NCBI RefSeq assembly: GCF_003369835.1
Contig: NZ_QPMJ01000002.1
Span: 744,001 to 808,000 of the forward strand
Reading direction: 5' to 3'
Source: Halorussus rarus
GTDB taxonomy: Archaea; Halobacteriota; Halobacteria; Halobacteriales; Haladaptataceae
DNA: 64,000 bases
This document shows, one piece after another, positions 1 through 64,000 of the stretch. The notes under the pieces were generated by a model. The model was not told the DNA's origin, made no database searches, and was given only the letters and a program-made list of their open reading frames with translations. The position numbers and the translations under genes are program-made. Every line of letters starts with the position of its first letter. Position 1 is the stretch's first letter.

Positions 1-456
1 CTTGTGCTGGACCCGGTGGTGGGTGTGCTCGTCGACGTCCAGCAGGTCGACATCGTCACTGATACCTTCGTTTTCGAGGAGCTGTGCCGTGAGGATGCGG
101 GTCTTGGTCGCCGAGGGGGCGATGGTGCAGCCGGCGAGCTGGTCGGGCGATTCGAGCGCCGCGCCGAACGCGTCCCGGAAGGTGTACACCGCGGCGGGCG
201 TCTTCTGAGTGACCGCGGCGACCGCGAGGGGTTCGACGCCCTGGCTCCGGACCGACAGCACCGCGCTCCCGCCGGCCAGGGCGAACTCGCGTCGACCCTC
301 CCCGGCCTGCTCGGCGGCGAACGGCGAGCCGTGGCCCTCCACGAACCGGACGTCGAGCCCCTCCTCGTCGTAGAAGCCCCGCTCGCGCGCGAGGAAGTAC
401 GGCGCCTGGAACCCGTTGGGTTCCCAGTTGAGCTGGAAGTCGACCTCGGTCGTCAT
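1..456 (-). CDS. NMT1/THI5-like solute-binding-fold protein, partial
   Basis: The visible N-terminal 152 residues begin MTTEVDFQLNWEPNGFQ and continue into APYFLARERGFYDEEG, the typical opening of the NMT1/THI5/SsuA periplasmic-binding fold. The 3' end lies outside the window. The protein starts directly with the first beta strand, so there is no signal peptide or lipobox, unlike exported haloarchaeal binding proteins. A GGAGG lies about 8 bases before the ATG and the start overlaps the upstream stop as ATGA, so it is translationally coupled to the gene at 453-1445. Ligand is unknown. It could be a cytoplasmic sensor, a transporter component whose permease lies outside, or an enzyme of the same fold. 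Confidence 0.75.
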   Translation of the reverse strand, partial: MTTEVDFQLNWEPNGFQAPYFLARERGFYDEEGLDVRFVEGHGSPFAAEQAGEGRREFALAGGSAVLSVRSQGVEPLAVAAVTQKTPAAVYTFRDAFGAALESPDQLAGCTIAPSATKTRILTAQLLENEGISDDVDLLDVDEHTHHRVQHK

Positions 457-1445
457 CGGCCGGCCTCCGGGACGAACGCGCCGTCGGGGATGCGCTCGAC
501 GCCGAGCGCGTCGGCGCCCGCGACGTCGCGGAGGTGGTCGAACAGCTGCTCCATCCCGGCGACGGTCTCGCGGTCCCAGTCGGCGACGACCATCTCGCGC
601 CAGCCGTCCCGGATGGCCCGCCAGGCCCGCTCGTCGTCGGTGTCCATCAGCCGGTCGCCGATCTCGGCCCAGAGCTCGTCGTCCTCGCGGAGCCTGGCGA
701 CCGCGTCGCGGTAGGCGTCCCGGAACGCGCCGACCGTCTCGGGGTGGTCGTCGAGGTACGCCTCGCTCGTGAGGAACGTCGAGACCGGGAGCCGGTCGTC
801 GGTGCCCGAGAGCCGCTGGACCAGGTCGGCCATCGGCAGCACTTCCCGGCAGTCGCCCGCCTCGGTCAGCTCGGGCACGATCTGCCAGAACTGGAGTCCG
901 GCGTCGACCTCGCCCTCCCGGAGCAGCCGGGAGAGCTCGACCTTCGAGCCGGCCTCGACCGCGGTGGCGGTGTCGGCGGGGTCGAAGTCGTGGTACTTGC
1001 GACAGGCCGCCCGGGTGAGAATCCAGTTCTTGTCGAGCCGCCGGACGACGCCGACGTCCACGTCGCGGAGGTCGTCGAGCCCCGCGACGTCCGAGTCGGG
1101 CGCGGCGACGAGCGACCCCACGGTCCGGCCGTAAGGGTGGAAGCCGACGATGGGCGCGCCCTCGGCGCGCTCCCGGGCGGTCGAAATGTAGTCGATGTCG
1201 ATGAGGTCGGCGTCGCCCTCCTGGAGCTTGGCCTCGACGGTCTCCAGTCCGTCCTCGGTCTCGTCGGAGACCAGTTCCACGTCGAGGTGGAAGCCGTGGT
1301 CGCGGTCGAGGCCGAGGCGCTTGATGGTGTACAGGAGGTAGCGCGGGCTCCCGTTGTGCTCGAACCGGGCGCGCATCACCGGCCGGTCGCCGGGGTCGCC
1401 GTGCTGCTCGTCGAGCGCGGCCTGCTTCTCGGCGATGGAGGTCAT
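453..1445 (-). CDS. SsuA/NMT1-like solute-binding-fold protein without signal peptide
   Basis: 330 residues with the two-lobed binding-protein pattern: an opening strand near residue 25 (MRARFEHNGSPRYLL), a lobe-1 segment around LIDIDYISTARERAEG, and a hinge region near DVDVGVVRRLDKNWILT. No hydrophobic leader, twin-Arg motif or lipobox is present, so it should stay in the cytoplasm. It is the middle gene of a minus-strand operon with similar proteins on either side and no permease or ATPase visible. COG0715-type proteins include nitrate, sulfonate and taurine binders and also 4,5-dihydroxyphthalate decarboxylase-like enzymes. The sequence does not decide between binding and catalysis. Confidence 0.75.
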   Translation of the reverse strand: MTSIAEKQAALDEQHGDPGDRPVMRARFEHNGSPRYLLYTIKRLGLDRDHGFHLDVELVSDETEDGLETVEAKLQEGDADLIDIDYISTARERAEGAPIVGFHPYGRTVGSLVAAPDSDVAGLDDLRDVDVGVVRRLDKNWILTRAACRKYHDFDPADTATAVEAGSKVELSRLLREGEVDAGLQFWQIVPELTEAGDCREVLPMADLVQRLSGTDDRLPVSTFLTSEAYLDDHPETVGAFRDAYRDAVARLREDDELWAEIGDRLMDTDDERAWRAIRDGWREMVVADWDRETVAGMEQLFDHLRDVAGADALGVERIPDGAFVPEAGR

Positions 1446-1512
1446 CGCTGGCCCCCTCGCACCGCGGCGGCGTGCGGTGGGACGACGGTGTCCGGTGGGG
1501 CGACCTCGCGGG

Positions 1513-2415
1513 TCACGGCCGGCCTCCCGGCGCCACGATGGACCGGATCTCGGCGTCGGCGTCGACCAGGTCGCGCTCCTTCATCCAGTCGAGGTGCTCG
1601 CGGAGCTCGTCGTAGTCGGCGAGCTCGGGCGCCTCGTACTCGGGCACGGTGATCTGGTCGCGGACCGCGTCCACGTCGACGTCCTCGAACAGGTCGGGCG
1701 CGACCGCCTCGTCCTTGCCCAGCATGTCGAGGTAGTCGTCCCGGAACTCGGCGGGGTTCTCGTTGATGTCCTCGACGGCGCGGCGATAGCCGGCCACGAA
1801 CTTCCGGAGCGCCTCCCCCGTCAGCTGCTCGCCGCCCACGATTCCCATGTGGTTCTCGAACTCCATGACGCGCTCGAAGCCCAGCTCCTCGGCCAGCGTG
1901 CTGTGGGGTTCGAGCAGCGTCGCGGCCTCGACCTCGCCGTCGCGGAGCGCCCGCAGGCGGTCGGTGGGCATCCCCTGGTGGTCGAGGGTCACGTCCTCGG
2001 GCGGCACGTGCTCCTCCAGCGCCCGGATAGCGGTGTACTCCTGGCCGGTCCGGCGGTTGACCCCGACCGGCACCCCCGCGAGGTCCGCCGGTTCCTCGAC
2101 GTCGGTGTCGGGTCGCGTGAACACGGCGTACGGCTGGTCGGCGAACGTCCCCTTGGCCACCACCTTCCCGTCGTGCATCTCCCAGGTGCGCTTGAGGCTC
2201 TCCCACTTGCAGATGGGATACAGGTCCACGTCGTAGTCGTCGGTCAGCGTCTCCTCGGCCGGGATGTACTTGCGCTCGACCTCCTCCCGGTCGCGCTCCA
2301 CGAGCTCGACCCGTAACCCCTCGTCCCCGAAGTACCCCCGCTCGCTCGCCACCCGCTGGGGCAGCATGAACGAGAACGGCAGGTGAAAGAGCCGAACGGT
2401 CGTTTGTTCGGACAT
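1513..2415 (-). CDS. Solute-binding-fold protein, first gene of a three-gene operon
   Basis: 300 residues starting MSEQTTVRLFHLPFSFMLPQ, then a GYFGDEGLRVELVE segment like the first helix-strand of NMT1/SsuA binding proteins, and a lobe-2 segment EPADLAGVPVGVNRRTGQEY. There is no export signal. It lies 67 bases ahead of the next gene of the same fold on the same strand and is divergent from a cupin gene. The intergenic region carries an AT-rich stretch suited to a promoter in each direction. Function is unknown. A tandem trio of soluble members of this fold suggests either subunits of one complex or steps in one small-molecule pathway (inference). Confidence 0.75.
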   Translation of the reverse strand: MSEQTTVRLFHLPFSFMLPQRVASERGYFGDEGLRVELVERDREEVERKYIPAEETLTDDYDVDLYPICKWESLKRTWEMHDGKVVAKGTFADQPYAVFTRPDTDVEEPADLAGVPVGVNRRTGQEYTAIRALEEHVPPEDVTLDHQGMPTDRLRALRDGEVEAATLLEPHSTLAEELGFERVMEFENHMGIVGGEQLTGEALRKFVAGYRRAVEDINENPAEFRDDYLDMLGKDEAVAPDLFEDVDVDAVRDQITVPEYEAPELADYDELREHLDWMKERDLVDADAEIRSIVAPGGRP

Positions 2416-2492
2416 CGCAACCAGCTAACGTGAGAGTCCTACTTAGGGTTTTTCGCAATTCCTTTAAGTGCATCCGTGTGATACAGCGTGGC
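2416..2492. promoter_or_regulatory. Divergent promoter region between binding-fold operon and cupin
   Basis: The 77 bases are much more AT-rich than the flanking genes. On the plus strand TTTAAG at about 2463-2468 lies about 25-30 bases before the cupin ATG at 2493, the spacing expected for an archaeal TATA box and a leaderless transcript. On the minus strand an AAAAACCCTAAGTA stretch lies about 30-45 bases before the ATG at 2415. The two promoters nearly overlap, so the cupin-side genes and the binding-fold operon may be co-regulated. Confidence 0.5.
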
Positions 2493-2834
2493 ATGGAACT
2501 GGTGAACCTGACCGCCCGAGAGACCGAGGAGGCCGTCGACGGCGTGCACTTCACCCAGCTGGCCGCGGGGGAGAACATGAGCATCCAGCACTTCCGCATC
2601 GACCCGGGGGCGACCATCCCGGAGCACACCCACGACCACGAGCAGCTGGGGTACATGACCAGCGGGGAGCTGGTGGCGACGGTGAACGGCGAGGAGCGGG
2701 TCTTCGGCCCGGACGACTCCTACTGCTTCCTGAGCGAGGAGCCCCACGCCTGCGAGAACCGGCGCGACGAGCCCGCGGTGGGCATCGGCGTCTACAGCCC
2801 GCCGCGCCGCGAGGCCGACTGGAAGGACCGATGA
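2493..2834 (+). CDS. Small single-domain cupin protein
   Basis: 113 residues, one double-stranded beta-helix. The first cupin motif is visible as PGATIPEHTHDHEQLGYMTSG (His and Glu ligands) and the second as SYCFLSEEPHACEN (His ligand), so a metal site is likely. The in-frame upstream GTG at 2430 is rejected because the promoter box lies inside that extension and the ATG at 2493 fits leaderless initiation. Divergent from the binding-fold operon and followed by a VOC protein, so it may act on or sense the same small molecule. Substrate unknown. Confidence 0.85.
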   Translation: MELVNLTARETEEAVDGVHFTQLAAGENMSIQHFRIDPGATIPEHTHDHEQLGYMTSGELVATVNGEERVFGPDDSYCFLSEEPHACENRRDEPAVGIGVYSPPRREADWKDR

Positions 2835-2892
2835 GAGCGGGGAACCGGACCGGCCGCGCGGCATCAACCGGGATGCGGGGGGAGTGGGGGCG

Positions 2893-3321
2893 ATGCGGGG
2901 CGTAGACCACATCAACGTCGACGTCGACGACCTGGCGGCATGCCTCGCGTTCTACCGGGACGCGCTCGACCTCGACCTCGTCCGACCGCCCGAGGACTTC
3001 CAGGGCGCCCACGCCATGTTCGAGGCCGGCGACACGGTGGTGACGCTAGCCGAGACCGGCCGGGCCGAGGGGTGGGACGACCGCGGGCTGGACCACCCGC
3101 TCGACAAGGCCCACGTCGCGTTCGAGACCGAACGCGGGCAGTACGAGGCGGTGATGGACGACCTCGACGACCAGTTCCCGAAGCAGGGCCCCTACGACTG
3201 GGGCGAGTTCGAGGGGTTCTACTTCCTCGACCCGGACGGGAACCTCCTGGAGGTCGTCACCTACGAGCCGCCCGAGGGAAGTCGGGACCGCCCGCTGCTG
3301 ACCCACGACGACGTGGAGTGA
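2893..3321 (+). CDS. VOC (glyoxalase/dioxygenase-like) family protein
   Basis: 142 residues with the vicinal-oxygen-chelate pattern: MRGVDHINVDVDDLAACLAF at the start (first metal-ligand His) and YFLDPDGNLLEVVTYEP near the end (Glu ligand in the last strand). VOC proteins use two beta-alpha-beta-beta-beta units to bind a divalent metal and act as lyases, isomerases, dioxygenases or resistance proteins. A GTG at 2884 is in frame, but the ATG at 2893 is preceded by GGAG at good spacing and begins exactly at the first VOC strand. It lies 58 bases after the cupin gene, likely the same transcript. Confidence 0.85.
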   Translation: MRGVDHINVDVDDLAACLAFYRDALDLDLVRPPEDFQGAHAMFEAGDTVVTLAETGRAEGWDDRGLDHPLDKAHVAFETERGQYEAVMDDLDDQFPKQGPYDWGEFEGFYFLDPDGNLLEVVTYEPPEGSRDRPLLTHDDVE

Positions 3322-3401
3322 GGTCGAGCTGACGCACTAGGGTCTGCGGTTCGGAGGTTCTGCTCCATTCGCGGTGCAAATTGCTCAGTGAACTCCGCTA
3401 G

Positions 3402-3722
3402 TCAGTCCTCACTGTCTCGAACACGGCGTTGTTTCGCTCCGGTTTGCAAACCGATAAGACTGGCTCCGAGGAGCATACTGAGTATCCCAAGGAGGATGAA
3501 CCCCAGTGCCACCGTCGCGGTGGTTGTGGTCGTGGCAAGCATGAGTTTCCCGACAACGAGAGCACCGCCAATGAGAAACAGCCCCAATCCGGCGGTCGTT
3601 ATCGGGACTGTCCAGTGCGTATATGGCATCTCAGATTCGACCACCATCTGCAGGAGGATGGCGAACGCAGGGAGTGAGAGCGCCACTAACTGGAGAATGC
3701 TGAATGCGAGTTGCCGGTCCAT
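3402..3722 (-). CDS. Small three-helix membrane protein in an AT-rich island
   Basis: 106 residues with three predicted membrane helices near 6-27, 40-63 and 70-93, a short polar N-terminus and a charged C-terminal tail (GAKQRRVRDSED). No recognised domain. Base composition of the gene and its flanks is clearly more AT-rich than the surrounding chromosome, and codon use is less GC-biased, which hints at recent acquisition. It stands alone between the VOC gene (convergent) and nurA. Function unknown. Confidence 0.65.
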   Translation of the reverse strand: MDRQLAFSILQLVALSLPAFAILLQMVVESEMPYTHWTVPITTAGLGLFLIGGALVVGKLMLATTTTTATVALGFILLGILSMLLGASLIGLQTGAKQRRVRDSED

Positions 3723-3960
3723 CGTGTCCGCAGTATCAGCGCCACGAAAATCGGTCTATCGGTCAATTCACGCTCTGCATCGAGCGACGATACCGACGCG
3801 ATTCCGAACAAAGGGAATCGTGTTATCAACTGCTGCCGGTGAAGTCTACCAGATGAGATGAGCGGAGCGATCGGTCCAACCCGCAGACTCTACGCCGAGC
3901 GGAGCGAGGCGTTTCGCCGACCGCGAGGCCTTCGGCCGAGCAGTCGGGACTTTTTCATCG

Positions 3961-4024
3961 ACGTTTTTGGTGGAGGGGTTCCCGCAGCGCCGGAGGCGCG
4001 AGGAAACCCCTCCTCGAAAAACGT
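3961..4024. repeat. Long imperfect inverted repeat with nested hairpin downstream of nurA
   Basis: The left arm (3961-3982) starts ACGTTTTTGGTGGAGGGG. The right arm (4002-4024) reads as nearly its exact reverse complement, ending GAAAAACGT. The loop contains a second stem (GCGCC/GGCGC). A further copy of the right-arm core, ACCCCTCCTCGAAAAA, follows at about 4035-4050. On the minus strand this sits just after the nurA stop and gives T-rich tracts after the stem, so it may serve as a transcription terminator. The surrounding 3723-4057 gap holds no gene that I can support. Confidence 0.6.
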
Positions 4025-4057
4025 CGGAACCGAGACCCCTCCTCGAAAAAGGTCGGT

Positions 4058-5317
4058 TCAGTAGTCCCGGCCCCACCGGACCGCGTTGTAGTTCTCGTCG
4101 AGGTCGGTGTCGAGCGAGCGCTCGAACGCCCGGACCAGCGACCCGGCGCTCCCGCGGTCGATTGCGGCGAGGTCGTCGGCCTTCGCGACCGCCTGCGGCG
4201 GGCCGCGCTGGACCGCGACCTCGCTCAGGACCTGGCGCTCGATGCGCTCGCGGGTCTCGCGGTCCGCCGTGACCGCCCGCGGGGCCTCGACCTTGAATAT
4301 CAGGTCCCGGCGGGGGTCGTACACCACGCAGAACGTGACCTGGTAGTCCTCGGGGTCGAGCTCGCGGTCGAGGTGCGGGTTGTCGGACTTGCTGAAGAAC
4401 TCGTCCATCCCGCCGGTCGAGGCGAACCAGTTGGTGAGCGTGAGTTCGTCGGTCAGGCGCTCGAACTCGCCGTCGACGAGTTCGCGGCGCTCCAGAATCT
4501 GGGCGAACAGGCCCGCGTCGTGGGCCCACGGCACCGGCCCGAAGTCGGTCTCGCGCTTGAGCGTCCGGACGACCGCCTTCGAGGAGACGTTCTTGACGAA
4601 CCCGGCGAGCGGGACCCCGCGGTCGGCGAACGCCTCGACCAGGTCGACGTAGTTGTCGAGGATCTGCTTGACGTGGGGCGACTCCTCGAACAGGTCGGTC
4701 AGCACCGAGCTCCGGTAGTACCACCGGAGCAGTCCCTTCGGGTAGATGGGGCCGTCGAGCAGCAGGAACTCCGAGACGCGGTCGGCGTGCTCGAGCGCGT
4801 GGGTGCTCTCGGCCAGGTAGAGCGCGAGCGCGTGGACCACGTCCTCCTCGTACTGGTTCTCGGGGAGGTGGGTGTGGACGATCTTCCGCCGGCTCCCGCC
4901 GTCGTAGGCCTCCCATTCGGTGCCGAACTTCTTCGAGGTGTCGTTCGAGTGGAGCGCCTTCACCACGGTCCGGCTGTCGTGGAGGTCGAGGTCCGACGGC
5001 GCGGCGCTCATCGCGGCGTGGGCCACGTCGAGCACCAGCCCGTTCTTGAACGGCCTGGGGTTGAGCGTCCCGGCGTCGAGGCCGTGGGTCGTCCCGAACG
5101 GCTCGTCCTCGAGCGCGATCTCCTCGGCGTCGACCCGACGGCGGGCCAGTTCGTCGACCGGTTCGAGGACTTTGTCGCCGTCGCCGTCCCGGAGCGGGTC
5201 GAGGAAGTGCTCCCAGACGGTCTCGGCCGAGTCCCGGTGGTCCTCGTCGTCGGCGTCGTAGTCGATGCGGTCGGCCAACCCCGCGATGCCGTCGAAGTGC
5301 ACCGGGTCCAGCGTCAT
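4058..5317 (-). CDS. nurA: DNA double-strand break repair nuclease NurA
   Basis: 419 residues matching haloarchaeal NurA. NurA is a 5'-3' nuclease that works with the HerA translocase in DNA end resection. Visible landmarks are the first acidic strand KNGLVLDVAHAAMS (Asp near 97), an acidic helix LALYLAESTHALEHADR (Glu near 170) and LLLDGPIYPKGLLRWYY (Asp near 188), the usual positions of metal ligands in this family. The ATG at 5317 is chosen because it begins the conserved N-terminus and lies about 30 bases after a TTTTTG box on the minus strand. herA is not adjacent here. The upstream in-frame extension is antisense to another gene. Confidence 0.85.
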   Translation of the reverse strand: MTLDPVHFDGIAGLADRIDYDADDEDHRDSAETVWEHFLDPLRDGDGDKVLEPVDELARRRVDAEEIALEDEPFGTTHGLDAGTLNPRPFKNGLVLDVAHAAMSAAPSDLDLHDSRTVVKALHSNDTSKKFGTEWEAYDGGSRRKIVHTHLPENQYEEDVVHALALYLAESTHALEHADRVSEFLLLDGPIYPKGLLRWYYRSSVLTDLFEESPHVKQILDNYVDLVEAFADRGVPLAGFVKNVSSKAVVRTLKRETDFGPVPWAHDAGLFAQILERRELVDGEFERLTDELTLTNWFASTGGMDEFFSKSDNPHLDRELDPEDYQVTFCVVYDPRRDLIFKVEAPRAVTADRETRERIERQVLSEVAVQRGPPQAVAKADDLAAIDRGSAGSLVRAFERSLDTDLDENYNAVRWGRDY

Positions 5318-5342
5318 ACCAACCGGATGCGGACCCACCGCC

Positions 5343-5371
5343 AAAAACCCCGCCGTTCGGACGGGGTTTTT
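5343..5371. promoter_or_regulatory. Palindromic divergent promoter shared by nurA and the next gene
   Basis: AAAAACCCCG at 5343-5352 is the exact reverse complement of CGGGGTTTTT at 5362-5371. Each arm presents a GGGGTTTTTG box about 26-30 bases upstream of a start codon: nurA at 5317 on the minus strand and the gene at 5397 on the plus strand. The simplest reading is two mirror-image BRE/TATA elements giving two leaderless transcripts. It could also form a hairpin in DNA or RNA. Confidence 0.55.
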
Positions 5372-5396
5372 GAGGTCCGGTCCCGTATCGCCGCCC

Positions 5397-5882
5397 ATGA
5401 CCCGATTCGACGCCGCGACGCCCGAGGAGCGCCGGAAGCTCTTCGCCGAGGCGATCGCGGCCCACCGCGAGCGCGGCAGTCCGTTCGCCACCTTCGAGGC
5501 CGACGCCGACGCGTCGGCGCTGGCGGCCGAAGCGGACGCGAGCGACGAGGAGAACGGCGATGCGGGCGAAAGCGCCGGCGCCGGCCCCGGCGGCACTGCC
5601 GACGCCGACGACCCAGAGGCGCTGCCGCCGTGGGTGCAGTTCGGCGACGGCGTCCTCAACCTCGACTGCACCGAGGACGAGCTCGACGAGCTCAAGTCGG
5701 TGCTCGGCGAGTTCCCGGCGTTCAAGATCGACGACATCACCCGGCCCGAGGAGGCCGAGGGGGTCAACGTCCGGGTGTCGGCGCTGGCCGACCCCAACCG
5801 GGTCGCCCAGTGCGTCGACCGCGTGTTCCGCGAGGTGTACGGCCAGCCCGAGTCGTTCCGAGCGTGGGTCGCCGCGGTCTGA
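5397..5882 (+). CDS. Conserved-looking haloarchaeal protein, function unknown
   Basis: 161 residues in two parts: an N-terminal helical segment (TPEERRKLFAEAIAAHRERG) and a C-terminal alpha/beta domain from about 78 (LPPWVQFGDGVLNLDC to RAWVAAV), joined by a low-complexity acidic Ala/Gly/Asp linker at about 35-75. No catalytic motif is seen. It is divergent from nurA across a palindromic promoter, so it may be co-expressed with DNA repair genes (inference). The ATG lies about 26 bases after the TTTTTGA box, consistent with leaderless translation. Confidence 0.7.
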   Translation: MTRFDAATPEERRKLFAEAIAAHRERGSPFATFEADADASALAAEADASDEENGDAGESAGAGPGGTADADDPEALPPWVQFGDGVLNLDCTEDELDELKSVLGEFPAFKIDDITRPEEAEGVNVRVSALADPNRVAQCVDRVFREVYGQPESFRAWVAAV

Positions 5883-5961
5883 AGCGACGAGGCCGGGCGG
5901 GCGCCGTGGGGCCGCAGGTCGGCGCCGCGGGCCATCGATCCCCGGACGGGCCGTAGCGGCC

Positions 5962-6192
5962 CTAGTCCAGGTGGACGTACGTCCGGGTCGTCCCGACGCC
6001 CTCGATCCCGTGGATACCGCCGGTGACCGTCTTCTGGAGGTCCCGGACCGTCTCGCCCTCGATCTCCGCGATGACGTCGTAGTCCCCCGAGACCACGCGG
6101 GCCGACGACACCCCCGGTACGTCGCGGATGGCGGCGGCGGCGTCCGCCGAGGCACCCGCGCCCGTGATTATCGCGACGTAGGCACGAACCAT
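5962..6192 (-). CDS. Stand-alone Lrp/AsnC ligand-binding (RAM) domain protein
   Basis: 76 residues forming one alpha/beta RAM domain: MVRAYVAIITGAGAS, then DVPGVSSARVVSGDYDVIAEIEG, then GIEGVGTTRTYVHLD. The beta-alpha-beta with the GDYDVIAEIEG strand is the signature of Lrp/AsnC effector domains. The DNA-binding helix-turn-helix is absent. Such single-domain proteins form dimers or octamers that bind amino acids and can modulate full-length Lrp proteins. It is convergent with the gene at 5397 and divergent from the HTH-10 regulator. Confidence 0.88.
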   Translation of the reverse strand: MVRAYVAIITGAGASADAAAAIRDVPGVSSARVVSGDYDVIAEIEGETVRDLQKTVTGGIHGIEGVGTTRTYVHLD

Positions 6193-6321
6193 ACCCCCGA
6201 TACGCCGGGCGCCCCCAAAGCCTTACTGCCGGCCGATCGAGCCGGCGTCACAGCCGCCGACCGGGTCGCCGCACCGCCGGCCCGCCACACGAGGTTTCCG
6301 TCTCGGGACGCAACCGTGAAC

Positions 6322-6969
6322 ATGAGCCTCGTCGTGGAGTTCTCGGTTCCGACCGACGAGTTCGCGCTCGGGCACGCGCTCGACGCGGCGCCGGGGGTGC
6401 AGGTCGAGGTCGACCGCCTCGCCACCCACAGCAGGGAGTGGGTGATGCCGTTCGTCTGGGCGACGGGCGGCGACCTCGACGCGTTCGAGGGCGCGCTGGC
6501 GGACGACGAGACGGTCGCGAACGCCGAGACGCTCGACCGCCTCGGCGAGACCGCGCTCTACATGATCGAGTGGAACGAGTCGGTCGAGCGACTCGTCGAC
6601 GCGATGGTCGACGAGCACGCCACCGTGCAGGACGCCGTCGCCGACGACGAGTGGTTCCTCAAGGTCCGGTTCGTCGACGACGACAAGCTCTCGTCGTTCC
6701 GCGACACCTTCGAGTCGAACTTCGAACTGGTCCGGAAGCGCCGGACGAACGAGCCCAGACGCGCCGATTTCGGCCTGACGCCCGAGCAGCGCGAGGCGCT
6801 GGTGGTCGCGTCGGAGCTGGGCTACTTCGCGGTGCCCCGCGAGGCCACCGTCGAGGACATCGCCGACCGGCTCGACATCTCGACGAACTCGGTCTCCCAG
6901 CGCCTCCGCCGGGCCCACGACGCGCTCGTCCGCAACACCCTGCTCGTCGACGGCAGCCGACGGGGATGA
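6322..6969 (+). CDS. HTH-10 (Bat-like) transcriptional regulator
   Basis: 215 residues. The N-terminal region (about 1-150) resembles the ligand-sensing part found in haloarchaeal bacterio-opsin-activator-like regulators. The C-terminal HTH-10 domain reads LTPEQREALVVASELGYFAV, then VEDIADRLDISTNSVSQRL and RRAHDALVRNTL. The GYF-(V)PR spacing before the recognition helix is diagnostic of the family. Followed 175 bases later by a second protein of the same architecture, suggesting an ancient duplication. Target genes are not evident. Confidence 0.88.
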   Translation: MSLVVEFSVPTDEFALGHALDAAPGVQVEVDRLATHSREWVMPFVWATGGDLDAFEGALADDETVANAETLDRLGETALYMIEWNESVERLVDAMVDEHATVQDAVADDEWFLKVRFVDDDKLSSFRDTFESNFELVRKRRTNEPRRADFGLTPEQREALVVASELGYFAVPREATVEDIADRLDISTNSVSQRLRRAHDALVRNTLLVDGSRRG

Positions 6970-7021
6970 GCGTCGGCGGTCGGGGACCGGGAGAAACGTC
7001 GACGGCCGGCGACGGGGCTGC

Positions 7022-7074
7022 ATTAATATCGAGGCCGAGGCCTTATGCTGGCGTTCTGATTATCGTGGCACGAT
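7022..7074 (+). promoter_or_regulatory. Promoter and palindrome ahead of second HTH-10 gene
   Basis: CATTAATATC at about 7021-7030 is the most TATA-like element here. A perfect palindrome ATCGTGGCACGAT (6-base arms, one central G) lies at 7062-7074, inside an AT-richer stretch and about 70 bases before the start codon at 7144. It could be an operator for the regulator it precedes or part of a 5' leader hairpin. Confidence 0.4.
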
Positions 7075-7143
7075 GCGAACGATGGCAGCAGACACGGCGC
7101 GGACGGCGGGTCGACGTGCGACGGGGGGAGGACACGCCGACGG

Positions 7144-7800
7144 ATGGGGGTAGCCACCGCCTTCGAGATCGAGGTGCCCGCGTCGGCGCTCGCGCTCGGG
7201 GAGACCTTCGAGCGCGCGCCCGGCGCGACGGTCAGGCTCGAGCGCACGGTCGGTCAGGCCGGCGACACGGCCGTGCCGTTCGCGTGGATCTCCGGCCTCG
7301 ACTTCGACCGGCTCCCCGACCTGCTCGCGGCCGACCCGTCGGTCGCCGGGGCCAGACGGCTCGGCGCCGACGACGACGCCGAACTGTTCGAGATCGAGTT
7401 CGACGCCGGCATCTGTCGGTTCGCCGAGGCCGTCTTCGCCCGCGACGGGGCGGTGCTCCGGGCGTCCGCGACCGGCGGCGTCTGGACGCTCCAGCTCCGG
7501 TTCGCCGACCACGACGACGTGAGCGAGGTGTTCGACGAGGAGTTCCGCCGGGAGTTCGACGCGACCATCACCCGGCTCCACCGGACCAGCGACGCGCCCG
7601 CGGTCGGGACCGGCGTGACCGACAAGCAGCGCGACGCGCTGGAGACCGCCTTCCGGGGAGGGTACTACGACGTGCCCCGAGACATCGACCTCGAGGGCGT
7701 CGGCGAGCGGCTCGGCATCTCCCGGCAGGCGGTCTCCGAGCGGCTCCGCCGCGGCCACGAGCTGCTGGTCGCGGGCTTCCTCGGGAAGCGCGACGAGTGA
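7144..7800 (+). CDS. HTH-10 (Bat-like) transcriptional regulator
   Basis: 218 residues with the same layout as the protein at 6322-6969: an N-terminal sensory half starting MGVATAFEIEVPASALALGE and a C-terminal HTH-10 domain with TDKQRDALETAFRGGYYDV, LEGVGERLGISRQAVSERLR and RGHELLVAGFLGKRDE. The aligned opening strands (EFSVPTDEFALGHALDAAPG against EIEVPASALALGETFERAPG) support a tandem duplication. It has its own AT-rich upstream region, so it is probably transcribed separately. Confidence 0.87.
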   Translation: MGVATAFEIEVPASALALGETFERAPGATVRLERTVGQAGDTAVPFAWISGLDFDRLPDLLAADPSVAGARRLGADDDAELFEIEFDAGICRFAEAVFARDGAVLRASATGGVWTLQLRFADHDDVSEVFDEEFRREFDATITRLHRTSDAPAVGTGVTDKQRDALETAFRGGYYDVPRDIDLEGVGERLGISRQAVSERLRRGHELLVAGFLGKRDE

Positions 7801-7969
7801 ATCGTCCGACCGGAGATTGAACCGGTACCGGCCGTTTTTCGGAGTTCCAGCGCCGGAAATCCCGGAATAGTCCCTCGCGGGACTCGGCGGCGAGAACGGT
7901 GGCCGTGCGCCTTATTGTCGACGCGACCCACTACGCGTTGTGATCGGCTAGACCGGTCGTTACCCTACA

Positions 7970-8128
7970 ATGCCATACGAATTTGAATGCTTCCAGAGCG
8001 GCTGCAACTTCATGGTGCGGGCCGACACCGAGGACGAGATCGTACGGCTCGTCGAGAAGCACGCCGCCGATGAGCACGACCTCGACATCGAGGACGACGC
8101 CATCAGGGACGAGATAGAGTCAACGTAG
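7970..8128 (+). CDS. DUF1059 small protein
   Basis: 52 residues starting MPYEFECFQSGCNFMVRADT, with two Cys in the CFQSGC context and a C-terminal helix with His residues (VEKHAADEHDLD). This is the DUF1059 pattern, a small probably metal-binding family common in haloarchaea and actinobacteria. It is too short for most gene finders but has an ATG start, continuous conserved reading frame and a TAG stop only 3 bases before the next gene. It therefore probably forms an operon with the FilR1-type regulator at 8132. Confidence 0.88.
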   Translation: MPYEFECFQSGCNFMVRADTEDEIVRLVEKHAADEHDLDIEDDAIRDEIEST

Positions 8129-8131
8129 ACC

Positions 8132-8887
8132 ATGGGCGACTGTCCGCTGGTCTCGCTCGTCAAGCGCGTCGAACTGCTCGACGCGCTCCGGGAGGAGCCG
8201 CGCACGGCCGGCGACCTCGAGCGCGACCTCGACGCCTCGCGGTCGACCGTCCACCGCGCGACCGAACGGCTCGCCGACGAGGGCGTCCTCCGGAAGGAGG
8301 GTAAGGCGTTCGAGCTCACCCGGTCGGGCCGGCTCGTCGCAGACGAGGTCGTCCGGTTCCGCGACCGGACCGAGACCGCCTGCGAACTCCGACCCTTCCT
8401 GGACGCCGCGGACCTGCGCGACGTCGACCTGCCGCTGGCCGCGCTCGCCGACGCCGCCGTCGTCAGCCCGGACGAGCGCCACCCCCACAGGGTGGAGGCG
8501 GCCATCCGCGACCGCATCCGGTCGAGCCGGTCGCTCCGGCTGCTTTCGGGGGTGGTCTCGCCGTTCTACCTCCGGGAGATCCACGACGCCGTGCTCGACG
8601 GCGCCGCCGTCGAGGCGGTCTTCGACCCGCAGGCCGTGGAGGTCCTCTTCGAGGAGTACGGCGGGCTGTCCCGGAACGCCGCCAGCGAGGGCGACGTCTC
8701 CATCGAGATCCACGAGGACTGCCCGTTCGAGCTGTTCGTCTTCGAGGACGCGGTCGGACTGGCCGCCCACGACGGCCGGGGGTTCCCCCAGCAGTTCGTG
8801 GTGTCGGAGTCGCCCGCGGTCCGCGACTGGGCCGAGCGGCTCTTCGAGCGGTACGAGAACGACTCTGAGTACGCGACCCTCTTCTGA
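8132..8887 (+). CDS. Winged-helix regulator with FilR1-type C-terminal domain
   Basis: 251 residues. The N-terminal winged helix (about 8-75) contains LLDALREEPRTAGDLERDLD, SRSTVHRATERLADEGVLRK and a wing ending in LTRSGRLVADEV. The C-terminal domain (about 110-245) with SSRSLRLLSGVVSPFYLREI, EVLFEEYGGLSR and CPFELFVFEDAVGLAAHD matches the haloarchaeal/methanogen FilR1-like effector domain, thought to bind a small ligand. Sits 3 bases after the DUF1059 gene, so the small protein may be an ancillary factor. The regulated genes are unknown. Confidence 0.85.
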   Translation: MGDCPLVSLVKRVELLDALREEPRTAGDLERDLDASRSTVHRATERLADEGVLRKEGKAFELTRSGRLVADEVVRFRDRTETACELRPFLDAADLRDVDLPLAALADAAVVSPDERHPHRVEAAIRDRIRSSRSLRLLSGVVSPFYLREIHDAVLDGAAVEAVFDPQAVEVLFEEYGGLSRNAASEGDVSIEIHEDCPFELFVFEDAVGLAAHDGRGFPQQFVVSESPAVRDWAERLFERYENDSEYATLF

Positions 8888-9062
8888 GCCCGGCGGGCGG
8901 CGCCGACTTTCGGGACCGGTGGGGAACCGTCTCTGTCTGGCGATACTGTCTCCGGAGCCGTCGTTACTGCACGCGAGGTGGGTAGTAGCGCCGTTCGGGG
9001 ATTCGATTCGGGTCCGACATGGAATCGACCGCCGCGACCCGCGTTTCAGCGCTGATAATTTT

Positions 9063-9132
9063 CTCTCCGGTGAAAAGGAGAGGATGATTAACTCTCTTTG
9101 AGAGTTGATTAACCAAACGGCAAGGTATAAAA
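9063..9132 (+). promoter_or_regulatory. Promoter with strong TATA box and nested repeats upstream of HalOD1 gene
   Basis: A canonical TATAAAA box lies at 9126-9132. Upstream are three ordered elements: CTCTCC/GGAGAG inverted arms (about 9065-9083), a perfect palindrome AACTCTC-TTT-GAGAGTT at 9090-9106, and a direct repeat GATTAAC at 9086-9092 and 9107-9113, 21 bases apart (two helical turns). The arrangement just ahead of the TATA box suits an activator or repressor dimer. The stretch 8888-9125 holds no supported gene. Confidence 0.55.
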
Positions 9133-9156
9133 TCGGCAGGAAGCTAGGAGGAAGCC

Positions 9157-9213
9157 ATGGTGACCACCGTGCGGACGCGACGTCGAGCAACGGCTGGAGG
9201 GGAGCCCGCGTGA
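9157..9213 (+). CDS. Putative 18-residue leader ORF coupled to HalOD1 gene
   Basis: ATG at 9157 opens an 18-codon frame, MVTTVRTRRRATAGGEPA, ending TGA at 9211-9213. The TGA overlaps the GTG start of the HalOD1 gene (GTGA). The TATA box at 9126 predicts transcription from about 9153, almost at this ATG, so it may be read as a leaderless ORF followed by reinitiation at the GTG, which has GGAGG at 9196-9200. The peptide is Arg/Thr-rich, unlike acidic haloarchaeal proteins. It may simply be a non-functional upstream ATG. Confidence 0.35.
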   Translation: MVTTVRTRRRATAGGEPA

Positions 9214-9536
9214 CGGTCGGGTTCGGCGGCTACGACCGGTCGGAGCCGACGTACGACCCCGAGACCGACAGCTACCGGCTCGACTACGACCCCGAGGCCG
9301 ACCGGGACGTGGTGACGCTCGCGGTCCTCGCCGTCGCGGACGTCCTCGACGCGGACCCGACCGACATCCGCCCGCTGGCCGAGTCCGTCGACCCCGACGA
9401 CCTCGCCCGCGCGATCCGACTCCGGGACGACGGCGAGGCGTCGCTCGGAAACGTGACGTTCCCCCTCGGCGACTGCCGGGTGACGGTGACGAAAGACGCG
9501 GTTATCCGAATCGAGAAGTTAGCCGAGACGGCCTGA
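9210..9536 (+). CDS. HalOD1 output-domain protein
   Basis: 108 residues from GTG 9210: a short N-terminal segment then the HalOD1 domain (about 30-108) with VVTLAVLAVADVLDADPTDI, LAESVDPDDLARAI and a final beta strand GNVTFPLGDCRVTVTKDAVI. HalOD1 is a haloarchaea-specific output domain often found alone or after sensor domains, presumed to act in signalling. A longer frame begins at 9105 but contains the TATA box, so I choose GTG 9210, which has GGAGG 9 bases upstream. Confidence 0.82.
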   Translation: MTVGFGGYDRSEPTYDPETDSYRLDYDPEADRDVVTLAVLAVADVLDADPTDIRPLAESVDPDDLARAIRLRDDGEASLGNVTFPLGDCRVTVTKDAVIRIEKLAETA

Positions 9537-9619
9537 ACGCCGCACCACGGACCGCCCCCGGCGCGACCGTTCCGTTCCGCTCGGGAGCGACGACGGGTTT
9601 AGAAGTCCGGGGCCACTCG

Positions 9620-10039
9620 GTGCAAGCAATCGTGACCGCCGACCGCCAGCGCGGACTGTCGGACGCGACGGTCCGGTGCGACGGAGGGGCCGACCGGCCC
9701 GGGCTCGACGACCTGCTCGGACTGCTGGGGGACCGCCACCGCCGGCAGGTCCTCTACGAGCTGCGAGACGCGGACGACGTGGTCTCGATCGACGACCTGT
9801 CGCGCCGCGTCGCCGCGCGGGAGGCCGACTGCGCGCCCGAGGCGGTCCCCGAGGAGATGCGCGAGCACTTCGCCGCGCGGCTCCACCACCGCGACCTGCC
9901 GAAGCTCGCCGACCTCCACCTGGTCGAGTTCGACCCCCGGAGCGGCGACGTCGTCCCCGGCGAGGGGTTCGACCGGCTCCGGAGCTACCTCGAACTCGCC
10001 GAGCGCGAGGAGGCGAAGGAAGAGGACCGGAAGGACTGA
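9620..10039 (+). CDS. DUF7344-type winged-helix protein
   Basis: 139 residues with the haloarchaeal DUF7344 pattern: LDDLLGLLGDRHRRQVLYEL, then VVSIDDLSRRVAAREAD, a charged linker, and AARLHHRDLPKLADLHLVEF, an ArsR-like winged helix with an HHRDLPKL helix before the wing. Probably a DNA-binding regulator, or a sensor of unknown signal. TTTAGAAG at about 9598-9605 is a plausible TATA element and supports initiation at GTG 9620 or the in-frame GTG at 9632. The acidic Lys/Glu tail is typical of halophiles. Confidence 0.83.
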   Translation: MQAIVTADRQRGLSDATVRCDGGADRPGLDDLLGLLGDRHRRQVLYELRDADDVVSIDDLSRRVAAREADCAPEAVPEEMREHFAARLHHRDLPKLADLHLVEFDPRSGDVVPGEGFDRLRSYLELAEREEAKEEDRKD

Positions 10040-10081
10040 TTCTCCCCGCCGACCGGTCGGCGGGGCCGCCAGCGGTGACCG

Positions 10082-10957
10082 TCAGTTCGACCCGCCGCCG
10101 ACCGGCGGCGCGCGGTCGACCCGCTTCGCGACGTCGACGGGGAATCGCGTGGTCGTCCCGCCGACAGCGAGGTTGTCGTAGTAGACGTCGAGGGTAGTCG
10201 GGTTGACCGCGTCGCCGTGGCCCACTCCGACCCGGACGAGCCTGGCGTCCGCGCCGAACCGCGCGACCACGTCGTCGAAGCTCCGGTCCTCGTAGCCGTC
10301 CTCGGTCTCGGTGTACTCGAACCAGCCGCTCGTGCCGCCGGTCTGGCCCCGCATCCGGGCGAGCACGTCGAACGTCCGCCACTCCTCGGTCGGCGCCTCG
10401 CCGCCCCCGCCGTAGGTGAGGTACATCCCGTGGCGGCCGTCGTCGTTCTCGACGACCAGGAACGTCTGGTCGGGCGCGAGCGCACCCGACCCGTCCCGGT
10501 TGACGTTGTTCGGCCCCTCGTAGTAGTCGTAGGCGAGCCGGTCGAGGCCGCCCAGCGTCGTCCCGGCGCTCGGCTCGGCGATCGAGGCGGCGTAGTCGAC
10601 CGTCGAGTTCCCGCCCGAGGTGACGTGGATCGGCCGCGGGTGGGCGTCGTCGCGCATCGCCTCGGGCGCCGCCTCGACCCTCGCGGTGTAGGCGCCGTCG
10701 TCGTTCAGGTCGAACAGCGTGACCCCCGGCGGGAGGTCGGTGTCGACCTGCTGGCGGGCCGACCGGCCGCGCGCGTCGTCGGCGCTCCCGATCGCCGCGC
10801 GCTCGGCGACCGCGCCTCGCGTCGGCGTTCGCCGGTCGTCGGCGGTCCGGGTCGTCGTCCGATCGCCGGCCACCGCGCCGCTGGCGCCGGCGACTCCCGT
10901 CAGGGCGGCGAGGCCGCGCAGCACCGCGCGCCGCGTCCGATTGGTGGTCGGCGACAC
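10082..10957 (-). CDS. Tat-secreted protein of unknown function
   Basis: 291 residues with an N-terminal twin-arginine signal (TNRTRRAVLRGLAALTG) and Ala-rich hydrophobic core to about residue 31. The mature part contains a charged linker and a beta-rich region with FDLNDDGAYTARVEA, LDRLAYDYYEGPNNVN and a terminal LDVYYDNLAVGGTT strand typical of extracellular beta-sandwich domains. It is exported by the Tat route and probably sits at or outside the cell surface. It begins 7 bases after the end of another Tat-secreted protein gene on the same strand, so the two likely form one operon. Confidence 0.75.
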   Translation of the reverse strand: MSPTTNRTRRAVLRGLAALTGVAGASGAVAGDRTTTRTADDRRTPTRGAVAERAAIGSADDARGRSARQQVDTDLPPGVTLFDLNDDGAYTARVEAAPEAMRDDAHPRPIHVTSGGNSTVDYAASIAEPSAGTTLGGLDRLAYDYYEGPNNVNRDGSGALAPDQTFLVVENDDGRHGMYLTYGGGGEAPTEEWRTFDVLARMRGQTGGTSGWFEYTETEDGYEDRSFDDVVARFGADARLVRVGVGHGDAVNPTTLDVYYDNLAVGGTTTRFPVDVAKRVDRAPPVGGGSN

Positions 10958-10963
10958 GTTTCG

Positions 10964-11632
10964 TCAGTCCTGGTCGATGTCGAGGGTCACCGTCAGCGGG
11001 CCGTCGGCGTCGGCGAACGCGATGGCGCCCGAGTAGTGGTAGTCGTCGACCGGGTCGTCGTTGCCCTCGATGGACCCGCCGACCTTGCCCCGGACGACGT
11101 TGTCCTCGATGGTGTCGACGCCCAGGGTGCCGGCCTCGGGCCCCTTCTCGACCTTGCCGGAGACCCGGAACTTGTACTCGACGCGCTCGTCGCCGCCCTC
11201 GATGGTCACCGTGTTCGAGAGCTTCTCGTGGTCGTCGTCATCGTCGTCGTCCTTCGTGGTGTCCTTGTAGAGGTCGCCGTCGACGTACACCTTGCCCGGT
11301 CCGTCCAGCTTGAGTTCCTCGATCTCTCCCTCGAACATGAAACTGTCACACCGCTTCTCGCTCGTAGCGCCCTTGGCGAACACGTCGCCGACCTTGTCCC
11401 ACTCGTCGCTCTCGTACTTGCCCCCGCGCTCGAGGCTGTCCGAGACGCGGACGTAGTACTCGAACGTCTCGTGACCGGTCGCGCAGAACCGGATCTCCTT
11501 CTCGCCGCCGGCCGCGCTCGCGTTCCCGGCAAGGGCGGTGCCCGCGAGTCCGGCGGCCGCAGTGCCTTTCAGGACGGAACGCCTGTCGATACGTCCGTCG
11601 GTCGATTCTCCGTCTCCCTCGGTGTCGTTCAT
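10964..11632 (-). CDS. Tat-secreted acidic beta-rich protein
   Basis: 222 residues. Twin-arginine motif IDRRSVLKGTAAAGLAG with predicted cleavage near residue 40 (NASA-AGG). The mature domain has alternating strands (IRFCATGHETFEYYVRVSD, DRVEYKFRVSGKVEKG) and a run of seven Asp near the middle (KDDDDDDDHE). Two Cys (CATGHE and RCDSF) could form a disulfide outside the cell. An in-frame GTG lies at 11641, but the ATG at 11632 begins the usual Tat leader. It precedes the second Tat-secreted gene in the same operon. Function unknown. Confidence 0.72.
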   Translation of the reverse strand: MNDTEGDGESTDGRIDRRSVLKGTAAAGLAGTALAGNASAAGGEKEIRFCATGHETFEYYVRVSDSLERGGKYESDEWDKVGDVFAKGATSEKRCDSFMFEGEIEELKLDGPGKVYVDGDLYKDTTKDDDDDDDHEKLSNTVTIEGGDERVEYKFRVSGKVEKGPEAGTLGVDTIEDNVVRGKVGGSIEGNDDPVDDYHYSGAIAFADADGPLTVTLDIDQD

Positions 11633-11817
11633 TGCTTCCACACCCCGTCAGCCCCTGCGGTCGCCAGCAGTTTCAACCCCGACGCCCCTCAACTCCGATT
11701 TCGCCGCCTTTCGGCCGACTTTACCCCGATTTAATCTCGAAACGGCGCGTTACGCGAGTCAATCCCGGATGGAACCGACCGCGAGGCGGTTTCGGTCGGC
11801 TTAGGGCGCCGGTGCGG

Positions 11818-12630
11818 TCACGTCCCGCCGAACGAGAGCGGGTCGGCCTCCTCCCACTCGGGCGCGAACGCCTCGCGGACGTCGGCCGCGAACTCGGGGT
11901 CCTTCATGTCGATCATCGCGAACGCCTCGCCCGGGCTCAGGGGGTTGGCCACCTCGATGCACACCTCCACGTCGTCGATGAGGTTGAACGCCCCGTCGAG
12001 GCCCCCGGTGGTCCGGACCGCGAACTCCGGGTGGTCGGCCATCGTGTCGATGTAGCGCTCGCCCACGCTCGGCGGCAGGGTCTCGACGACCTCGGGCGTC
12101 ATGAGCAGCGAGATGCTCACGCCCCGGTCGAGGGCGGATTCGAGGTGGCGGGCCACCAGGTCGCCCACGTCGCCGATGTCGAACTGGGCCGAGGAGTCGC
12201 CCGCGACCATCACGATGCGGTCGTCGGCGGCGTCGAGCCGCTCGACCAGCAGGTCGACCGACTCCTCGGGGCCGACCGCGGCGGTCCAGAACCCCTCCTC
12301 GACCGGCTCGGCCGCGTCGAGTTCGTCGGTGAGGTCGTCGACGATGTCCTCGTACTGCTCGGCCTGCTCCTCGAGCTCCTCGAGCTTGTCGTCGAGCAGG
12401 CGGTTGAGCGCGGTGTCGGGCTCGACCGCGACGTACTTCTTGGGTCGGCTCGCGCTCTGGGAGCGCGCGAGGTTGTGGGTCTCGAGGCTGCTCAGCACGT
12501 CGTAGATGCGGCCCATCGGCACGTCGCTGGCGCGGGACAGCTCCTTGGCGGTCGTCGGCCCAGCGTTCAGCAGCGCCCTGTAGGCCCGGGCCTCGTACTC
12601 CGAGAGGCCGAGGTCTCGTAGACTCGCCAT
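11818..12630 (-). CDS. TrmB-family transcriptional regulator
   Basis: 270 residues. N-terminal winged helix MASLRDLGLSEYEARAYRAL with DVPMGRIYDVLSSLETHNLA as recognition region, a coiled-coil dimerisation helix (about 80-105, LEELEEQAEQYEDIVDDL), then a C-terminal TrmB/PLD-like effector domain with DDRIVMVAGDSS and RGVSISLLMTPEVVE. TrmB proteins sense sugars or metabolic state and repress or activate carbon-metabolism genes. An inverted repeat overlapping its own TATA region suggests autoregulation. No sugar transporter is adjacent. Confidence 0.87.
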   Translation of the reverse strand: MASLRDLGLSEYEARAYRALLNAGPTTAKELSRASDVPMGRIYDVLSSLETHNLARSQSASRPKKYVAVEPDTALNRLLDDKLEELEEQAEQYEDIVDDLTDELDAAEPVEEGFWTAAVGPEESVDLLVERLDAADDRIVMVAGDSSAQFDIGDVGDLVARHLESALDRGVSISLLMTPEVVETLPPSVGERYIDTMADHPEFAVRTTGGLDGAFNLIDDVEVCIEVANPLSPGEAFAMIDMKDPEFAADVREAFAPEWEEADPLSFGGT

Positions 12631-12653
12631 GTCGGACAGCAGACGCCCCGCCC

Positions 12654-12685
12654 CTATAAACTCTCGTATCGTTTCAAGTTTATAG
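12654..12685 (-). promoter_or_regulatory. Inverted repeat over the TrmB-like gene promoter
   Basis: CTATAAACT at 12654-12662 is the exact reverse complement of AGTTTATAG at 12677-12685, with a 14-base spacer. The proximal arm contains TTTATAG on the minus strand, about 25-30 bases ahead of the TrmB-like ATG at 12630, so it doubles as the TATA box. A regulator bound here would block or set promoter access. It differs from the TACT-N-GAGTA site described for haloarchaeal TrmB. Confidence 0.5.
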
Positions 12686-12714
12686 TCGCGACGAGAACGC
12701 GACCGGCACGGGGT

Positions 12715-12936
12715 TCAGGTTCGGTCGCCCGACCCGTTGCCCTCGAGCTCCGGGTCGAACAGGTCCTCGACGGAGCAGTCGAAGTAGCGGGCCAGCTTGA
12801 ACGCGAGCTCGATGGAGGGGTCGTAGCGGTCGCGCTCGATGGCGTTGATGGTCTGGCGCGTGACGTCGACCGCGGCGGCGAGGTCGGCCTGGCTGATGCC
12901 CTCCGCGTCCCGGCGCTCCCGGACTCGGTTCTTCAT
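12715..12936 (-). CDS. XRE-type helix-turn-helix regulator
   Basis: 73 residues beginning MKNRVRERRDAEGISQADLA, then AAVDVTRQTINAIERDRYDPS, the standard Cro/CI HTH, and FKLARYFDCSVEDLFDPELE. This short XRE type is usually the partner of a DUF2178-like membrane protein. The start overlaps the stop of that gene by ATGA (12933-12936), so the membrane protein is translated first and the pair is coupled. The tandem palindromes at 13371-13403 are its likely binding sites. Confidence 0.9.
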   Translation of the reverse strand: MKNRVRERRDAEGISQADLAAAVDVTRQTINAIERDRYDPSIELAFKLARYFDCSVEDLFDPELEGNGSGDRT

Positions 12937-13352
12937 GAGCGGAACCGGAGGACGCCGTAGACGGCGCCGAACGCGACGTACACGGCGACGACCCCGTACA
13001 GCGCGTACCAGACCTCGGCGGGCAGCGCGTAGTCGGTGAAACGGGGCAGGAGGCGGCCGACCGACGCGACGACCGCCAGCACCGGCGCCAGCAGGGTCAG
13101 GGTGAGCTGGCTCGCCCGGCGCTCGAGCGCCCGGTCGCGCTCGTCGAACAGCGTGATCGACGAGCCGACCGCGACGGCGAGGAACCCCAGGACGCCGAGC
13201 CAGTAGACGGCCTCGCTGACCAGCGGGTAGCCCAGCACCTCCCGGAGGACGAGCCCGAGACCGACGCCCCCGGCCAGGAACCCCCACATCAGTCGCCGAT
13301 GCGTGCGTCGCTTCGCGAGCGGATTCGGCTCGGTGGTCGATGTCGGTGTCAT
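12933..13352 (-). CDS. DUF2178-like four-helix membrane protein
   Basis: 139 residues with four membrane helices near 22-40, 47-66, 81-100 and 113-134 and a charged cytoplasmic loop (FDERDRALERRASQ) between helices 2 and 3. The DER motif in this loop is typical of DUF2178 proteins, which are regularly encoded with a small XRE regulator. Role unknown: perhaps a membrane sensor that sequesters or signals to the XRE partner. First gene of the two-gene operon, with a twin palindromic operator directly upstream. Confidence 0.85.
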   Translation of the reverse strand: MTPTSTTEPNPLAKRRTHRRLMWGFLAGGVGLGLVLREVLGYPLVSEAVYWLGVLGFLAVAVGSSITLFDERDRALERRASQLTLTLLAPVLAVVASVGRLLPRFTDYALPAEVWYALYGVVAVYVAFGAVYGVLRFRS

Positions 13353-13370
13353 TGGTGAGGCGAGCGCGAC

Positions 13371-13403
13371 GTAAAGCGCGCTTTACAGTAAAGCGTCCTT
13401 TAC
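13371..13403 (-). promoter_or_regulatory. Twin palindromic operator of the DUF2178/XRE operon
   Basis: GTAAAGCGCGCTTTAC at 13371-13386 is a perfect 16-base palindrome. GTAAAGCGTCCTTTAC at 13388-13403 is a second copy with identical outer halves and an altered centre. They are 17 bases apart, centre to centre, and lie 19-51 bases upstream of the ATG at 13352, across the place where the TATA/BRE should be. The likely ligand is the XRE protein of the same operon, giving negative autoregulation. Confidence 0.7.
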
Positions 13404-13489
13404 ACACCGCCTTAACTCTACCGGTGGAATCGCACCTCGTCGAACGGTTGCGCGACCGAACATCCCCGAATACGTCCGTCTGCGACCGG

Positions 13490-15172
13490 CTACTCGGTCA
13501 TCTCGGCGACCCGCTCGCTCAGCGCCTCGGGCGTGGTCACCGGCTCCGAGCGCTCGCCGTCGACGGTCACGTAGGCCGCGCCCGACTCGTACTCGTCGCC
13601 CTCGACCCCCGGAACCACGACCTTCTCGTGGTCGGCGACCCTGAGGGCGGCGCGGTGGAGGTCCGACCCGGCCTCGTCGGCGACTTCGACGAGCAGCGGG
13701 TCCCGACAGAGCCGGGCCGCCGCGGTGGCGTACGACGCGACCTGGACGCCGAACCGGTCGGCCGCGTCGGCGAACGCCGCGACCGCGCCCTCGGCGGCCT
13801 CCCGGTAGCGGTCCTCGCCCGTCAACAGCGCGAGGTCGGTCAGCGCGTCGGCCAGTTCGGCGTTGTGGTCGAGCGGCCGCAGCGGCCGGTCGAGCAGGCC
13901 CGGGCCCTCGCGGGGGCCGTCCACGAAGGCGCCGGCGTCGTCGCCGTCTTCGCGGAGTTCGTCGAGCGCGTAGTCCGCGACCTCGCGGGCCGCCCCGAGG
14001 TACCGCTCGTCCCCGGTGACCTGCCGGGCGGTCGCGAGCGCGCCCGTCAGGTGGGCGTGGTCGGCGAGCAGGCCCGACTCGCTGGCCTCGGTGTCGTCGG
14101 TCGCGACGAAGTGGGTGATCTCACCGCCGTCGACCAGTTCGGTCAGCGCGTAGTCGAGCGCGCGCTCGGCGTACGCGCGTGCGCGGTCGTCGTCGGTGTA
14201 GGCGTGGTAGGTCAGCAGGGCGTCGGCGGCCATCGCGTTCACGTCGGCGTAGGCGGTCTGGTCGACCGCCGGCGGGTCGGCGGCCTCGCGGTCGGTCGGC
14301 GAGAGGCCGTAGTACTCGCTGACGTCCGGGTCGTCGTCGCTCGCGCCCGGAGCCTGGCTGCCGGCGAACGCCTCGCCGGTCCACAGGGTCGTGGTCAGGT
14401 ACTCGACGGTGCGCTCGGCCGGGTCGCGGTAGGTCTCGTCGCCGGTGTAGAGGTAGGCGTTGGCGTACGCCCGGACCAGCGCGGCGTTGGTCGAGCCCAG
14501 CTTCTCGTGGTGGACCTCCGACCAGTCGCGGCCCTCGGCGAACCGGAAGAAGCCGCCGTCGTAGTCGTCGTAGAGGTGCTGGCTGACCGCCGAGAGGGTG
14601 CCCAGCGCCTGCTCGCGCTCGCGCTTGAGCGCGAACTCGACGGTCCGGGGGAGCGGGAACTTCTCGCTGTCGCCCCACCCGCCGTAGCCGTCGTCGAACT
14701 TGTCGCCGAGCTGGCCGGCGACCAGCCGCTCGATCTCGGGCGAGAGCTCGCCCGCAGGCGGGTCCTCCCGGAGGCTGCGCGGGATGCGGGCGGCGTCCTC
14801 GCCCTTGTGGGTCCAGAGGTCCCGGACGCGCTGGACCACCTGGCGCATCCCGTCGACGCCGAGGTAGGTCGCGCCGGTCAGCAGGTCGCCGTCTGGCGTG
14901 CAGAAGACGGTCGAGGGAAACCCGCCGACGTTGTACCGCTCGCGGACCCGGGGCTGGCGGTCGACGTCGACGCGGATGGGGACGAACGAGTCGTTGACGT
15001 TCGCGGCGACCATGGGGTTGCTGTACGCCTCGCGGTCCATCTCGTGGCACCACGAGCACCAGGTCGCCGACAGCGAGAGCAGGACGGGGCGGTCCGCCTC
15101 GCGGGCCTCCGCGAAAGCGTCCTCGCCCCACTCGCGCCACTCGACTTTGGTCTCCTCGGCGCTGTCGTTCAT
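13490..15172 (-). CDS. Thioredoxin-domain protein, DUF255/YyaL (SPATA20-like) family
   Basis: 560 residues. N-terminal thioredoxin-like domain with VEWREWGEDAFAEAREADRP and LSATWCSWCHEMDREAYSNP (the WCxWCH motif diagnostic of DUF255), followed by GGFPSTVFCTPDGDLLTGAT. The rest is an alpha/alpha toroid resembling N-acylglucosamine epimerase folds (GGWGDSEKFPLPRTVEFALK, DGGFFRFAEGRDWSEVHHEK). The family spans bacteria to mammals; its biochemical role is unsettled. Slightly shorter than the usual 650-700 residues, mainly at the C-terminus. Monocistronic here. Confidence 0.9.
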   Translation of the reverse strand: MNDSAEETKVEWREWGEDAFAEAREADRPVLLSLSATWCSWCHEMDREAYSNPMVAANVNDSFVPIRVDVDRQPRVRERYNVGGFPSTVFCTPDGDLLTGATYLGVDGMRQVVQRVRDLWTHKGEDAARIPRSLREDPPAGELSPEIERLVAGQLGDKFDDGYGGWGDSEKFPLPRTVEFALKREREQALGTLSAVSQHLYDDYDGGFFRFAEGRDWSEVHHEKLGSTNAALVRAYANAYLYTGDETYRDPAERTVEYLTTTLWTGEAFAGSQAPGASDDDPDVSEYYGLSPTDREAADPPAVDQTAYADVNAMAADALLTYHAYTDDDRARAYAERALDYALTELVDGGEITHFVATDDTEASESGLLADHAHLTGALATARQVTGDERYLGAAREVADYALDELREDGDDAGAFVDGPREGPGLLDRPLRPLDHNAELADALTDLALLTGEDRYREAAEGAVAAFADAADRFGVQVASYATAAARLCRDPLLVEVADEAGSDLHRAALRVADHEKVVVPGVEGDEYESGAAYVTVDGERSEPVTTPEALSERVAEMTE

Positions 15173-15335
15173 GGTCGGTGGTTGGCGGCGGGCCGGGATG
15201 GGTCTTGCTATGTCGGAACTCCGGGCCGCGGCGGGGAGCGAGTCGGCGGGCGACCGGCGACCGCGAACGAGCCTCGGGCGAAGCGGTCGCTCCCCGTCTG
15301 CGTTCGCAGTCCGTGGTCGGGCTCGCGCGGAGAAA

Positions 15336-15365
15336 AGCCGCCGGCAGCGGTAGAGCTGCCGGCGA
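15336..15365 (-). terminator. Hairpin plus T-tract downstream of Tat-signal gene
   Basis: Perfect 8-base arms GCCGGCAG (15342-15349) and CTGCCGGC (15358-15365), followed on the minus strand by GGCTTTTCTCC. It lies about 30 bases after the stop of the gene at 15393-15935, so it fits an intrinsic-type terminator. The rest of the 15173-15392 gap holds nothing else that I can support. Confidence 0.5.
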
Positions 15366-15392
15366 CAGTCGAGCCGCCGATAACGGTAGACC

Positions 15393-15935
15393 TCAGAACT
15401 CCTCGTTCAAGTCGTTCGTCCCCCCGCCCGTACTCACGTCGGGACCGGTCTGGATGTCGACGCCCGGGAGCTGGGTGGCGGTCACGCCGGCCGTGTCGCC
15501 CGGACAGCCGACCAGACCGCTGACGATGTACGGCGTCCCCAGTTCGGGCGGCGTGTCCTGCTGGTCGACGTAGATCTGCTTGCGCTCGACCAGCTGCTGG
15601 GCGTCCACGTTCGGGTTCGTCCCGAAGAACCCGCCAAGCGCCCCCTCGTACTCGACGATGATACCCTCCCAGAGCGTCAGCCGCTCGGGCGGCCAGTCGG
15701 CGAACTCGCAGTTCTCGACCGCGCTCACGTCGGGGTTCTCGCTCGTCTTGTCGGTCAGCAGGATTATCTTCCGCTTGAGATCCGCGTTGAGTCGCTCGGG
15801 GTAGTTGAACGCCATTCGGCGGGCGAAGAGCGCCTGGTCCGGTTCGTCCTGCAGCGCGAAGCCGCCCAGGCCGAACGCCCCCACCGCGCTCTGCTTCAGG
15901 AAGCTCCGTCGGTCGATGTCGTTCTCCTCGGTCAT
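15393..15935 (-). CDS. Tat-signal protein of unknown function
   Basis: 180 residues beginning MTEENDIDRRSFLKQSAVGA, a textbook twin-arginine signal (RR at 9-10) with a short hydrophobic core. The mature part contains a long polar region with LNADLKRKIILLTDKTSENP, CEFADWPPERLTLWEGIIVE and a Gly/Thr-rich end (VSTGGGTNDLNEEF). No enzyme motif is recognised. Several gluconate-dehydrogenase-like small subunits have this kind of Tat leader, but the sequence is not close enough for me to assign one. Start ATG 15935 is chosen because it begins the Tat signal. Confidence 0.7.
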   Translation of the reverse strand: MTEENDIDRRSFLKQSAVGAFGLGGFALQDEPDQALFARRMAFNYPERLNADLKRKIILLTDKTSENPDVSAVENCEFADWPPERLTLWEGIIVEYEGALGGFFGTNPNVDAQQLVERKQIYVDQQDTPPELGTPYIVSGLVGCPGDTAGVTATQLPGVDIQTGPDVSTGGGTNDLNEEF

Positions 15936-16073
15936 TTCCCCATCCCGTTCGTGCCAGGGCGCGGACGCCCGTAACGGTTGTTGCCGCCTCGGGAACCCGC
16001 ACCAAGAACAGTGACGGAGCGACCGGGTCCCCACGAATCCGCGGTCCCGACGCCCCGCCTCGGACGCCGCGAG

Positions 16074-18767
16074 CTACCCGGTGTTCTTCATCCCGGCCGC
16101 GATGCCCTTGACGGTCAGCCGGAGGGTGCGCTCCTCCTCGGGGGTGAGGTGGGACTGGCCGAGCAGCTGGGTCTGGAGCAGGTTCAGCGGGTCGACGTAG
16201 GGGTTGCGACGCGACAGGCTCTCCGCGAGCCACTCGCGCCGGAGCAGGCTGTCCCGGCCCGTGATGGCGGTCACGAGCTCGACCGCCCGGTCGTACTCGG
16301 CCTCGATGCGCGGGAAGAACCGGTCGCGGCGGTCCGCGGGCGCGAGGGCGGCGTACTCGGCCGCGATCTCGAGGTCGGTCCGGGCCAGCGCGAGCGCGGC
16401 GTTGTCGAGCGTCGTCCGGAAGAACGGCCACTCGTCGTACATCTCCCCGAGCGTGTCGAGGTCGCCGCCGTCCTCCAGGTACGCGTCGAGTCCCTCGGCG
16501 AGCGCGTACCAGCCGGGCAGGATACACCGGGCCTGGGTCCACGAGAACACCCACGGGATGGCCCGGAGGTCCTCGACCGTGCGCTCGCCCGACCGCGAGG
16601 CCGGCCGCGACCCCATGTTGAGCTCCTCGATGACCTCGATGGGGGTCGCGTCCTCGAAGTACGAGACGAACCCCTCGGTCTCGAGCAGGTCGCGGTACGC
16701 CTCCCGGGCGGCGTCGGCGGCGGTCTCCATCGCCGCCGACCACTCGTCGGGCACCGCCTCGGTCGGCTCGCGGATGGCCTCGTGGCGGGCGCGCACCTGG
16801 GCGTCGAGCATCTGCTCGAGGTTGCGCTCGGCGATGCGGGGGTTGGCGTACTTCTCGGCGATGGCCTCGCCCTGCTCGGTGAACTTGACCTGGCCGGTGA
16901 CCGTCTCGTTCGGCAGCGCGAGCAAGGCGTCGTTCATCGGGCCGCCGCCCCGCGAGATGGAACCCCCGCGACCGTGGAACAGCCGGAGCGTCACGTCGTA
17001 GTCGTCGCAGATGGCCGCCAGCCGCTTCTGGTTGCGGTAGAGGCTCCAGTTGGCCGCCAGGAAGCCGTTCTCCTTGTTGGAGTCCGAGTACCCCAGCATG
17101 ATCTCCTGGGTGCCACCTCTGGCCTCGATTGCGGCCGCATAAGCCTCGTTCTCGAACAGGGTGCCCATGATGCGCCGGGCGCCCGACAGCGCCGACTCGG
17201 TCTCCAGTAGCGGCACCACGTCGATGCCGGCGTAGCCCGGCAGGTCGACGACCCCAGCCTGGTCGGCGAGGAACAGCACTTCGAGCACGTGGCTGGGCTC
17301 CTCGGTCATGCTGATGCAGTAGGTGTCGATGGCCTCGGCGCCGTACCCGGCCTGCCAGTCGGCGGTCCGGTCGAACAAGGTGAGCACCCGGGCCGCGGTG
17401 TCCGAGAGATCGTCGGTGTCGGTCACGTCAATGATTGGATCGTCCTCCAGGACGGCCTCGGTCAGCACCTCGACGCGCTCGTCCTCGCCCATCGCCTCGT
17501 AGTCGATGCCCTCGCGAGCCAGCGCCTCGCCGACCGCCTGGGTGTGGTTCTCCCGGTGGTCGCGCAGGTCGAGGCTCGCCAGCGAGAGCCCGAAGGTGGC
17601 GACCCGCCGCCGGAAGGGGTCGACCTTCGCCTCGGCGACCGTCTCGGCGCCGTTGGCCCGGAGGCTCGCGGCGATGGCGTCGACGTCGGCCAGCAGTTCG
17701 TCCTCGCCCTCGTAGCCGCCGGGTCGCACGCCCCCGACCCGGTCGAGGCGCTCGCGCATCAGCTTCAGCTTCTGGCGGTAGGGTTCGTCGGGGTAGCGCT
17801 CCTCGGCCTCGGCGGCCACGCCGGGCATGCGCTCGCGGTCGGCCTCCAGGCGCTCGCGGAGGGTCTCGCCGACATCGACGCTCCGGTCGTCCTGGCTCAG
17901 CACGCCCGAGAGCCGCTTGCACTCCTCGCGGTAGCGCTCGACCACGACCTCGCGCTGGCGGTCGAGCGTCTCGGCGGTCACCTCGGGGGTGACGTAGGGG
18001 TTGCCGTCCCGGTCGCTGCCGGCCCACGACCGGAACTCGAACAGCTTCGGGATGTCGAGCGAGCCGAACTCCTCGCCGAGTTCGCGCTCGAGTTCGTCGT
18101 ACACCTCGCCCACCACGTCGAAGAGGGTGTTCTCGAGGTACCACTGGACGTTGAGCGCCTCGTCGGTGACCTCCGGCCGGCGCTCGCGGACCTGCGGGGT
18201 CTGCCAGAGGCTGGTGACCTCCGCCTCGAGGTCGCGCTCGACGGCAGCCTCCTCGCGGTCGGTCAGCCGGCGCTCGTCGAGGGTCTCGATGTCGTCGGCG
18301 ACCGCCCGGAGCTTGGCCTTCACCGTCTTGCGCCGGGCCTCGGTCGGGTGGGCGGTGAACGTGGGCTCGACCAGCACGTCGTCGAGCACCCGCTGGACCG
18401 TCTCGGGGTCCGCGCCCGCGTCCGCCAGCACCTCGGCGGTCTCGGCCACGCTGTCGGCCAGCGTCCCGTCCTGAGAGCCCTCGCGGACCGCCCGGACCCG
18501 CTCGCGCTCCTCGGCGAGGTTGATGAGCTCGAAGTAGGTGGCGAACGCGCGGGCCACGACGCCCGCCCGCTCGGGCTGGAGGCCGGCGAGCTGGGCCCTG
18601 AGCGGGTCTCGGCTCTCGGCGTCGCCCCGTCGGTAGTCGATGGCCCCGGTCCGGACCGACTCGACCACCTCGAACGCCTCGGCCGATGCCTGGTCCTCCA
18701 GCACGTCCCCGAGCAGCGCCCCGAGTTCGCGGACGTCCCGGCGCACGTCTCTGGCGTGGAGTTGCAT
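16074..18767 (-). CDS. ppc: Phosphoenolpyruvate carboxylase
   Basis: 897 residues, the length of bacterial-type PEP carboxylase, which adds bicarbonate to PEP to form oxaloacetate and feeds the TCA cycle. Signature segments are VEPTFTAHPTEARRKTVKAK (catalytic His near 138), GGTQEIMLGYSDSNKENGFL and LRLFHGRGGSISRGGGPMND, which bind PEP and Mg. The C-terminus ends GIAAGMKNTG, the conserved terminal loop. The ATG at 18767 begins the family N-terminus MQLHARDVRRDVRELG. Stands alone between a Tat protein and a divergent DCC gene. Confidence 0.97.
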   Translation of the reverse strand: MQLHARDVRRDVRELGALLGDVLEDQASAEAFEVVESVRTGAIDYRRGDAESRDPLRAQLAGLQPERAGVVARAFATYFELINLAEERERVRAVREGSQDGTLADSVAETAEVLADAGADPETVQRVLDDVLVEPTFTAHPTEARRKTVKAKLRAVADDIETLDERRLTDREEAAVERDLEAEVTSLWQTPQVRERRPEVTDEALNVQWYLENTLFDVVGEVYDELERELGEEFGSLDIPKLFEFRSWAGSDRDGNPYVTPEVTAETLDRQREVVVERYREECKRLSGVLSQDDRSVDVGETLRERLEADRERMPGVAAEAEERYPDEPYRQKLKLMRERLDRVGGVRPGGYEGEDELLADVDAIAASLRANGAETVAEAKVDPFRRRVATFGLSLASLDLRDHRENHTQAVGEALAREGIDYEAMGEDERVEVLTEAVLEDDPIIDVTDTDDLSDTAARVLTLFDRTADWQAGYGAEAIDTYCISMTEEPSHVLEVLFLADQAGVVDLPGYAGIDVVPLLETESALSGARRIMGTLFENEAYAAAIEARGGTQEIMLGYSDSNKENGFLAANWSLYRNQKRLAAICDDYDVTLRLFHGRGGSISRGGGPMNDALLALPNETVTGQVKFTEQGEAIAEKYANPRIAERNLEQMLDAQVRARHEAIREPTEAVPDEWSAAMETAADAAREAYRDLLETEGFVSYFEDATPIEVIEELNMGSRPASRSGERTVEDLRAIPWVFSWTQARCILPGWYALAEGLDAYLEDGGDLDTLGEMYDEWPFFRTTLDNAALALARTDLEIAAEYAALAPADRRDRFFPRIEAEYDRAVELVTAITGRDSLLRREWLAESLSRRNPYVDPLNLLQTQLLGQSHLTPEEERTLRLTVKGIAAGMKNTG

Positions 18768-18903
18768 GCCACGCCCTTCGTGACGGCGGGGCTAAAACGT
18801 CCGGAAGCCGGAAAAATTGCCACTCGATAACGAGTAAACTCTCAGCTCGTTTCCGCGAGGCGGTTCCAGCAGGAATTAGTTCCCGACGCCCGTCGGTCCG
18901 CGT

Positions 18904-19293
18904 ATGAGCGAGGTCACCCTCGTCTACGACGACGACTGCGGCTTCTGCACGTGGTGGGCCGACTTCTTCGAGCGCCGGTCGGAGTTCCGGGTCGTGGGCT
19001 TCGCGGAGCTCACCGACGAGGAGCGCGACCGGCTCCCGGACGACTACGAGGAGTGCTCGCACCTGCTGGCCGACGGCCGGGTGTACTCCTGCGGCGAGTC
19101 GCTGGAGCAGGCGCTCGTCCGGTCGGACGTCGGGGAGGACGCGGGGCCGGTAGTCGGGTTCCTCCGGAGCTTCGAGGACTACGAACGGCTCCGGGAGAAC
19201 GCCTACCGGGCGGTCGCGGACAACCGCGACCTGTTCGGGAAGGTCGTCTCGAAGACGCCGCCGGCGAGGCGAGAGTCCGAGGACCGCGAGTAG
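18904..19293 (+). CDS. DCC-family (DUF393) thiol-disulfide oxidoreductase-like protein
   Basis: 129 residues beginning SEVTLVYDDDCGFCTWWADF, the DCC motif (DxxCxxC) of the DUF393 family, in a thioredoxin-like fold. Proteins of this family often occur beside HTTM or lipase-maturation-factor membrane proteins. That is the case here: the LMF-like gene is convergent and ends 14 bases downstream. Its role is likely redox handling of thiols during maturation of exported proteins (inference). Confidence 0.85.
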   Translation: MSEVTLVYDDDCGFCTWWADFFERRSEFRVVGFAELTDEERDRLPDDYEECSHLLADGRVYSCGESLEQALVRSDVGEDAGPVVGFLRSFEDYERLRENAYRAVADNRDLFGKVVSKTPPARRESEDRE

Positions 19294-19306
19294 TCGGGGT
19301 CGAACG

Positions 19307-20803
19307 TCACCGGCGGCGGGCCCGACCCCGGGTCCGATGGCCCGTTCCGAGGTCGTCGCGCGACACCGGCCGGACGTAGCTGCCGACGCGCTCGCGGGAC
19401 CACCACCGGCCGGTCTCGGCGCGCTCCTCGGGCGACGTGAACTCGTAGCGGTACCGGACCGCCCGGACGTGGGTCGGCGGCTCGTCGGGGAAGGGGTTCG
19501 TGCGAAGCAAGCCCAGCACCCGCTCGTCGCCCTCCAGGAGCTTCTCCAGCAGGCGCCCGAACCACCGGTGGCGGCCGGCCGAGGGCGACATCGCGGCGAA
19601 CCAGAGCTGCCAGTCGAGCCGCAGGTGGTAGGGCGCGACCTGCGGCGGCCGGCGCTCGGGGTCGGTCGGCTTCCCCTCGAAGGTGTACGCCTCCCACTCG
19701 GTGTCGGGCGTTACCTCCTCGTCGCGCGTCCCCTCGACCACGATCTCGTAGCGCCGGCGGGTGATGGAGCCGAACGCGCCGTAGGTGTTGACGAGGTGGA
19801 GCGGGTCGAACGCGGTGTTCATCACCTGCTCGGACGAGACCATGTTGAGCGTCGGCCGGACGCTGAGCGCCAGCACCGCAGCGGTCACGCCGCCGACCGC
19901 GACCCAGAACCACAGGGGGAGCGCGACGGTCGCCGGCGCCGCGACCGGGAGGCCGAGCGCGCCGAACGCCCCGGTCAGCGCCGAGTCGGCGAACGTCGGG
20001 ACCGCGAGCACCACCGTCAGCGCGTTGAGCCACGAGAAGTTGCCGGTCACCATCAGCCAGCCCTGGAACAGGACGGTGGCGACGCCCGCCAGCGCGGCGA
20101 CCGGCTGGGGCGCGAAGTAGAGGAACGGCACCGCGAGTTCGACGACGTGGTTGACGACGACCGCGGCCCTGTGGACCGACGCCGGCAGGTGGTGGACGTA
20201 CCAGCTCGCCGGGTTCGGCATCGGCTGGGTCTCGTAGTGGTACTCCATGCAGGTCAGGTCGCGCCAGCACTCGTCGCCCCGGAGCTTGATGAGGCCCGCG
20301 CCGAACATGTTGCGGAACAGCACCCACCGCAGCAGCCAGACGACCGGCCACGCGACCGCGAACGGGCCGGCACCGAGGAAGACGGCGAGGAAGCCGGTCT
20401 CGAGCAGCATGGACTCCCAGCCGAAGCCGTAGAACACCCGGCCGGCGTTGACGAACGAGAGGTAGAGCCCCCACAGCGCGGTCCAGAGCGCCATCGACGC
20501 CGGGAGGACGAACTGTCGAGGGAGCCACGAGGGCGCGCCGACGAGCGCGAGCGCCGAGAGGCCGACGCCCGCCCACGCCGCCAGGCCGACGGCGCGGTCG
20601 GAAGGGAAGAAGTAGAAGAGGCTCGGACGCTCGCGGAACTCGGCGTGCTCAGCATACTCGTCGAGAGGCAGCAGGCCGTCTTCGCCCGCGAGCGCCCGGA
20701 ACTGGTTCGCCGCGACCAGGAACGCCAGCAGGTAGATGACCGCGAGCCCCCGGTGAAACAGGAGCCGGACGAGCCAGTAGCTCTCGGGTCCCCAGAGGGG
20801 CAT
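19307..20803 (-). CDS. Lipase maturation factor (LMF) family membrane protein
   Basis: 498 residues with about nine membrane helices in the first two thirds and a C-terminal soluble domain. Family landmarks are LLETGFLAVFLG, WLLRWVLFRNMFGAGLIKLR with GDECWRDLTCMEYHYETQP, and LRLDWQLWFAAMSPSAGRHR before the last domain. In animals LMF1 is an ER chaperone for lipases; prokaryotic members are unstudied. The C-terminal Arg-rich tail (GTGHRTRGRARRR) is unusual for an acidic halophile. Convergent with the DCC gene. Confidence 0.9.
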   Translation of the reverse strand: MPLWGPESYWLVRLLFHRGLAVIYLLAFLVAANQFRALAGEDGLLPLDEYAEHAEFRERPSLFYFFPSDRAVGLAAWAGVGLSALALVGAPSWLPRQFVLPASMALWTALWGLYLSFVNAGRVFYGFGWESMLLETGFLAVFLGAGPFAVAWPVVWLLRWVLFRNMFGAGLIKLRGDECWRDLTCMEYHYETQPMPNPASWYVHHLPASVHRAAVVVNHVVELAVPFLYFAPQPVAALAGVATVLFQGWLMVTGNFSWLNALTVVLAVPTFADSALTGAFGALGLPVAAPATVALPLWFWVAVGGVTAAVLALSVRPTLNMVSSEQVMNTAFDPLHLVNTYGAFGSITRRRYEIVVEGTRDEEVTPDTEWEAYTFEGKPTDPERRPPQVAPYHLRLDWQLWFAAMSPSAGRHRWFGRLLEKLLEGDERVLGLLRTNPFPDEPPTHVRAVRYRYEFTSPEERAETGRWWSRERVGSYVRPVSRDDLGTGHRTRGRARRR

Positions 20804-20867
20804 GTGTGTCGGTGAGCGCCCGGACGCTCAAAGGCGTGACGAGACGGCCGAAACGAGGCGACGGTCG

Positions 20868-21173
20868 CTACGGTTCGGTGACGGTCACCAGGCCGGTGCT
20901 GTCGACCGTCACCTCGTAGCCGGCGTACGCGAACTCGACCGCCCCGGTCCGCGAGTCGTCGACGTGGCGGAACAGCGCGTCGAGCGCGTCGGGGTCGACC
21001 GCGTCGTAGAGCGGGTCGAGCCGCTGGTCCGGGTCCTCACCGGCCGAACTCCTGTCGGAGAACGCCGCGACCGCGCGGACGACCGCCTCCGAGAGCGACT
21101 CGTCGCTCGCCGCCCGATAGTAGTACGTGTCGCCCGTCCGCCACCCGTCCCCGGCGTCGCTCGCTGATGTCAT
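20868..21173 (-). CDS. HalOD1 output-domain protein
   Basis: 101 residues. Short N-terminus, then SLSEAVVRAVAAFSDRSSAG, DPLYDAVDPDALDALFRHVD and a terminal beta hairpin GAVEFAYAGYEVTVDSTGLV, matching the haloarchaea-specific HalOD1 domain. It is presumed to be a signalling output module. It is the second HalOD1 protein in the window. It lies 55 bases downstream of the HTH-10 gene on the same strand, so they may be co-transcribed. Confidence 0.82.
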   Translation of the reverse strand: MTSASDAGDGWRTGDTYYYRAASDESLSEAVVRAVAAFSDRSSAGEDPDQRLDPLYDAVDPDALDALFRHVDDSRTGAVEFAYAGYEVTVDSTGLVTVTEP

Positions 21174-21228
21174 GGTGACGAGTAGGGCGCGGCCGACCGA
21201 ACGCCACCGGGTTCACCCAGTTATCGGT

Positions 21229-21897
21229 TTAAGTATCCCCCGCCAGCGCGAGGGTGTTGCGGAGCAGGTTGCGCTGGCCCCGCCGGAGCCGCCGGGAGAG
21301 CGCGGTGGTCGAGACGCCCAGGTCGTCGGCGATCTCGGCCATCTTCGCGGCCCGCGGGACGTCGAAGTAGCCGGCCTCCAGCGCGCACAGCAGCGCCTCG
21401 CGCTGGGGGTCCGTGACGCCGTACCGGTTCGCGACGCCGCCGTCGTTGGCGACCGCCTCCTCGTCGTAGAGCTGTTCGAGGCCGAACGCCATCCCCCGCT
21501 CGCGGCAGGCCTCGCGGAACGCGGCCAGTGCCTCGCGCGACGGGAACCGGGCCAGCATCTCCAGTCGGTCGGCCGTCAGGGAGAGGTCGATGATCGTGAT
21601 GTCCTGCTCGACCACGATGGAGTGGAGCATCTGCTGGCGGGTCTCCTCGCCGAGCGTGACCCGGTAGAGCCGGCGGTCGGGGAGCGCGGTGAGCCGCTCC
21701 CAGTCCGCGACGGCGGGGTCGTCGGTCATCGCGGCTTCGTAGGTCTCGAAGTCGTCGCCGGAGGCCCAGAAGATGACCCGCCACGCCTCGTCGGAGTCGG
21801 GACGGACGTCCTCGAGCGTGGCCACCATGTCCGGGACGGCCGAGAGCGCGACCTGGCCGGGCTGGGAGTCGGTCTCGACTCTGCCGATGAGCCCCAT
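21229..21897 (-). CDS. HTH-10 (Bat-like) transcriptional regulator
   Basis: 222 residues. The C-terminal HTH-10 domain reads VTDPQREALLCALEAGYFDV, then MAEIADDLGVSTTALSRRLR and RGQRNLLRNTLAL. The N-terminal half (about 1-150) is a sensory region of the kind found in this family and is not close to those of the other two HTH-10 proteins in the window. Probably co-transcribed with the downstream HalOD1 gene, which would pair a signalling module with a regulator. Confidence 0.87.
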   Translation of the reverse strand: MGLIGRVETDSQPGQVALSAVPDMVATLEDVRPDSDEAWRVIFWASGDDFETYEAAMTDDPAVADWERLTALPDRRLYRVTLGEETRQQMLHSIVVEQDITIIDLSLTADRLEMLARFPSREALAAFREACRERGMAFGLEQLYDEEAVANDGGVANRYGVTDPQREALLCALEAGYFDVPRAAKMAEIADDLGVSTTALSRRLRRGQRNLLRNTLALAGDT

Positions 21898-21992
21898 GAA
21901 GGTTCGTTATGGTTCGGGCGGGGAGAGTATTTCGCCGAACCCCGCGAGAAGTGAGAGGTCCTCCATCTGACGGGGCGACGGCGGATCGGCGC

Positions 21993-22322
21993 CTAGCTGT
22001 ACTCGCGCCACCGGTGTCCGCACTCCTGGCACTTGAAGAACCGCGTCGGCGGTTCGTCGGCGGCGCCGGTCTGCTTGATGGTGTACCACGCCTTGCCGTG
22101 GCCGCACTCCTCACAGGTCACGTCCTCGGCGGTGGGTTTGCCCTCGAAGTTGGCGTCCTCGGAGGTCTCGATGACGTCGTCGTCGGTCTGGGCCTCGGTG
22201 GAGACGAACTCGGCGGCCAGTTCCTCGTCCTTGGCGTCGGTGTGCTGGCAGTCGTCGTTCGAGCAGACCATCTTCGACCCCATGGACTTCATCATGGAGC
22301 CGCATTCGTCGCAGAACTGCAT
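21993..22322 (-). CDS. Transcription factor S (TFS), RNA polymerase cleavage factor
   Basis: 109 residues with an N-terminal zinc ribbon (C4, C7, C20, C25 in MQFCDECGSMMKSMG and MVCSNDDC) and a C-terminal TFIIS-type ribbon (C70, C73, C98, C101). The hairpin TGAADEPPTRFF carries the Asp-Glu pair (89-90) that complements the polymerase active site for transcript cleavage. TFS rescues backtracked RNA polymerase. Start ATG 22322 begins the first ribbon; the longer upstream frame is antisense to the J-domain gene. Confidence 0.95.
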   Translation of the reverse strand: MQFCDECGSMMKSMGSKMVCSNDDCQHTDAKDEELAAEFVSTEAQTDDDVIETSEDANFEGKPTAEDVTCEECGHGKAWYTIKQTGAADEPPTRFFKCQECGHRWREYS

Positions 22323-22487
22323 ACCCGGCGCTAGCGGGCGACTCCCCATAAGCGCCACGCTCGGCGCCGTCTCGTCGGGGAATCTCCGGGACAGGAGCGC
22401 CCCGCGGTCGGACGAACCCCGAGCCGGCTCGTTCGCGCCGTCACGCCATGCGGGACGCTTACGGTCCCGGACCACGAAGGCCGGATC

Positions 22488-23048
22488 GTGCAGGAAGACC
22501 GGCTCTTGTTCGGACTGGCGGCGGTCCTCGCGGGCATCGCCACCCTGGAGTTCGTCCTGGCGTTCGTCTACACCCCCGCGCTGTTCGCCATCGCCGTCCC
22601 GTTCGGCGTGGCCGCCTACCTGGTGTGGTACCACGCCAGCGGGCGGCTCCGCGAGCGGGTCGCGAGCGGCCGGGCCGGGAGCTACCGGCGGGCCGAGACC
22701 GAGACCGGCGGCTTCGGCGCCGGCCCGCGGGACTCCTTCACCGGGCGGCGGGGGTTCGACGCCGACGGCGGCGGGACGCGGGCGGGGCAGGCCGGCGGGC
22801 GACGAGCCGCAGGTGCCCGGGGGGCACGCACCGGCCGGGGCGGCGCGGCGAGCGCGGTCCGGGACTCCGGGCCGAGCGCGGCCGAGGCCTACCGCGTCCT
22901 GGGGCTCGACCCCGACGCCGACGGCGAAGCGGTCCGGCGGGCCTACCGCGAGAGGGTCAAGGAGGTCCACCCCGACCGGGAGTCCGGCGACGAGGAGGAG
23001 TTCAAGCGCGTGAAGGAGGCCTACGAACGCCTCCAGGCGCGGAACTGA
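22488..23048 (+). CDS. J-domain protein with N-terminal membrane helices
   Basis: 186 residues. Two membrane helices near 7-27 and 30-47 are followed by a basic Arg/Gly-rich linker (about 50-125) and a C-terminal J domain: AYRVLGLDPDADGEAVRRAY, then ERVKEVHPDRESGDEEEFKR, with the HPD tripeptide needed to stimulate Hsp70 ATPase. It probably recruits DnaK to the membrane. The GTG at 22488 begins just before the first helix and gives the full membrane anchor. Confidence 0.87.
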   Translation: MQEDRLLFGLAAVLAGIATLEFVLAFVYTPALFAIAVPFGVAAYLVWYHASGRLRERVASGRAGSYRRAETETGGFGAGPRDSFTGRRGFDADGGGTRAGQAGGRRAAGARGARTGRGGAASAVRDSGPSAAEAYRVLGLDPDADGEAVRRAYRERVKEVHPDRESGDEEEFKRVKEAYERLQARN

Positions 23049-23117
23049 GGGCCGAACTCGGCCTCGACGACGCGGTCCGACTCCGGCAACCCCGCAGGCA
23101 GCGCGGGTATCACCAAT

Positions 23118-23130
23118 CGGATTTATTACG
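23118..23130 (+). promoter_or_regulatory. TATA-type promoter element of the surface protein gene
   Basis: CGGATTTATTACG, in an AT-rich stretch 37-49 bases before the ATG at 23167. The identical 13 bases occur at 47217-47229 in front of carB, suggesting a strong, widely used promoter core. The distance implies a short 5' leader of about 15 bases here. Confidence 0.5.
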
Positions 23131-23166
23131 GATGGGTCATAACACGTCGCTTACTTTCACCCCGCC

Positions 23167-24609
23167 ATGTCAGCGAGACTTCCCCGACTCCGCGCCGCCG
23201 CCCTCGTCACGCTGCTGCTCGCGGCGGCCGTCGCGCCGGCCGTCGGCGCGAGCTCGACCGCCGCGAGCGCCTCCTTCTCGCCGACGGTCACATACGGGGT
23301 CCGGGGCGACGTGGCGAACATCACCGTCCAGGCCTCGGACGGCGGTATCGTCAACATCGGGTCGCAGTCAGAGGCGTTCTGGATGCAGGTCAAGGTCGGC
23401 AACGGGAAGACCCAGCTCAGGTTGAACACCTACCGGGCGGGCGTCGCGGACACCGAGGCCGAAGTCAAGCGGGCGCTGTCGGGCGGTACGGTGGTCCGCG
23501 CCGCGCCGACCCCGGTCGACAAGCCGCTTGAGGCCGCCAAGTACGATCTGAACGTCACCAGGGACGGCCGGGAGATCGCGCTCGGAAAGCTCGTCCTCGA
23601 CGAGCGGGCGACCAACGGCATCGACGCCCGCATCGCGCCGTCGTCGCTGAAGGTGGCGGAACTGAAGAAGAAGTCGAAGATCGTCGGGGCGACGAGGGCG
23701 CCGTGGGGGAACAACTCGGTCGCCCGCGGCGACTGGCTCGCGGTCCACGTCAACGCAACCGGGCTGAAGGGGCTGTTCGCGTACAAGGGCCTCGGCAGCG
23801 CGAGCGGCGTCGACCTCCGGTTCGAGCAGACCGAGGGCGTCATGAACGCCGACCTGAACGAGTTCGACGGGGACGACGCCGAGCGGTTCGTCCCCGTCGA
23901 GGACGGGTTCTACGTCTTCGTGGACACCGACGAGCACGACATCGAGGCGCGCGACCGGTACAACGTGAGCTTCGTGATCGAGGCCGGTAGCAAGCTCTCG
24001 AAGCACAAGGAGGTCGTCTCCACCTCGTTCAGGGTCGCCCCCAGGAGGGTCACCGTCGAGCGAAACGGGCCGGGCGACGAGGTCGTCGTGGAGGGCAAGG
24101 CGACCATCGCCGGAACCACGACGCTGACCCCCGGCTCGACCATCAACGTCACCGTCCGGGACGACGGGATGCCCCCGTTCCACCAGTCGCGGACCGTGCG
24201 GGTTTCGGCCAACCGGACGTTCGGGACCGCCATCGACTTCTCGGACCTCCAGCCCGGCCGAACGTTCGAGATCAGACTCGTCGACCAGGGCCGGACCGTC
24301 CCCGGTATGGTCGAGCCCGAGGAGACGACGACGGCGGCCCCCAACACGACGACCGCGACGACGATCACGACGGTACCGACGACCACGACGACTACCGCGG
24401 CCACGACGACAACCACCGCGACGACCACGGCCGAGGGCCTCACGCAGGCCGCCGGACCGGGCACCGAGCGCCCGCTGCGCCAGCAGGCCGTGCGCGAGGG
24501 CGGCGAGGAGAGCAGCGGCGGCCCCGTCCCGGGGTTCGGCCCGACCGCGGGCGTCGTCGCGGTGCTGGCGGCCGCCGTGCTGGCTGCCCGGAGGGGACGA
24601 GGGAGATGA
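23167..24609 (+). CDS. PGF-CTERM surface protein (BGTF-domain-like)
   Basis: 480 residues. Sec signal peptide (about 1-27, ending VAPAVGA). The mature protein starts with a beta-rich domain (SFSPTVTYGVRGDVANITVQ, then GGIVNIGSQSEAFWMQVKVG) like the surface-glycoprotein BGTF domain. There are several N-glycosylation sequons, a Thr-rich, probably O-glycosylated stalk at about 385-430, and the C-terminal sorting signal PGFGPTAGVVAVLAAAVLAA followed by RRGRGR. PGF-CTERM proteins are cut and lipid-anchored by archaeosortase A. It likely belongs to the cell envelope. Confidence 0.88.
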   Translation: MSARLPRLRAAALVTLLLAAAVAPAVGASSTAASASFSPTVTYGVRGDVANITVQASDGGIVNIGSQSEAFWMQVKVGNGKTQLRLNTYRAGVADTEAEVKRALSGGTVVRAAPTPVDKPLEAAKYDLNVTRDGREIALGKLVLDERATNGIDARIAPSSLKVAELKKKSKIVGATRAPWGNNSVARGDWLAVHVNATGLKGLFAYKGLGSASGVDLRFEQTEGVMNADLNEFDGDDAERFVPVEDGFYVFVDTDEHDIEARDRYNVSFVIEAGSKLSKHKEVVSTSFRVAPRRVTVERNGPGDEVVVEGKATIAGTTTLTPGSTINVTVRDDGMPPFHQSRTVRVSANRTFGTAIDFSDLQPGRTFEIRLVDQGRTVPGMVEPEETTTAAPNTTTATTITTVPTTTTTTAATTTTTATTTAEGLTQAAGPGTERPLRQQAVREGGEESSGGPVPGFGPTAGVVAVLAAAVLAARRGRGR

Positions 24610-24667
24610 ATTTTTATACGGTGACTGATGATATGAACGCGAACGCGGTTCCCCGCGCGGTGAAATA

Positions 24668-25696
24668 ATGTTGCAGGGATTGGACGAGTCCGAGTTCGGC
24701 CAGTTCGTCGCGGCCCTCTGGGAGCGGCAGGGCTGGCAGACCCAGGTCAAGCGCGACGACGGCAGAGTGTTCGTCGCGGTCCAGCGACCGTCCACCGGCG
24801 AGGAGGGCCTGCTGTGGGCGCTCGCCGGCGACGGCGAGGTCGGCGGCCAGCAGGTCCAGCAGTTCGCCAAGCTCTGCCAGCAGTACGAGGTCGGGGAGTC
24901 GGCCATCGTCACCGCGGGCGAGATCTCGGACCACGCCGAGAAGGTCTCGGAGGGGACCGGCGTCGACCTGCTCGGCAGCGAGGGCATCGCGACGATACTC
25001 GAGCGCAAGGGGTGGACCGACCTCGCCGAGCAGTACGGCGGCGACGGCGACGCCGACGCGTCGGACGAGAGCGACGGCGAGGGCGGCAACTCGCCGGTCG
25101 ACCGGGTACGGGCGGTCGGCGCGCGCGCGAAGGCGACGGTCGGGGGCGCGCTCGGCGGGAGCGTCCCGACGAAGCCCGTGCTGGCTGTCGTGGTCGTCGC
25201 CGCGGTGCTGGCCGCCGGCGTGCTGGCCGGAGTCCCGCTGCCGTTCCTCGGCGGAGGCGGCGGCCCCGTCTCGGCCGAGAACGTGTCGCCGCCCAACAGC
25301 ACGTCCACCCTCCGGGTCTCGTGGAACGCCAAGGCGGTCGACGAGATCGACCCGAACCGGACCGACGAGAGGGCCTACTACCCGCCGGCGGGCGAGCAGT
25401 TCGTCCTGGTGGCGATGCGCGTCAACAACACCGGCGAGGGGACGGTACCGGTCAAGCAGGCCGGGTTCGAGCTCCGGGTCGACGGCGAGACCTACTCCCA
25501 CCAGCCGCTGCGGGACCACGACGGCTTCATGGACTTCTCGATGTCGCCGGGCACCTACTACGCCGGCTGGACCGTCTTCTCGGTGCCCGAGGGAGCCGCG
25601 GGGACGCTGACCTACGACCACAACGTCAGCGACACCCCGGTCGCGGTCGAGTTCGTCCACGACTCGGACATCGCGGTGAACGAGACGCAGCTGTAG
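24668..25696 (+). CDS. Degenerate Mrr-like domain / membrane helix / DUF4352-like extracellular domain fusion
   Basis: 342 residues. Residues 5-125 resemble the Mrr-type restriction endonuclease fold: DESEFGQFVAALWERQGWQT, then RVFVAVQRP and SAIVTAGEISDHAEKVSEGT. The catalytic (E/Q)-x-K strand is replaced by LLWALAG, so nuclease activity is doubtful. An acidic linker (125-145) leads to one membrane helix (about 170-190), then an outside domain (205-342) with FVLVAMRVNNTGEGTVPVKQ and GTYYAGWTVFSVPEGAAG, the DUF4352/telomeric-repeat-like beta sandwich. A TTTTTATA box lies about 50 bases upstream. It may be a membrane sensor. Confidence 0.78.
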   Translation: MLQGLDESEFGQFVAALWERQGWQTQVKRDDGRVFVAVQRPSTGEEGLLWALAGDGEVGGQQVQQFAKLCQQYEVGESAIVTAGEISDHAEKVSEGTGVDLLGSEGIATILERKGWTDLAEQYGGDGDADASDESDGEGGNSPVDRVRAVGARAKATVGGALGGSVPTKPVLAVVVVAAVLAAGVLAGVPLPFLGGGGGPVSAENVSPPNSTSTLRVSWNAKAVDEIDPNRTDERAYYPPAGEQFVLVAMRVNNTGEGTVPVKQAGFELRVDGETYSHQPLRDHDGFMDFSMSPGTYYAGWTVFSVPEGAAGTLTYDHNVSDTPVAVEFVHDSDIAVNETQL

Positions 25697-25875
25697 CAGC
25701 GGGGCGGAAGCGGTTCTGATTGTACCTGTGCACGTGCCTGTGTGGCGGCTCGACAACCTACCGCGACGCCGCCGGTAGCCGACGCGCGCGAACGGAGGCG
25801 TACGGCCCGGTACGGTGGGAAACGTAGACTTGCGTTCGGGCAAGGCTTTTGACGGCTCCTCCCTAACCCGGTCGT

Positions 25876-27525
25876 ATGTGCCCTAACCGGGCCGTACTGC
25901 AAAGCGCCCTCGAACGCGGCGAACAGGAGGGCGGCAGCGTCGAGTTCAAAGAGCGACTCACCAAGGAGCTCCACCTGGCCGACGGCCGGATGGAGAGCCT
26001 GGCGGCCCAGCTCCGCCACCGGGTGCTCTCGGGCGACGGCGAGGCCACATACGTAGTCGGGGTGACCGACGACGGCGGCATCGCGGGGATCGACCACGAC
26101 GACTTCTCGGAGTCGATGGACGTGCTGAGCCTGCTCGCCGAGGAGGCAGGCGCCCACATCGAGGACGTCCAGACGTGGGGAATCACCGACGGCACCATCA
26201 CCACCGAGGGCGAGGCCGACGGTCTGGTCGGAGTCGCGACCGTCCGCGAGGGCGCGATGCTCGACACCGACAGCGAGCACATCGTGGTCGGGACCGCGGG
26301 CCACGTCGACCACGGCAAGTCGACGCTGGTCGGGTCGCTCGTGACGGGGCAGGCCGACGACGGCGAGGGCGGCACCCGCGGGTTCCTCGACGTCCAGCCC
26401 CACGAGGTCGAGCGGGGGCTGTCGGCCGACCTCTCGTACGCCGTCTACGGCTTCGACGGCGACGGCCCGGTCCGGATGGACAACCCCCACCGTAAGTCCG
26501 ACCGCGCGCGCGTGGTCGAGGAGAGCGACCGGCTCGTCTCGTTCGTCGATACCGTGGGTCACGAGCCGTGGCTCCGGACGACCATCCGCGGGCTGGTCGG
26601 CCAGAAGCTCGACTACGGCCTGCTGACGGTCGCGGCCGACGACGGGCCGACCAAGACGACCCGCGAGCACCTCGGCGTACTGCTCGCGACCGAGCTCCCG
26701 ACCATCGTGGCGATCACGAAGGCCGACGCGGTCGACGACGAGCGCGTCGCGGAGGTCGAGCGCGAGGTCGAGCGGCTGCTCCGGGGCGCGGACAAGACGC
26801 CGCTACTGGTCGACCGTCACGGAGTCGACGCCGCAGTCGAGGAGATCGGCGAGAGCGTCGTCCCCATCGTCACGACCAGCGCGGTCACCAAGGAGGGGCT
26901 CGACGACCTCGACGAGCTGTTCGAGCGGCTCCCGAAGACGACCGCCGACTCGGGCGAGTTCCGGATGTACATCGACCGGACCTACTCGGTGACCGGGGTC
27001 GGCGCGGTCGCCTCCGGCACCATCATGTCGGGCGAGGTCGAGGCCGGGGACGAGCTGCTGCTCGGCCCGATGGCCGACGGGGCGTTCCGCGAGGTCGAGG
27101 TCCGGTCCATCGAGATGCACTACCACCGGGTCGACAGGGCCAAGGCGGGCCGCATCGTCGGCATCGCCCTGAAGGGGGTCAGGGAGGCCGACGTCGAGCG
27201 CGGGATGGTGCTGCTGCCCGGCGACGCCGACCCCGACCCCGTCCGGGAGTTCGAGGCCGAGGTGATGGTGCTGAACCATCCGACCCGCATCGGCGACGGC
27301 TACGAGCCGGTCATCCACCTCGAGACCGTGAGCGAGGCGGTGAAGTTCCACCCCGCCGAGGGGCAGTTGCTGCCCGGCGACTCGGGGGCCACCCGAGTCC
27401 GGTTCAAGTTCCGGCCCTACCTGGTCGAGGAGGGCCAGCGGTTCGTCTTCCGCGAGGGCCAGAGCAAGGGCGTCGGCACCGTGACCGACGTGAACCCGGG
27501 CGACGCCCCGGCCGCCGACGACTGA
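25876..27525 (+). CDS. GTPBP1-like translational GTPase
   Basis: 549 residues. An N-terminal domain of about 130 residues is followed by a translation-factor G domain with P-loop GHVDHGKST (142-150), DTVGHE (G3) and TKAD (G4), then EF-Tu-like domains II and III (YSVTGVGAVASGTIMSGEVE, VMVLNHPTRIGDGYEPVIH). The N-terminal extension is the hallmark of the GTPBP1/2 group rather than EF-1 alpha. In eukaryotes GTPBP1 links translation and mRNA decay; the archaeal role is unstudied. Followed after 3 bases by a small membrane protein gene. Confidence 0.9.
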   Translation: MCPNRAVLQSALERGEQEGGSVEFKERLTKELHLADGRMESLAAQLRHRVLSGDGEATYVVGVTDDGGIAGIDHDDFSESMDVLSLLAEEAGAHIEDVQTWGITDGTITTEGEADGLVGVATVREGAMLDTDSEHIVVGTAGHVDHGKSTLVGSLVTGQADDGEGGTRGFLDVQPHEVERGLSADLSYAVYGFDGDGPVRMDNPHRKSDRARVVEESDRLVSFVDTVGHEPWLRTTIRGLVGQKLDYGLLTVAADDGPTKTTREHLGVLLATELPTIVAITKADAVDDERVAEVEREVERLLRGADKTPLLVDRHGVDAAVEEIGESVVPIVTTSAVTKEGLDDLDELFERLPKTTADSGEFRMYIDRTYSVTGVGAVASGTIMSGEVEAGDELLLGPMADGAFREVEVRSIEMHYHRVDRAKAGRIVGIALKGVREADVERGMVLLPGDADPDPVREFEAEVMVLNHPTRIGDGYEPVIHLETVSEAVKFHPAEGQLLPGDSGATRVRFKFRPYLVEEGQRFVFREGQSKGVGTVTDVNPGDAPAADD

Positions 27526-27528
27526 GCC

Positions 27529-27849
27529 GTGGGCCGCGACCGCCTCGTCGGTCTGGCCGCGAAGGGGCTGGCCGGCGTCCTGTTCGCGCTGAGCCTGATC
27601 GGGCTCGCCTTCGCCGTGCAGACCGGCGACGACCTCGTCACCGCGCTGTTCGGGGCGTACCTGACGGGGCTGCTGTTCGCCGGGGTCCTTCGCGACGCCA
27701 CGAACGCCCGGAGCTGGCAGCTCGCGTTCTTCGGCGGCGTCGCGGTCTGGGGCGGCTGGGAGTACGCCGCGTCGGGCGACCTCGTCTCGCTGCTGCTCGC
27801 GGCGATGGGGGTCGTGATGGTCGCGGTGGCTGCGCTGAACCTCCGATAA
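27529..27849 (+). CDS. Small four-helix membrane protein
   Basis: 106 residues from GTG 27529. It has four hydrophobic helices near 8-28, 36-52, 61-79 and 82-102, connected by short loops (QTGDDLVT, RDATNARS, EYAASGD). No known domain. It starts 3 bases after the GTPase stop, so it is certainly in that operon, though a functional tie to the GTPase is not evident. Confidence 0.72.
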   Translation: MGRDRLVGLAAKGLAGVLFALSLIGLAFAVQTGDDLVTALFGAYLTGLLFAGVLRDATNARSWQLAFFGGVAVWGGWEYAASGDLVSLLLAAMGVVMVAVAALNLR

Positions 27850-27904
27850 TTAGTCATATTGAAGCCGATACGAAAGAGAAGTCTTCCGTCGTAACTTGGA
27901 CCAT

Positions 27905-28411
27905 TTATAAGATGTAGAGTACGGCAGCAACTGCAATCAAGAAAACGACTAGCTTTGTCGCAAGCCACCAATAGTTGACAGACTCCGTTCTGGTAGTGCT
28001 GTTTTGGTTCTCGTATTTCCGTACTTCATTGATGTTCGAAAATGTAGGAGTATCGTCTCCATCTTCAGCCCCGTTATCTAATTCCGAGTCATCAACGCCA
28101 TCATCAGCCCGGGTTTCTAATTCCGAGTTGCCATCTCCGACAGCACTAAACTGCTCCCTGCCGCAGACCTTGCATTGGGAGGGTTGCTCGTCGTGAGCTT
28201 GTTTACAATGGTTGCAGATCCATCTCTTCAAGTATGAGGAATCAGAAGTTGCTGAAGAGGTCCGATTCCCCTTGGTCCTTGGTTTCTTTTCCTCCTCACC
28301 AGTGCTGACCTGCTGAAGAATTGTGTGCCCGCAATTTCGACATTCCTCGGGGTTCTTGCGGTGTTTAGTATCACATTTTGCGCACCGCCATTTCTTGCTG
28401 AACAGCCCCAT
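27905..28411 (-). CDS. Double zinc-ribbon, tail-anchored membrane protein in an AT-rich island
   Basis: 168 residues. Zinc-ribbon 1 has C10, C13, C24, C27 (KWRCAKCDTKHRKNPEECRN). Zinc-ribbon 2 has C66, C69, C80, C83 (RWICNHCKQAHDEQPSQCKV). A low-complexity acidic linker follows, then a single C-terminal helix (147-168, YWWLATKLVVFLIAVAAVLY), so the ribbons face the cytoplasm. Base composition from about 27850 to 28440 is far more AT-rich than its surroundings, with codons to match, a sign of foreign origin. Could bind nucleic acid or protein; function unknown. Confidence 0.72.
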   Translation of the reverse strand: MGLFSKKWRCAKCDTKHRKNPEECRNCGHTILQQVSTGEEEKKPRTKGNRTSSATSDSSYLKRWICNHCKQAHDEQPSQCKVCGREQFSAVGDGNSELETRADDGVDDSELDNGAEDGDDTPTFSNINEVRKYENQNSTTRTESVNYWWLATKLVVFLIAVAAVLYIL

Positions 28412-28493
28412 TTGGCCGATTTCTACTCACGTCAGGACTTATAATCTTGGATAGGTTTTGTTCTATCCCTCGCGCCGAGACGGGTGGGCCAGC

Positions 28494-29264
28494 TCACCGC
28501 ACCCACGGCGGACGCCCGCTCCCGGCCAGCCGCTCCAGCGACGACAGGGCGTGGTGGGGCTCGGGGACGGGCTCGACGCCCGACTCGGCCGGCACCCAGA
28601 CCGACCGGAGCCCGGCGGCGTGGGCGCCCGCCACGTCCGAGGAGAGCGAGTTGCCGACGTGGACCGCCCGGTCGGCCGCCGCGCCGAGGTCGGCCAGCGC
28701 GACCTCGAACGGCTCGGGGTCGGGTTTGGCCGCGGCGTCGTGGCCAGCGAACACCACCGTCTCGAAGCGGTCGGCCAGCCCCGCGGCCGCCAGCTTCGTC
28801 GCCTGCATCTCGGGCGGCCCGTTGGTCACGACCCCGAGCGCGTGGTCGGCGGCGAGGGCGTCGACGGCCTCGACCGCGCCCGGCAAGTGCTCGACCCGGG
28901 AGTGGTCCCGCTTCGCGGCGAAGGCGTCGGCGACCCGGCGGCCGAGGTCGGGGTCGCGGCCGCGGTCCGCCGCGATGGCCGCGAAGCAGTTCGCCCGCCC
29001 CTCGGCGATCGAGACGCCCGGGCCGAGGTGGTCGTCGTACCGGTCGAAGTACGCGGTCGCGTCGAAGAACGGGTCGACCCCGACCGACTCGAAGGCCAGG
29101 TCGAGCAGTTCCGCGGGCGAGCGCTCGTACTCCACCAGCGTCCCGTCGAGGTCGAAGAGGACGGCGTCCACGTCGGCGGCGCTACCGTCACTCCCGACGG
29201 GGTCGGCGGCCGTGCTGTCGGCGGCGGGAACTTCGCCGGCGGGTGCAGTGTCGTCGTCGGACAT
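28494..29264 (-). CDS. HAD-superfamily hydrolase
   Basis: 256 residues. The HAD motifs are in order: DAVLFDLDGTLVEYE (nucleophile Asp near 36), VVTNGPPEMQATKLAAAGL (Thr motif II), AKPDPEPFEVAL (Lys motif III) and VHVGNSLSSDVAGAHAAGLR (motif IV). The layout with a helical C1 cap fits phosphoglycolate-phosphatase/YjjG-like phosphatases. An acidic 30-residue N-terminal extension precedes the fold. The substrate is not predictable. Divergent from the coiled-coil gene at 29376. Confidence 0.9.
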   Translation of the reverse strand: MSDDDTAPAGEVPAADSTAADPVGSDGSAADVDAVLFDLDGTLVEYERSPAELLDLAFESVGVDPFFDATAYFDRYDDHLGPGVSIAEGRANCFAAIAADRGRDPDLGRRVADAFAAKRDHSRVEHLPGAVEAVDALAADHALGVVTNGPPEMQATKLAAAGLADRFETVVFAGHDAAAKPDPEPFEVALADLGAAADRAVHVGNSLSSDVAGAHAAGLRSVWVPAESGVEPVPEPHHALSSLERLAGSGRPPWVR

Positions 29265-29375
29265 GTCGTCGGGCGGAGGTCGGACGCCGAGGGCGAAAAT
29301 CGTGTCGGTGGATGGTCACGAGGACGCGACGGCGGAGGCCAACCATTAAGTCGGGGGTGTGATAACTCGAACTGA

Positions 29376-30275
29376 ATGGCTGGCGAAGACGTCGGCGAGT
29401 CGTCGGACGCGACCGCCGACCCTCTGGAGGGGTGGCTCGACGCGAAGGCCGAGGAGCTGGGCGTGAGTCGGCGGGAACTGCTCGCCCGCCTCCAGAACGG
29501 CGACGCGCCCGAGACAGACGGCGAACCGTTCGCCGACCTCCGCCGGGAGTTCGGCGAGCGGCTCGCGGACACCCGCGAGGAGTTCGAGGCCCAGCTCGCC
29601 GAGGTGGAGGCCGACCTCGCAGACGCCGAGGCCGACTTCGACGAGAAGATCGAGGACGTGCGCGAGCGCGTCGTCCAGGTCAAGCGCGAGACCGACGAGA
29701 AGGCGCCCGCGGACCACGGCCACGACGACCTGCACCGGCAGACCGAGACCGTGGCCGACCGGGCCGACCGGCTCGCCGACGAACTCGACGCGCTCGCCGA
29801 GACCGTGGCCGAACTCGAGGACAGAGTCGAGACCGGGTTCGAGAACTACGAGGACGTCCTGGAGTACCTGACCGACGCGACCGACGACGTCGAGACCAGG
29901 CTCGCGACGCTGGCCGAGGTGACCGTCGAGCTCCGCGACCAGACCCGGACGCTCTCGGCGCGCCACGCCGCCCGCGCGGCGGCCGACGAGCTCGCGCACC
30001 TCGCCAACCGCCGGGGCGTCGACAGCGCCAAGTGCGGCCACTGCAGGGAGACGGTCCACGTCGGGCTGCTCGCCGAGCCCAAGTGCCCCCACTGCGCGAG
30101 CACCTTCAACGACGTCGAGCCCAAGCAGGGGCTGTTCGGGTCGGCCCGACTCGTGGTCGGCGATCCGCCCGCGCTGGAGGGCGAGCGCGCCGACTGGGAC
30201 CTCGACGACGTGGTCGCCGACGACCGCGACGTCGGCGAGGCACTGGACGACATCGTCGCGGAGGACGACGGATGA
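29376..30275 (+). CDS. Coiled-coil protein with C-terminal zinc ribbon
   Basis: 299 residues. Two long coiled-coil segments (about 53-110 and 118-205, rich in Glu/Leu/Arg heptads) are followed by a four-Cys ribbon (C220, C223, C237, C240: KCGHCRETVHVGLLAEPKCP) and a C-terminal acidic tail. Its start fits a short helical head with SRRELLARLQ. The gene overlaps the next one by ATGA and both carry Cys4 clusters, so they may form a complex. It may organise DNA or membranes; no homolog with known role is recognised. Confidence 0.75.
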   Translation: MAGEDVGESSDATADPLEGWLDAKAEELGVSRRELLARLQNGDAPETDGEPFADLRREFGERLADTREEFEAQLAEVEADLADAEADFDEKIEDVRERVVQVKRETDEKAPADHGHDDLHRQTETVADRADRLADELDALAETVAELEDRVETGFENYEDVLEYLTDATDDVETRLATLAEVTVELRDQTRTLSARHAARAAADELAHLANRRGVDSAKCGHCRETVHVGLLAEPKCPHCASTFNDVEPKQGLFGSARLVVGDPPALEGERADWDLDDVVADDRDVGEALDDIVAEDDG

Positions 30276-30892
30276 GCGACGACCGCGAGGAGGCCGCGAA
30301 ATCGTCGCGCGACAAGACCGCGAGCGACGAGGCCGAGCGCCCCGCGGACGACCGCCGCGGGCGACGGGGAGACCGACCGGACGAGCCGCTCGGCGACCTC
30401 GCCGCGGAGGTCCGGAATCGAACCGGCCGCGGGCGCGCCGACGAGCGCGCCCCGGGCAGCCCGGGGAAAGCCGCAGACCGGCCGGACAGGGAGGGCCCGC
30501 TCGCCGACGTCGCCGCGGCGGTCGACGAGCGCCGCCGCGAGCGCGACGGCGACGACGTCGACGCCTTCGATTCGGTCGAGGTCGGCGAACTCGACGGCGA
30601 AGAGCTCTGGGAGCGGCTGGCCGAAGGCGAGGACGAACCGGCCGTGACTGCCCCCCCGGAAGCGGAGGACGACGGCGAGTGGTCGGACGGACGGGACGTG
30701 CGCACGATTCCGAAGGCGACGTGCCACGGCTGTCCCCACTTCGGCGACCCGCCGGAGCTCGCCTGCAACCACGAGGGGACCGACATCCTGGCGATGCCCG
30801 ACGCCGAGCACTTCCGCGTCGCCGGCTGCCCGATGGTCGGCGACGACGAGGAGGACATCGGGACTGTCGCGGCGGCCGACCGCGAGGAGTGA
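30272..30892 (+). CDS. Acidic linker protein with C-terminal Cys4 cluster
   Basis: 206 residues. The first 145 are disordered, very Asp/Glu/Arg-rich, with two short repeats resembling PLGDLAAEV and PLADVAAAVDERR. The folded part holds four cysteines (C151, C154, C165, C186) in TCHGCPHFGDPPELACNHEG and FRVAGCPMVGDD, suitable for zinc or an iron-sulfur cluster. Translationally coupled to the coiled-coil gene. Function unknown. Confidence 0.7.
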   Translation: MSDDREEAAKSSRDKTASDEAERPADDRRGRRGDRPDEPLGDLAAEVRNRTGRGRADERAPGSPGKAADRPDREGPLADVAAAVDERRRERDGDDVDAFDSVEVGELDGEELWERLAEGEDEPAVTAPPEAEDDGEWSDGRDVRTIPKATCHGCPHFGDPPELACNHEGTDILAMPDAEHFRVAGCPMVGDDEEDIGTVAAADREE

Positions 30893-30985
30893 GGAGCAGC
30901 GGGGACCGGGACGGGCCCGCGGTCGAACGACCGGGGTCGACCCCCTGGCCGACCGTATTTTGCCGTCCGAGCACCAAGTCCGAGC

Positions 30986-31501
30986 GTGTTCGAGAACCTC
31001 GGAGGGGCCGCGCTCGGGGTGGTCGAACAGTACGGCTACCTCGCGCTCGCGGCGTTCACGTTCCTCGAGGCCTCGATGCTGTTCCCGCTCCTCCCGAGCG
31101 AGGTGGTCGTGCCGGGCGCGGCGGCCATCCTCGTCGGCGGGCCGGCGTCGTTCGGCCTGTTCGTCGCGGCGGTGGTCGTCGGCACCACGGCCGGGGGCCT
31201 GTTCGCGTTCCACGTGTTCGCCGAGTACGGTCGGTCGGCGCTGGCCGACCGCGGCGGTCGACTCCGGCTCTCGGAGGACCGACTGGAGCGGGCGACCGGA
31301 TGGTTCCGCCGGTGGGGCGAGAGCTCGGTGCTCTGGGGTCGGTTGCTACCGGTTCTGCGGTCGGTGGTCTCGGTGCCCGCGGGGCTGGCCGGGATGGTCC
31401 GCTGGAAGTTCACGCTCTACTCGGCGTCGGGCGCGCTCGCGTTCGGCGCGCTCGTGGGAGTAGCCGTCGAGACCGGGTTGAATCTGCTGGGCATCGCGTG
31501 A
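30986..31501 (+). CDS. DedA-family (VTT domain) membrane protein
   Basis: 171 residues with the DedA pattern: an N-terminal helix, then FTFLEASMLFPLLPSEVVVP (the F/Y-E-x-x-x-x-P-P/S-E motif), a central membrane hairpin, and the VTT segment LLPVLRSVVSVPAGLAGMVR. DedA proteins are linked to lipid scrambling/flippase activity and envelope homeostasis. Initiates at GTG 30986, about 20 bases after a TATTTTGC box. Shorter than many bacterial members (about 200). Confidence 0.88.
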   Translation: MFENLGGAALGVVEQYGYLALAAFTFLEASMLFPLLPSEVVVPGAAAILVGGPASFGLFVAAVVVGTTAGGLFAFHVFAEYGRSALADRGGRLRLSEDRLERATGWFRRWGESSVLWGRLLPVLRSVVSVPAGLAGMVRWKFTLYSASGALAFGALVGVAVETGLNLLGIA

Positions 31502-31748
31502 AGTCGGGCCCGGGAACCCCCGCCGGCCGACGTCGCAGCCGTCGCTCCGTCGGGGTGGCTCGGCCCTCTCGGGGTAGTCGGACTGGCGGTCGCCGGTCCC
31601 GCCGCCGACCGACCGCGCGAGGCGTCCGGGTCGGCTTCGTCCCGGCTTCGCACTCGAACCTTCGTGCGAGACCGCGACCGCTGGAGGGTCTTCGGCTGTT
31701 CTCGGGCAGAACGCACTTCCGGCGGCGGGTCGAGTTTCCGACACGACG

Positions 31749-32219
31749 ATGGATCCAATCGAGGCCTCCCGCTTCACGAGCTGGCTCGAGAGCGGCGTCA
31801 CGATCCTCCAGTCGGCCATCGCGGCGTTCCTGGTCGTCCTCCTGTTGCTCGGCGTCGTCAATCTCGCGGTCACCATCGGGGAGTCGATCCTCGTTCGGGA
31901 CGTCACCGACACCGCGGAAACGCTGTCGCTCGTCCGGTCGGCGATCGACATCGTGCTCTACCTGTTCGTCATCGTGGAACTGTACCACACGGTCGTCGCC
32001 TACGTCGAGGCCCAGAGCGTCGTGCTGGCAGTCATCCACGCCGGCCTCATCGCGGTCGTGCGCCAGATCATCACCTTCAAGCCCGACGACTACGGCTCGA
32101 CCGAGGCCATCACCTTCGCGGGCGTCTACGCCCTCCTGCTCGCGGCGCTCCTGGTCGGGTTCTGGGTGGTCCACCGCCAGATCGAGGCGGAGGCCGAGGC
32201 CGAGAGCGAACTGGCGTGA
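31749..32219 (+). CDS. PsiE-like phosphate-starvation-inducible membrane protein
   Basis: 156 residues with four helices near 18-42, 62-81, 86-104 and 122-142. The sequence LVRSAIDIVLYLFVIVELYH, then IHAGLIAVVRQIITFKPD follows the PsiE family. In bacteria it is part of the phosphate-starvation and other stress regulons; its precise function is unknown. The 247-base gap before it (31502-31748) has no other supported feature. Confidence 0.85.
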   Translation: MDPIEASRFTSWLESGVTILQSAIAAFLVVLLLLGVVNLAVTIGESILVRDVTDTAETLSLVRSAIDIVLYLFVIVELYHTVVAYVEAQSVVLAVIHAGLIAVVRQIITFKPDDYGSTEAITFAGVYALLLAALLVGFWVVHRQIEAEAEAESELA

Positions 32220-32271
32220 CCGCGGTCGCGAACCCCCGGACGTTTTCGCCCCGGAGTACCACGGCCGAGAC

Positions 32272-33525
32272 GTGCCCTCCCGCAGACGCCTCCTCGCGAC
32301 CGCCGGCGTCGCTGCGACGGTCGGTCTCGCCGGCTGTTCGGCCGGAGGCCGGTCGTCTGACGCCGAACCGCTTCCGAACGCGACGCCGACGGCCGCCGAC
32401 TGGCCGACGCTCCGGTACGACGCTCGCAACGCGGGCTGGAACGCCGGCGCAGACCCGCCCCGCGGCCGTCCCGAACCGCGCTGGGCGACCGACGTCGGCT
32501 GGGGGTTCCGGCCCCTGGTCCGTGGCACGCGCGTCGTGCTCCAGACCTACGACGGAGTGACCGCACTCCGCGCGACCGACGGCGAGCGCGTCTGGACCGC
32601 CGGAAACGACGGCGGCGGCTTCAGGGAGCCGACGCTGGGAGCACGCCGCGCGTTCTTCCCTGCCGACGACTGCGTCCGGGGGTTCGACCTCGAGACAGGC
32701 GCAGAGACGTGGCGCCAGCGCGACTGCGTCGGCGCGAACACCGCCGCGCCCGCGGTCGCTCGGGGACGGCTCTACCTCGCTGTAGGAGGCTTCGCGGCCT
32801 ACGACGCCGAGGGTCGGGCGACGTGGGCGGCCTCCCTCTCGAACGTCCCGCCGACGCCCGCCGTGGTCGGCGACACCGTCTACGCGACCGGCTACGACAG
32901 CCTGGTCGCGCTCGACGCGACCGCGACCCCGTCGCGCCGGTGGCCCTGGGAGAGCGACGACGCCGACCTGCCGTACGTCGCCGACGACCGGGTCGAGCGG
33001 TGGCGACGCGACCTCGCGCTGACCGGCGCCCGGTTCCGCTCGAACCCGGCGGTCGTCGACGGGACGGTCTTCGCGGCGGTCGAGGGCGCCGGGCGGGCGC
33101 GACTCGACGCCCGCGACGCCGAGACCGGCGACCGACTGTGGCGGTTCGCGGCCGACTCCGGTCCCAACGGCGGGCTGTTCACGCCGCCGGTCTGCGACGG
33201 TGAGCGCGTCTACGCGGGTTGCGACGACGGGCGCCTCTACGCCGTCGCCGACGGCGAGGCGGCGTGGTCGCGGTCGCTCGACCGCCTCCCCAACCGGATC
33301 GCCGGCGCCGGCGACGCGCTGTTCGTCGGTACCTACGGCGGAGACGGGAGGCCGTCGTCGCTCTCCGCGCTCGACGCCGCGACCGGCGAGACGCGCTGGC
33401 AAATCGGATACGACGACGAAGTCCGTGGCATCTCGGTCGCGGGCGGCACGGTGTACGCGACCGTGGTGACCGACCGGCAGCCGGGCGGCGACATCACCGG
33501 GACGACAGTGTACGCGTACGGGTAG
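32272..33525 (+). CDS. PQQ-repeat (beta-propeller) lipoprotein
   Basis: 417 residues. Begins VPSRRRLLATAGVAATVGLA followed by GCSAGG, a Tat-type lipoprotein signal with the lipobox Cys near residue 22. The mature protein is a PQQ-like propeller, with blades seen as repeated LDAATGETRW, LDARDAETGDRLWRF, LETGAETWRQ and VYATGYDSLVALD motifs. In haloarchaea such PQQ-like lipoproteins rarely bind PQQ; most are extracellular scaffolds of unknown ligand. GTG 32272 gives the full signal peptide, and a CGTTTTCG box precedes it. Confidence 0.88.
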   Translation: MPSRRRLLATAGVAATVGLAGCSAGGRSSDAEPLPNATPTAADWPTLRYDARNAGWNAGADPPRGRPEPRWATDVGWGFRPLVRGTRVVLQTYDGVTALRATDGERVWTAGNDGGGFREPTLGARRAFFPADDCVRGFDLETGAETWRQRDCVGANTAAPAVARGRLYLAVGGFAAYDAEGRATWAASLSNVPPTPAVVGDTVYATGYDSLVALDATATPSRRWPWESDDADLPYVADDRVERWRRDLALTGARFRSNPAVVDGTVFAAVEGAGRARLDARDAETGDRLWRFAADSGPNGGLFTPPVCDGERVYAGCDDGRLYAVADGEAAWSRSLDRLPNRIAGAGDALFVGTYGGDGRPSSLSALDAATGETRWQIGYDDEVRGISVAGGTVYATVVTDRQPGGDITGTTVYAYG

Positions 33526-33551
33526 CGTTCACGGAATCACGGCCGGTGGAA

Positions 33552-33869
33552 TCACGACGGCAGCGGGCAGAGGCTCGCGGTCAGCACCGCGGGCTCGTCG
33601 GTCTCGTTGCGCGCCCCGTGAACCTGGCCGCGCTCGTGGAGCACCACGCCCGGCGCCTCGACGGTCTCCTCGTCGCCGTCCTGTATCACGGTCACGGTAC
33701 CCTCGAGGACGTGGAAGACGTTGGTGGCGCCCGCGTGGTCGTGGGGCGACAGTTCGGCGCCCGGGCCGAGCGCGAACGCCTTCACGAGCACGTCGTCGGT
33801 CACGGCCAGTTCCTCGTCGAGCACCTCGCCCTCGTCGGGGTCGAGCTCCGGGTAGCGGTCGAGTCCCAT
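33552..33869 (-). CDS. Small cupin protein
   Basis: 105 residues. One cupin fold with GAELSPHDHAGATNVFHVLE (first motif, His ligands) and VLHERGQVHGARNETDEPAV (second motif). The N-terminus MGLDRYPELDPDEGEVLDEE leads into a longer first strand. A TTTAAGG box at about 33893-33899 lies 25-30 bases before the ATG at 33869, consistent with leaderless transcription. Probably binds a metal and small ligand; substrate not predictable. Convergent with the PQQ-repeat lipoprotein gene. Confidence 0.85.
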   Translation of the reverse strand: MGLDRYPELDPDEGEVLDEELAVTDDVLVKAFALGPGAELSPHDHAGATNVFHVLEGTVTVIQDGDEETVEAPGVVLHERGQVHGARNETDEPAVLTASLCPLPS

Positions 33870-34440
33870 GGGACGGTAGACGCGGCGGTCGGCCTTAAAA
33901 TCGGGTCCGGTCGAGACGAGTGCGGCCGAGGTCGGGTCGTCCCCGGCCGGCGGCCGCCCCGAGAAAAGCGGGGCGGCCGGTTCGCAAGGGATAGCGGAGC
34001 GGCGGTCGATGGGTGCGGACTGTGCCTCTGGCGGTAGGAACGACGAGCGGACGCCGAGGCGGTCGGCTGTCGCGCTGACGGAAACCGGGCCGGTGGGCGG
34101 GTCCGGCCCGGCCGGGTGTGTGCGTCGTCGCTCGTCGCGCCGGGATGTGCGGTTGCGGTCGGACACGCGCTATCGGGAGCGGGACGACAGCGCGCCTGTC
34201 GCAACGACCGCGTCGAAACGTATGGGCGCCGCCCACTTCAACCGGGGCGACCGTCCAGATGGTTCAGACCCGTTCACCGTCGATTGAACGGTCGTGAACA
34301 GTTCAACTTCCGCGTAGGCGAGGGGACGCGCGCTCAAGCATCGAGTAAGTGCACTCGAAAAGGAGGCGTCGGGGCGGGACGGACTCGGGGACGACGGCCG
34401 GTCGTCCGGATTACGGACGGGCCGAGCGGTCGCCGAGGAG
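33870..34440. other. 571-base region without a convincing gene
   Basis: Only short frames with very Arg-rich, non-halophilic composition are present, on either strand, so I find no gene. The first 30 bases carry the cupin promoter. A cluster of five GTTCA/TGAAC half-sites lies at 34262-34305. An AT-richer stretch at 34270-34360 could initiate an unannotated RNA. Confidence 0.4.
34262..34305. promoter_or_regulatory. Symmetric array of GTTCA/TGAAC half-sites
   Basis: GTTCA at 34262-34266 and 34272-34276 face TGAAC at 34285-34289 and 34295-34299, with spacings N5, N8, N5. The array is therefore symmetric about its centre. A fifth GTTCA follows at 34301-34305. The inner pair extends to CCGTTCA/TGAACGG (34270-34276 and 34285-34291). 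Ten-base periodicity fits two regulator dimers on one DNA face, or a hairpin if transcribed. Confidence 0.45.
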
Positions 34441-34659
34441 CTACGTCCGGTGCTCGCCGACGAACCCCGAGGAGAACGCGATCCACGCGAGCACGCTCAC
34501 GAACAGGATGGGCGGCAGGATGGCGAACCCCCAGAGCGGGTCGACGCCCCACCCGAGCAGCAGCACCACGTCGAGCAGTCCCAGCGTCAGGAACGGCAGC
34601 ACGGCGAGCGCCGCCTTCCTGCGGTTCCGCGACCCCGAGTCCGGGAAGCGATTCTCCAT
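34441..34659 (-). CDS. Small two-helix membrane protein
   Basis: 72 residues starting MENRFPDSGSRNRRKAALAV, with helices near 15-37 (AALAVLPFLTLGLLDVVLLL) and 42-62 (LWGFAILPPILFVSVLAWIA). No domain known. The ATG at 34659 is chosen over the longer GTG form because the extension is Arg/Ser-rich and lacks a promoter. Sits between the gap region and a metallo-hydrolase gene. Confidence 0.65.
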   Translation of the reverse strand: MENRFPDSGSRNRRKAALAVLPFLTLGLLDVVLLLGWGVDPLWGFAILPPILFVSVLAWIAFSSGFVGEHRT

Positions 34660-34817
34660 ACTCGAACCACGGGCCCGGACGGACAAAAAGTGTCCGTTCG
34701 GCCGCGGCGACCCTGGCGTCGGTCGGCCTGGATTGCCGGGGGAGCGGGGACACCGCGGAGCCGCGGTCCCGACCGCCGGGGAACAGGGATTTGGTGACCG
34801 GCGACGTACTCCGGACC

Positions 34818-35513
34818 ATGGCGACGACGACCAAGCTCGAAGCCGACCTCGGCGCCGGCGCGGGCGTCTGGTGGCTCGACCTCGGCGGCGTCAACGCGTA
34901 CCTCGCCGACGACCGCGGCGACCTGGTGCTGGTCGACGCCGGCACGCCCCGGGACGCCGGCAACATCCGGGACGCCGTCCGGGAGACGGGCCACCGGGTC
35001 CCCGACGTCGACCGAGTGGTGGTCACCCACTACGACCTCGACCACGTCGGCGCGCTGTCGAAGCTCGACCTCGACGCGCCGGTGTACGTCGGCCGGGCCG
35101 ACGCCGAGGTGCTGGTCGGCCGGCGCAAGCCCGACTGGCGCAACCACAAGGGGCTGCTCCAGCGCGCGAGCGACCTGCTCGTCTCGGCGCCCGACCTGCC
35201 CATCCGCCCGGTCGAGGACGGCGACCGGATCGGGAGCTTCACCGCCTATCACACGCCGGGCCACTCGCCCGGCCACACCGTCTACGTCGCCGAGGAACCC
35301 AGCGTGGCGTTCCTGGGCGACCTGGTGCGCGAGTCCGACGGCCGGCTGGAGGCCTCGCCGTGGGCGATGAGCTACGACACCGACGAGGTCGACCGGAGCC
35401 TCCGGCGGCTCGTCCGGGAGGCGCCCGACTTCGAGGTGGCCGCGATGGGCCACGGCACGCCCATCCTGCGGAACGGGAGCGACCGGCTCCGGGAGGCGGC
35501 CAACCGGCCCTGA
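34818..35513 (+). CDS. Metallo-beta-lactamase fold hydrolase
   Basis: 231 residues. Signature VVVTHYDLDHVGALSKLDLD (metal-binding motif) and TPGHSPGHTVYVAEEP with later GDLVRES and MGHGTP. The usual HxHxDH is here H-Y-D-L-D-H, so the second His is Asp, a variant seen in part of the glyoxalase-II/lactonase-like group. Likely a metal-dependent hydrolase on thioesters, lactones or phosphodiesters. Starts with MATTTKLEADLGAGAGVWWL, the expected first strand. Monocistronic. Confidence 0.88.
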   Translation: MATTTKLEADLGAGAGVWWLDLGGVNAYLADDRGDLVLVDAGTPRDAGNIRDAVRETGHRVPDVDRVVVTHYDLDHVGALSKLDLDAPVYVGRADAEVLVGRRKPDWRNHKGLLQRASDLLVSAPDLPIRPVEDGDRIGSFTAYHTPGHSPGHTVYVAEEPSVAFLGDLVRESDGRLEASPWAMSYDTDEVDRSLRRLVREAPDFEVAAMGHGTPILRNGSDRLREAANRP

Positions 35514-35544
35514 GAACCGGTAAAAGCAGCGCGGCGGGCGGGCT

Positions 35545-35865
35545 TCAGGCCGCCAGTTCCTCGGCCACCGCGTCGGCCGACAGCAGCGCGGGGTCGAGGA
35601 TGAGGTCGGCCTGGCCGCGGGCGAAGTCCGGCAGGTCGGCGTCGGTGTAGACGACCACCCGGACGTCGTCGTTGAGGTCCCTCGCGACCGGGATGGCGGT
35701 CGCGCCGCCGGTCTCGGTCAGCACCAGCGCGTCCGCGTCGGTGATGCCGGCCTCCTCCAGGGCGGGTCGGGTGGCGACCTCGGGTATCCGCGTCAGTTCG
35801 ACCCCCTCGGCGTCGAGGGCGTCGCCCAGTCCGTCGTCGTCGGGACCAATCAGGATGGCCTTCAT
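35545..35865 (-). CDS. DUF7126-like small Rossmann-type protein
   Basis: 106 residues: MKAILIGPDDDGLGDALDAE, then LEEAGITDADALVLTETGGA, then DVRVVVYTDADLPDFARGQA. The small alpha/beta fold resembles a TrkA-N/receiver-like domain without catalytic residues. Directly follows guaAb (1-base gap) and closes the pyrG-guaAb cluster, a placement shared among haloarchaea as I recall. Possibly a regulator of nucleotide synthesis (inference). Confidence 0.78.
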   Translation of the reverse strand: MKAILIGPDDDGLGDALDAEGVELTRIPEVATRPALEEAGITDADALVLTETGGATAIPVARDLNDDVRVVVYTDADLPDFARGQADLILDPALLSADAVAEELAA

Positions 35866-35866
35866 C

Positions 35867-36784
35867 TCACTCGTACTCGATGGTCGCGGGCGGCTTGTGG
35901 GTCACGTCGTACACCACCCGCGAGACGTTGTCGTTCTGTCCGGTGATGCGGCTCTGGATGCGCTGGAGGGTCTCCCAGTCGATCTCCTGGGCGCGGGCGG
36001 TCATCCCGTCGCGGCTCTCCACGGAGCGGACCGAGACCACGTGGCCGTGGACCCGGTTGTCGCCCTTCACGCCGGTCGCCTTGCCGAGGACCGCGGCGAA
36101 CGCCTGCCACGGGTCGTACTCCTCGAGCTCGTCCTCGACGACGTGGGTCGCCTCGCGGGCGACCTCCAGCTTCTCGGCGGTGACCTCCCCGAGGATGCGG
36201 ACCGCGAGGCCCGGACCGGGGAACGGCATGCGCTCGGCGATGATCTCCTCCAGGTCGAGCGCCCGGGCGACCTCCCGGACCTCGTCCTTGTAGAGGTCCC
36301 GCATCGGCTCGACGATGCCCTCGAAGTCGACGACCTCGGGCAGCCCGCCGACGTTGTGGTGGGACTTGATGGTGCCCTCGCTCTCGATGCGGTCGGGGTA
36401 GATGGTGCCCTGGACCAGATAGTCGGCGCCGGTCTCCTCGGCGACGGTCTCGAACTCCCGGATGAACTGCTCGCCGATGACGTGGCGCTTCTCCTCGGGG
36501 TCGGTGACGCCCGAGAGCGCGTCGAGGAACCGGTCCTGGGCGTCCACGACGCGGAGGCTGTCCATGTAGGAGAACGTCTCGCGGATCTCGTCGGTCTCGC
36601 CCTTTCGCATCAGGCCGGTGTCGACGTAGACCGGAGTGAGCTGGTCGCCGACCGCCTCGTAGGCCAGCGCGGCGGCGGTCGAGGAGTCGACCCCGCCCGA
36701 CAGCGCGATGACCGCGTTTGCGTCGCCGACCGACTCGTGGATCTCGGCGACCTTCTCGTCGACGAACTCGTCGGTGTCGACCAT
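35867..36784 (-). CDS. guaAb: GMP synthase, ATP-pyrophosphatase subunit B
   Basis: 305 residues. PP-loop [20 protein letters not shown] (SGGVDSS), then [11 protein letters not shown], then [20 protein letters not shown] and the C-terminal dimerisation domain ending [15 protein letters not shown]. This is the amidating subunit that converts XMP to GMP; archaea encode the glutaminase subunit separately, and it is not in this window. The start overlaps the pyrG stop (TGATG), so both nucleotide-synthesis enzymes are made from one mRNA. Confidence 0.96.
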
Positions 36785-38484
36785 CAGGCCTCGACCTCCT
36801 CGGGAGCTTCCGCCTCGCCGTCTGCATCCGTTTCGTCGCCGGACTGCTCGCCGGTCCGCTGCTCCGTCCGGTCGAGCACCGCCTCCAGCAGCCCCACGAA
36901 CGGGGGGCTCGCCCGGGTCGGCCGGGACCGGAACTCGGGGTGGAACTGGGTGCCGAAGAAGTACGGGTGGTCGGCCAGTTCGAGGATCTCCATCCGGTTG
37001 CCCGACCGTCCGGAGAACACCAGCCCGGAGTCCTCGAACGCGTCGAAGAACTCGGGGTTGACCTCGTAGCGGTGGCGGTGGCGCTCGGTGCACGACGTTC
37101 CGCCGTACACCTCGGCCGCGAGGGTGTCGGGCTCGATGTCGGTCTCGTGGGCGCCCAGCCGCATCGTGCCGCCCAGGTCCTCGAGGTCGTACTGCTCGGG
37201 CAGCAGGTCGATGACCGGGTAGGGCGTCTCCTCGTCGAGTTCGGCGGAGTGGGCGCCCTCCAGGCCGAGCACGTTCCGGGCGTACTCCACGACCGCGAGC
37301 TGGAAGCCCAGGCAGAGCCCGAGGTACGGGACGCCGTTCTCGCGGGCGTACCGGATGGCCTCGATCTTCCCCCGGGTCCCCCGGGAGCCGAACCCGCCCG
37401 GGACGACGATGCCGTCGGCCTCGTAGAGCCGCTCCTCGTGGTCCTCGGCCATCTTCTCGGAGTCGACCCACAGCACGTTCACGTCGACGTTCTTCTCGAG
37501 GCCGGCGTGCTTGAGCGCCTCGTTGACCGACATGTAGGCGTCCTCGAGGTCGTACTTGCCGACCAGCGCGATGTCGACCTCGCCATGGGTCTCCTGGGTC
37601 ACGAGCTCGCGCCACCTGTTGTCGCGCTCGCCGGCCGGGATCGCCTCGTCGGTCAGGTCGAACTGCTCCATCACGTACTCGTCGAGACCCTCCTCCTCGA
37701 CCATCAGCGGGACGTGGTAGATGTCCTCGACGTCGGGGTTCGAGAAGACCGCGTCGGTGGGCACGTCGCAGAACAGGGCTATCTTCTCCTTGGTCGAGGG
37801 GTCGAGTTCGTCCTCGCAACGCCCCACGAGGATGTCGGGCTGGAGGCCGATAGAGCGCAGTTCCTTCACCGAGTGCTGGGTCGGCTTGGTCTTCTGCTCG
37901 CCGTTCTTCGAGTAGGGGACCAGCGTCACGTGGGTCAGCAGGAAGTCCTCCTCGTCTTCCTCGTGGGCGAACTGCCGGAGCGCCTCGAGGAAGGGCATCC
38001 CCTCGATGTCGCCCACCGTGCCGCCGACCTCCACGATGCAGACGTCGTGGCCCTCGGCGGCCTCCCGGATGCGGCGCTTGATGTCGTCCGTGACGTGGGG
38101 GATGATCTGGACGGTCTTGCCGAGGTAGTCGCCGGCCCGCTCCTTCTCGATGACGTGCTGGTAGGTCTTGCCCGTGGTGACGTTGTGGTCGAACGTCATG
38201 TCCTCGTCGAGGAACCGCTCGTAGTTCCCCAGGTCGAGGTCGACCTCGCCGCCGTCCTTGAGGACGTACACCTCGCCGTGCTGGAAGGGGTTCATCGTCC
38301 CCGCGTCGACGTTGAGGTACGGGTCGATTTTGACTGCCGTCACGTCGAACCCGGCGTTGGCGAGCAGACGGCCGGTGCTGGCGGCCGTGATGCCCTTGCC
38401 GAGTCCCGACATGACGCCCCCGGTGACGAAGATGAACTTGTTCCCGAGGGAGGGGTCGTATTCGGTTTCCGGTTCTGTCGGCAT
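36784..38484 (-). CDS. pyrG: CTP synthase
   Basis: 566 residues. The N-terminal amidoligase domain has [20 protein letters not shown] and [20 protein letters not shown]. The C-terminal glutamine amidotransferase has [20 protein letters not shown] (catalytic Cys) and a His-Glu pair (FHPEF). It converts UTP plus ATP and glutamine to CTP. A C-terminal acidic extension (about 25 residues, [15 protein letters not shown]) is a halophile feature. First gene of the pyrG-guaAb-DUF7126 operon. Confidence 0.97.
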
Positions 38485-38655
38485 ACTGGGTTTCGGCGGG
38501 CGCTGTTCAAAACGATTTCGGAGCGCGAGTTGCGGACGCGAGCCGGTTCGAACCGCCGGCAGTCGGGGGGACGATACTCGGAGCCGGACGCCCGCCCGCG
38601 GCGGGAAGTCGCCCCTTTCCCAATCTTCTTTAGCCGACGGTCGAACCGTCGGACG

Positions 38656-39777
38656 ATGCCATTCGAGCCAACGCGGCGCGACCTCCTCGGCGCGCTCGCC
38701 GCCGCGACCGCAGGCGGTCTCGCCGGCTGCTCGTCAGACTCGCCGCCCGATCGGGGGACCGCAGGTACCGGACGCCCGTCGGCCGGGACCGGTACCGCGG
38801 CGGCGCCCGTCCGGGACGCGTCGGCCACGACCGCCGCCGACCGGGGGAGCGTCTACACCCGGGTGTACCGCCGGACCTCCGACGGGGTCACGCTGCTCCG
38901 GACCCCGTCGGGCTCGCAGGGGTCGGGGTTCCTCTACGACGACTCGCACATCGTCACCAACTACCACGTGGTGGGCGACGCCGACCGGCTGAGCGTCCAG
39001 TTCGACGAGGAGACCTCCCGGGTCGGCCGGGTCGTCGGCCGCGACCCGCGGAGCGACCTCGCGGTCGTCGAGGCCTCGGCGCCGGACGGCGCCGAACCGC
39101 TCTCGCTCGTGGAGTCCGAGCCCGAGATCGGCACCCGGGTCGCGGTCGTCGGGAGCCCGTACGGGCTCCGGGGATCGCTCACCTCGGGCATCGTCAGCGG
39201 CGTCGACCGCCAGGTGCCGAGTCCGGTCGGCGACTACCGGATTCCGAACGCCGTCCAGACCGACGCGCCCGTCAACCCCGGCAACTCCGGCGGCCCGCTG
39301 GTGAACCTCTCGGGCGACGTGCTGGGCGTGGTCAACTCCGGGGGCGGCGACAACATCGCGTTCGCCATCTCGGCGCCGTTGATCCGACGGGTGGTGCCGG
39401 CGCTGATCGCCGACGGCGAGTACGACCACCCGTACCTCGGCGCCGAGACCGCGACCGTCACGGAGCTCATCGCGCGCGCGAACGAGTTCCCGAGCGCGAA
39501 GGGCGTGCTCGTCGTCTCGGTGCCGGACGGCGTTCCGGCCGACGGGCAGCTCCGGCCCTGCACCAGCGCCGAGCGCGTCGAGGGGTTCCGCGTCCCGGTC
39601 GGCGGCGACGCCGTCCTCGCGGTCGAGGGCGAGTCGATCAACGCGCCGACGGACCTCCACGCGTACCTCGCGCTCGAAGCCAGTCCCGGCGACGAACTCT
39701 CGATGCGGGTGCGCCGCGACGGCGAGGTGCGGACGCTTGCGGTCGAGGTCGGCGAGCGACCCGAGCTGGTCGCCTGA
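38656..39777 (+). CDS. HtrA/DegP-like serine protease lipoprotein
   Basis: 373 residues. Tat-type lipoprotein signal [20 protein letters not shown] with lipobox Cys near 25. The trypsin-like domain has catalytic His in [15 protein letters not shown], Asp in [12 protein letters not shown] and Ser in [20 protein letters not shown]. The C-terminal part ([29 protein letters not shown]) is a PDZ domain. An extracellular quality-control protease, anchored by lipid. Divergent from pyrG across an intergenic gap of 171 bases. Confidence 0.93.
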
Positions 39778-39827
39778 GCCGAGGTCGGAAGCTCGCCTCC
39801 CGATGACGCGGGCGCACGGCGCGGGGA

Positions 39828-40442
39828 CTACTCCGCCCCGAGCGCTCCGACCAGGAACTCGCACACGCGGTCGGCGACCTTCTCCTGTTGGCCGACGAAG
39901 AAGTGGTCCGCGCTCAGCTCCACGACCTCGTGATCGAGCTCCCTCGCCCGTTCCACGAGCGGCCGCCAGTCGGCGGTGTCGTCGCGCGTCCCGTAGACGA
40001 CCTGCACCGGTCCCGTCAGGTCTGCCAGCGCCGCGGCCGCGTCGAGGTCGCTCGCCAGTCTCGACGCCGGAGCGAGCAGCGAGACCGCGTCGGGTTGCGG
40101 TTCGACCGTCGCGGCCGCGAGCGCCGCGATCGCGCCGCCGAAGCTGAAACCGAAGACGCCGACGGTATCGTACCGGTCGCGCGCCCACCGGAGCGCGTTG
40201 CGGGCGTCCTCGCGCTCGCCGTACCCCTCGTCCCAGTCGCCGTAGTCGAACCGGAGGCAGGCGATTCCCGCGGCGACCAGCGCCTCGCTCACCGCGGTCA
40301 GCCGCTGGTCGCCGCGGTGGCCCCGGTGCTGCGGGTGGGGCGGGCACGCGACGATTACGGTCTCGGGGTCGGCGTCGTCGGGAGCGTCGAGGGTCGCGCG
40401 AACGTCCCGGCCGCCGGGAATCGGCAGGTCCTCGGAGTGCAT
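39828..40442 (-). CDS. Alpha/beta hydrolase
   Basis: 204 residues. Core features are VIVACPPHPQHRGHRGDQRL (oxyanion-loop region), CLRFDYGDWDEGYGEREDAR, the nucleophile elbow VGVFGFSFGGAIAALAAAT (G-F-S-F-G-G) and a late catalytic Asp (VVYGTRDDTADWRPL) and His (ELSADHFFVGQQEK). Serine-hydrolase triad complete. The G-H-R-G-D-Q loop resembles dienelactone-hydrolase-like and small haloarchaeal esterases. ATG 40442 chosen; the longer frame runs into the repeat at 40554. Substrate unknown. Confidence 0.85.
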   Translation of the reverse strand: MHSEDLPIPGGRDVRATLDAPDDADPETVIVACPPHPQHRGHRGDQRLTAVSEALVAAGIACLRFDYGDWDEGYGEREDARNALRWARDRYDTVGVFGFSFGGAIAALAAATVEPQPDAVSLLAPASRLASDLDAAAALADLTGPVQVVYGTRDDTADWRPLVERARELDHEVVELSADHFFVGQQEKVADRVCEFLVGALGAE

Positions 40443-40553
40443 GCGCGTCCGTAGTGCGAGCGACCGGATAAGGGTTGTACTCCGGGTTCGTGGCGGTCGT
40501 ATCTTCTGATTGGTCAACACCAACCGAAGTCGATTCCCGGACTGTGACCCCCA

Positions 40554-40726
40554 GAAAGCCCCCGCTCGCTCGCGGTCGTCGTCCGAGAGAGCGACGCTCT
40601 CTCGTGATCACGAAATCTTCGATTTTCGAACGACTCAGCAGGATATTCTCGCGCCTCGCTGCGCTCTGCGCATCGAATAGTGGCCTGCTGAGACGACAAG
40701 GTGAACGCGAGCGAGCGGCCCCTTTC
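40554..40726. repeat. Structured intergenic repeat, copy A, with nested palindromes
   Basis: Outer arms GAAAGCCCCCGCTCGCTCG.. (40554-40574) and ..CGAGCGAGCGGCCCCTTTC (40706-40726) are inverted. Inside are a perfect 21-base palindrome (10-base arms CGAGAGAGCG, 40584-40604), a CGAAATC/GATTTTCG hairpin (about 40611-40628) and CTCAGCAGG/CCTGCTGAG arms (40634-40642 and 40684-40692). Copies B (46977) and C (55056) have the same outer GAAAGCCCC...GGCCCCTTTC boundary but lack the inner part. No coding capacity. May be a MITE-like or processed relic. Confidence 0.6.
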
Positions 40727-40747
40727 ATCCACCCCAACAGCGATTAC

Positions 40748-40813
40748 GTCACCGAGCGTCTGCCAGGTGGATCGCGTCACCGAGCGTTCGCCGGAGGACT
40801 GTGTCACCGAGCG
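40748..40813 (+). repeat. Three direct repeats of GTCACCGAGCG
   Basis: GTCACCGAGCG occurs at 40748-40758, 40776-40786 and 40803-40813, 28 and 27 bases apart, directly after repeat copy A and about 110 bases ahead of pspA. Single related copies follow the other two repeat copies (GTCACCGAGTG at 47044-47054, CTCACCGAGCG at 55133-55143). Three units are too few for a CRISPR and no cas genes exist. Confidence 0.5.
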
Positions 40814-40920
40814 CGCAGAGTCGACGCCAGCCGACCGCTCGCCTGGCCCACCGTCGAACGCTCGTCAGACGACTGTTGGAGAGGTGAGGATTTTAAGGGT
40901 CAGGTCACGAATGAGGGGAT

Positions 40921-41772
40921 ATGGGAGTGCTTTCACGCATGTCGTACGTCGTCCGGTCGAAGATAAACGCCGTCCTGAATCGGGCCGAGGACCCGTCGGA
41001 GACGCTCGACTACTCCTACGAGCAGATGCGCGACGAGCTCCAGGAGGTCAAGCAGGGCATCGCCGACCTGACCACCCAGAAGAAGCGCCTCGAGATGCAG
41101 AAGCGCCGGCTCGAGGAGAACGTCGAGAAGCACAACGAGCAGGCCCGGGAGGCGGTCAACCAGGACCGCGAGGACCTCGCCCGGCGCGCGCTCGAGAAGA
41201 AGAAGCAGAAGATGAACCAGATCGAGGACCTGGAGGGACAGATCGCCAGCCTCCAGAACACCCAGGACAACCTGGTCGAGAAGAAGGACGAGCTCCAGAA
41301 CCGCATCGAGGAGTTCCGCACGAAGAAGGAGAGCATGAAGGCCCGCTACGAGGCCGCCGAGGCTCAGACACGCGTCTCGGAGGCGATGACCGGCGCCGGC
41401 GACGAGATGGAGGACGTCGGTCGGGCCATCGAGCGCGCCGAGGAGCGCACCGAGGACATGGAGGCTCGCTCGCAGGCGATGGACGAGCTCCAGGACTCGG
41501 GCGTCTTCGAGGACGCGCTCTCGGACAAGGACAGCCTCGACCGCGAGCTCGAGGAGGTCCGGACCTCCGGCGAGGTCGACGCCGAACTCGAGACGCTCAA
41601 GACCGAGATGGGCAAGGGCTCGACCGATTCGAGCGACTCGGAGGCCGAACCCGCCGACGCCGAGACCGATCTGGAGGCCGACCTGGAGACGGAGGTCGAG
41701 ACCGAGGGCGAACCCGTCGACGAGGACGTCGAGGCCGAACTCGAGGAGCTCAAGGACGACGAGGAGAGCTGA
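40921..41772 (+). CDS. pspA: PspA/IM30-family membrane-stress protein
   Basis: 283 residues, nearly all coiled coil. Starts MGVLSRMSYVVRSKINAVLN, the amphipathic helix of PspA that binds membranes, then YSYEQMRDELQEVKQGIADL and long heptad helices (about 25-185), followed by an acidic disordered tail (about 185-283). PspA/IM30 forms membrane-associated oligomers in ESCRT-III-like fashion and supports membrane integrity under stress. ATG 40921 lies about 25 bases after TTTTAAGG, a leaderless arrangement; ATG 40939 is an alternative. The last 23 bases overlap the convergent gene. Confidence 0.9.
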   Translation: MGVLSRMSYVVRSKINAVLNRAEDPSETLDYSYEQMRDELQEVKQGIADLTTQKKRLEMQKRRLEENVEKHNEQAREAVNQDREDLARRALEKKKQKMNQIEDLEGQIASLQNTQDNLVEKKDELQNRIEEFRTKKESMKARYEAAEAQTRVSEAMTGAGDEMEDVGRAIERAEERTEDMEARSQAMDELQDSGVFEDALSDKDSLDRELEEVRTSGEVDAELETLKTEMGKGSTDSSDSEAEPADAETDLEADLETEVETEGEPVDEDVEAELEELKDDEES

Positions 41773-43243
41773 CCGCGCCGCTCTCGTTCGTTCCGGCGGC
41801 CGAATCGACGTCCGGCTCCGAATCGACCGCCGCCTCCGCGCCCTCCGCTATCGCGTCGCCGAGCCGGTCGACCGTCTCGGGCCGCTCGGCCGCGGTGATG
41901 CGGACCGTCGCACCGTCGCGCGCTATCTCGTAGTGCATCCCCGGCGCCTGGTCGCTGGCCGGCACGGAGACGGTCCCGTCGCCCTCCCCGCCGGGTGCGG
42001 CCGCGCCGTTCGCCGCCAGCATCGCGCGCCACGCGTCGGCGAACTCCCGGGCCTCGCCCGCCGACTCCCAGACCGTCACCCAGCGGGTCGCCGGCCCGGC
42101 CGCGCCCCCGGCGGCGTAGTAGAACATCCGGTCGGCCGCCCACCCGTCGGCGGCCGCGGCGGCCCGGGAGAACGACAGGCCGTTCATCCGGAGCGCGTGC
42201 CGGACGACGAGTTCGCCCGCGGTGTCGGCGTGAATCCGCGAGAACTCCGCGGACTCGGGAATCTCCGGGGCGTCGGGTATCGACGCGGGTTCGAGGCGTT
42301 CGCCGGGATGGAGCAGTTCGGCGGTCGAGCCCGGCGGGTCCCGGATCGCGGCGGTCCGCTCGGTCGGGGCGCTGCCGGCTCGCTCGTAGAACGCGTATCC
42401 GTAGTAGTAGGGCGTGCCGGCGACGCTGTGGGTCCAGGCCGGCCGGGTCAGCGTCCGGTTGTACTCGGTGACCGAGTAGTCGCCCCCGCCGTACCGCCGG
42501 AGGTACTGCTCGGTGACCCACATAGCGTCGCCCTCGACCAGCGCCGTGGTGACCAGCCGGGCGTCGGTCGTCCAGCGCGGGAACTCCGACTGGAGCGCCG
42601 CGCGCGAGGGCGACAGCAGGTCGTGCTGGAACTGGAGCGCGTGGACGAACTCGTGGGCCAGCACCGCCCGCTGGGAGACGTTGAACGCCGCCAGCGCGGA
42701 GTCGTTGAGCAGGTAGATGTGGACGGCGGCCTGGCGCTCGACCGTGTACCCGAGGGGCGCGCGGCGCTCGGTCGACGCGTTCGAGTACAGCTGGAGCGCC
42801 TTCGCGCCGGCCGGCCGAATCCCGCCGAACACGTCCCGGGCGTCGTAGGTCTCGTCGGCCGGCGGCTCGTACTCGTGGAGCGTGATGCCCTGGAGCGCCG
42901 GGAGGTCGCGGAGGCGCTCGACCCGGTCGAGCACCGTCGCCGGGTCGTAGTCGGGGTCGAACCCCTCGGTTTCGATCTCGACCGTCTCGTCGGCCGATTG
43001 GTCGGCCGTCCAGGTCGTGGTCCCGTCGGCCCCTGCGTCGTCGGTCGGCGCACCGGTCGCCGCCGCGTCGTCGGGCGTCACTGCCGCAGTCGTCGCGTCC
43101 TTCGCTGTCGATTCCGCCGTTCGGTCGCCCGCCGCCGGAATCGAATCGGTCAGCCCCGAGTGCCGGTCGCCCGCCGCGGGGGACGCGCCCGCGAACGCGA
43201 GCACGACCGCCAGCGCGAGGGCGAGCCGCGCTCCCCCTGCCAT
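41750..43243 (-). CDS. Hvo_1808-type surface protein with zincin-like motif
   Basis: 497 residues. Sec signal (about 1-25, LALALAVVLAFAGASPAAGD), a low-complexity Thr/Asp linker (30-85), then a folded region with AVLAHEFVHALQFQHDLL (HEFVH, a zincin-like metal-binding motif) and a conserved YYYGYAFYERAGSAPTE segment. The family is annotated in haloarchaea as Hvo_1808-type surface protein. It may be an extracellular metallopeptidase, but the peptidase family is not assigned. ATG 43243 is used; the GTG 12 bases upstream would also be in frame. The 3' end overlaps pspA. Confidence 0.85.
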   Translation of the reverse strand: MAGGARLALALAVVLAFAGASPAAGDRHSGLTDSIPAAGDRTAESTAKDATTAAVTPDDAAATGAPTDDAGADGTTTWTADQSADETVEIETEGFDPDYDPATVLDRVERLRDLPALQGITLHEYEPPADETYDARDVFGGIRPAGAKALQLYSNASTERRAPLGYTVERQAAVHIYLLNDSALAAFNVSQRAVLAHEFVHALQFQHDLLSPSRAALQSEFPRWTTDARLVTTALVEGDAMWVTEQYLRRYGGGDYSVTEYNRTLTRPAWTHSVAGTPYYYGYAFYERAGSAPTERTAAIRDPPGSTAELLHPGERLEPASIPDAPEIPESAEFSRIHADTAGELVVRHALRMNGLSFSRAAAAADGWAADRMFYYAAGGAAGPATRWVTVWESAGEAREFADAWRAMLAANGAAAPGGEGDGTVSVPASDQAPGMHYEIARDGATVRITAAERPETVDRLGDAIAEGAEAAVDSEPDVDSAAGTNESGAVSSPRRP

Positions 43244-43408
43244 GGAGCCACGCACGCGCCGAAGCGCCTAAAGGCCCCGGGTCCTCCGGCTGCCGACAGC
43301 GGTCGGGGGCTCGCGGGGAGTTCGGGAGCGGTCCGGAGGTCGTCGAGGGAGACGCCGCGAGAACCAGCACTTATCCCGACGAACCGCGAATCGGACGACA
43401 GACAGCCA

Positions 43409-43891
43409 GTGACGACCGACGACACCGACCGTCCGGTCATCGCCGTCCCCGCGTCAGTTCGCGACGAAATCGTCGCACACGCTCGCGAGGGTGCGCCCGA
43501 GGAGGTCTGCGGGATCCTCGCGGGTGTTCGTGAGGCTCGAGGCGAAGCCGACCGGACACGACACCGCGTCGAGAGCCGACACCCGGCCGCAAACGTCGCC
43601 GAGACGCCCCGGACGCGCTACGAAATCGATCCCCGCGAGCAGCTCGACCTGCTGGAGCGGATCGAGGACGCGGGCCGGGAAGTAGTGGGTTTCTACCACT
43701 CGCATCCGCGGGGACCGGCCGCCCCGAGCGCCACCGACGCCGCGCAGGCGACGTGGCCCGACAGGTCGTACGTCATCGTCTCGTTGGGGAACGACGAAGG
43801 AGAACCAGAGGCCTCGCTCGGGGCGTGGCGCTGGAACGGCGAGGAGTTCGTCGAGGAGACGGTCCGACTCGCGGACGCGGAGTCCGCGTGA
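43409..43891 (+). CDS. JAMM/MPN+ metalloprotease (desampylase-like)
   Basis: 160 residues. MPN+ fold with EEVCGILAGV (Glu near 31-32) and the JAMM motif VGFYHSHPRGPAAPSATDAA (His 97, His 99, Ser 107, Asp 110), the zinc site used to cleave isopeptide or C-terminal peptide bonds of ubiquitin-like proteins. The Haloferax enzyme HvJAMM1 removes SAMPs from targets. A SAMP1-like gene lies 15 kb away (58778-59068). Start GTG 43409 gives a 160-residue protein. Adjacent to a membrane protein gene on the other strand. Confidence 0.92.
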   Translation: MTTDDTDRPVIAVPASVRDEIVAHAREGAPEEVCGILAGVREARGEADRTRHRVESRHPAANVAETPRTRYEIDPREQLDLLERIEDAGREVVGFYHSHPRGPAAPSATDAAQATWPDRSYVIVSLGNDEGEPEASLGAWRWNGEEFVEETVRLADAESA

Positions 43892-43918
43892 CGGCGGAGT
43901 CGCGGGGACTGCGCGACC

Positions 43919-44302
43919 TCACTCGCTGCGCTGGGCCGACCAGACCGCGGTCGCGCCGAGCAGGATGGCCGGGATCATCGGCAGGACGAGGTAGGCGAAC
44001 TTGTAGGGGCGGACCGGCGGGAGGTAGAGGATGGCCGCCGGAACCACCAGGAAGCAGAGGGCGATGACGCCGACCAGCACCCAGCCGCGCCAGTCCCACT
44101 CCTCGCGGCCGCGCTCGACCGGCGCGGCGGGGTCGAACTCGTCGGCGGCCGGGTCGACGCCGTCCTCGTCGGGGCCGCTCCGCCGACCGCCCCGGCCCTC
44201 GTCGACGTCGCCGACCTCGCCGGGGCCGCTCCGCCGACCGCCCCGGCCCTCGTCGACGTCGCCGACCTCGCCCGGGCGGTGAGTGTAGGTGTCCTCGGTC
44301 AT
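43919..44302 (-). CDS. Two-helix membrane protein with an internal 17-residue duplication
   Basis: 127 residues. The N-terminal half is acidic and contains a duplicated block, GEVGDVDEGRGGRRSGP, twice in tandem (about residues 11-44). The C-terminal half has two membrane helices near 75-95 (WVLVGVIALCFLVVPAAILY) and 101-120. No domain recognised. Its start overlaps the stop of the zinc-type dehydrogenase gene (ATGA), so the two are co-translated; the membrane protein may be unrelated in function. Confidence 0.75.
   Translation of the reverse strand: MTEDTYTHRPGEVGDVDEGRGGRRSGPGEVGDVDEGRGGRRSGPDEDGVDPAADEFDPAAPVERGREEWDWRGWVLVGVIALCFLVVPAAILYLPPVRPYKFAYLVLPMIPAILLGATAVWSAQRSE
44170..44271 (-). 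repeat. Exact 51-base tandem duplication
   Basis: Unit 1 (44170-44220) and unit 2 (44221-44271) are identical, 51 bases each, in frame with the gene at 43919-44302. The unit begins CGGGGCCGCTCCGCCGACC and ends GACCTCGC. It looks recent because no bases differ. Replication slippage is the likely origin. Confidence 0.9.
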
Positions 44303-45345
44303 CCGTCGTACCTGCCGTCGGGCACGACGACGACCTTGCCGAAGCCCTCGCGGTCCTCGAGCATCTCGTGGGCTTGCGCGGTCTCGCTCATCGGGAAGAC
44401 CTCCCGGATGCGGGGCTCGAACGTGCCGTCCCAGACCAGTTCGAGCACGTCGTCGACCTCGCCGGGGTTGGCCATGGTCGAGCCGATGACCGAGAGCTGA
44501 TTCCAGAAGATGCGATTGAGGCCCGCGCCGGGGTTCGGCCCGGTGGTCGCGCCGCAGGTGACGACCCGGCCGCCCTTCGCGAGGCTCTTGAGCGAGTCGG
44601 GGTAGGTCGCCTCGCCGACGTGGTCGACCACCATGTCGACGCCGCGCTTGCCGGTCCACTCGCGGACGGCGTCGGCGAAGTCCTCGTCCTCGTAGTTGAC
44701 GGTGCGGTCGGCGCCGATCTCCTCGGCGTACTCCAGCTTCTCGTCCGAGGAGGCGGTGGCGTACACCTCCGCGCCGGCGTAGTCCGCGACTTGGACCGCG
44801 GCGTGGCCGACGCCGCCGGAGGCGCCGAGCACCAGTACCGACTCGCCCGACGTGAGGTCGCCGCGGTTGAGCAGCATCCGCCACGCGGTCTGGAACACGA
44901 GCGGTGCGGCCGCCGCGGTCTCCCACTCGACGCCCGTGGGAACCTCGACGAGGTTGTCCTCGGGCACCGCCGCGCGCTCGCTGTGGACGCCCCGGACGTG
45001 CTCGCCGATGATGTGGAAGTTGACGCATATCGAGTACTCGCCGTGGCGGCAGTACTCGCACTTCCCGCAGTAGACGCCCGCCGAGACCGCCACGCGGTCG
45101 CCCGGCTCGAACCGGGTCACGTCCTCGCCGACCTCGAGGACGACGCCCGCCGCGTCGCTGCCGGGAATGTGGGGCATGTCGAGGTCGATGCCCGGGAGCC
45201 CCTTCCGGGTCCAGACGTCGAGGTGGTTGAGCGCGCCCGCCTTCACGTCGACCAGTACCTCGTCGCGGTCCGGCGTCGGGTCCGTGAAGTCGTCGTACTC
45301 GATGACGCTCCGGTCCCCGTGCTCGCTGAACTGGACGGCTTTCAT
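44299..45345 (-). CDS. Zinc-type alcohol dehydrogenase/quinone oxidoreductase family protein
   Basis: 348 residues of the MDR superfamily. Structural zinc lobe YCGKCEYCRHGEYSIC (four Cys), GroES-like domain with PGSDAAGVVLEVGEDVTRFE, and NAD(P)-binding Rossmann motif VLVLGASGGVGHAAVQVADY (AxGGVG). The first catalytic-zinc Cys is replaced (ALNHLDVWTRKG), as in quinone-reductase-like members, so the substrate may be a quinone or aldehyde. Terminal region DREGFGKVVVVPDGRYDG. First gene of an operon with the 127-residue membrane protein. Confidence 0.9.
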   Translation of the reverse strand: MKAVQFSEHGDRSVIEYDDFTDPTPDRDEVLVDVKAGALNHLDVWTRKGLPGIDLDMPHIPGSDAAGVVLEVGEDVTRFEPGDRVAVSAGVYCGKCEYCRHGEYSICVNFHIIGEHVRGVHSERAAVPEDNLVEVPTGVEWETAAAAPLVFQTAWRMLLNRGDLTSGESVLVLGASGGVGHAAVQVADYAGAEVYATASSDEKLEYAEEIGADRTVNYEDEDFADAVREWTGKRGVDMVVDHVGEATYPDSLKSLAKGGRVVTCGATTGPNPGAGLNRIFWNQLSVIGSTMANPGEVDDVLELVWDGTFEPRIREVFPMSETAQAHEMLEDREGFGKVVVVPDGRYDG

Positions 45346-45348
45346 ACC

Positions 45349-45409
45349 TACCACGTGGGTCTCGCGTGGTAAAACTGTACCTCAACTGGTCCTGTCCCTC
45401 AACCGGTCC
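45349..45409 (-). promoter_or_regulatory. Promoter of the dehydrogenase operon with inverted and direct repeats
   Basis: TACCACG at 45349-45355 and CGTGGTA at 45365-45371 form a perfect inverted repeat with a 9-base spacer, between the start codon and a TTTTACC box (minus strand, about 28 bases before the ATG at 45345). Upstream are two direct repeats, CCTCAACTGGTCC at 45380-45392 and CCTCAACCGGTCC at 45397-45409, 17 bases apart. Their arrangement suits an operator plus a BRE/activator site. Confidence 0.45.
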
Positions 45410-45533
45410 GCCCGGCCGGTCGTCGCGGACGCTTCGGCCGCCAGCCTCGAGCGGGGGGAGCCGACGGTAATCAGTCCGACACGAGCGCGACTCGCCGCCT
45501 TGATTTAAGGTGCTGTCTGTCAAATACTCGCGC

Positions 45534-46184
45534 ATGGTCGATTTCCAATCGCGCGACACGCGGCGCGACCGCGACGACGAGGACGACGGGTCGGAGTCGG
45601 CGCCGGCGGAGGGCGTCGACGAGGAGGCCCACGACCCCGACGCCTCCGACGATGGGCACGACAGCGGGCACGCCGACGACGCACACGACCACCACGCCCA
45701 CGACGTCGACTCGCTCGGCGCGGCGGTCGTGACGGTCTCGTCCTCGCGGAGCCTCTCGGACGACCCCTCGGGCGACGCCGTGGTCGCCGGGGTCGAAGAC
45801 GCGGGCCACAGGGTGGTGAGCCGCGACCTCATCGGCGACAGCTACGACGGCGTCCAGAGCTCGCTCACCGGGCTGGTCGGGCGCGAGGACGTCGACATCG
45901 TCGTCACGACCGGCGGGACCGGCGTGACGCCCGACGACGTGACCATCGAGGCGGCGGGCCAGCTCTTCGACAAGGAGCTGCCGGGGTTCGGCGAGCTGTT
46001 CCGGCTGCTCTCGCACGACGAGATCGGCACGCGGGTCGTCGGCACGCGCGCGACCGCCGGCGTGGTCGACGGGGTGGTCGTCTTCTGCCTGCCGGGCAGC
46101 GAGAACGCCGCCCGCCTCGGCGTCGAGGAGATAATCGTCGAGGAGGCCGGCCACCTGGCCGGGCTCGCCTCGCGCGAGGAGTAG
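45534..46184 (+). CDS. moaB: Molybdenum cofactor biosynthesis protein MoaB/Mog with His-rich N-terminus
   Basis: 216 residues. The fold from about 60 on is MoaB/MogA: LGAAVVTVSSSRSLSDDPSG, VTTGGTGVTPDDVTIEAAGQ (TGGTG loop) and VFCLPGSENAARLGVEEIIV. It adenylates molybdopterin for metal insertion. Residues 1-58 are an unusual acidic, His-rich extension: seven His between 33 and 56 (EEAHDPDASDDGHDSGHADD, then AHDHHAHD), which could bind metal. A TTTAAGG box lies 26-33 bases before the ATG. Start ATG 45534 chosen over upstream in-frame ATG because of this box. Confidence 0.9.
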   Translation: MVDFQSRDTRRDRDDEDDGSESAPAEGVDEEAHDPDASDDGHDSGHADDAHDHHAHDVDSLGAAVVTVSSSRSLSDDPSGDAVVAGVEDAGHRVVSRDLIGDSYDGVQSSLTGLVGREDVDIVVTTGGTGVTPDDVTIEAAGQLFDKELPGFGELFRLLSHDEIGTRVVGTRATAGVVDGVVVFCLPGSENAARLGVEEIIVEEAGHLAGLASREE

Positions 46185-46241
46185 TTACCGGAGCGGAAGG
46201 TACCGGGAGAGGGATACTGCTGTTCTACCGGCGCCGCCGAC

Positions 46242-46835
46242 CTACTCGAAGTCCCGGCGCATCGCGATCTCGAACCACGGGCAGAGCCGGAGCTGGCGGT
46301 ACCACTCGGGGTGCTCGTGGAGCCGCTCGTAGGGCACCCACATCAGACCCGCGACCTCCTCCTCGTTCGGGTCGACGCCGGTGTCGTCGAGCGTGAGCTT
46401 CAGCACGGCGCAGACCTCGTGCTCGACGCCCGCGTTCTCGAAGTAGCGCTTGTACTCGAACCGGTCGGTGACCCGGAGGTCGTCGTACTGGTCGGGCGTG
46501 ACCCCCAGCTCCTCGTCGAGTCGCCGGCGGGTCGCCTCCTCCTGGCTCTGACCCTCGACCGGGTGGGAGGCGACGGTGCCGTCCCACCACGTCCCCCAGA
46601 GGCGCTTGTCGGGGGCGCGCTGGGCCAGCAGGATGTTTCCCTCGCCGTCGAACACCAGCGAGGTGAACGCGCGGTGGCGGATGCCGTCGCCGGTGTGAGC
46701 GTCGAGGCGGTTGACCACGTCCTGTCGCTCGTCGTCGGCGTCGACGGCGACGACGTGCTGGCGTGCGTTCTCGTGGCGCTCCTCCGGAGTGGACGTCCTG
46801 GCCTCGTCAGCCCCGTCGTTGGCGTCGGTGCTCAT
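46242..46835 (-). CDS. IDI type I-like Nudix protein lacking the catalytic Cys
   Basis: 197 residues. N-terminal segment EERHENARQHVVAVDADDER, then FTSLVFDGEGNILLAQRAPD and a Nudix box HPVEGQSQEEATRRRLDEEL. The alignment with type I isopentenyl diphosphate isomerase (LLQ.R....WP..W....CSHP) is clear, but the catalytic Cys is Ala here (DGTVASHPVEG). The downstream metal-binding Glu pair is retained (GVEHEVCAVLKL). It may be an IDI paralog with altered activity, or a Nudix phosphohydrolase. Final segment MWVPYERLHEHPEWYRQLRL matches the family. Confidence 0.82.
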   Translation of the reverse strand: MSTDANDGADEARTSTPEERHENARQHVVAVDADDERQDVVNRLDAHTGDGIRHRAFTSLVFDGEGNILLAQRAPDKRLWGTWWDGTVASHPVEGQSQEEATRRRLDEELGVTPDQYDDLRVTDRFEYKRYFENAGVEHEVCAVLKLTLDDTGVDPNEEEVAGLMWVPYERLHEHPEWYRQLRLCPWFEIAMRRDFE

Positions 46836-46976
46836 TGGCCTCTGCTTGTCGGGGATAGGTAAAACCGTCTTCGATAGTTCGCGGCGACGGAAGAGGCGGT
46901 GGTCAGGCTGTCTCCGGTCGCAGTCACGTGTCCGGGAGGAGAGGGTACAGTCAACGATTACCGCGCGTATATTTCC

Positions 46977-47054
46977 GAAAGCCCCGGCCGCTCGCGTGAC
47001 GGCGAGCGGCCGGCCCCTTTCGTTCACCCGAACTGTCGGCGGTGTCACCGAGTG
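46977..47054. repeat. Structured intergenic repeat, copy B
   Basis: GAAAGCCCCGGCCGCTCGC (46977-46995) and GCGAGCGGCCGGCCCCTTTC (47002-47021) form a stem with a 6-base loop. It is followed by TCACCC and GTCACCGAGTG at 47044-47054, matching the downstream of copy A. Lies in the divergent gap between the IDI-like gene and carB, which is otherwise devoid of coding potential (46836-47255). Confidence 0.6.
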
Positions 47055-47169
47055 CGGCCGACCCGAATTCGGCGAGTGCGCTCCCGCAGCTGGTTCCCGA
47101 GCGCACGGGGGTGAGGGGTCCAGAACCGCGTCAGCACGCTGCGAGGACGGAGCGCGGACCCGCGAACGC

Positions 47170-47229
47170 CGAAATACGAATTTCGAAATTGCGTTCCGGA
47201 ACTCGTAATCTATCGTCGGATTTATTACG
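47170..47229 (+). promoter_or_regulatory. carB promoter and upstream palindrome
   Basis: TATA-like CGGATTTATTACG at 47217-47229, about 30 bases before the ATG at 47256; the same 13 bases precede the surface protein gene at 23118. Upstream is a perfect 12-base palindrome AATTTCGAAATT at 47179-47190 overlapping a CGAAAT/ATTTCG pair (47170-47185). This could be an operator for pyrimidine or arginine control. Confidence 0.5.
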
Positions 47230-47255
47230 ATGAGCGAACTTCCCACTACCAACGA

Positions 47256-50549
<3,294 letters not shown>

Positions 50550-50580
50550 CGCCGCGGAACCGAGAACTGTAGCCGATTTC

Positions 50581-50880
50581 TCACGCGACCATCGCCGTCC
50601 CGCCGCCCAGCAACGCCACGGCGGCGGTTCCGCCGACCAGCAGGGCCGCGAGCGCGTACCACGGCTCGCGCCGCACGGTCGCCTGGGCCTTCGACAGTCT
50701 GCCGGCGACCCCGAGGCCCAGCGCCGCGGCGACGAACGCCGCCGTGAGCCAGGTCGCCAGGTCGGTCCGACCGATGACGTGGCCGTAGCCCGCGAGGACG
50801 CCGACGACCCCGCCCAGGACGAGGGCGTGGACCTCCGTGTACGTCAGGGGGTTGTCCGAGCCGAGAACGGGTTTCGCCAT
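50581..50880 (-). CDS. Small three-helix membrane protein
   Basis: 99 residues starting MAKPVLGSDNPLTYTEVHAL with helices near 21-37, 44-60 and 76-98 and a short basic segment between helices 2 and 3 (RLSKAQATVRREPW). No known domain. Promoter: AAATTTAATCG at about 50904-50912 (minus strand) lies about 27 bases before the ATG, with a perfect palindrome immediately upstream (50914-50930). Convergent with carB. Confidence 0.7.
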   Translation of the reverse strand: MAKPVLGSDNPLTYTEVHALVLGGVVGVLAGYGHVIGRTDLATWLTAAFVAAALGLGVAGRLSKAQATVRREPWYALAALLVGGTAAVALLGGGTAMVA

Positions 50881-50903
50881 GGTCGCCACTACGCGCCGCG
50901 TCG

Positions 50904-50930
50904 ATTAAATTTGTTTTCCATCTTGGAAAA
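50904..50930 (-). promoter_or_regulatory. TATA box and adjacent TTTTCCA/TGGAAAA palindrome
   Basis: TTTTCCA (50914-50920), TCT, TGGAAAA (50924-50930): a perfect 7-base inverted repeat next to the TATA box (AAATTTAATC) of the gene at 50581-50880. Positioned over the BRE on the minus strand, so binding would control transcription factor B access. Confidence 0.5.
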
Positions 50931-50985
50931 TAATCGCCCGGCTGCCGGTCCACGTAGTAGGGACACAGGGTCAGCGACTCCGGAT

Positions 50986-51342
50986 TCAGGTGCCGACGCC
51001 GGGGGTCGTCTCCTGGTACCGGAGCAACTGGTCGGCCCGGTCGGCCTTCGCCAGTAGCACCTCCTTGAGCGTCGGCGGGTTCCGGATTCGGGTGTCGTCG
51101 AGGAGCCCCTCGGGAAGCGCGAGCGTCCCCTCGGGGACGCCGTCGCCGCCGTGGACGGCGACGTGGCGCCGGTCTACCTTCATCACGAGCGGATTGTCGA
51201 GCCGTTCGACGCCCTCGCCGGTGGTGTACAGTTGCTCGTTGATGCGCCGGTGGTCGTCGCGGCGCATGACCGCGTGTTCCCCGTCGGACGGTTCGACGTA
51301 GAGCCGCCCGAGGTAGTAGCCGCTCGAAAACTCCTCGAACAT
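50986..51342 (-). CDS. DUF5802 family protein
   Basis: 118 residues. MFEEFSSGYYLGRLYVEPSD, then HAVMRRDDHRRINEQLYTTG and VERLDNPLVMKVDRRHVAV, then a C-terminal TLKEVLLAKADRADQLLRYQ. This is a haloarchaea-specific conserved family with no known function. ATG 51342 is chosen; the longer frame upstream crosses the promoter region. Confidence 0.82.
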   Translation of the reverse strand: MFEEFSSGYYLGRLYVEPSDGEHAVMRRDDHRRINEQLYTTGEGVERLDNPLVMKVDRRHVAVHGGDGVPEGTLALPEGLLDDTRIRNPPTLKEVLLAKADRADQLLRYQETTPGVGT

Positions 51343-51361
51343 GGGTCGTGTTGTCGTATAC

Positions 51362-51399
51362 CACTGCCCAGTGATAAAGGTTACGTAAACACTTATATA
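51362..51399. promoter_or_regulatory. Divergent promoter elements of DUF5802 and DUF1405 genes
   Basis: CACTG-CC-CAGTG at 51362-51373 is a perfect palindrome next to CCTTTATC (minus strand, 32-37 bases before the DUF5802 ATG). On the plus strand TATATA at 51394-51399 is about 25 bases before the ATG at 51421. This gap is AT-rich. Both genes may be co-regulated. Confidence 0.45.
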
Positions 51400-51555
51400 G
51401 AAGAGTAAGTCCACTATTTAATGAGTTTCGACTTGGGGTTGGCGGCCCCGCACTCTCAAGGACCGTCAAGCCCCATTCTTGGGGTCGGAAGTTGCGGCCC
51501 CGGGCGCCGTCGCGGTCCGGGAAGACCTTTGTCGCTGGCGCCCCCGGTCACCTGC

Positions 51556-52203
51556 ATGGCGACGCTGGAGCGGTACGCGCGACGGTACCTGGAGGACGGG
51601 CCGAACCTCGCGTGGCTCGTGGCCGTGAACGTGCTGGCGATCCTCGTCGGGATCGAGTTCTACGTCGAGACGCTACCCGAGGTCCCGATCTACCTCTGGC
51701 CGTACTACGCCGACTCGCCCGCCGCGCTGTTCCTGGTGACGCTGTCGCTGGTCACGCTCCTGCCGAACCTGGGTCGGCCGCTCGACGAGGCGCCCAGAAA
51801 TCGGGCGCTTGCGTACCTCCACACGCTCGCGTTCGCGTGGCTGGTCAAGTACGGCATCTGGACGTTCGTGGCGCTCAACCTCGGCTTCGGGGCGTACTTC
51901 GGGCCGCCGTGGAACCCCGACGCGTTCTGGTCGTACTGGTTCATCGTCGTCACCCACCTCGGATTCGTGGGCGAAGCGGGGGTGCTGCCGTACTTCGGCG
52001 CCACCACGCGCGGGGCCCTGGCGACGGCGCTCGTCGCCCTGCTGGCCAACGACGCGGTCGACTACCTGCTGGGCTACCACCCGCCGCTCCGGTACGACCC
52101 CGGCCTGGTGCTTCCCGTCGCGACCGTCGCGCTCTCGGTGCTGGCGGTCGCGGCGGCCGCGAGCGCGTTCGACCGCCTCCCGGCCGACGGCGGGGCTACG
52201 TAG
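51556..52203 (+). CDS. DUF1405 family membrane protein
   Basis: 215 residues with about six helices. MATLERYARRYLEDGPNLAW is followed by a helix and VETLPEVPIYLWPYYADSP, the conserved DUF1405 loop, then further helices with HTLAFAWLVKYGIWTFVALN and a C-terminal hydrophobic segment. The family is conserved in archaea and Firmicutes, function unknown. The ATG 51556 begins the conserved part; an in-frame ATG at 51421, which sits 25 bases after a TATATA box, would add 45 residues of Pro/Gly-rich sequence. Confidence 0.85.
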   Translation: MATLERYARRYLEDGPNLAWLVAVNVLAILVGIEFYVETLPEVPIYLWPYYADSPAALFLVTLSLVTLLPNLGRPLDEAPRNRALAYLHTLAFAWLVKYGIWTFVALNLGFGAYFGPPWNPDAFWSYWFIVVTHLGFVGEAGVLPYFGATTRGALATALVALLANDAVDYLLGYHPPLRYDPGLVLPVATVALSVLAVAAAASAFDRLPADGGAT

Positions 52204-52318
52204 GAAGGTTCTAAGCCGATTTTAAACTCTAAGGAGACACCTGACTCCCCGAGTCGGGGGCGTGAACGGAACGAACGAATCTCGGCCTTTTTAAGTCACG
52301 GGGGTATAGGAGGAACCG

Positions 52319-53467
52319 ATGAGCCTCTACCGAGCCCTCCTGCTGGCGCTGATCGTCGTCGGCGGCGCGGTGACCGCCGGCGTCGCGGCGGGCGCGACGG
52401 TCCACGATGGCGCGGAGCGCGTCGCGGACGATACCGCCGACCGCGACGGCGCCGAGCGCACCGCCTCGCCGGTCCCCGCAGACGTCGACGCTGCCGAGGT
52501 CCGGGCCGGCGCCGCCGCCCAGGACGCGGCGAACAACTCCACCGGCGGCTCGGCACTGGGCGCGGACATCTCGGCGTTCATGCAGACGAGCGCCGCGGAG
52601 GTCGACGGCGCGGTCGAGACCGGCATGTGGGGCGCGGCGTTCAACGGCACCGAGAACCGGTCGGAGCGCGTCCGGCTCGTCGAGCGCCGGACCGAGGAGC
52701 TCAATTCGACGCTGGCCGAACTCCGGGAGCGCAAGGCCGAACTCGTCGCCGAGCGCGCCGCCGGCAACGCGAGCGAGGCGGCGTACAAGGCCAAGATAAG
52801 CGGCCTCGTCGGCCGGATCAACGCGCTCGAATCGGCCGTCGACGCCACCGCGGACCGCGCCGAGGAGGTCGGCGTCGACCCCGAGGCGCTCGGCACGCTC
52901 CGGACCGCGACCGCGAACCTGTCCGGGCCCGAGCTCGCGGCGGTCGCGCGCAACGTGACCGGCGTCGGCACCACCCCCGTCGCTCCAGGAAACGGCCGGG
53001 CCGGCCCGGCGAACGGCGAGCGGCCCGGCGCCGGCAACGCCAACGGAACCGGCAACGGGCTCGGCCTCGAGAACGGCACCGACCTCGGGAACGGGACCGC
53101 CGTCGGCGACGGAGACCGACCCGGCGTCGGTAGCGAGGACGCCGCGGGCAACGCCACCGGAGCGAACGGCGCCGGCGTGGGCTCCGAGGGTAACAACGTC
53201 ACGAACGTCGGTAACGGCAACAGGGGTGCGGGACAGAGCGGCGACGGCGACCCGCCGAGTCGCCGCGGCAACGGCGACGGGAACGCCAGCAGCGGCGGAC
53301 CGGGCAGCGACGGAACGCCCGCCGGCGCGGCCGACGGCGTCCGGAGCACGGTCGCGGCGGTCGACGGCCCGACCGAGACGGTCCTGGCGACCGTCACCGC
53401 GACTCCCGGCCTCTTCGGTCACGTCTCGACCGCGCTCGAAGCGCCCGCCGTCGCGCCGGCCGCGTAG
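52319..53467 (+). CDS. Haloarchaeal secreted protein with coiled coil (DUF7096-like)
   Basis: 382 residues. Signal peptide (1-25, YRALLLALIVVGGAVTAGVA), a helical coiled-coil region (about 85-180, VERRTEELNSTLAELRERKA and KAKISGLVGRINALESAVDA), and a long Gly/Asn/Asp-rich low-complexity C-terminal half (about 220-345) with many NGT/NAT sequons. TTTTTAAG lies about 27 bases and GGAGG about 5-9 bases before the ATG. Followed by an ArsR-type regulator, an arrangement I associate with DUF7096/DUF7094-type haloarchaeal loci. Function unknown. Confidence 0.78.
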   Translation: MSLYRALLLALIVVGGAVTAGVAAGATVHDGAERVADDTADRDGAERTASPVPADVDAAEVRAGAAAQDAANNSTGGSALGADISAFMQTSAAEVDGAVETGMWGAAFNGTENRSERVRLVERRTEELNSTLAELRERKAELVAERAAGNASEAAYKAKISGLVGRINALESAVDATADRAEEVGVDPEALGTLRTATANLSGPELAAVARNVTGVGTTPVAPGNGRAGPANGERPGAGNANGTGNGLGLENGTDLGNGTAVGDGDRPGVGSEDAAGNATGANGAGVGSEGNNVTNVGNGNRGAGQSGDGDPPSRRGNGDGNASSGGPGSDGTPAGAADGVRSTVAAVDGPTETVLATVTATPGLFGHVSTALEAPAVAPAA

Positions 53468-53543
53468 GTCTCGCCGGCCGGCGACGCCGGGACGCGACCG
53501 AGAGACACGCTTTTGGGCGCGCGATTCCTACCCCCGGTAGCGA

Positions 53544-54365
53544 ATGGACTCCGCCGAGCTACTCGACATCCTCGGGAACGAGAACCGGAGGCGCATCCTC
53601 CGACTGCTCGCCCGACGACCCTGTTACGTCACCGAGATCAGCGAGTACCTCGGCGTCAGCCCGAAGGCCGTCATCGACCACCTCCGGAAGCTCGAGGACG
53701 CCGGGCTGGTCGAGAGCCGGACCGACGACCAGCGCCGGAAGTACTTCTCGATCTCGCGCAACCTCCGGCTGGAGGTCAGCGTCTCGCCCTACGAGTTCGG
53801 GATGAAGAGCGCCTACCCCGCGAGCGCGAACCTCGACGCAAGCCGGTGGCGCTACGTCTCGCTCAACGTCCAGCTCGACGCCGCCGAGGCCGACGAACGG
53901 TCGGACGAGTCGGGCGCGGACGCCGGAATCGAGTCCGGAGAGCCCGAGAGCGAACCGGACGACGCCGCCGAGACCGAGTCGGTCGACAGTCCCGAGAACG
54001 AGCGAGCAGAGGACGCCAGCGCCGAGAGCGACGGGGACGACGCCGCGGACGGGACGGCAACCGACCTCGCGTCGGAGCTCGACGAGCTCAGGCAGCTCCA
54101 GCGCGAGCTGTCGCTGGCCCAGCGGTGGGTCCACGGCCGCATCGCCGACGTGCAGGACCGGCTCGGCGACGCGGTCGACGGCGACGGGGAGGCCCGGCTC
54201 CGAGCCGACGCGCTGGCGGCCGTCGCGGGCGGCGCGACCACCGTCGCGGAGGTGAGCCGGGCGGTCGAGGCCCCCGAGCACGCCGTCGAGGCGTCGCTGG
54301 TCGAACTGGCCGACCGGGGGTTCGTCGACCGGACCGACGACGGGGAGTGGACGCTCGCGGAGTGA
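53544..54365 (+). CDS. ArsR-like winged-helix regulator with coiled coil
   Basis: 273 residues. N-terminal wHTH: MDSAELLDILGNENRRRILR, then CYVTEISEYLGVSPKAVIDH and KLEDAGLVESRTDDQRRKYF. The middle contains a disordered acidic segment (about 115-170), then a helix that may dimerise (LDELRQLQRELSLAQRWVHG), and a second winged-helix-like segment near the end (ADALAAVAGGATTVAEVSRA, VEASLVELADRGFVDRTDDG). It may have two DNA- or protein-binding heads. Paired with the preceding secreted protein gene. Confidence 0.85.
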   Translation: MDSAELLDILGNENRRRILRLLARRPCYVTEISEYLGVSPKAVIDHLRKLEDAGLVESRTDDQRRKYFSISRNLRLEVSVSPYEFGMKSAYPASANLDASRWRYVSLNVQLDAAEADERSDESGADAGIESGEPESEPDDAAETESVDSPENERAEDASAESDGDDAADGTATDLASELDELRQLQRELSLAQRWVHGRIADVQDRLGDAVDGDGEARLRADALAAVAGGATTVAEVSRAVEAPEHAVEASLVELADRGFVDRTDDGEWTLAE

Positions 54366-54396
54366 CGCGGCGCGACGAACGCGACGGGGGTCCGAC

Positions 54397-54900
54397 TCAG
54401 ATGTCTTCGGTCAGGCCCTTCCGGAGGTCGCCGCCGAAGTACGCGCCGAGCGCGCCCGCCAGTAGGCCGGTCCCCGCGCCGAACGCCGCGATGGGGACGC
54501 CCATTCCGCCGGCGACCGAGAGCGCGAGGTGGCCGAGCAGGGCGGTGACGCCGGCCGCGACCGCGCCCGCGGTGGCCGACTCGAGGACGGTCGAGCGCTC
54601 GACCGCGAGGCCGAGCACGAACGCGCCGGCGAACACGCCGAGGAGTCCCGCCAGGTTGTCGAGGAACGGGAGCGGGACGAAGGCGGTGCCGGCGACCATA
54701 CCGCCGCCGAGCAGGGCGAGCGCGTAGAGGAACGCGCGGGGCGAGAAGATGTTCGCGGCGCGGTGCTGGAGGCGCCGGCCGAACGACGTGGAGGACGACG
54801 CGGAGGACTGGGTCTCGGCGTCCGCGGAGTCGTCACCGAGAACGTCGGTGAAGTCGTCCGCGACCGAATCGCGGGTGCGCTGGTCGGAGCGCTGGGGCAT
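54397..54900 (-). CDS. Membrane protein with Gly/Ala-rich helices
   Basis: 167 residues. N-terminal acidic disordered segment (1-45), then four or five helices from about 58 onward: FLYALALLGGGMVAGTAFVP, LAGLLGVFAGAFVLGLAVER, then GVTALLGHLALSVAGGMGVP and FGAGTGLLAGALGAYFGGDL. The Gly-rich packing resembles the DUF456 family but not clearly enough to assign. Convergent with the ArsR-type gene and divergent from gatD across repeat copy C. Start ATG 54900. Confidence 0.7.
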   Translation of the reverse strand: MPQRSDQRTRDSVADDFTDVLGDDSADAETQSSASSSTSFGRRLQHRAANIFSPRAFLYALALLGGGMVAGTAFVPLPFLDNLAGLLGVFAGAFVLGLAVERSTVLESATAGAVAAGVTALLGHLALSVAGGMGVPIAAFGAGTGLLAGALGAYFGGDLRKGLTEDI

Positions 54901-55055
54901 ACGGGAGTGTGTGTCGGCCGAGGTAATGGGTCTTTCCGTGGATGAGCCATCTCGCTGCGTGTTTTCCCCCGTATCGGTTTTGCCAATCTGCCCGGATAGA
55001 GCATCCTGACGCTCGTTTCTCGATGCAGGCACAGTCGTGGTCGTGACGCCCCCTC

Positions 55056-55143
55056 GAAAGCCCCTCGCTCAGCACGGCCCCTTTCAGTCCCACCCTGTCG
55101 GTTGGTCCGCCGGGCGCTTCCCGGTGGCCTGTCTCACCGAGCG
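55056..55143. repeat. Structured intergenic repeat, copy C
   Basis: GAAAGCCCCTCGCTC (55056-55070) and GGCCCCTTTC (55076-55085) retain the outer boundaries of copies A and B but lack the long stem interior. They are followed by CCCACCCTGTCGG and CTCACCGAGCG (55133-55143). It lies in the 355-base divergent gap (54901-55255) that otherwise contains only the gatD promoter. Confidence 0.55.
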
Positions 55144-55255
55144 CGTCCGGCGCCTGTCGCTGCTTTCTTCCTCGATCGTGCCCGCCGCGTCGCCCCACAC
55201 CACACGTTCCGCCCGAAAAGATGGTTTCAAGTCCGGCGCGCCGGTACCTCGTGGT

Positions 55256-56503
55256 ATGAATCCCGGCGACCGCGTCCGCGTCCAGCGGGCCGACCAGACC
55301 TACGAGGGCGTCCTGCTCCCCTCCTCGACGAGCCAGAACCTCGTCGTCAAGCTGGAGGGCGGCTACAACGTCGGAATCGACCGCGACGACGCCGACGTCG
55401 ACGTGCTCGAGACCGACGTCTACGACATCGACGCCGGCGAGACCGACGAGGAGTCGGCGGTGGAGTTCGACCCCGACCTCCCGACCATCTCGCTCATCTC
55501 GACCGGCGGCACCATCGCCTCGACCGTCGACTACCGGACCGGCGCCGTGACCGCCCAGTTCGACGCCGAGGACGTGCTCCGGGCGGTCCCGGACCTCGCG
55601 GGCCGGGCCAACTACCGGGGCCGCGTGGTGACCAACATCCTCAGCGAGAACATGACCCCCGACGTGTGGCGTGAGCTCGCCGAGGCCGTCCGCGAGGAGA
55701 TCGAGGCCGGCGCCGACGGCGTGGTCGTGATGCACGGCACCGACACGATGCAGTTCACCGCGAGCGCCCTCTCGTTCATGCTCGACACCCCCGTTCCCGT
55801 CGTGTTCACCGGGAGCCAGCGGTCGGCCGACCGGCCGTCCTCGGACAACGTGATGAACGCGGTCTGCGCGGTCGAGGCCGCCAAGGCCGACGCCGCGGAG
55901 GTGCTGGTCTGCATGCACGCGACCGAGAGCGACGACGTCTGCGCGCTCCACCGCGGGACGCGGGTCCGCAAGAACCACACCTCGCGCCGCGACGCCTTCG
56001 AGACGGTGGGCCGCAGCCCCCTCGGCGAGGCCGCGTACGGCGGCGGCGACGTCGAGATAAGCTTCCGGCGCGCTCACGGCGAGCGCGGCGAGACGGACCT
56101 CGACCTCTCGCCCGACCTCGACCCCGACGTGGAGCTGGTCAAGTTCACGCCCGGCACCGACGAGTCGATCCTCGACCTCGCGGATGGCAAGGACGGACTC
56201 GTGCTGGAGGGCACGGGCCTGGGCCACGTCCACACCGACTGGATCCCCCGCATCGGGGAACTGGTCGACAACGGGACGACAGTGGTCATGACCAGCCAGT
56301 GCCTCCGGGGCCGGGTCTGCGACCGGGTGTACGACACCGGCCGGGACCTGCTCGACGCGGGCGTCGTGGAAGCCGGCGACACGCTCCCCGGCACCGCGAA
56401 GGTGAAGCTGATGTGGGCGCTGGAGAACAGCGCCGACCCCGCCGAGACGATGCGCGAGCCCGTCGCGGGCGAACTGACCGAGCGCTCGGTGCCCTGGGAG
56501 TGA
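55256..56503 (+). CDS. gatD: Glu-tRNA(Gln) amidotransferase subunit D
   Basis: 415 residues. N-terminal GatD-specific tudor-like domain MNPGDRVRVQRADQTYEGVL and SQNLVVKLEGGYNVGIDRD, then an L-asparaginase-type domain with ISLISTGGTIASTVDYRTGA (catalytic Thr), GVVVMHGTDTMQFTASALSF and SQRSADRPSSDNVMN. With GatE, it transamidates Glu-tRNA(Gln) to Gln-tRNA(Gln), the archaeal route. gatE is not adjacent. TTTCAAG at about 55225-55231 lies 25-31 bases upstream, supporting ATG 55256 rather than the in-frame extension to 55037. Confidence 0.95.
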   Translation: MNPGDRVRVQRADQTYEGVLLPSSTSQNLVVKLEGGYNVGIDRDDADVDVLETDVYDIDAGETDEESAVEFDPDLPTISLISTGGTIASTVDYRTGAVTAQFDAEDVLRAVPDLAGRANYRGRVVTNILSENMTPDVWRELAEAVREEIEAGADGVVVMHGTDTMQFTASALSFMLDTPVPVVFTGSQRSADRPSSDNVMNAVCAVEAAKADAAEVLVCMHATESDDVCALHRGTRVRKNHTSRRDAFETVGRSPLGEAAYGGGDVEISFRRAHGERGETDLDLSPDLDPDVELVKFTPGTDESILDLADGKDGLVLEGTGLGHVHTDWIPRIGELVDNGTTVVMTSQCLRGRVCDRVYDTGRDLLDAGVVEAGDTLPGTAKVKLMWALENSADPAETMREPVAGELTERSVPWE

Positions 56504-56508
56504 GTCGC

Positions 56509-57450
56509 GTGAGCGGCACGCACGTCAGCGTCGACGTCAGAGCGGCGCGTCACGACGACTACGAGGACATCGAGGCGTTCACCACGAACACCTGGCCCGA
56601 GCGCGACGGCGGCGACTACATCCCGGACGTCTACCACGACTGGATCGAGGGCGACCGCCGCCGGACCGCAGTCGCCGAGGTCGGCGGCGAGGTGGCCGGC
56701 ATCGCCCAGTGCGTCATGCTCTCGGAGTGGGAGGCGTGGTGTCAGGGGATGCGCGTGAACCCGGAGTTCCGCGGCCGGGGCGTCAGCGTCGCGGTCACCG
56801 AGGACCTCTTCGACTGGGCGCGCGAGCAGGGTGCGACCGTCGCCCGGAACATGGTCTTCTCGTGGAACGTGGCCGGCCTGGGCCAGTCGCGGGCCGCCGG
56901 CTTCGACCCCGCGACCGAGTTCCGGTGGGCCCACCCCGAGCCCCGTCCCGACTCCGGCCGGGGTTCGACCGACGGGAGCGACGCCGAGACGACGGCGGAC
57001 CCGAACGCGGCGTGGCGGTTCTGGACCGACAGCGACGCCCGCGACCGACTCGGCGGGCTCGCGCTCGACCCGGAGGAGACGTGGGCGGTCTCGCAGCTCA
57101 CCCGCGAGCACCTCCGGGCCGCGGCCGACGAGGACGGCCTGTTCGTCGTCCAGGACGACGGCACGCGCGGGTTCGCCCACCGCGTCCGCGAGTACGAGCG
57201 GCAGGCCGGCGACGACGACGGCTCGGAGAAGACCGAACGGTGGGTCGAGTACGGCGTCGGCGCGTGGGCCGACGCCGAGGGCGCGCGGGCGGTCCTCGAC
57301 GCGGTCGCCCGCGACGCCGCCGACCGGGGCGCCGACCGGACCCGGGTCCTGATCCCCGAGTCGGTCCGCCACGTCAGCGACGTCGCGTACTGCCGGGTCG
57401 AGGTGTCGGACGAGCCCGACTTCGTGCTGGGCGCGGACCTGACCCGGTAG
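56509..57450 (+). CDS. GNAT-family N-acetyltransferase
   Basis: 313 residues. N-terminal GNAT domain: VSVDVRAARHDDYEDIEAFT, then GEVAGIAQCVMLSEWEAWCQ, GMRVNPEFRGRGVSVAVTED (acetyl-CoA pyrophosphate loop R-G-x-G-x) and NVAGLGQSRAAGFDPATEF. The C-terminal half (160-313) is a second degenerate domain of the two-GNAT kind. Substrate unknown. GTG 56509 lies 5 bases after the gatD stop, with a GGAG ahead, so it is in the gatD operon. Confidence 0.88.
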   Translation: MSGTHVSVDVRAARHDDYEDIEAFTTNTWPERDGGDYIPDVYHDWIEGDRRRTAVAEVGGEVAGIAQCVMLSEWEAWCQGMRVNPEFRGRGVSVAVTEDLFDWAREQGATVARNMVFSWNVAGLGQSRAAGFDPATEFRWAHPEPRPDSGRGSTDGSDAETTADPNAAWRFWTDSDARDRLGGLALDPEETWAVSQLTREHLRAAADEDGLFVVQDDGTRGFAHRVREYERQAGDDDGSEKTERWVEYGVGAWADAEGARAVLDAVARDAADRGADRTRVLIPESVRHVSDVAYCRVEVSDEPDFVLGADLTR

Positions 57451-57498
57451 GTCGCGGAGCTCGGGCGGTTCGTGGCGTGCGGCCGCGGACGACTCGCG

Positions 57499-58686
57499 CT
57501 AATCGTCGTCGGCGGCGGGCTTCTCGTCGGGCTGGTCGTCGCCCCCGTCGTCGGGCGTCGGGATGCTCGCGTCGGACACCTCGACGCCGTCGTCCCAGTC
57601 GAACTCGTCGAGTTCGTCGCTGTGGCGCAGGACGAACGGTCCGGACGCCAGCGTCTGGAGCGTCACCGTCATCGCGCGGATGACGTAGGAGGTCAGCACG
57701 ACGTAGGGGGCGAGCGCGATGGTGTAGGAGAAGGCGACGAACATCGTGAGCGGCTTCATGCTGAACTCCTGGGAGACGATCCACAGCTCCTCGATCGGGA
57801 TGAACTGCTTGGAGTGGATCGCCAGCATCACGTACGAGATGAAGACCACGGTCGGGAGCGCGACGTAGAGGAGTCGGGCCGACAGCCGGGCGAACTCCCG
57901 CTTGTAGTACAGCGACTTGAAGTACTCCCGGCCGGTGGCGAACACCTTCAGCGTCTCCACGAGGTCGTCGATGGCCTCCTGCTGGTCGTCGCTCAGGCAG
58001 TGGCCGTACTTGCGCTTGAACCGGCGGGCGACGTGGAGCTGCCAGGAGTAGTCGTAGTTCAGGCCGGCGAGCAGCACCTTGAACGAACCGAAATTCGAGC
58101 CCGAGAGCGTGTCGGCCGCCCGCTCGGCCTCCTTCGTGACCTCCTCGGAGAAGATCTTCGCCTCCTCGGCGAACTCGTCGTTGTCGCCCTCCTCGGCGAT
58201 CTCCTCGATGCCGTTGGCCTGGCGGTCGATGACCTTGAGGATCGTCCGGAGGAACTCGGCCGGCCGGGCGGGGCTCACGTCCGACTCGATGAACTCCTCG
58301 ATCTGCCCCCGGTAGCGGATGGAGGCGTCGATGCGCTCGCGCTGGCTCTCGATGTCGGTGATCTCCTCGGAGAGGACGATGGAGTTGATGGAGACGACGA
58401 TGGAGACCAGCAGTATCGACCCGCTCAGGAGGGCGCTGAACAGCGTCTGGACCGTGTTGGTGTTCGAGAGCAGGTTGTCGATGTTCCACGGCCGGAGCAC
58501 CGACGCGATCAGGAGGACTGCCAAGACGCCGACCAGCAGGGCGAACGCGACCCACATCCGCTTGCCGCGCAGGACGATCCACTGTCGGAGCCGCCGATAG
58601 GGCGAGGTCGCCTTCTCTCGCTCCCGCTCGCCCGGTATCAGCGAATCGAGCGCGCGCTCCTCGGACCCGTCCCCACCCAGTTCCAT
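57499..58686 (-). CDS. Multi-helix membrane protein with cytoplasmic helical domain
   Basis: 395 residues. N-terminal polar segment, helices near 44-65 and 80-104, a long soluble helical domain (about 110-265) with ESQRERIDASIRYRGQIEEF and YKSLYYKREFARLSARL-like segments, then two further helices near 270-292 and 315-345. A disordered acidic tail ends the protein. No domain recognised. It resembles putative mechanosensitive or ion-transport scaffolds in layout, but I do not assign one. Convergent with the GNAT gene. Confidence 0.78.
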   Translation of the reverse strand: MELGGDGSEERALDSLIPGEREREKATSPYRRLRQWIVLRGKRMWVAFALLVGVLAVLLIASVLRPWNIDNLLSNTNTVQTLFSALLSGSILLVSIVVSINSIVLSEEITDIESQRERIDASIRYRGQIEEFIESDVSPARPAEFLRTILKVIDRQANGIEEIAEEGDNDEFAEEAKIFSEEVTKEAERAADTLSGSNFGSFKVLLAGLNYDYSWQLHVARRFKRKYGHCLSDDQQEAIDDLVETLKVFATGREYFKSLYYKREFARLSARLLYVALPTVVFISYVMLAIHSKQFIPIEELWIVSQEFSMKPLTMFVAFSYTIALAPYVVLTSYVIRAMTVTLQTLASGPFVLRHSDELDEFDWDDGVEVSDASIPTPDDGGDDQPDEKPAADDD

Positions 58687-58777
58687 TCCACCGTTGGTAG
58701 CGGCGCGGAACGTTAAGCACTTCTGGCTGACCCGGAAAGCCGATCCGGACCGCGGCCCGGGGTCTACCTGCGGCGCG

Positions 58778-59068
58778 TCAGGGCGCGGTTACGGACCCGC
58801 CGCTGACCGGCGGGAACAGCGCGAGCTCGTCGCCGTCGTCGAGCTCGGTGTCGAGGCCGTCCTCGGCGTGGACGTTCGTCCCGTTCCGGAGGACGTTGAT
58901 GTGGTCGCGCAGGTCGCCCTCCTCGTCGTAGATTCGGTCCTCCAGGCCGGGGTGGTCGGCGACCAGCGCCGCGAGCGCCGCCCCGACCGTCTCGCCGGGG
59001 TCGGCGTCGACGTCGACCCGCTTGCCGCCGGCGATCTCGGCGAGGTCCGCGAACAGCTTCCACTCCAT
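58778..59068 (-). CDS. samp1: SAMP1-like ubiquitin-fold protein with a C-terminal tail after the diglycine
   Basis: 96 residues of the MoaD/SAMP1 beta-grasp family: MEWKLFADLAEIAGGKRVDV, DLRDHINVLRNGTNVHAEDG, then ELALFPPVSGG. The Haloferax SAMP1 ends exactly at VSGG. Here a five-residue tail, SVTAP (92-96), follows Gly91, so the diglycine is internal and would need trimming before adenylation by UbaA-type E1. Functions of SAMP1 include protein sampylation and molybdopterin sulfur transfer. A JAMM protease gene lies at 43409. Start ATG 59068 matches the family N-terminus. Confidence 0.9.
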   Translation of the reverse strand: MEWKLFADLAEIAGGKRVDVDADPGETVGAALAALVADHPGLEDRIYDEEGDLRDHINVLRNGTNVHAEDGLDTELDDGDELALFPPVSGGSVTAP

Positions 59069-59142
59069 GTCCGACTGGTTGGCACCGGTCGGCCTTTGTT
59101 CCATCGCTCGCGGAGACCCCCTCGTCCCCTCTCGAGACCCGG

Positions 59143-60375
59143 TCACTCGGCGACGACCGGTTCGGTCCCGCCGCCCGCCGCGGCCTCGACCTTCCGGAGC
59201 AGTTCGGGCCGGGCGACCACGTAGAGCGTGTCGCCGGCCCCGAGCAGCCGGTCGGTGGGCGGAATCGTCTCGACGCCGTCGGCGCCGCGGACCGCGACCA
59301 CCGTCGCGTCGATGCTGCCGACCGGCGCGCCGACCAGCGGGCTGTCGGCCGAGAGCGAGACCGCGCCGACCGTCTCGTCGGCCGCCCGGAGCCGCGCGGA
59401 GAACTCCCGGTCGGCCCGGGGCTGGGTCGGCAGCGTCACCAGCCGGTACTCGGCGCCGGGGTCGAGGCGGGCGGCGTCGGCGGCGTCGAGCGCCAGCGTC
59501 ACCACGTCCCCCGCCGTCGCCCGGAGCTCGGCCGTGGCAATCCGCTGGGGATCCGAGTCCGGAGATTCGGCGCTCGCCGATTCGGAACTCGGCGATTCGT
59601 CGGCCGGGTGCTCGTCTCCACCTCCCTCCTCATCACCGCTCCCCGCCGGCGGAGTCTCTCGCCACACCTGCACGACGTCGCCCGCGCCGGCGCTGAACGC
59701 CGGGTCCGCCCGGACCGCGACCGCGACCGTCCCCGGCGCGAGCGTCGGCCCGATTCCGGCCGCACGCCCGCCCGCCGCGAGGTACGCGACCGTCCCGTCG
59801 TCGGCGAGTTCGACGTCCACGTGGGCCACGCCGTAGTCGTCGCGGAGGCGTTCGACCAAGCGTTCGCGGAGTTCGGCCACCGTCAGGCCGCGCGGAAACC
59901 GGAGCGTCTTGCCCGCCAGCGACTCGGCGGTCTCGGCGTCGAGGGGTTCGTACCCGTCGATCTCCTCTATCTCGTCGGGGAGTTCGACGGTCACGAACCG
60001 GCCGACCGACCCGACGAACCGGCTCACGTCGGCGTCGACGCCGACGACGCCGGCGAGGAGGTGCGCGCCAGACCGCGCGCCGACCGAGGCCGCGCCCGCG
60101 CCCAGGACGAACGCCGCGACGGTGACCGCCACGGTACCGGTCGACGGCACGACGCGGCCGGCGCTGAGGAACTGGCGGAGCGCCGTGGTGGTGTTGAGCC
60201 ACGCGCCGACGACGCCGAGGCCGACCAGCACGGCCAGGCCCTCCGGCATCTCCTCGCGGGCGTACGACCGGTAGAGCAGGCTCGCCAGGGTGGCCGCGCC
60301 GCCGGCGAGCAGCGTGAGGCCGAGTACCCGCCCGACAGCCACCGCGGGGCGTTCGAGCGCCGCGAGGAGGTTCAT
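59143..60375 (-). CDS. Membrane protein with two RCK_C/TrkA-C domains
   Basis: 410 residues. N-terminal part with four membrane helices (about 14-38, 46-62, 82-104, 106-128), then a first RCK_C-type domain (about 130-240, FPRGLTVAELRERLVERLRD to GAGDVVQVWR) and a second one (about 330-400, SPLVGAPVGSIDATVVAVRG, DRLLGAGDTLYVVARPELLR). There is an acidic linker between them. No pore sequence, so a regulator rather than a channel. Starts inside the stop of the gene at 60372 (ATGA), and both lie divergent from a potassium channel gene. Confidence 0.85.
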   Translation of the reverse strand: MNLLAALERPAVAVGRVLGLTLLAGGAATLASLLYRSYAREEMPEGLAVLVGLGVVGAWLNTTTALRQFLSAGRVVPSTGTVAVTVAAFVLGAGAASVGARSGAHLLAGVVGVDADVSRFVGSVGRFVTVELPDEIEEIDGYEPLDAETAESLAGKTLRFPRGLTVAELRERLVERLRDDYGVAHVDVELADDGTVAYLAAGGRAAGIGPTLAPGTVAVAVRADPAFSAGAGDVVQVWRETPPAGSGDEEGGGDEHPADESPSSESASAESPDSDPQRIATAELRATAGDVVTLALDAADAARLDPGAEYRLVTLPTQPRADREFSARLRAADETVGAVSLSADSPLVGAPVGSIDATVVAVRGADGVETIPPTDRLLGAGDTLYVVARPELLRKVEAAAGGGTEPVVAE

Positions 60376-61829
60376 CGGTCCGCCTCCCCGTCGTCGGGCT
60401 CCCGAGCGACCGCCTCGTCAGTTGCCTCCGGAGCGATTGCCGCGTCGGCCGACCCCGACGAGGCCGCCGCGTCGGTCGGTTCCGAGACGACGCCACCGCC
60501 GTCCGATTTCGAGGTGACGTCTCCGTCGTCCGACTCCGGCGCGGCCGCCGTCTCCGGCGACCGCCGGACCGCGTCCTCGAAGCGGTCGAGCGCCTCGCGC
60601 GACCCGACGACGTAGAGTTCGTCGCCCGCCGCGAGTCCGGTCGCGCCGCCCGGCGCGACCGTCCACGACCCGTCGCGCCGGACCGCCAGCACCGCGACGC
60701 CGTGCGCCTCGCGGGGCGCGGCCGCCCCGAGGGTCGCGCCGTCGAGCGCGCACCCGGCGGCCAGTTCGACCTGCCGGACCCGTTTACCGTCCCGTCGGAG
60801 GAGCGAGAGGAGTTCGAACTCCCGGCGGGTGCCGCGGGCGCGGACCCGGACCGCGGCCGACGACGCCCGGAGCAGGGGCTCGGCGTCGCGGGGCGGCACG
60901 GCGACCGTCACCCGGCCGTCCCCGCCGGTCGCCCGCGCCGAGGCCCCGCTCGCCGTCGACGGACGCGTCCCACTCGGTTCGGCGGTTTCCGGTTCGTCGG
61001 ATTCAGGGTCTTCGCCGGCAGGAGGGGCCGGAGCGGTCGGTGTCGTCGCGGGGGCCGCGTCGGACCCCGACCGGGCGCTCAGGACGGTCCCCTCGACCTC
61101 GCCGCCGGGCGTCGCGACAGTCACCTCGTCGGCGCGGGCCAGCCCGGTCGGGACCAGCGCGTCGACCGAGACCGCGCGCCGGCCCTTCGGGACCCGCCGC
61201 GAGAGCGCGCCCGCGGGCGGGGCGGCGCTCACGGTCGCTCGCCCCCTGGAGTCGATGCTCGCGGTCACCTCCGCCAGCCCGTGTTCGGTCCGGAGCCGCT
61301 CCTCCAGGCGGAGTTCGATCTCCGACAGCGGGAGGTCGGCGGGGAACGTCCACTCGCCGTCCCGGATGGTCGCCCGCAGCTCCGCCGAGAGCGACGGGTA
61401 CCCCTCGACGTCGCCGACCTCGCCGGTCACCCGCACCCGGACCTGCCCGAACCGCCCCACGCGCTCGACCGCGTCGGCCGACAGCCCGCGCTCTCGGAGC
61501 CGCCGGAGCGTGAGCCGCCGCGGGAACTCCGCGCCCATCCGGTCGCCCTGCGCGTGAGCGTAGAGGGTCGCCATCATCACCACCAGCGCCGACACCAGCG
61601 CGGTGGGCGAGGTGACGAACTGGGGGTCGAGCAGGCCGAGCAGCCCGCCCTGGATGCCGGCGAGCGCGACGCCGAACACCAGGACGCCGAACCCCGGGAT
61701 CGAGACGCCGGTGAAGTACTTGAACGTGAAGCCGAGCGACCACGCCACGAGCGCGGGCACCACGGCCGTCAGCACCCCGAGGTAAAGACCGAGGAGCAGA
61801 TCGACGACGAGATCGGGGCCGAGAGGCAT
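60372..61829 (-). CDS. Membrane protein with RCK_C/TrkA-C domains
   Basis: 485 residues. N-terminal helices (about 9-35, 40-66, 76-92), a first RCK_C-type domain (FGQVRVRVTGEVGDVEGYPS to EVTVATPGGEVEGTVL), a long acidic/Pro/Ala linker (about 240-300), and a second RCK_C (about 345-420, LAAGCALDGATLGAAAPREA, GAT-GLAAGDELYVVGSREAL). A second acidic tail ends it. Same plan as its downstream neighbour, so the pair probably arose by duplication and may form heteromers. Divergent from the channel gene. Confidence 0.85.
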   Translation of the reverse strand: MPLGPDLVVDLLLGLYLGVLTAVVPALVAWSLGFTFKYFTGVSIPGFGVLVFGVALAGIQGGLLGLLDPQFVTSPTALVSALVVMMATLYAHAQGDRMGAEFPRRLTLRRLRERGLSADAVERVGRFGQVRVRVTGEVGDVEGYPSLSAELRATIRDGEWTFPADLPLSEIELRLEERLRTEHGLAEVTASIDSRGRATVSAAPPAGALSRRVPKGRRAVSVDALVPTGLARADEVTVATPGGEVEGTVLSARSGSDAAPATTPTAPAPPAGEDPESDEPETAEPSGTRPSTASGASARATGGDGRVTVAVPPRDAEPLLRASSAAVRVRARGTRREFELLSLLRRDGKRVRQVELAAGCALDGATLGAAAPREAHGVAVLAVRRDGSWTVAPGGATGLAAGDELYVVGSREALDRFEDAVRRSPETAAAPESDDGDVTSKSDGGGVVSEPTDAAASSGSADAAIAPEATDEAVAREPDDGEADR

Positions 61830-61906
61830 GCGTTACGTTCCGGACAGACACACCACCCCCAAAGAACTACCGACCTTTTTTAATCGAGACCGCGAGAACC
61901 ACCGGT

Positions 61907-63091
61907 ATGGAGGCGGGAACTCGGCGCGGCTGGGTCGGCGTCCGGCTCGCGGTGACGCTGACGTTCGCGGTAGCCCTGCTCTCGATAGCGACCGGCATCT
62001 CCAGCATCGGGTTCACCGCGGCGTCGACCCAGAACCTCTTCGGCGGCCAGATTCCCCGGTGGGCCCAGGAGACCGCCGGGTTCACCGGGACGCTCACCGG
62101 CTTCCTGATGCTCGCGAGCGCGCTCGGGATGCGCCGCGGCCTGCGAGCGGCGTGGTACTCGACCGCGCTGTTGCTCCCGCTGACCGCGGCCCAGGGACTG
62201 ATCCAGTCGAGCCCGTACTCGCTGCCCCTCGTTGTCGCGTCGCTGGGGTCGCTCCCCGTGATCGCGCTGGCGCGCCGCCGGTTCGACCGGGAGGTCGACC
62301 TGTCGACCACCCAGCTCGCGGCGGTGGCCGCGCTCGCGGGCGTGCTGGTGTACGGGACGGCGGGCACGTACGCGCTGGAGGACCACTTCCAGAACGTGGA
62401 GACGCCGCTCGACGCCTTCTACTACACGCTGGTCACCGCCAGCACCGTGGGGTACGGCGACCTCACGCCGACGACCCAGACCGGCCGGCTGTTCGGCATG
62501 ACGGTCGTGGTCCTCGGCACCGCGAGCTTCGCCATCGCGCTGGCCTCGCTGCTGGGGCCCGCCATCGAAGCCCGCCTCGCCACCGCACTCGGTAAAATGA
62601 CAGAGACACAGCTCGAACTCCTCGAAGACCACGTCATCGTGCTCGGCTACGGCGACCTGACCGAACCCATCCTGACCGAACTCGACGGCCAGACCGAGTT
62701 CGTGGTCGTCACGCCGGAACCGCAGCGAGCGACCGAACTCGGCGACAGGGGGTTCAAGGTCCTCAGGGCCGACCCCAGCGACGAGGAACCGCTCCGCCGG
62801 GTCGGCATCGACGAGGCCCGCGCGGTCGTCGCCGCCACCAACAACGACGCCGAGGACGCGCTGGCGGTGCTGACCGCCCGGCAGCTGAACCCCGACATCC
62901 GCATCGTCGCGGCCGCCACCGACCGCGAGAACGTCGACAAGCTCCGGCGCGCGGGCGCGGACTCGGTCATCAGTCCCGCGACCATCGGCGGCCACCTGCT
63001 GGTGCGGTCGGCGCTCGGCAACGACGGGATGGAGAGCGTCGCCGACCGGCTCTCCGGCGAGTCTCCGAGCAGTGAGTCTGCAAAGCGGTGA
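61907..63091 (+). CDS. Kch-type potassium channel with TrkA-N domain
   Basis: 394 residues. About four helices precede the pore: selectivity filter in TLVTASTVGYGDLTPTTQTG, a two-helix pore module at about 165-220. Then a cytoplasmic Rossmann (TrkA_N/RCK) domain from about 243: DHVIVLGYGDLTEPILTELD, ARAVVAATNNDAEDALAVLT and ENVDKLRRAGADSVISPATI. The nucleotide-binding glycine motif is incomplete. The protein ends without an RCK_C domain, which two adjacent divergent proteins do carry. Start ATG 61907 lies about 29 bases after TTTTTTAA. Confidence 0.92.
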   Translation: MEAGTRRGWVGVRLAVTLTFAVALLSIATGISSIGFTAASTQNLFGGQIPRWAQETAGFTGTLTGFLMLASALGMRRGLRAAWYSTALLLPLTAAQGLIQSSPYSLPLVVASLGSLPVIALARRRFDREVDLSTTQLAAVAALAGVLVYGTAGTYALEDHFQNVETPLDAFYYTLVTASTVGYGDLTPTTQTGRLFGMTVVVLGTASFAIALASLLGPAIEARLATALGKMTETQLELLEDHVIVLGYGDLTEPILTELDGQTEFVVVTPEPQRATELGDRGFKVLRADPSDEEPLRRVGIDEARAVVAATNNDAEDALAVLTARQLNPDIRIVAAATDRENVDKLRRAGADSVISPATIGGHLLVRSALGNDGMESVADRLSGESPSSESAKR

Positions 63092-63276
63092 ATACGACCA
63101 GTCCGTCCGGGTTCCGGGCCGGGCATAGCGGCTGTCGGACCGCGGGCTCGGCGTCGAAGGAGGGTCCCGGGACGGGGCCGGAGCGCGTCCGTCGAGATTC
63201 CCGACCCGACCTCGCCGAGCGGCGGGTCCACGCCGCGTTCCCCAAGGTTATTTGAGCCGGCGCGGGACCCCCAGAC

Positions 63277-64000
63277 ATGCGGCTGCTCCAGATCGCCGTG
63301 CCCGTCGGCAAGCGCGACGGCGTCGAGCGGGTGCTGTCGGACAACGACGTCGACTACTTTCTCACCGACGAGACCTCGGGGCGCGACTACGCGGCGCTCG
63401 TGTTCGTCCCGACGGGGCCCGAGGACGTGGAGGCCCTGGTGGACGAGCTTCGAGCGATCGGCATCGAGCGGAAGGGGTACGTGACCGTCGGCAAACTCGA
63501 AACGGTCCTGTCCGACCGGTTCGAGCGCCAGCAGCACGACGGACCGACCGCCGAGAGCACCGTCGAGGAGACCGACGGTCGGATCGCGCGGGAGGAACTC
63601 CGCGCTCGGGCCGCGGCGGTCGCGCCGATAACGCCGAACTACGTCGTCTTCACGGTCGTGAGCACGATCATCGCGACGGCCGGTCTGCTGATGAACAGCG
63701 CCGCGGTAGTCGTCGGCTCCATGGTGATCGCCCCGCTCATTGGCCCGCCGATAGCCGCGAGCGTCGGGAGCATCCTCGACGACGACGACCTCTTCCGGAC
63801 GAGCGTGAAAGCGCAGTTCGCCGGCCTGCTCGTCGCGGTCGCGAGCGCCGCCGCGTTCGCCGGCCTCCTCCGCGCGACGGTGATGCCCCACGCCGACCTG
63901 CACGTCGTCGAGCAGGTCGCCGAACGCATCAATCCGGGCGCGCTCGCGCTGGTGGTCGCGCTCGGCGCGGGCGTGGCGGGGGCGATGTCGCTCACGTCCA
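63277..64000 (+). CDS. TIGR00341/DUF389 membrane protein, partial
   Basis: The visible 241 residues begin MRLLQIAVPVGKRDGVERVL, an N-terminal ferredoxin-like domain, then AVAPITPNYVVFTVVSTIIA, SMVIAPLIGPPIAASVGSIL and further helices, a pattern of the DUF389 (TIGR00341) family. The gene runs off the right edge without a stop codon. TTATTTGAG at about 63248-63256 is a plausible TATA element, about 25 bases before the ATG. Function unknown; lies after the potassium channel gene on the same strand. Confidence 0.85.
   Translation, partial: MRLLQIAVPVGKRDGVERVLSDNDVDYFLTDETSGRDYAALVFVPTGPEDVEALVDELRAIGIERKGYVTVGKLETVLSDRFERQQHDGPTAESTVEETDGRIAREELRARAAAVAPITPNYVVFTVVSTIIATAGLLMNSAAVVVGSMVIAPLIGPPIAASVGSILDDDDLFRTSVKAQFAGLLVAVASAAAFAGLLRATVMPHADLHVVEQVAERINPGALALVVALGAGVAGAMSLTS

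Follow-up and report, generated by a model that had tools for sequence, protein, structure and literature searches.

The SAMP1 protein of Halorussus rarus is encoded with five extra residues behind its diglycine, and in the Halobacteria genomes examined such tails are confined to those that also carry the desampylase JAMM1. Our reading, to which we give a probability of about 0.77, is that JAMM1 removes the SAMP1 tail so that the E1 enzyme UbaA can use the terminal glycine. According to this scheme, samp1 would be translated as a pro-form, and JAMM1, a metalloprotease, would sever the linear peptide bond after VSGG, in the same way as it acts on conjugates of SAMPs and on their linear fusions, freeing the C-terminal glycine for adenylation by UbaA and hence for sulfur transfer to MoaE in molybdopterin synthesis and for sampylation. 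E1 enzymes of the UbaA type act on a free C-terminal glycine, be it that of a SAMP, MoaD or ubiquitin, and a tailed SAMP would therefore have to be cut before it could function. The presence of JAMM1 would let tails come and go by drift.

The samp1 gene and its tail

The initial annotation of the window (the whole 64,000-nucleotide stretch of H. rarus DNA that was analysed) described a SAMP1-like protein with an internal diglycine and an SVTAP tail, and both the translation and the profile searches bear this description out. The open reading frame specifies 96 amino acids, beginning MEWKLFADLAE and ending ELALFPPVSGG-SVTAP, and reaches 134.5 bits with NF041918, the equivalog model for SAMP1 (cut-off 60), and 67 bits with PF02597 (cut-off 22.5). 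The NF041918 match stops at residue 91, which is the second glycine, leaving SVTAP outside the family model. Residues 1–91 align with the solved SAMP1 structures 2l83, 3po0 and 4hro (E about 1e-27), which places them in the beta-grasp fold, and the alignment to the solved Haloferax volcanii SAMP1 likewise ends at the diglycine. The gene product is a bona fide SAMP1. The diglycine that is expected at the end of such a protein lies here at residues 90–91 and is followed by SVTAP; lacking an encoded terminal GG, the product is therefore classed as a SAMP1 precursor, one that would gain a terminal diglycine only after the proposed processing. In an AlphaFold model of the tailed protein (pLDDT 81.5, with strands and helices) residues 90–96 fall below pLDDT 50, consistent with a tail that is exposed and flexible. 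The coordinates of the features are given in Table 1.

Table 1. Positions in the window of the samp1 and JAMM1 genes and of their relevant parts
Feature	Position	Strand	Basis and remarks
samp1 ORF, 96 aa precursor	58778..59068	(-)	stop codon 58778-58780; translation, profile and structure match
VSGG codons, conserved functional C-terminus of mature SAMP1	58796..58807	(-)	GG = 58796-58801; FPPVSGG invariance
Five-codon SVTAP tail, predicted to be removed	58781..58795	(-)	reading frame, junction edits, AlphaFold
JAMM1 desampylase (HvJAMM1-type), proposed maturase	43409..43891	(+)	GTG start; profile match
Catalytic-type Glu32 codon of JAMM1 (within EVCGIL)	43502..43504	(+)	motif reading
JAMM motif H-S-H-x7-S-x2-D (HSHPRGPAAPSATD)	43697..43738	(+)	motif reading

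A sequencing or assembly error that conceals a stop codon after GG could give the same appearance, and it would fit both the GC-rich junction and the fact that all eight of the other Halorussus species sampled have TAG, TGA or TAA immediately after GG. However, when single-base substitutions, insertions and deletions were enumerated around the junction, none of them yielded VSGG followed by a stop, which excludes a simple one-base misreading as the source of the tail. Tails also occur independently in 86 other genomes, a recurrence that makes an error of any kind extremely improbable, and the annotators' statement that the frame runs on with no obvious frameshift stands. Since all eight relatives stop at GG, the tail is new in H. 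rarus. Comparison with genome G172 (GGG-TGACGCG) hints that it may be a 15-bp in-frame insertion ahead of an ancestral TGA, but the 3' spacers have diverged too far for this to be more than a hint.

Distribution of tails and of JAMM1

SAMP1 was surveyed for tails in 391 Halobacteria genomes, one genome per species, with matches to SAMP3-like proteins and to a third type of ubiquitin-like protein (Ubl) also examined, and the results were refined by reading 3' end sequences; many untailed calls are stops at the first position after GG in the table of search matches, and others come from the 3' end sequence. Tailed SAMP1 was found in 87 genomes from 26 genera, that is, in 86 besides H. rarus (loci L014, L035, L047 and L257 are examples). 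The occurrence of tails is labile between lineages, with one tailed species out of nine in Halorussus, 31 out of 45 in Halorubrum and six out of six in Halalkalicoccus. In an alignment of 24 diverse SAMP1 proteins, tailed and untailed, FPPVSGG is invariant, while a few genera have FPPVTGG in its place. At least 45 genomes, from 20 genera and all with JAMM1, have a tailed form of the SAMP3-like paralog, whose diglycine end reads VAGG.

The annotation had also pointed to a JAMM desampylase-like gene in the same window, and this identification was upheld by a score of 171.4 bits against the desampylase model NF041370 (cut-off 130) and by an intact catalytic motif (E32...H97-S-H99-x7-S107-x2-D110). 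Judged by these sequence features, the gene encodes the halophilic desampylase JAMM1. It lies 15 kb from samp1, and the two genes are about 14–24 kb apart in the untailed Halorussus species as well; we rejected their proximity as functional evidence, as this linkage is ordinary Halorussus synteny. A second JAB protein, JAMM2-like, is encoded elsewhere in the H. rarus genome (L082, G000:C1:903622-903930) and scored 41.8 bits in the JAB search, as against 86 bits for JAMM1.

A search for JAMM1 divided the 391 genomes into 295 with it and 96 without it. Its absence from these looks real, since in the 80 of them that were checked the JAB matches reached only about 28–50 bits, similar to H. rarus JAMM2, and no 86-bit match of the JAMM1 type was present. 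Every JAMM1-free genome checked retains at least one JAB match of JAMM2-like strength. In three of the JAMM1-free genomes JAB-domain matches (G161:C1:2800068-2800418, G180:C10:58884-59240 and G209:C24:114200-114535) lie within open frames of about 780 amino acids, which are possibly E1-JAMM fusions like Nmag_0356 (PMC3403918).

Tailed SAMP1 was present in 87 of 293 genomes with JAMM1 and in none of 85 without it, the 85 being the JAMM1-free genomes in which SAMP1 was examined, with seven further JAMM1-free genomes that have SAMP1 lying outside the count; all 87 tailed genomes have JAMM1. The 85 genomes also gave no tailed match to the SAMP3-like or third-type Ubl, and the SAMP3-like protein, found in 29 JAMM1-free genomes, was untailed in all. 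The association is strict, one-way and correlative. Together with the published cleavage of linear SAMP extensions by JAMM proteases, it lends support to the annotators' proposal that the tail needs processing and that JAMM1 is the candidate processor. The tail might instead be removed by a carboxypeptidase or a general trimming peptidase, with JAMM1 a bystander, and tails that are short and disordered could in principle be nibbled back to GG by a carboxypeptidase-type activity. Such a protease does not predict the lack of tails in 85 JAMM1-free genomes, nor the same rule in two different Ubl genes, and we consider its involvement improbable.

Because the genomes are related, and some JAMM1-free genera cluster in one family, tails might merely have happened to arise in clades that kept JAMM1. 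The Fisher test at the level of genomes (p = 7e-12) is inflated by this relatedness, but with genera as units the contrast is still 26 of 68 with JAMM1 versus 0 of 22 without it (p = 1.5e-4), and the JAMM1-free units are spread over seven families (f2, f3, f4, f5, f7, f8 and f10). When JAMM1 status was permuted within families p was 0.0008, and a simulation of independent evolution under the Mk model, on a taxonomy tree built from genus and family ranks with assumed branch lengths, gave a probability of 0.00015–0.00085 for none in 85, that is, at most 0.0009. In three mixed genera (g45, g52 and g68) the tailed species have JAMM1 and every JAMM1-free congener is untailed, and the SAMP3-like gene shows the same pattern as SAMP1. 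A sign test on the SAMP1 gene tree found only two independent pairs on supported branches, none contrary, and hence has no power, a weakness of the tree that leaves coincidence some room. Taken with the matched congeneric contrasts, these tests make phylogenetic coincidence very improbable.

Other ubiquitin-like proteins of H. rarus

All three GG-type Ubls found in the H. rarus genome, SAMP2 not among them, are tailed, with SVTAP, AGDQATGTVETNR and RWRRQKSRSRR. Only one strong E1-like match of the ThiF type and a single MoaE are encoded alongside them, so that maturation would be required for any of the three. It is conceivable that the tail is kept, and that tailed SAMP1 is a decaying or moonlighting gene which no longer takes part in conjugation and sulfur transfer or else has a non-covalent role. 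The intact reading frame would suit this explanation, as would the lack of any tail sequence conserved between genera. On the other hand, FPPVSGG is invariant in tailed proteins, the E1 and MoaE have been retained in a genome whose Ubls of this type are all tailed, and a tail that is kept does not predict the restriction to JAMM1-bearing genomes; we therefore hold this explanation to be quite improbable, and return to removal of the tail by JAMM1 as the preferred reading.

Some 1.4 kb separates the SAMP3-like gene from a fourth ThiS-like ORF of H. rarus (L078, G000:C2:826856-829966; match 1501-1611, minus strand), whose C-terminus, MYPFIFCC, has Cys-Cys at the position expected for the diglycine.

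Comparison with known systems and implications

Carriers related to ThiS and MoaD from which a JAMM protease removes the residues after GG are familiar from bacteria, where the pairs QbsE/QbsD and HcyS/HcyD differ from the H. rarus case in being pathway-specific and in sharing an operon with the protease. Our knowledge of SAMP biology has been established in Hfx. volcanii, whose SAMP1 is born mature. The annotators had supposed that precursor processing was not described for archaeal SAMPs, and in this they were mistaken: Fuchs et al. (2018, PMC6043591) showed that native SAMP precursors of Caldiarchaeum subterraneum are substrates of CsJAMM, and in vivo a linear SAMP1-MoaE fusion is cut at VSGG by HvJAMM1 in a GG-dependent manner (PMC4443979). 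The Caldiarchaeum system likewise pairs precursors of SAMP/MoaD-type Ubls (Csub_C0702 and Csub_C1603) with a cleaving JAMM protease (PMC6043591), but it belongs to another archaeal phylum, csjamm adjoins one of the samp genes by locus number (C0702/C0703), and cleavage has been shown there, whereas for H. rarus SAMP1 we infer it. Hfx. volcanii has the same SAMP1 and desampylase equivalogs as H. rarus; its SAMP1, however, is encoded in the mature form ending in VSGG, and the linear substrate used was an engineered fusion (PMC4443979). The CsUb precursor with CsRpn11, and the eukaryotic ubiquitin, SUMO and NEDD8 precursors, are also short-tailed Ubls matured by a protease, JAMM or other, although CsUb is a ubiquitin-type Ubl and CsRpn11 an Rpn11-type JAMM that is inactive on SAMP precursors. 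As in a JAMM-processed Ubl precursor, native residues follow the diglycine in H. rarus, and JAMM1 accompanies tailed SAMP1 in 87 of 87 genomes.

The open literature, subscription papers lying outside the search, contained no report of tails on haloarchaeal SAMPs or of their confinement to genomes with JAMM1, and as far as could be found it is these tails, together with the rule that they occur strictly with JAMM1, that are new. We think it fairly likely, with less assurance than for the processing of SAMP1 itself, that JAMM1 is a deconjugase and also the maturase of its own modifiers in roughly a quarter of the surveyed haloarchaeal species, and that an evolutionary ratchet operates in which tailed SAMPs make JAMM1 impossible to lose and tails cannot survive its loss. 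If so, the role of JAMM1 differs between Haloferax, which is untailed, and, for example, Halorubrum, which is mostly tailed, and deletion of JAMM1 in Halorubrum should abolish molybdopterin synthesis and sampylation. Should pro-SAMPs prove common in haloarchaea, JAMM1 would serve the SAMP cycle at its start as well as at its end, like deubiquitinating enzymes (DUBs) for ubiquitin. The rule of none in 85 allows a clear-cut genetic prediction, and tails that occur in nature offer a ready library of substrates for haloarchaeal JAMM1. Annotation and mass spectrometry searches built on the expectation of a terminal GG will go wrong on tailed SAMPs.

Sequence and origin of the tails

The SAMP1 tails are mostly 1–8 residues long (8 or fewer in 82 of 87), mostly begin with Ser or Ala, and vary between genera with none conserved, while FPPVSGG before them is kept. 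Nothing indicates that the sequence of the H. rarus tail matters; this tail probably originated by drift, tolerated owing to the presence of JAMM1. We disfavour simple stop loss as the general origin of tails: in untailed SAMP1 genes the next in-frame stop lies at a median of 45 codons downstream, and within 8 codons in only 7%, so that stop loss would give far longer tails than those observed. Extensions of 113 and 37 residues do occur, in the Halalkalicoccus-type genome G060 (L023) and in G283 (L266), and L023 shows a TGA-to-TCA change after the SGRR tail known from a congener.

Arg stands directly before the stop in 54 of 86 tails; for untailed SAMP1, where the residue ahead of the following in-frame stop further downstream was read instead, the count is 38 of 169. 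Shared Halorubrum ancestry accounts in part for this excess. At the Halorubrum loci (L035-L074) the samp1 tail and stop abut a conserved ATAGATCGGTCGTTTCAAACG just upstream of the ATG of the next gene. This element is probably the promoter or leader of that gene, and it may constrain the last tail codons of Halorubrum samp1. As the stop lies against this conserved upstream sequence, we do not claim a conserved function for the Halorubrum tails (xxGR).
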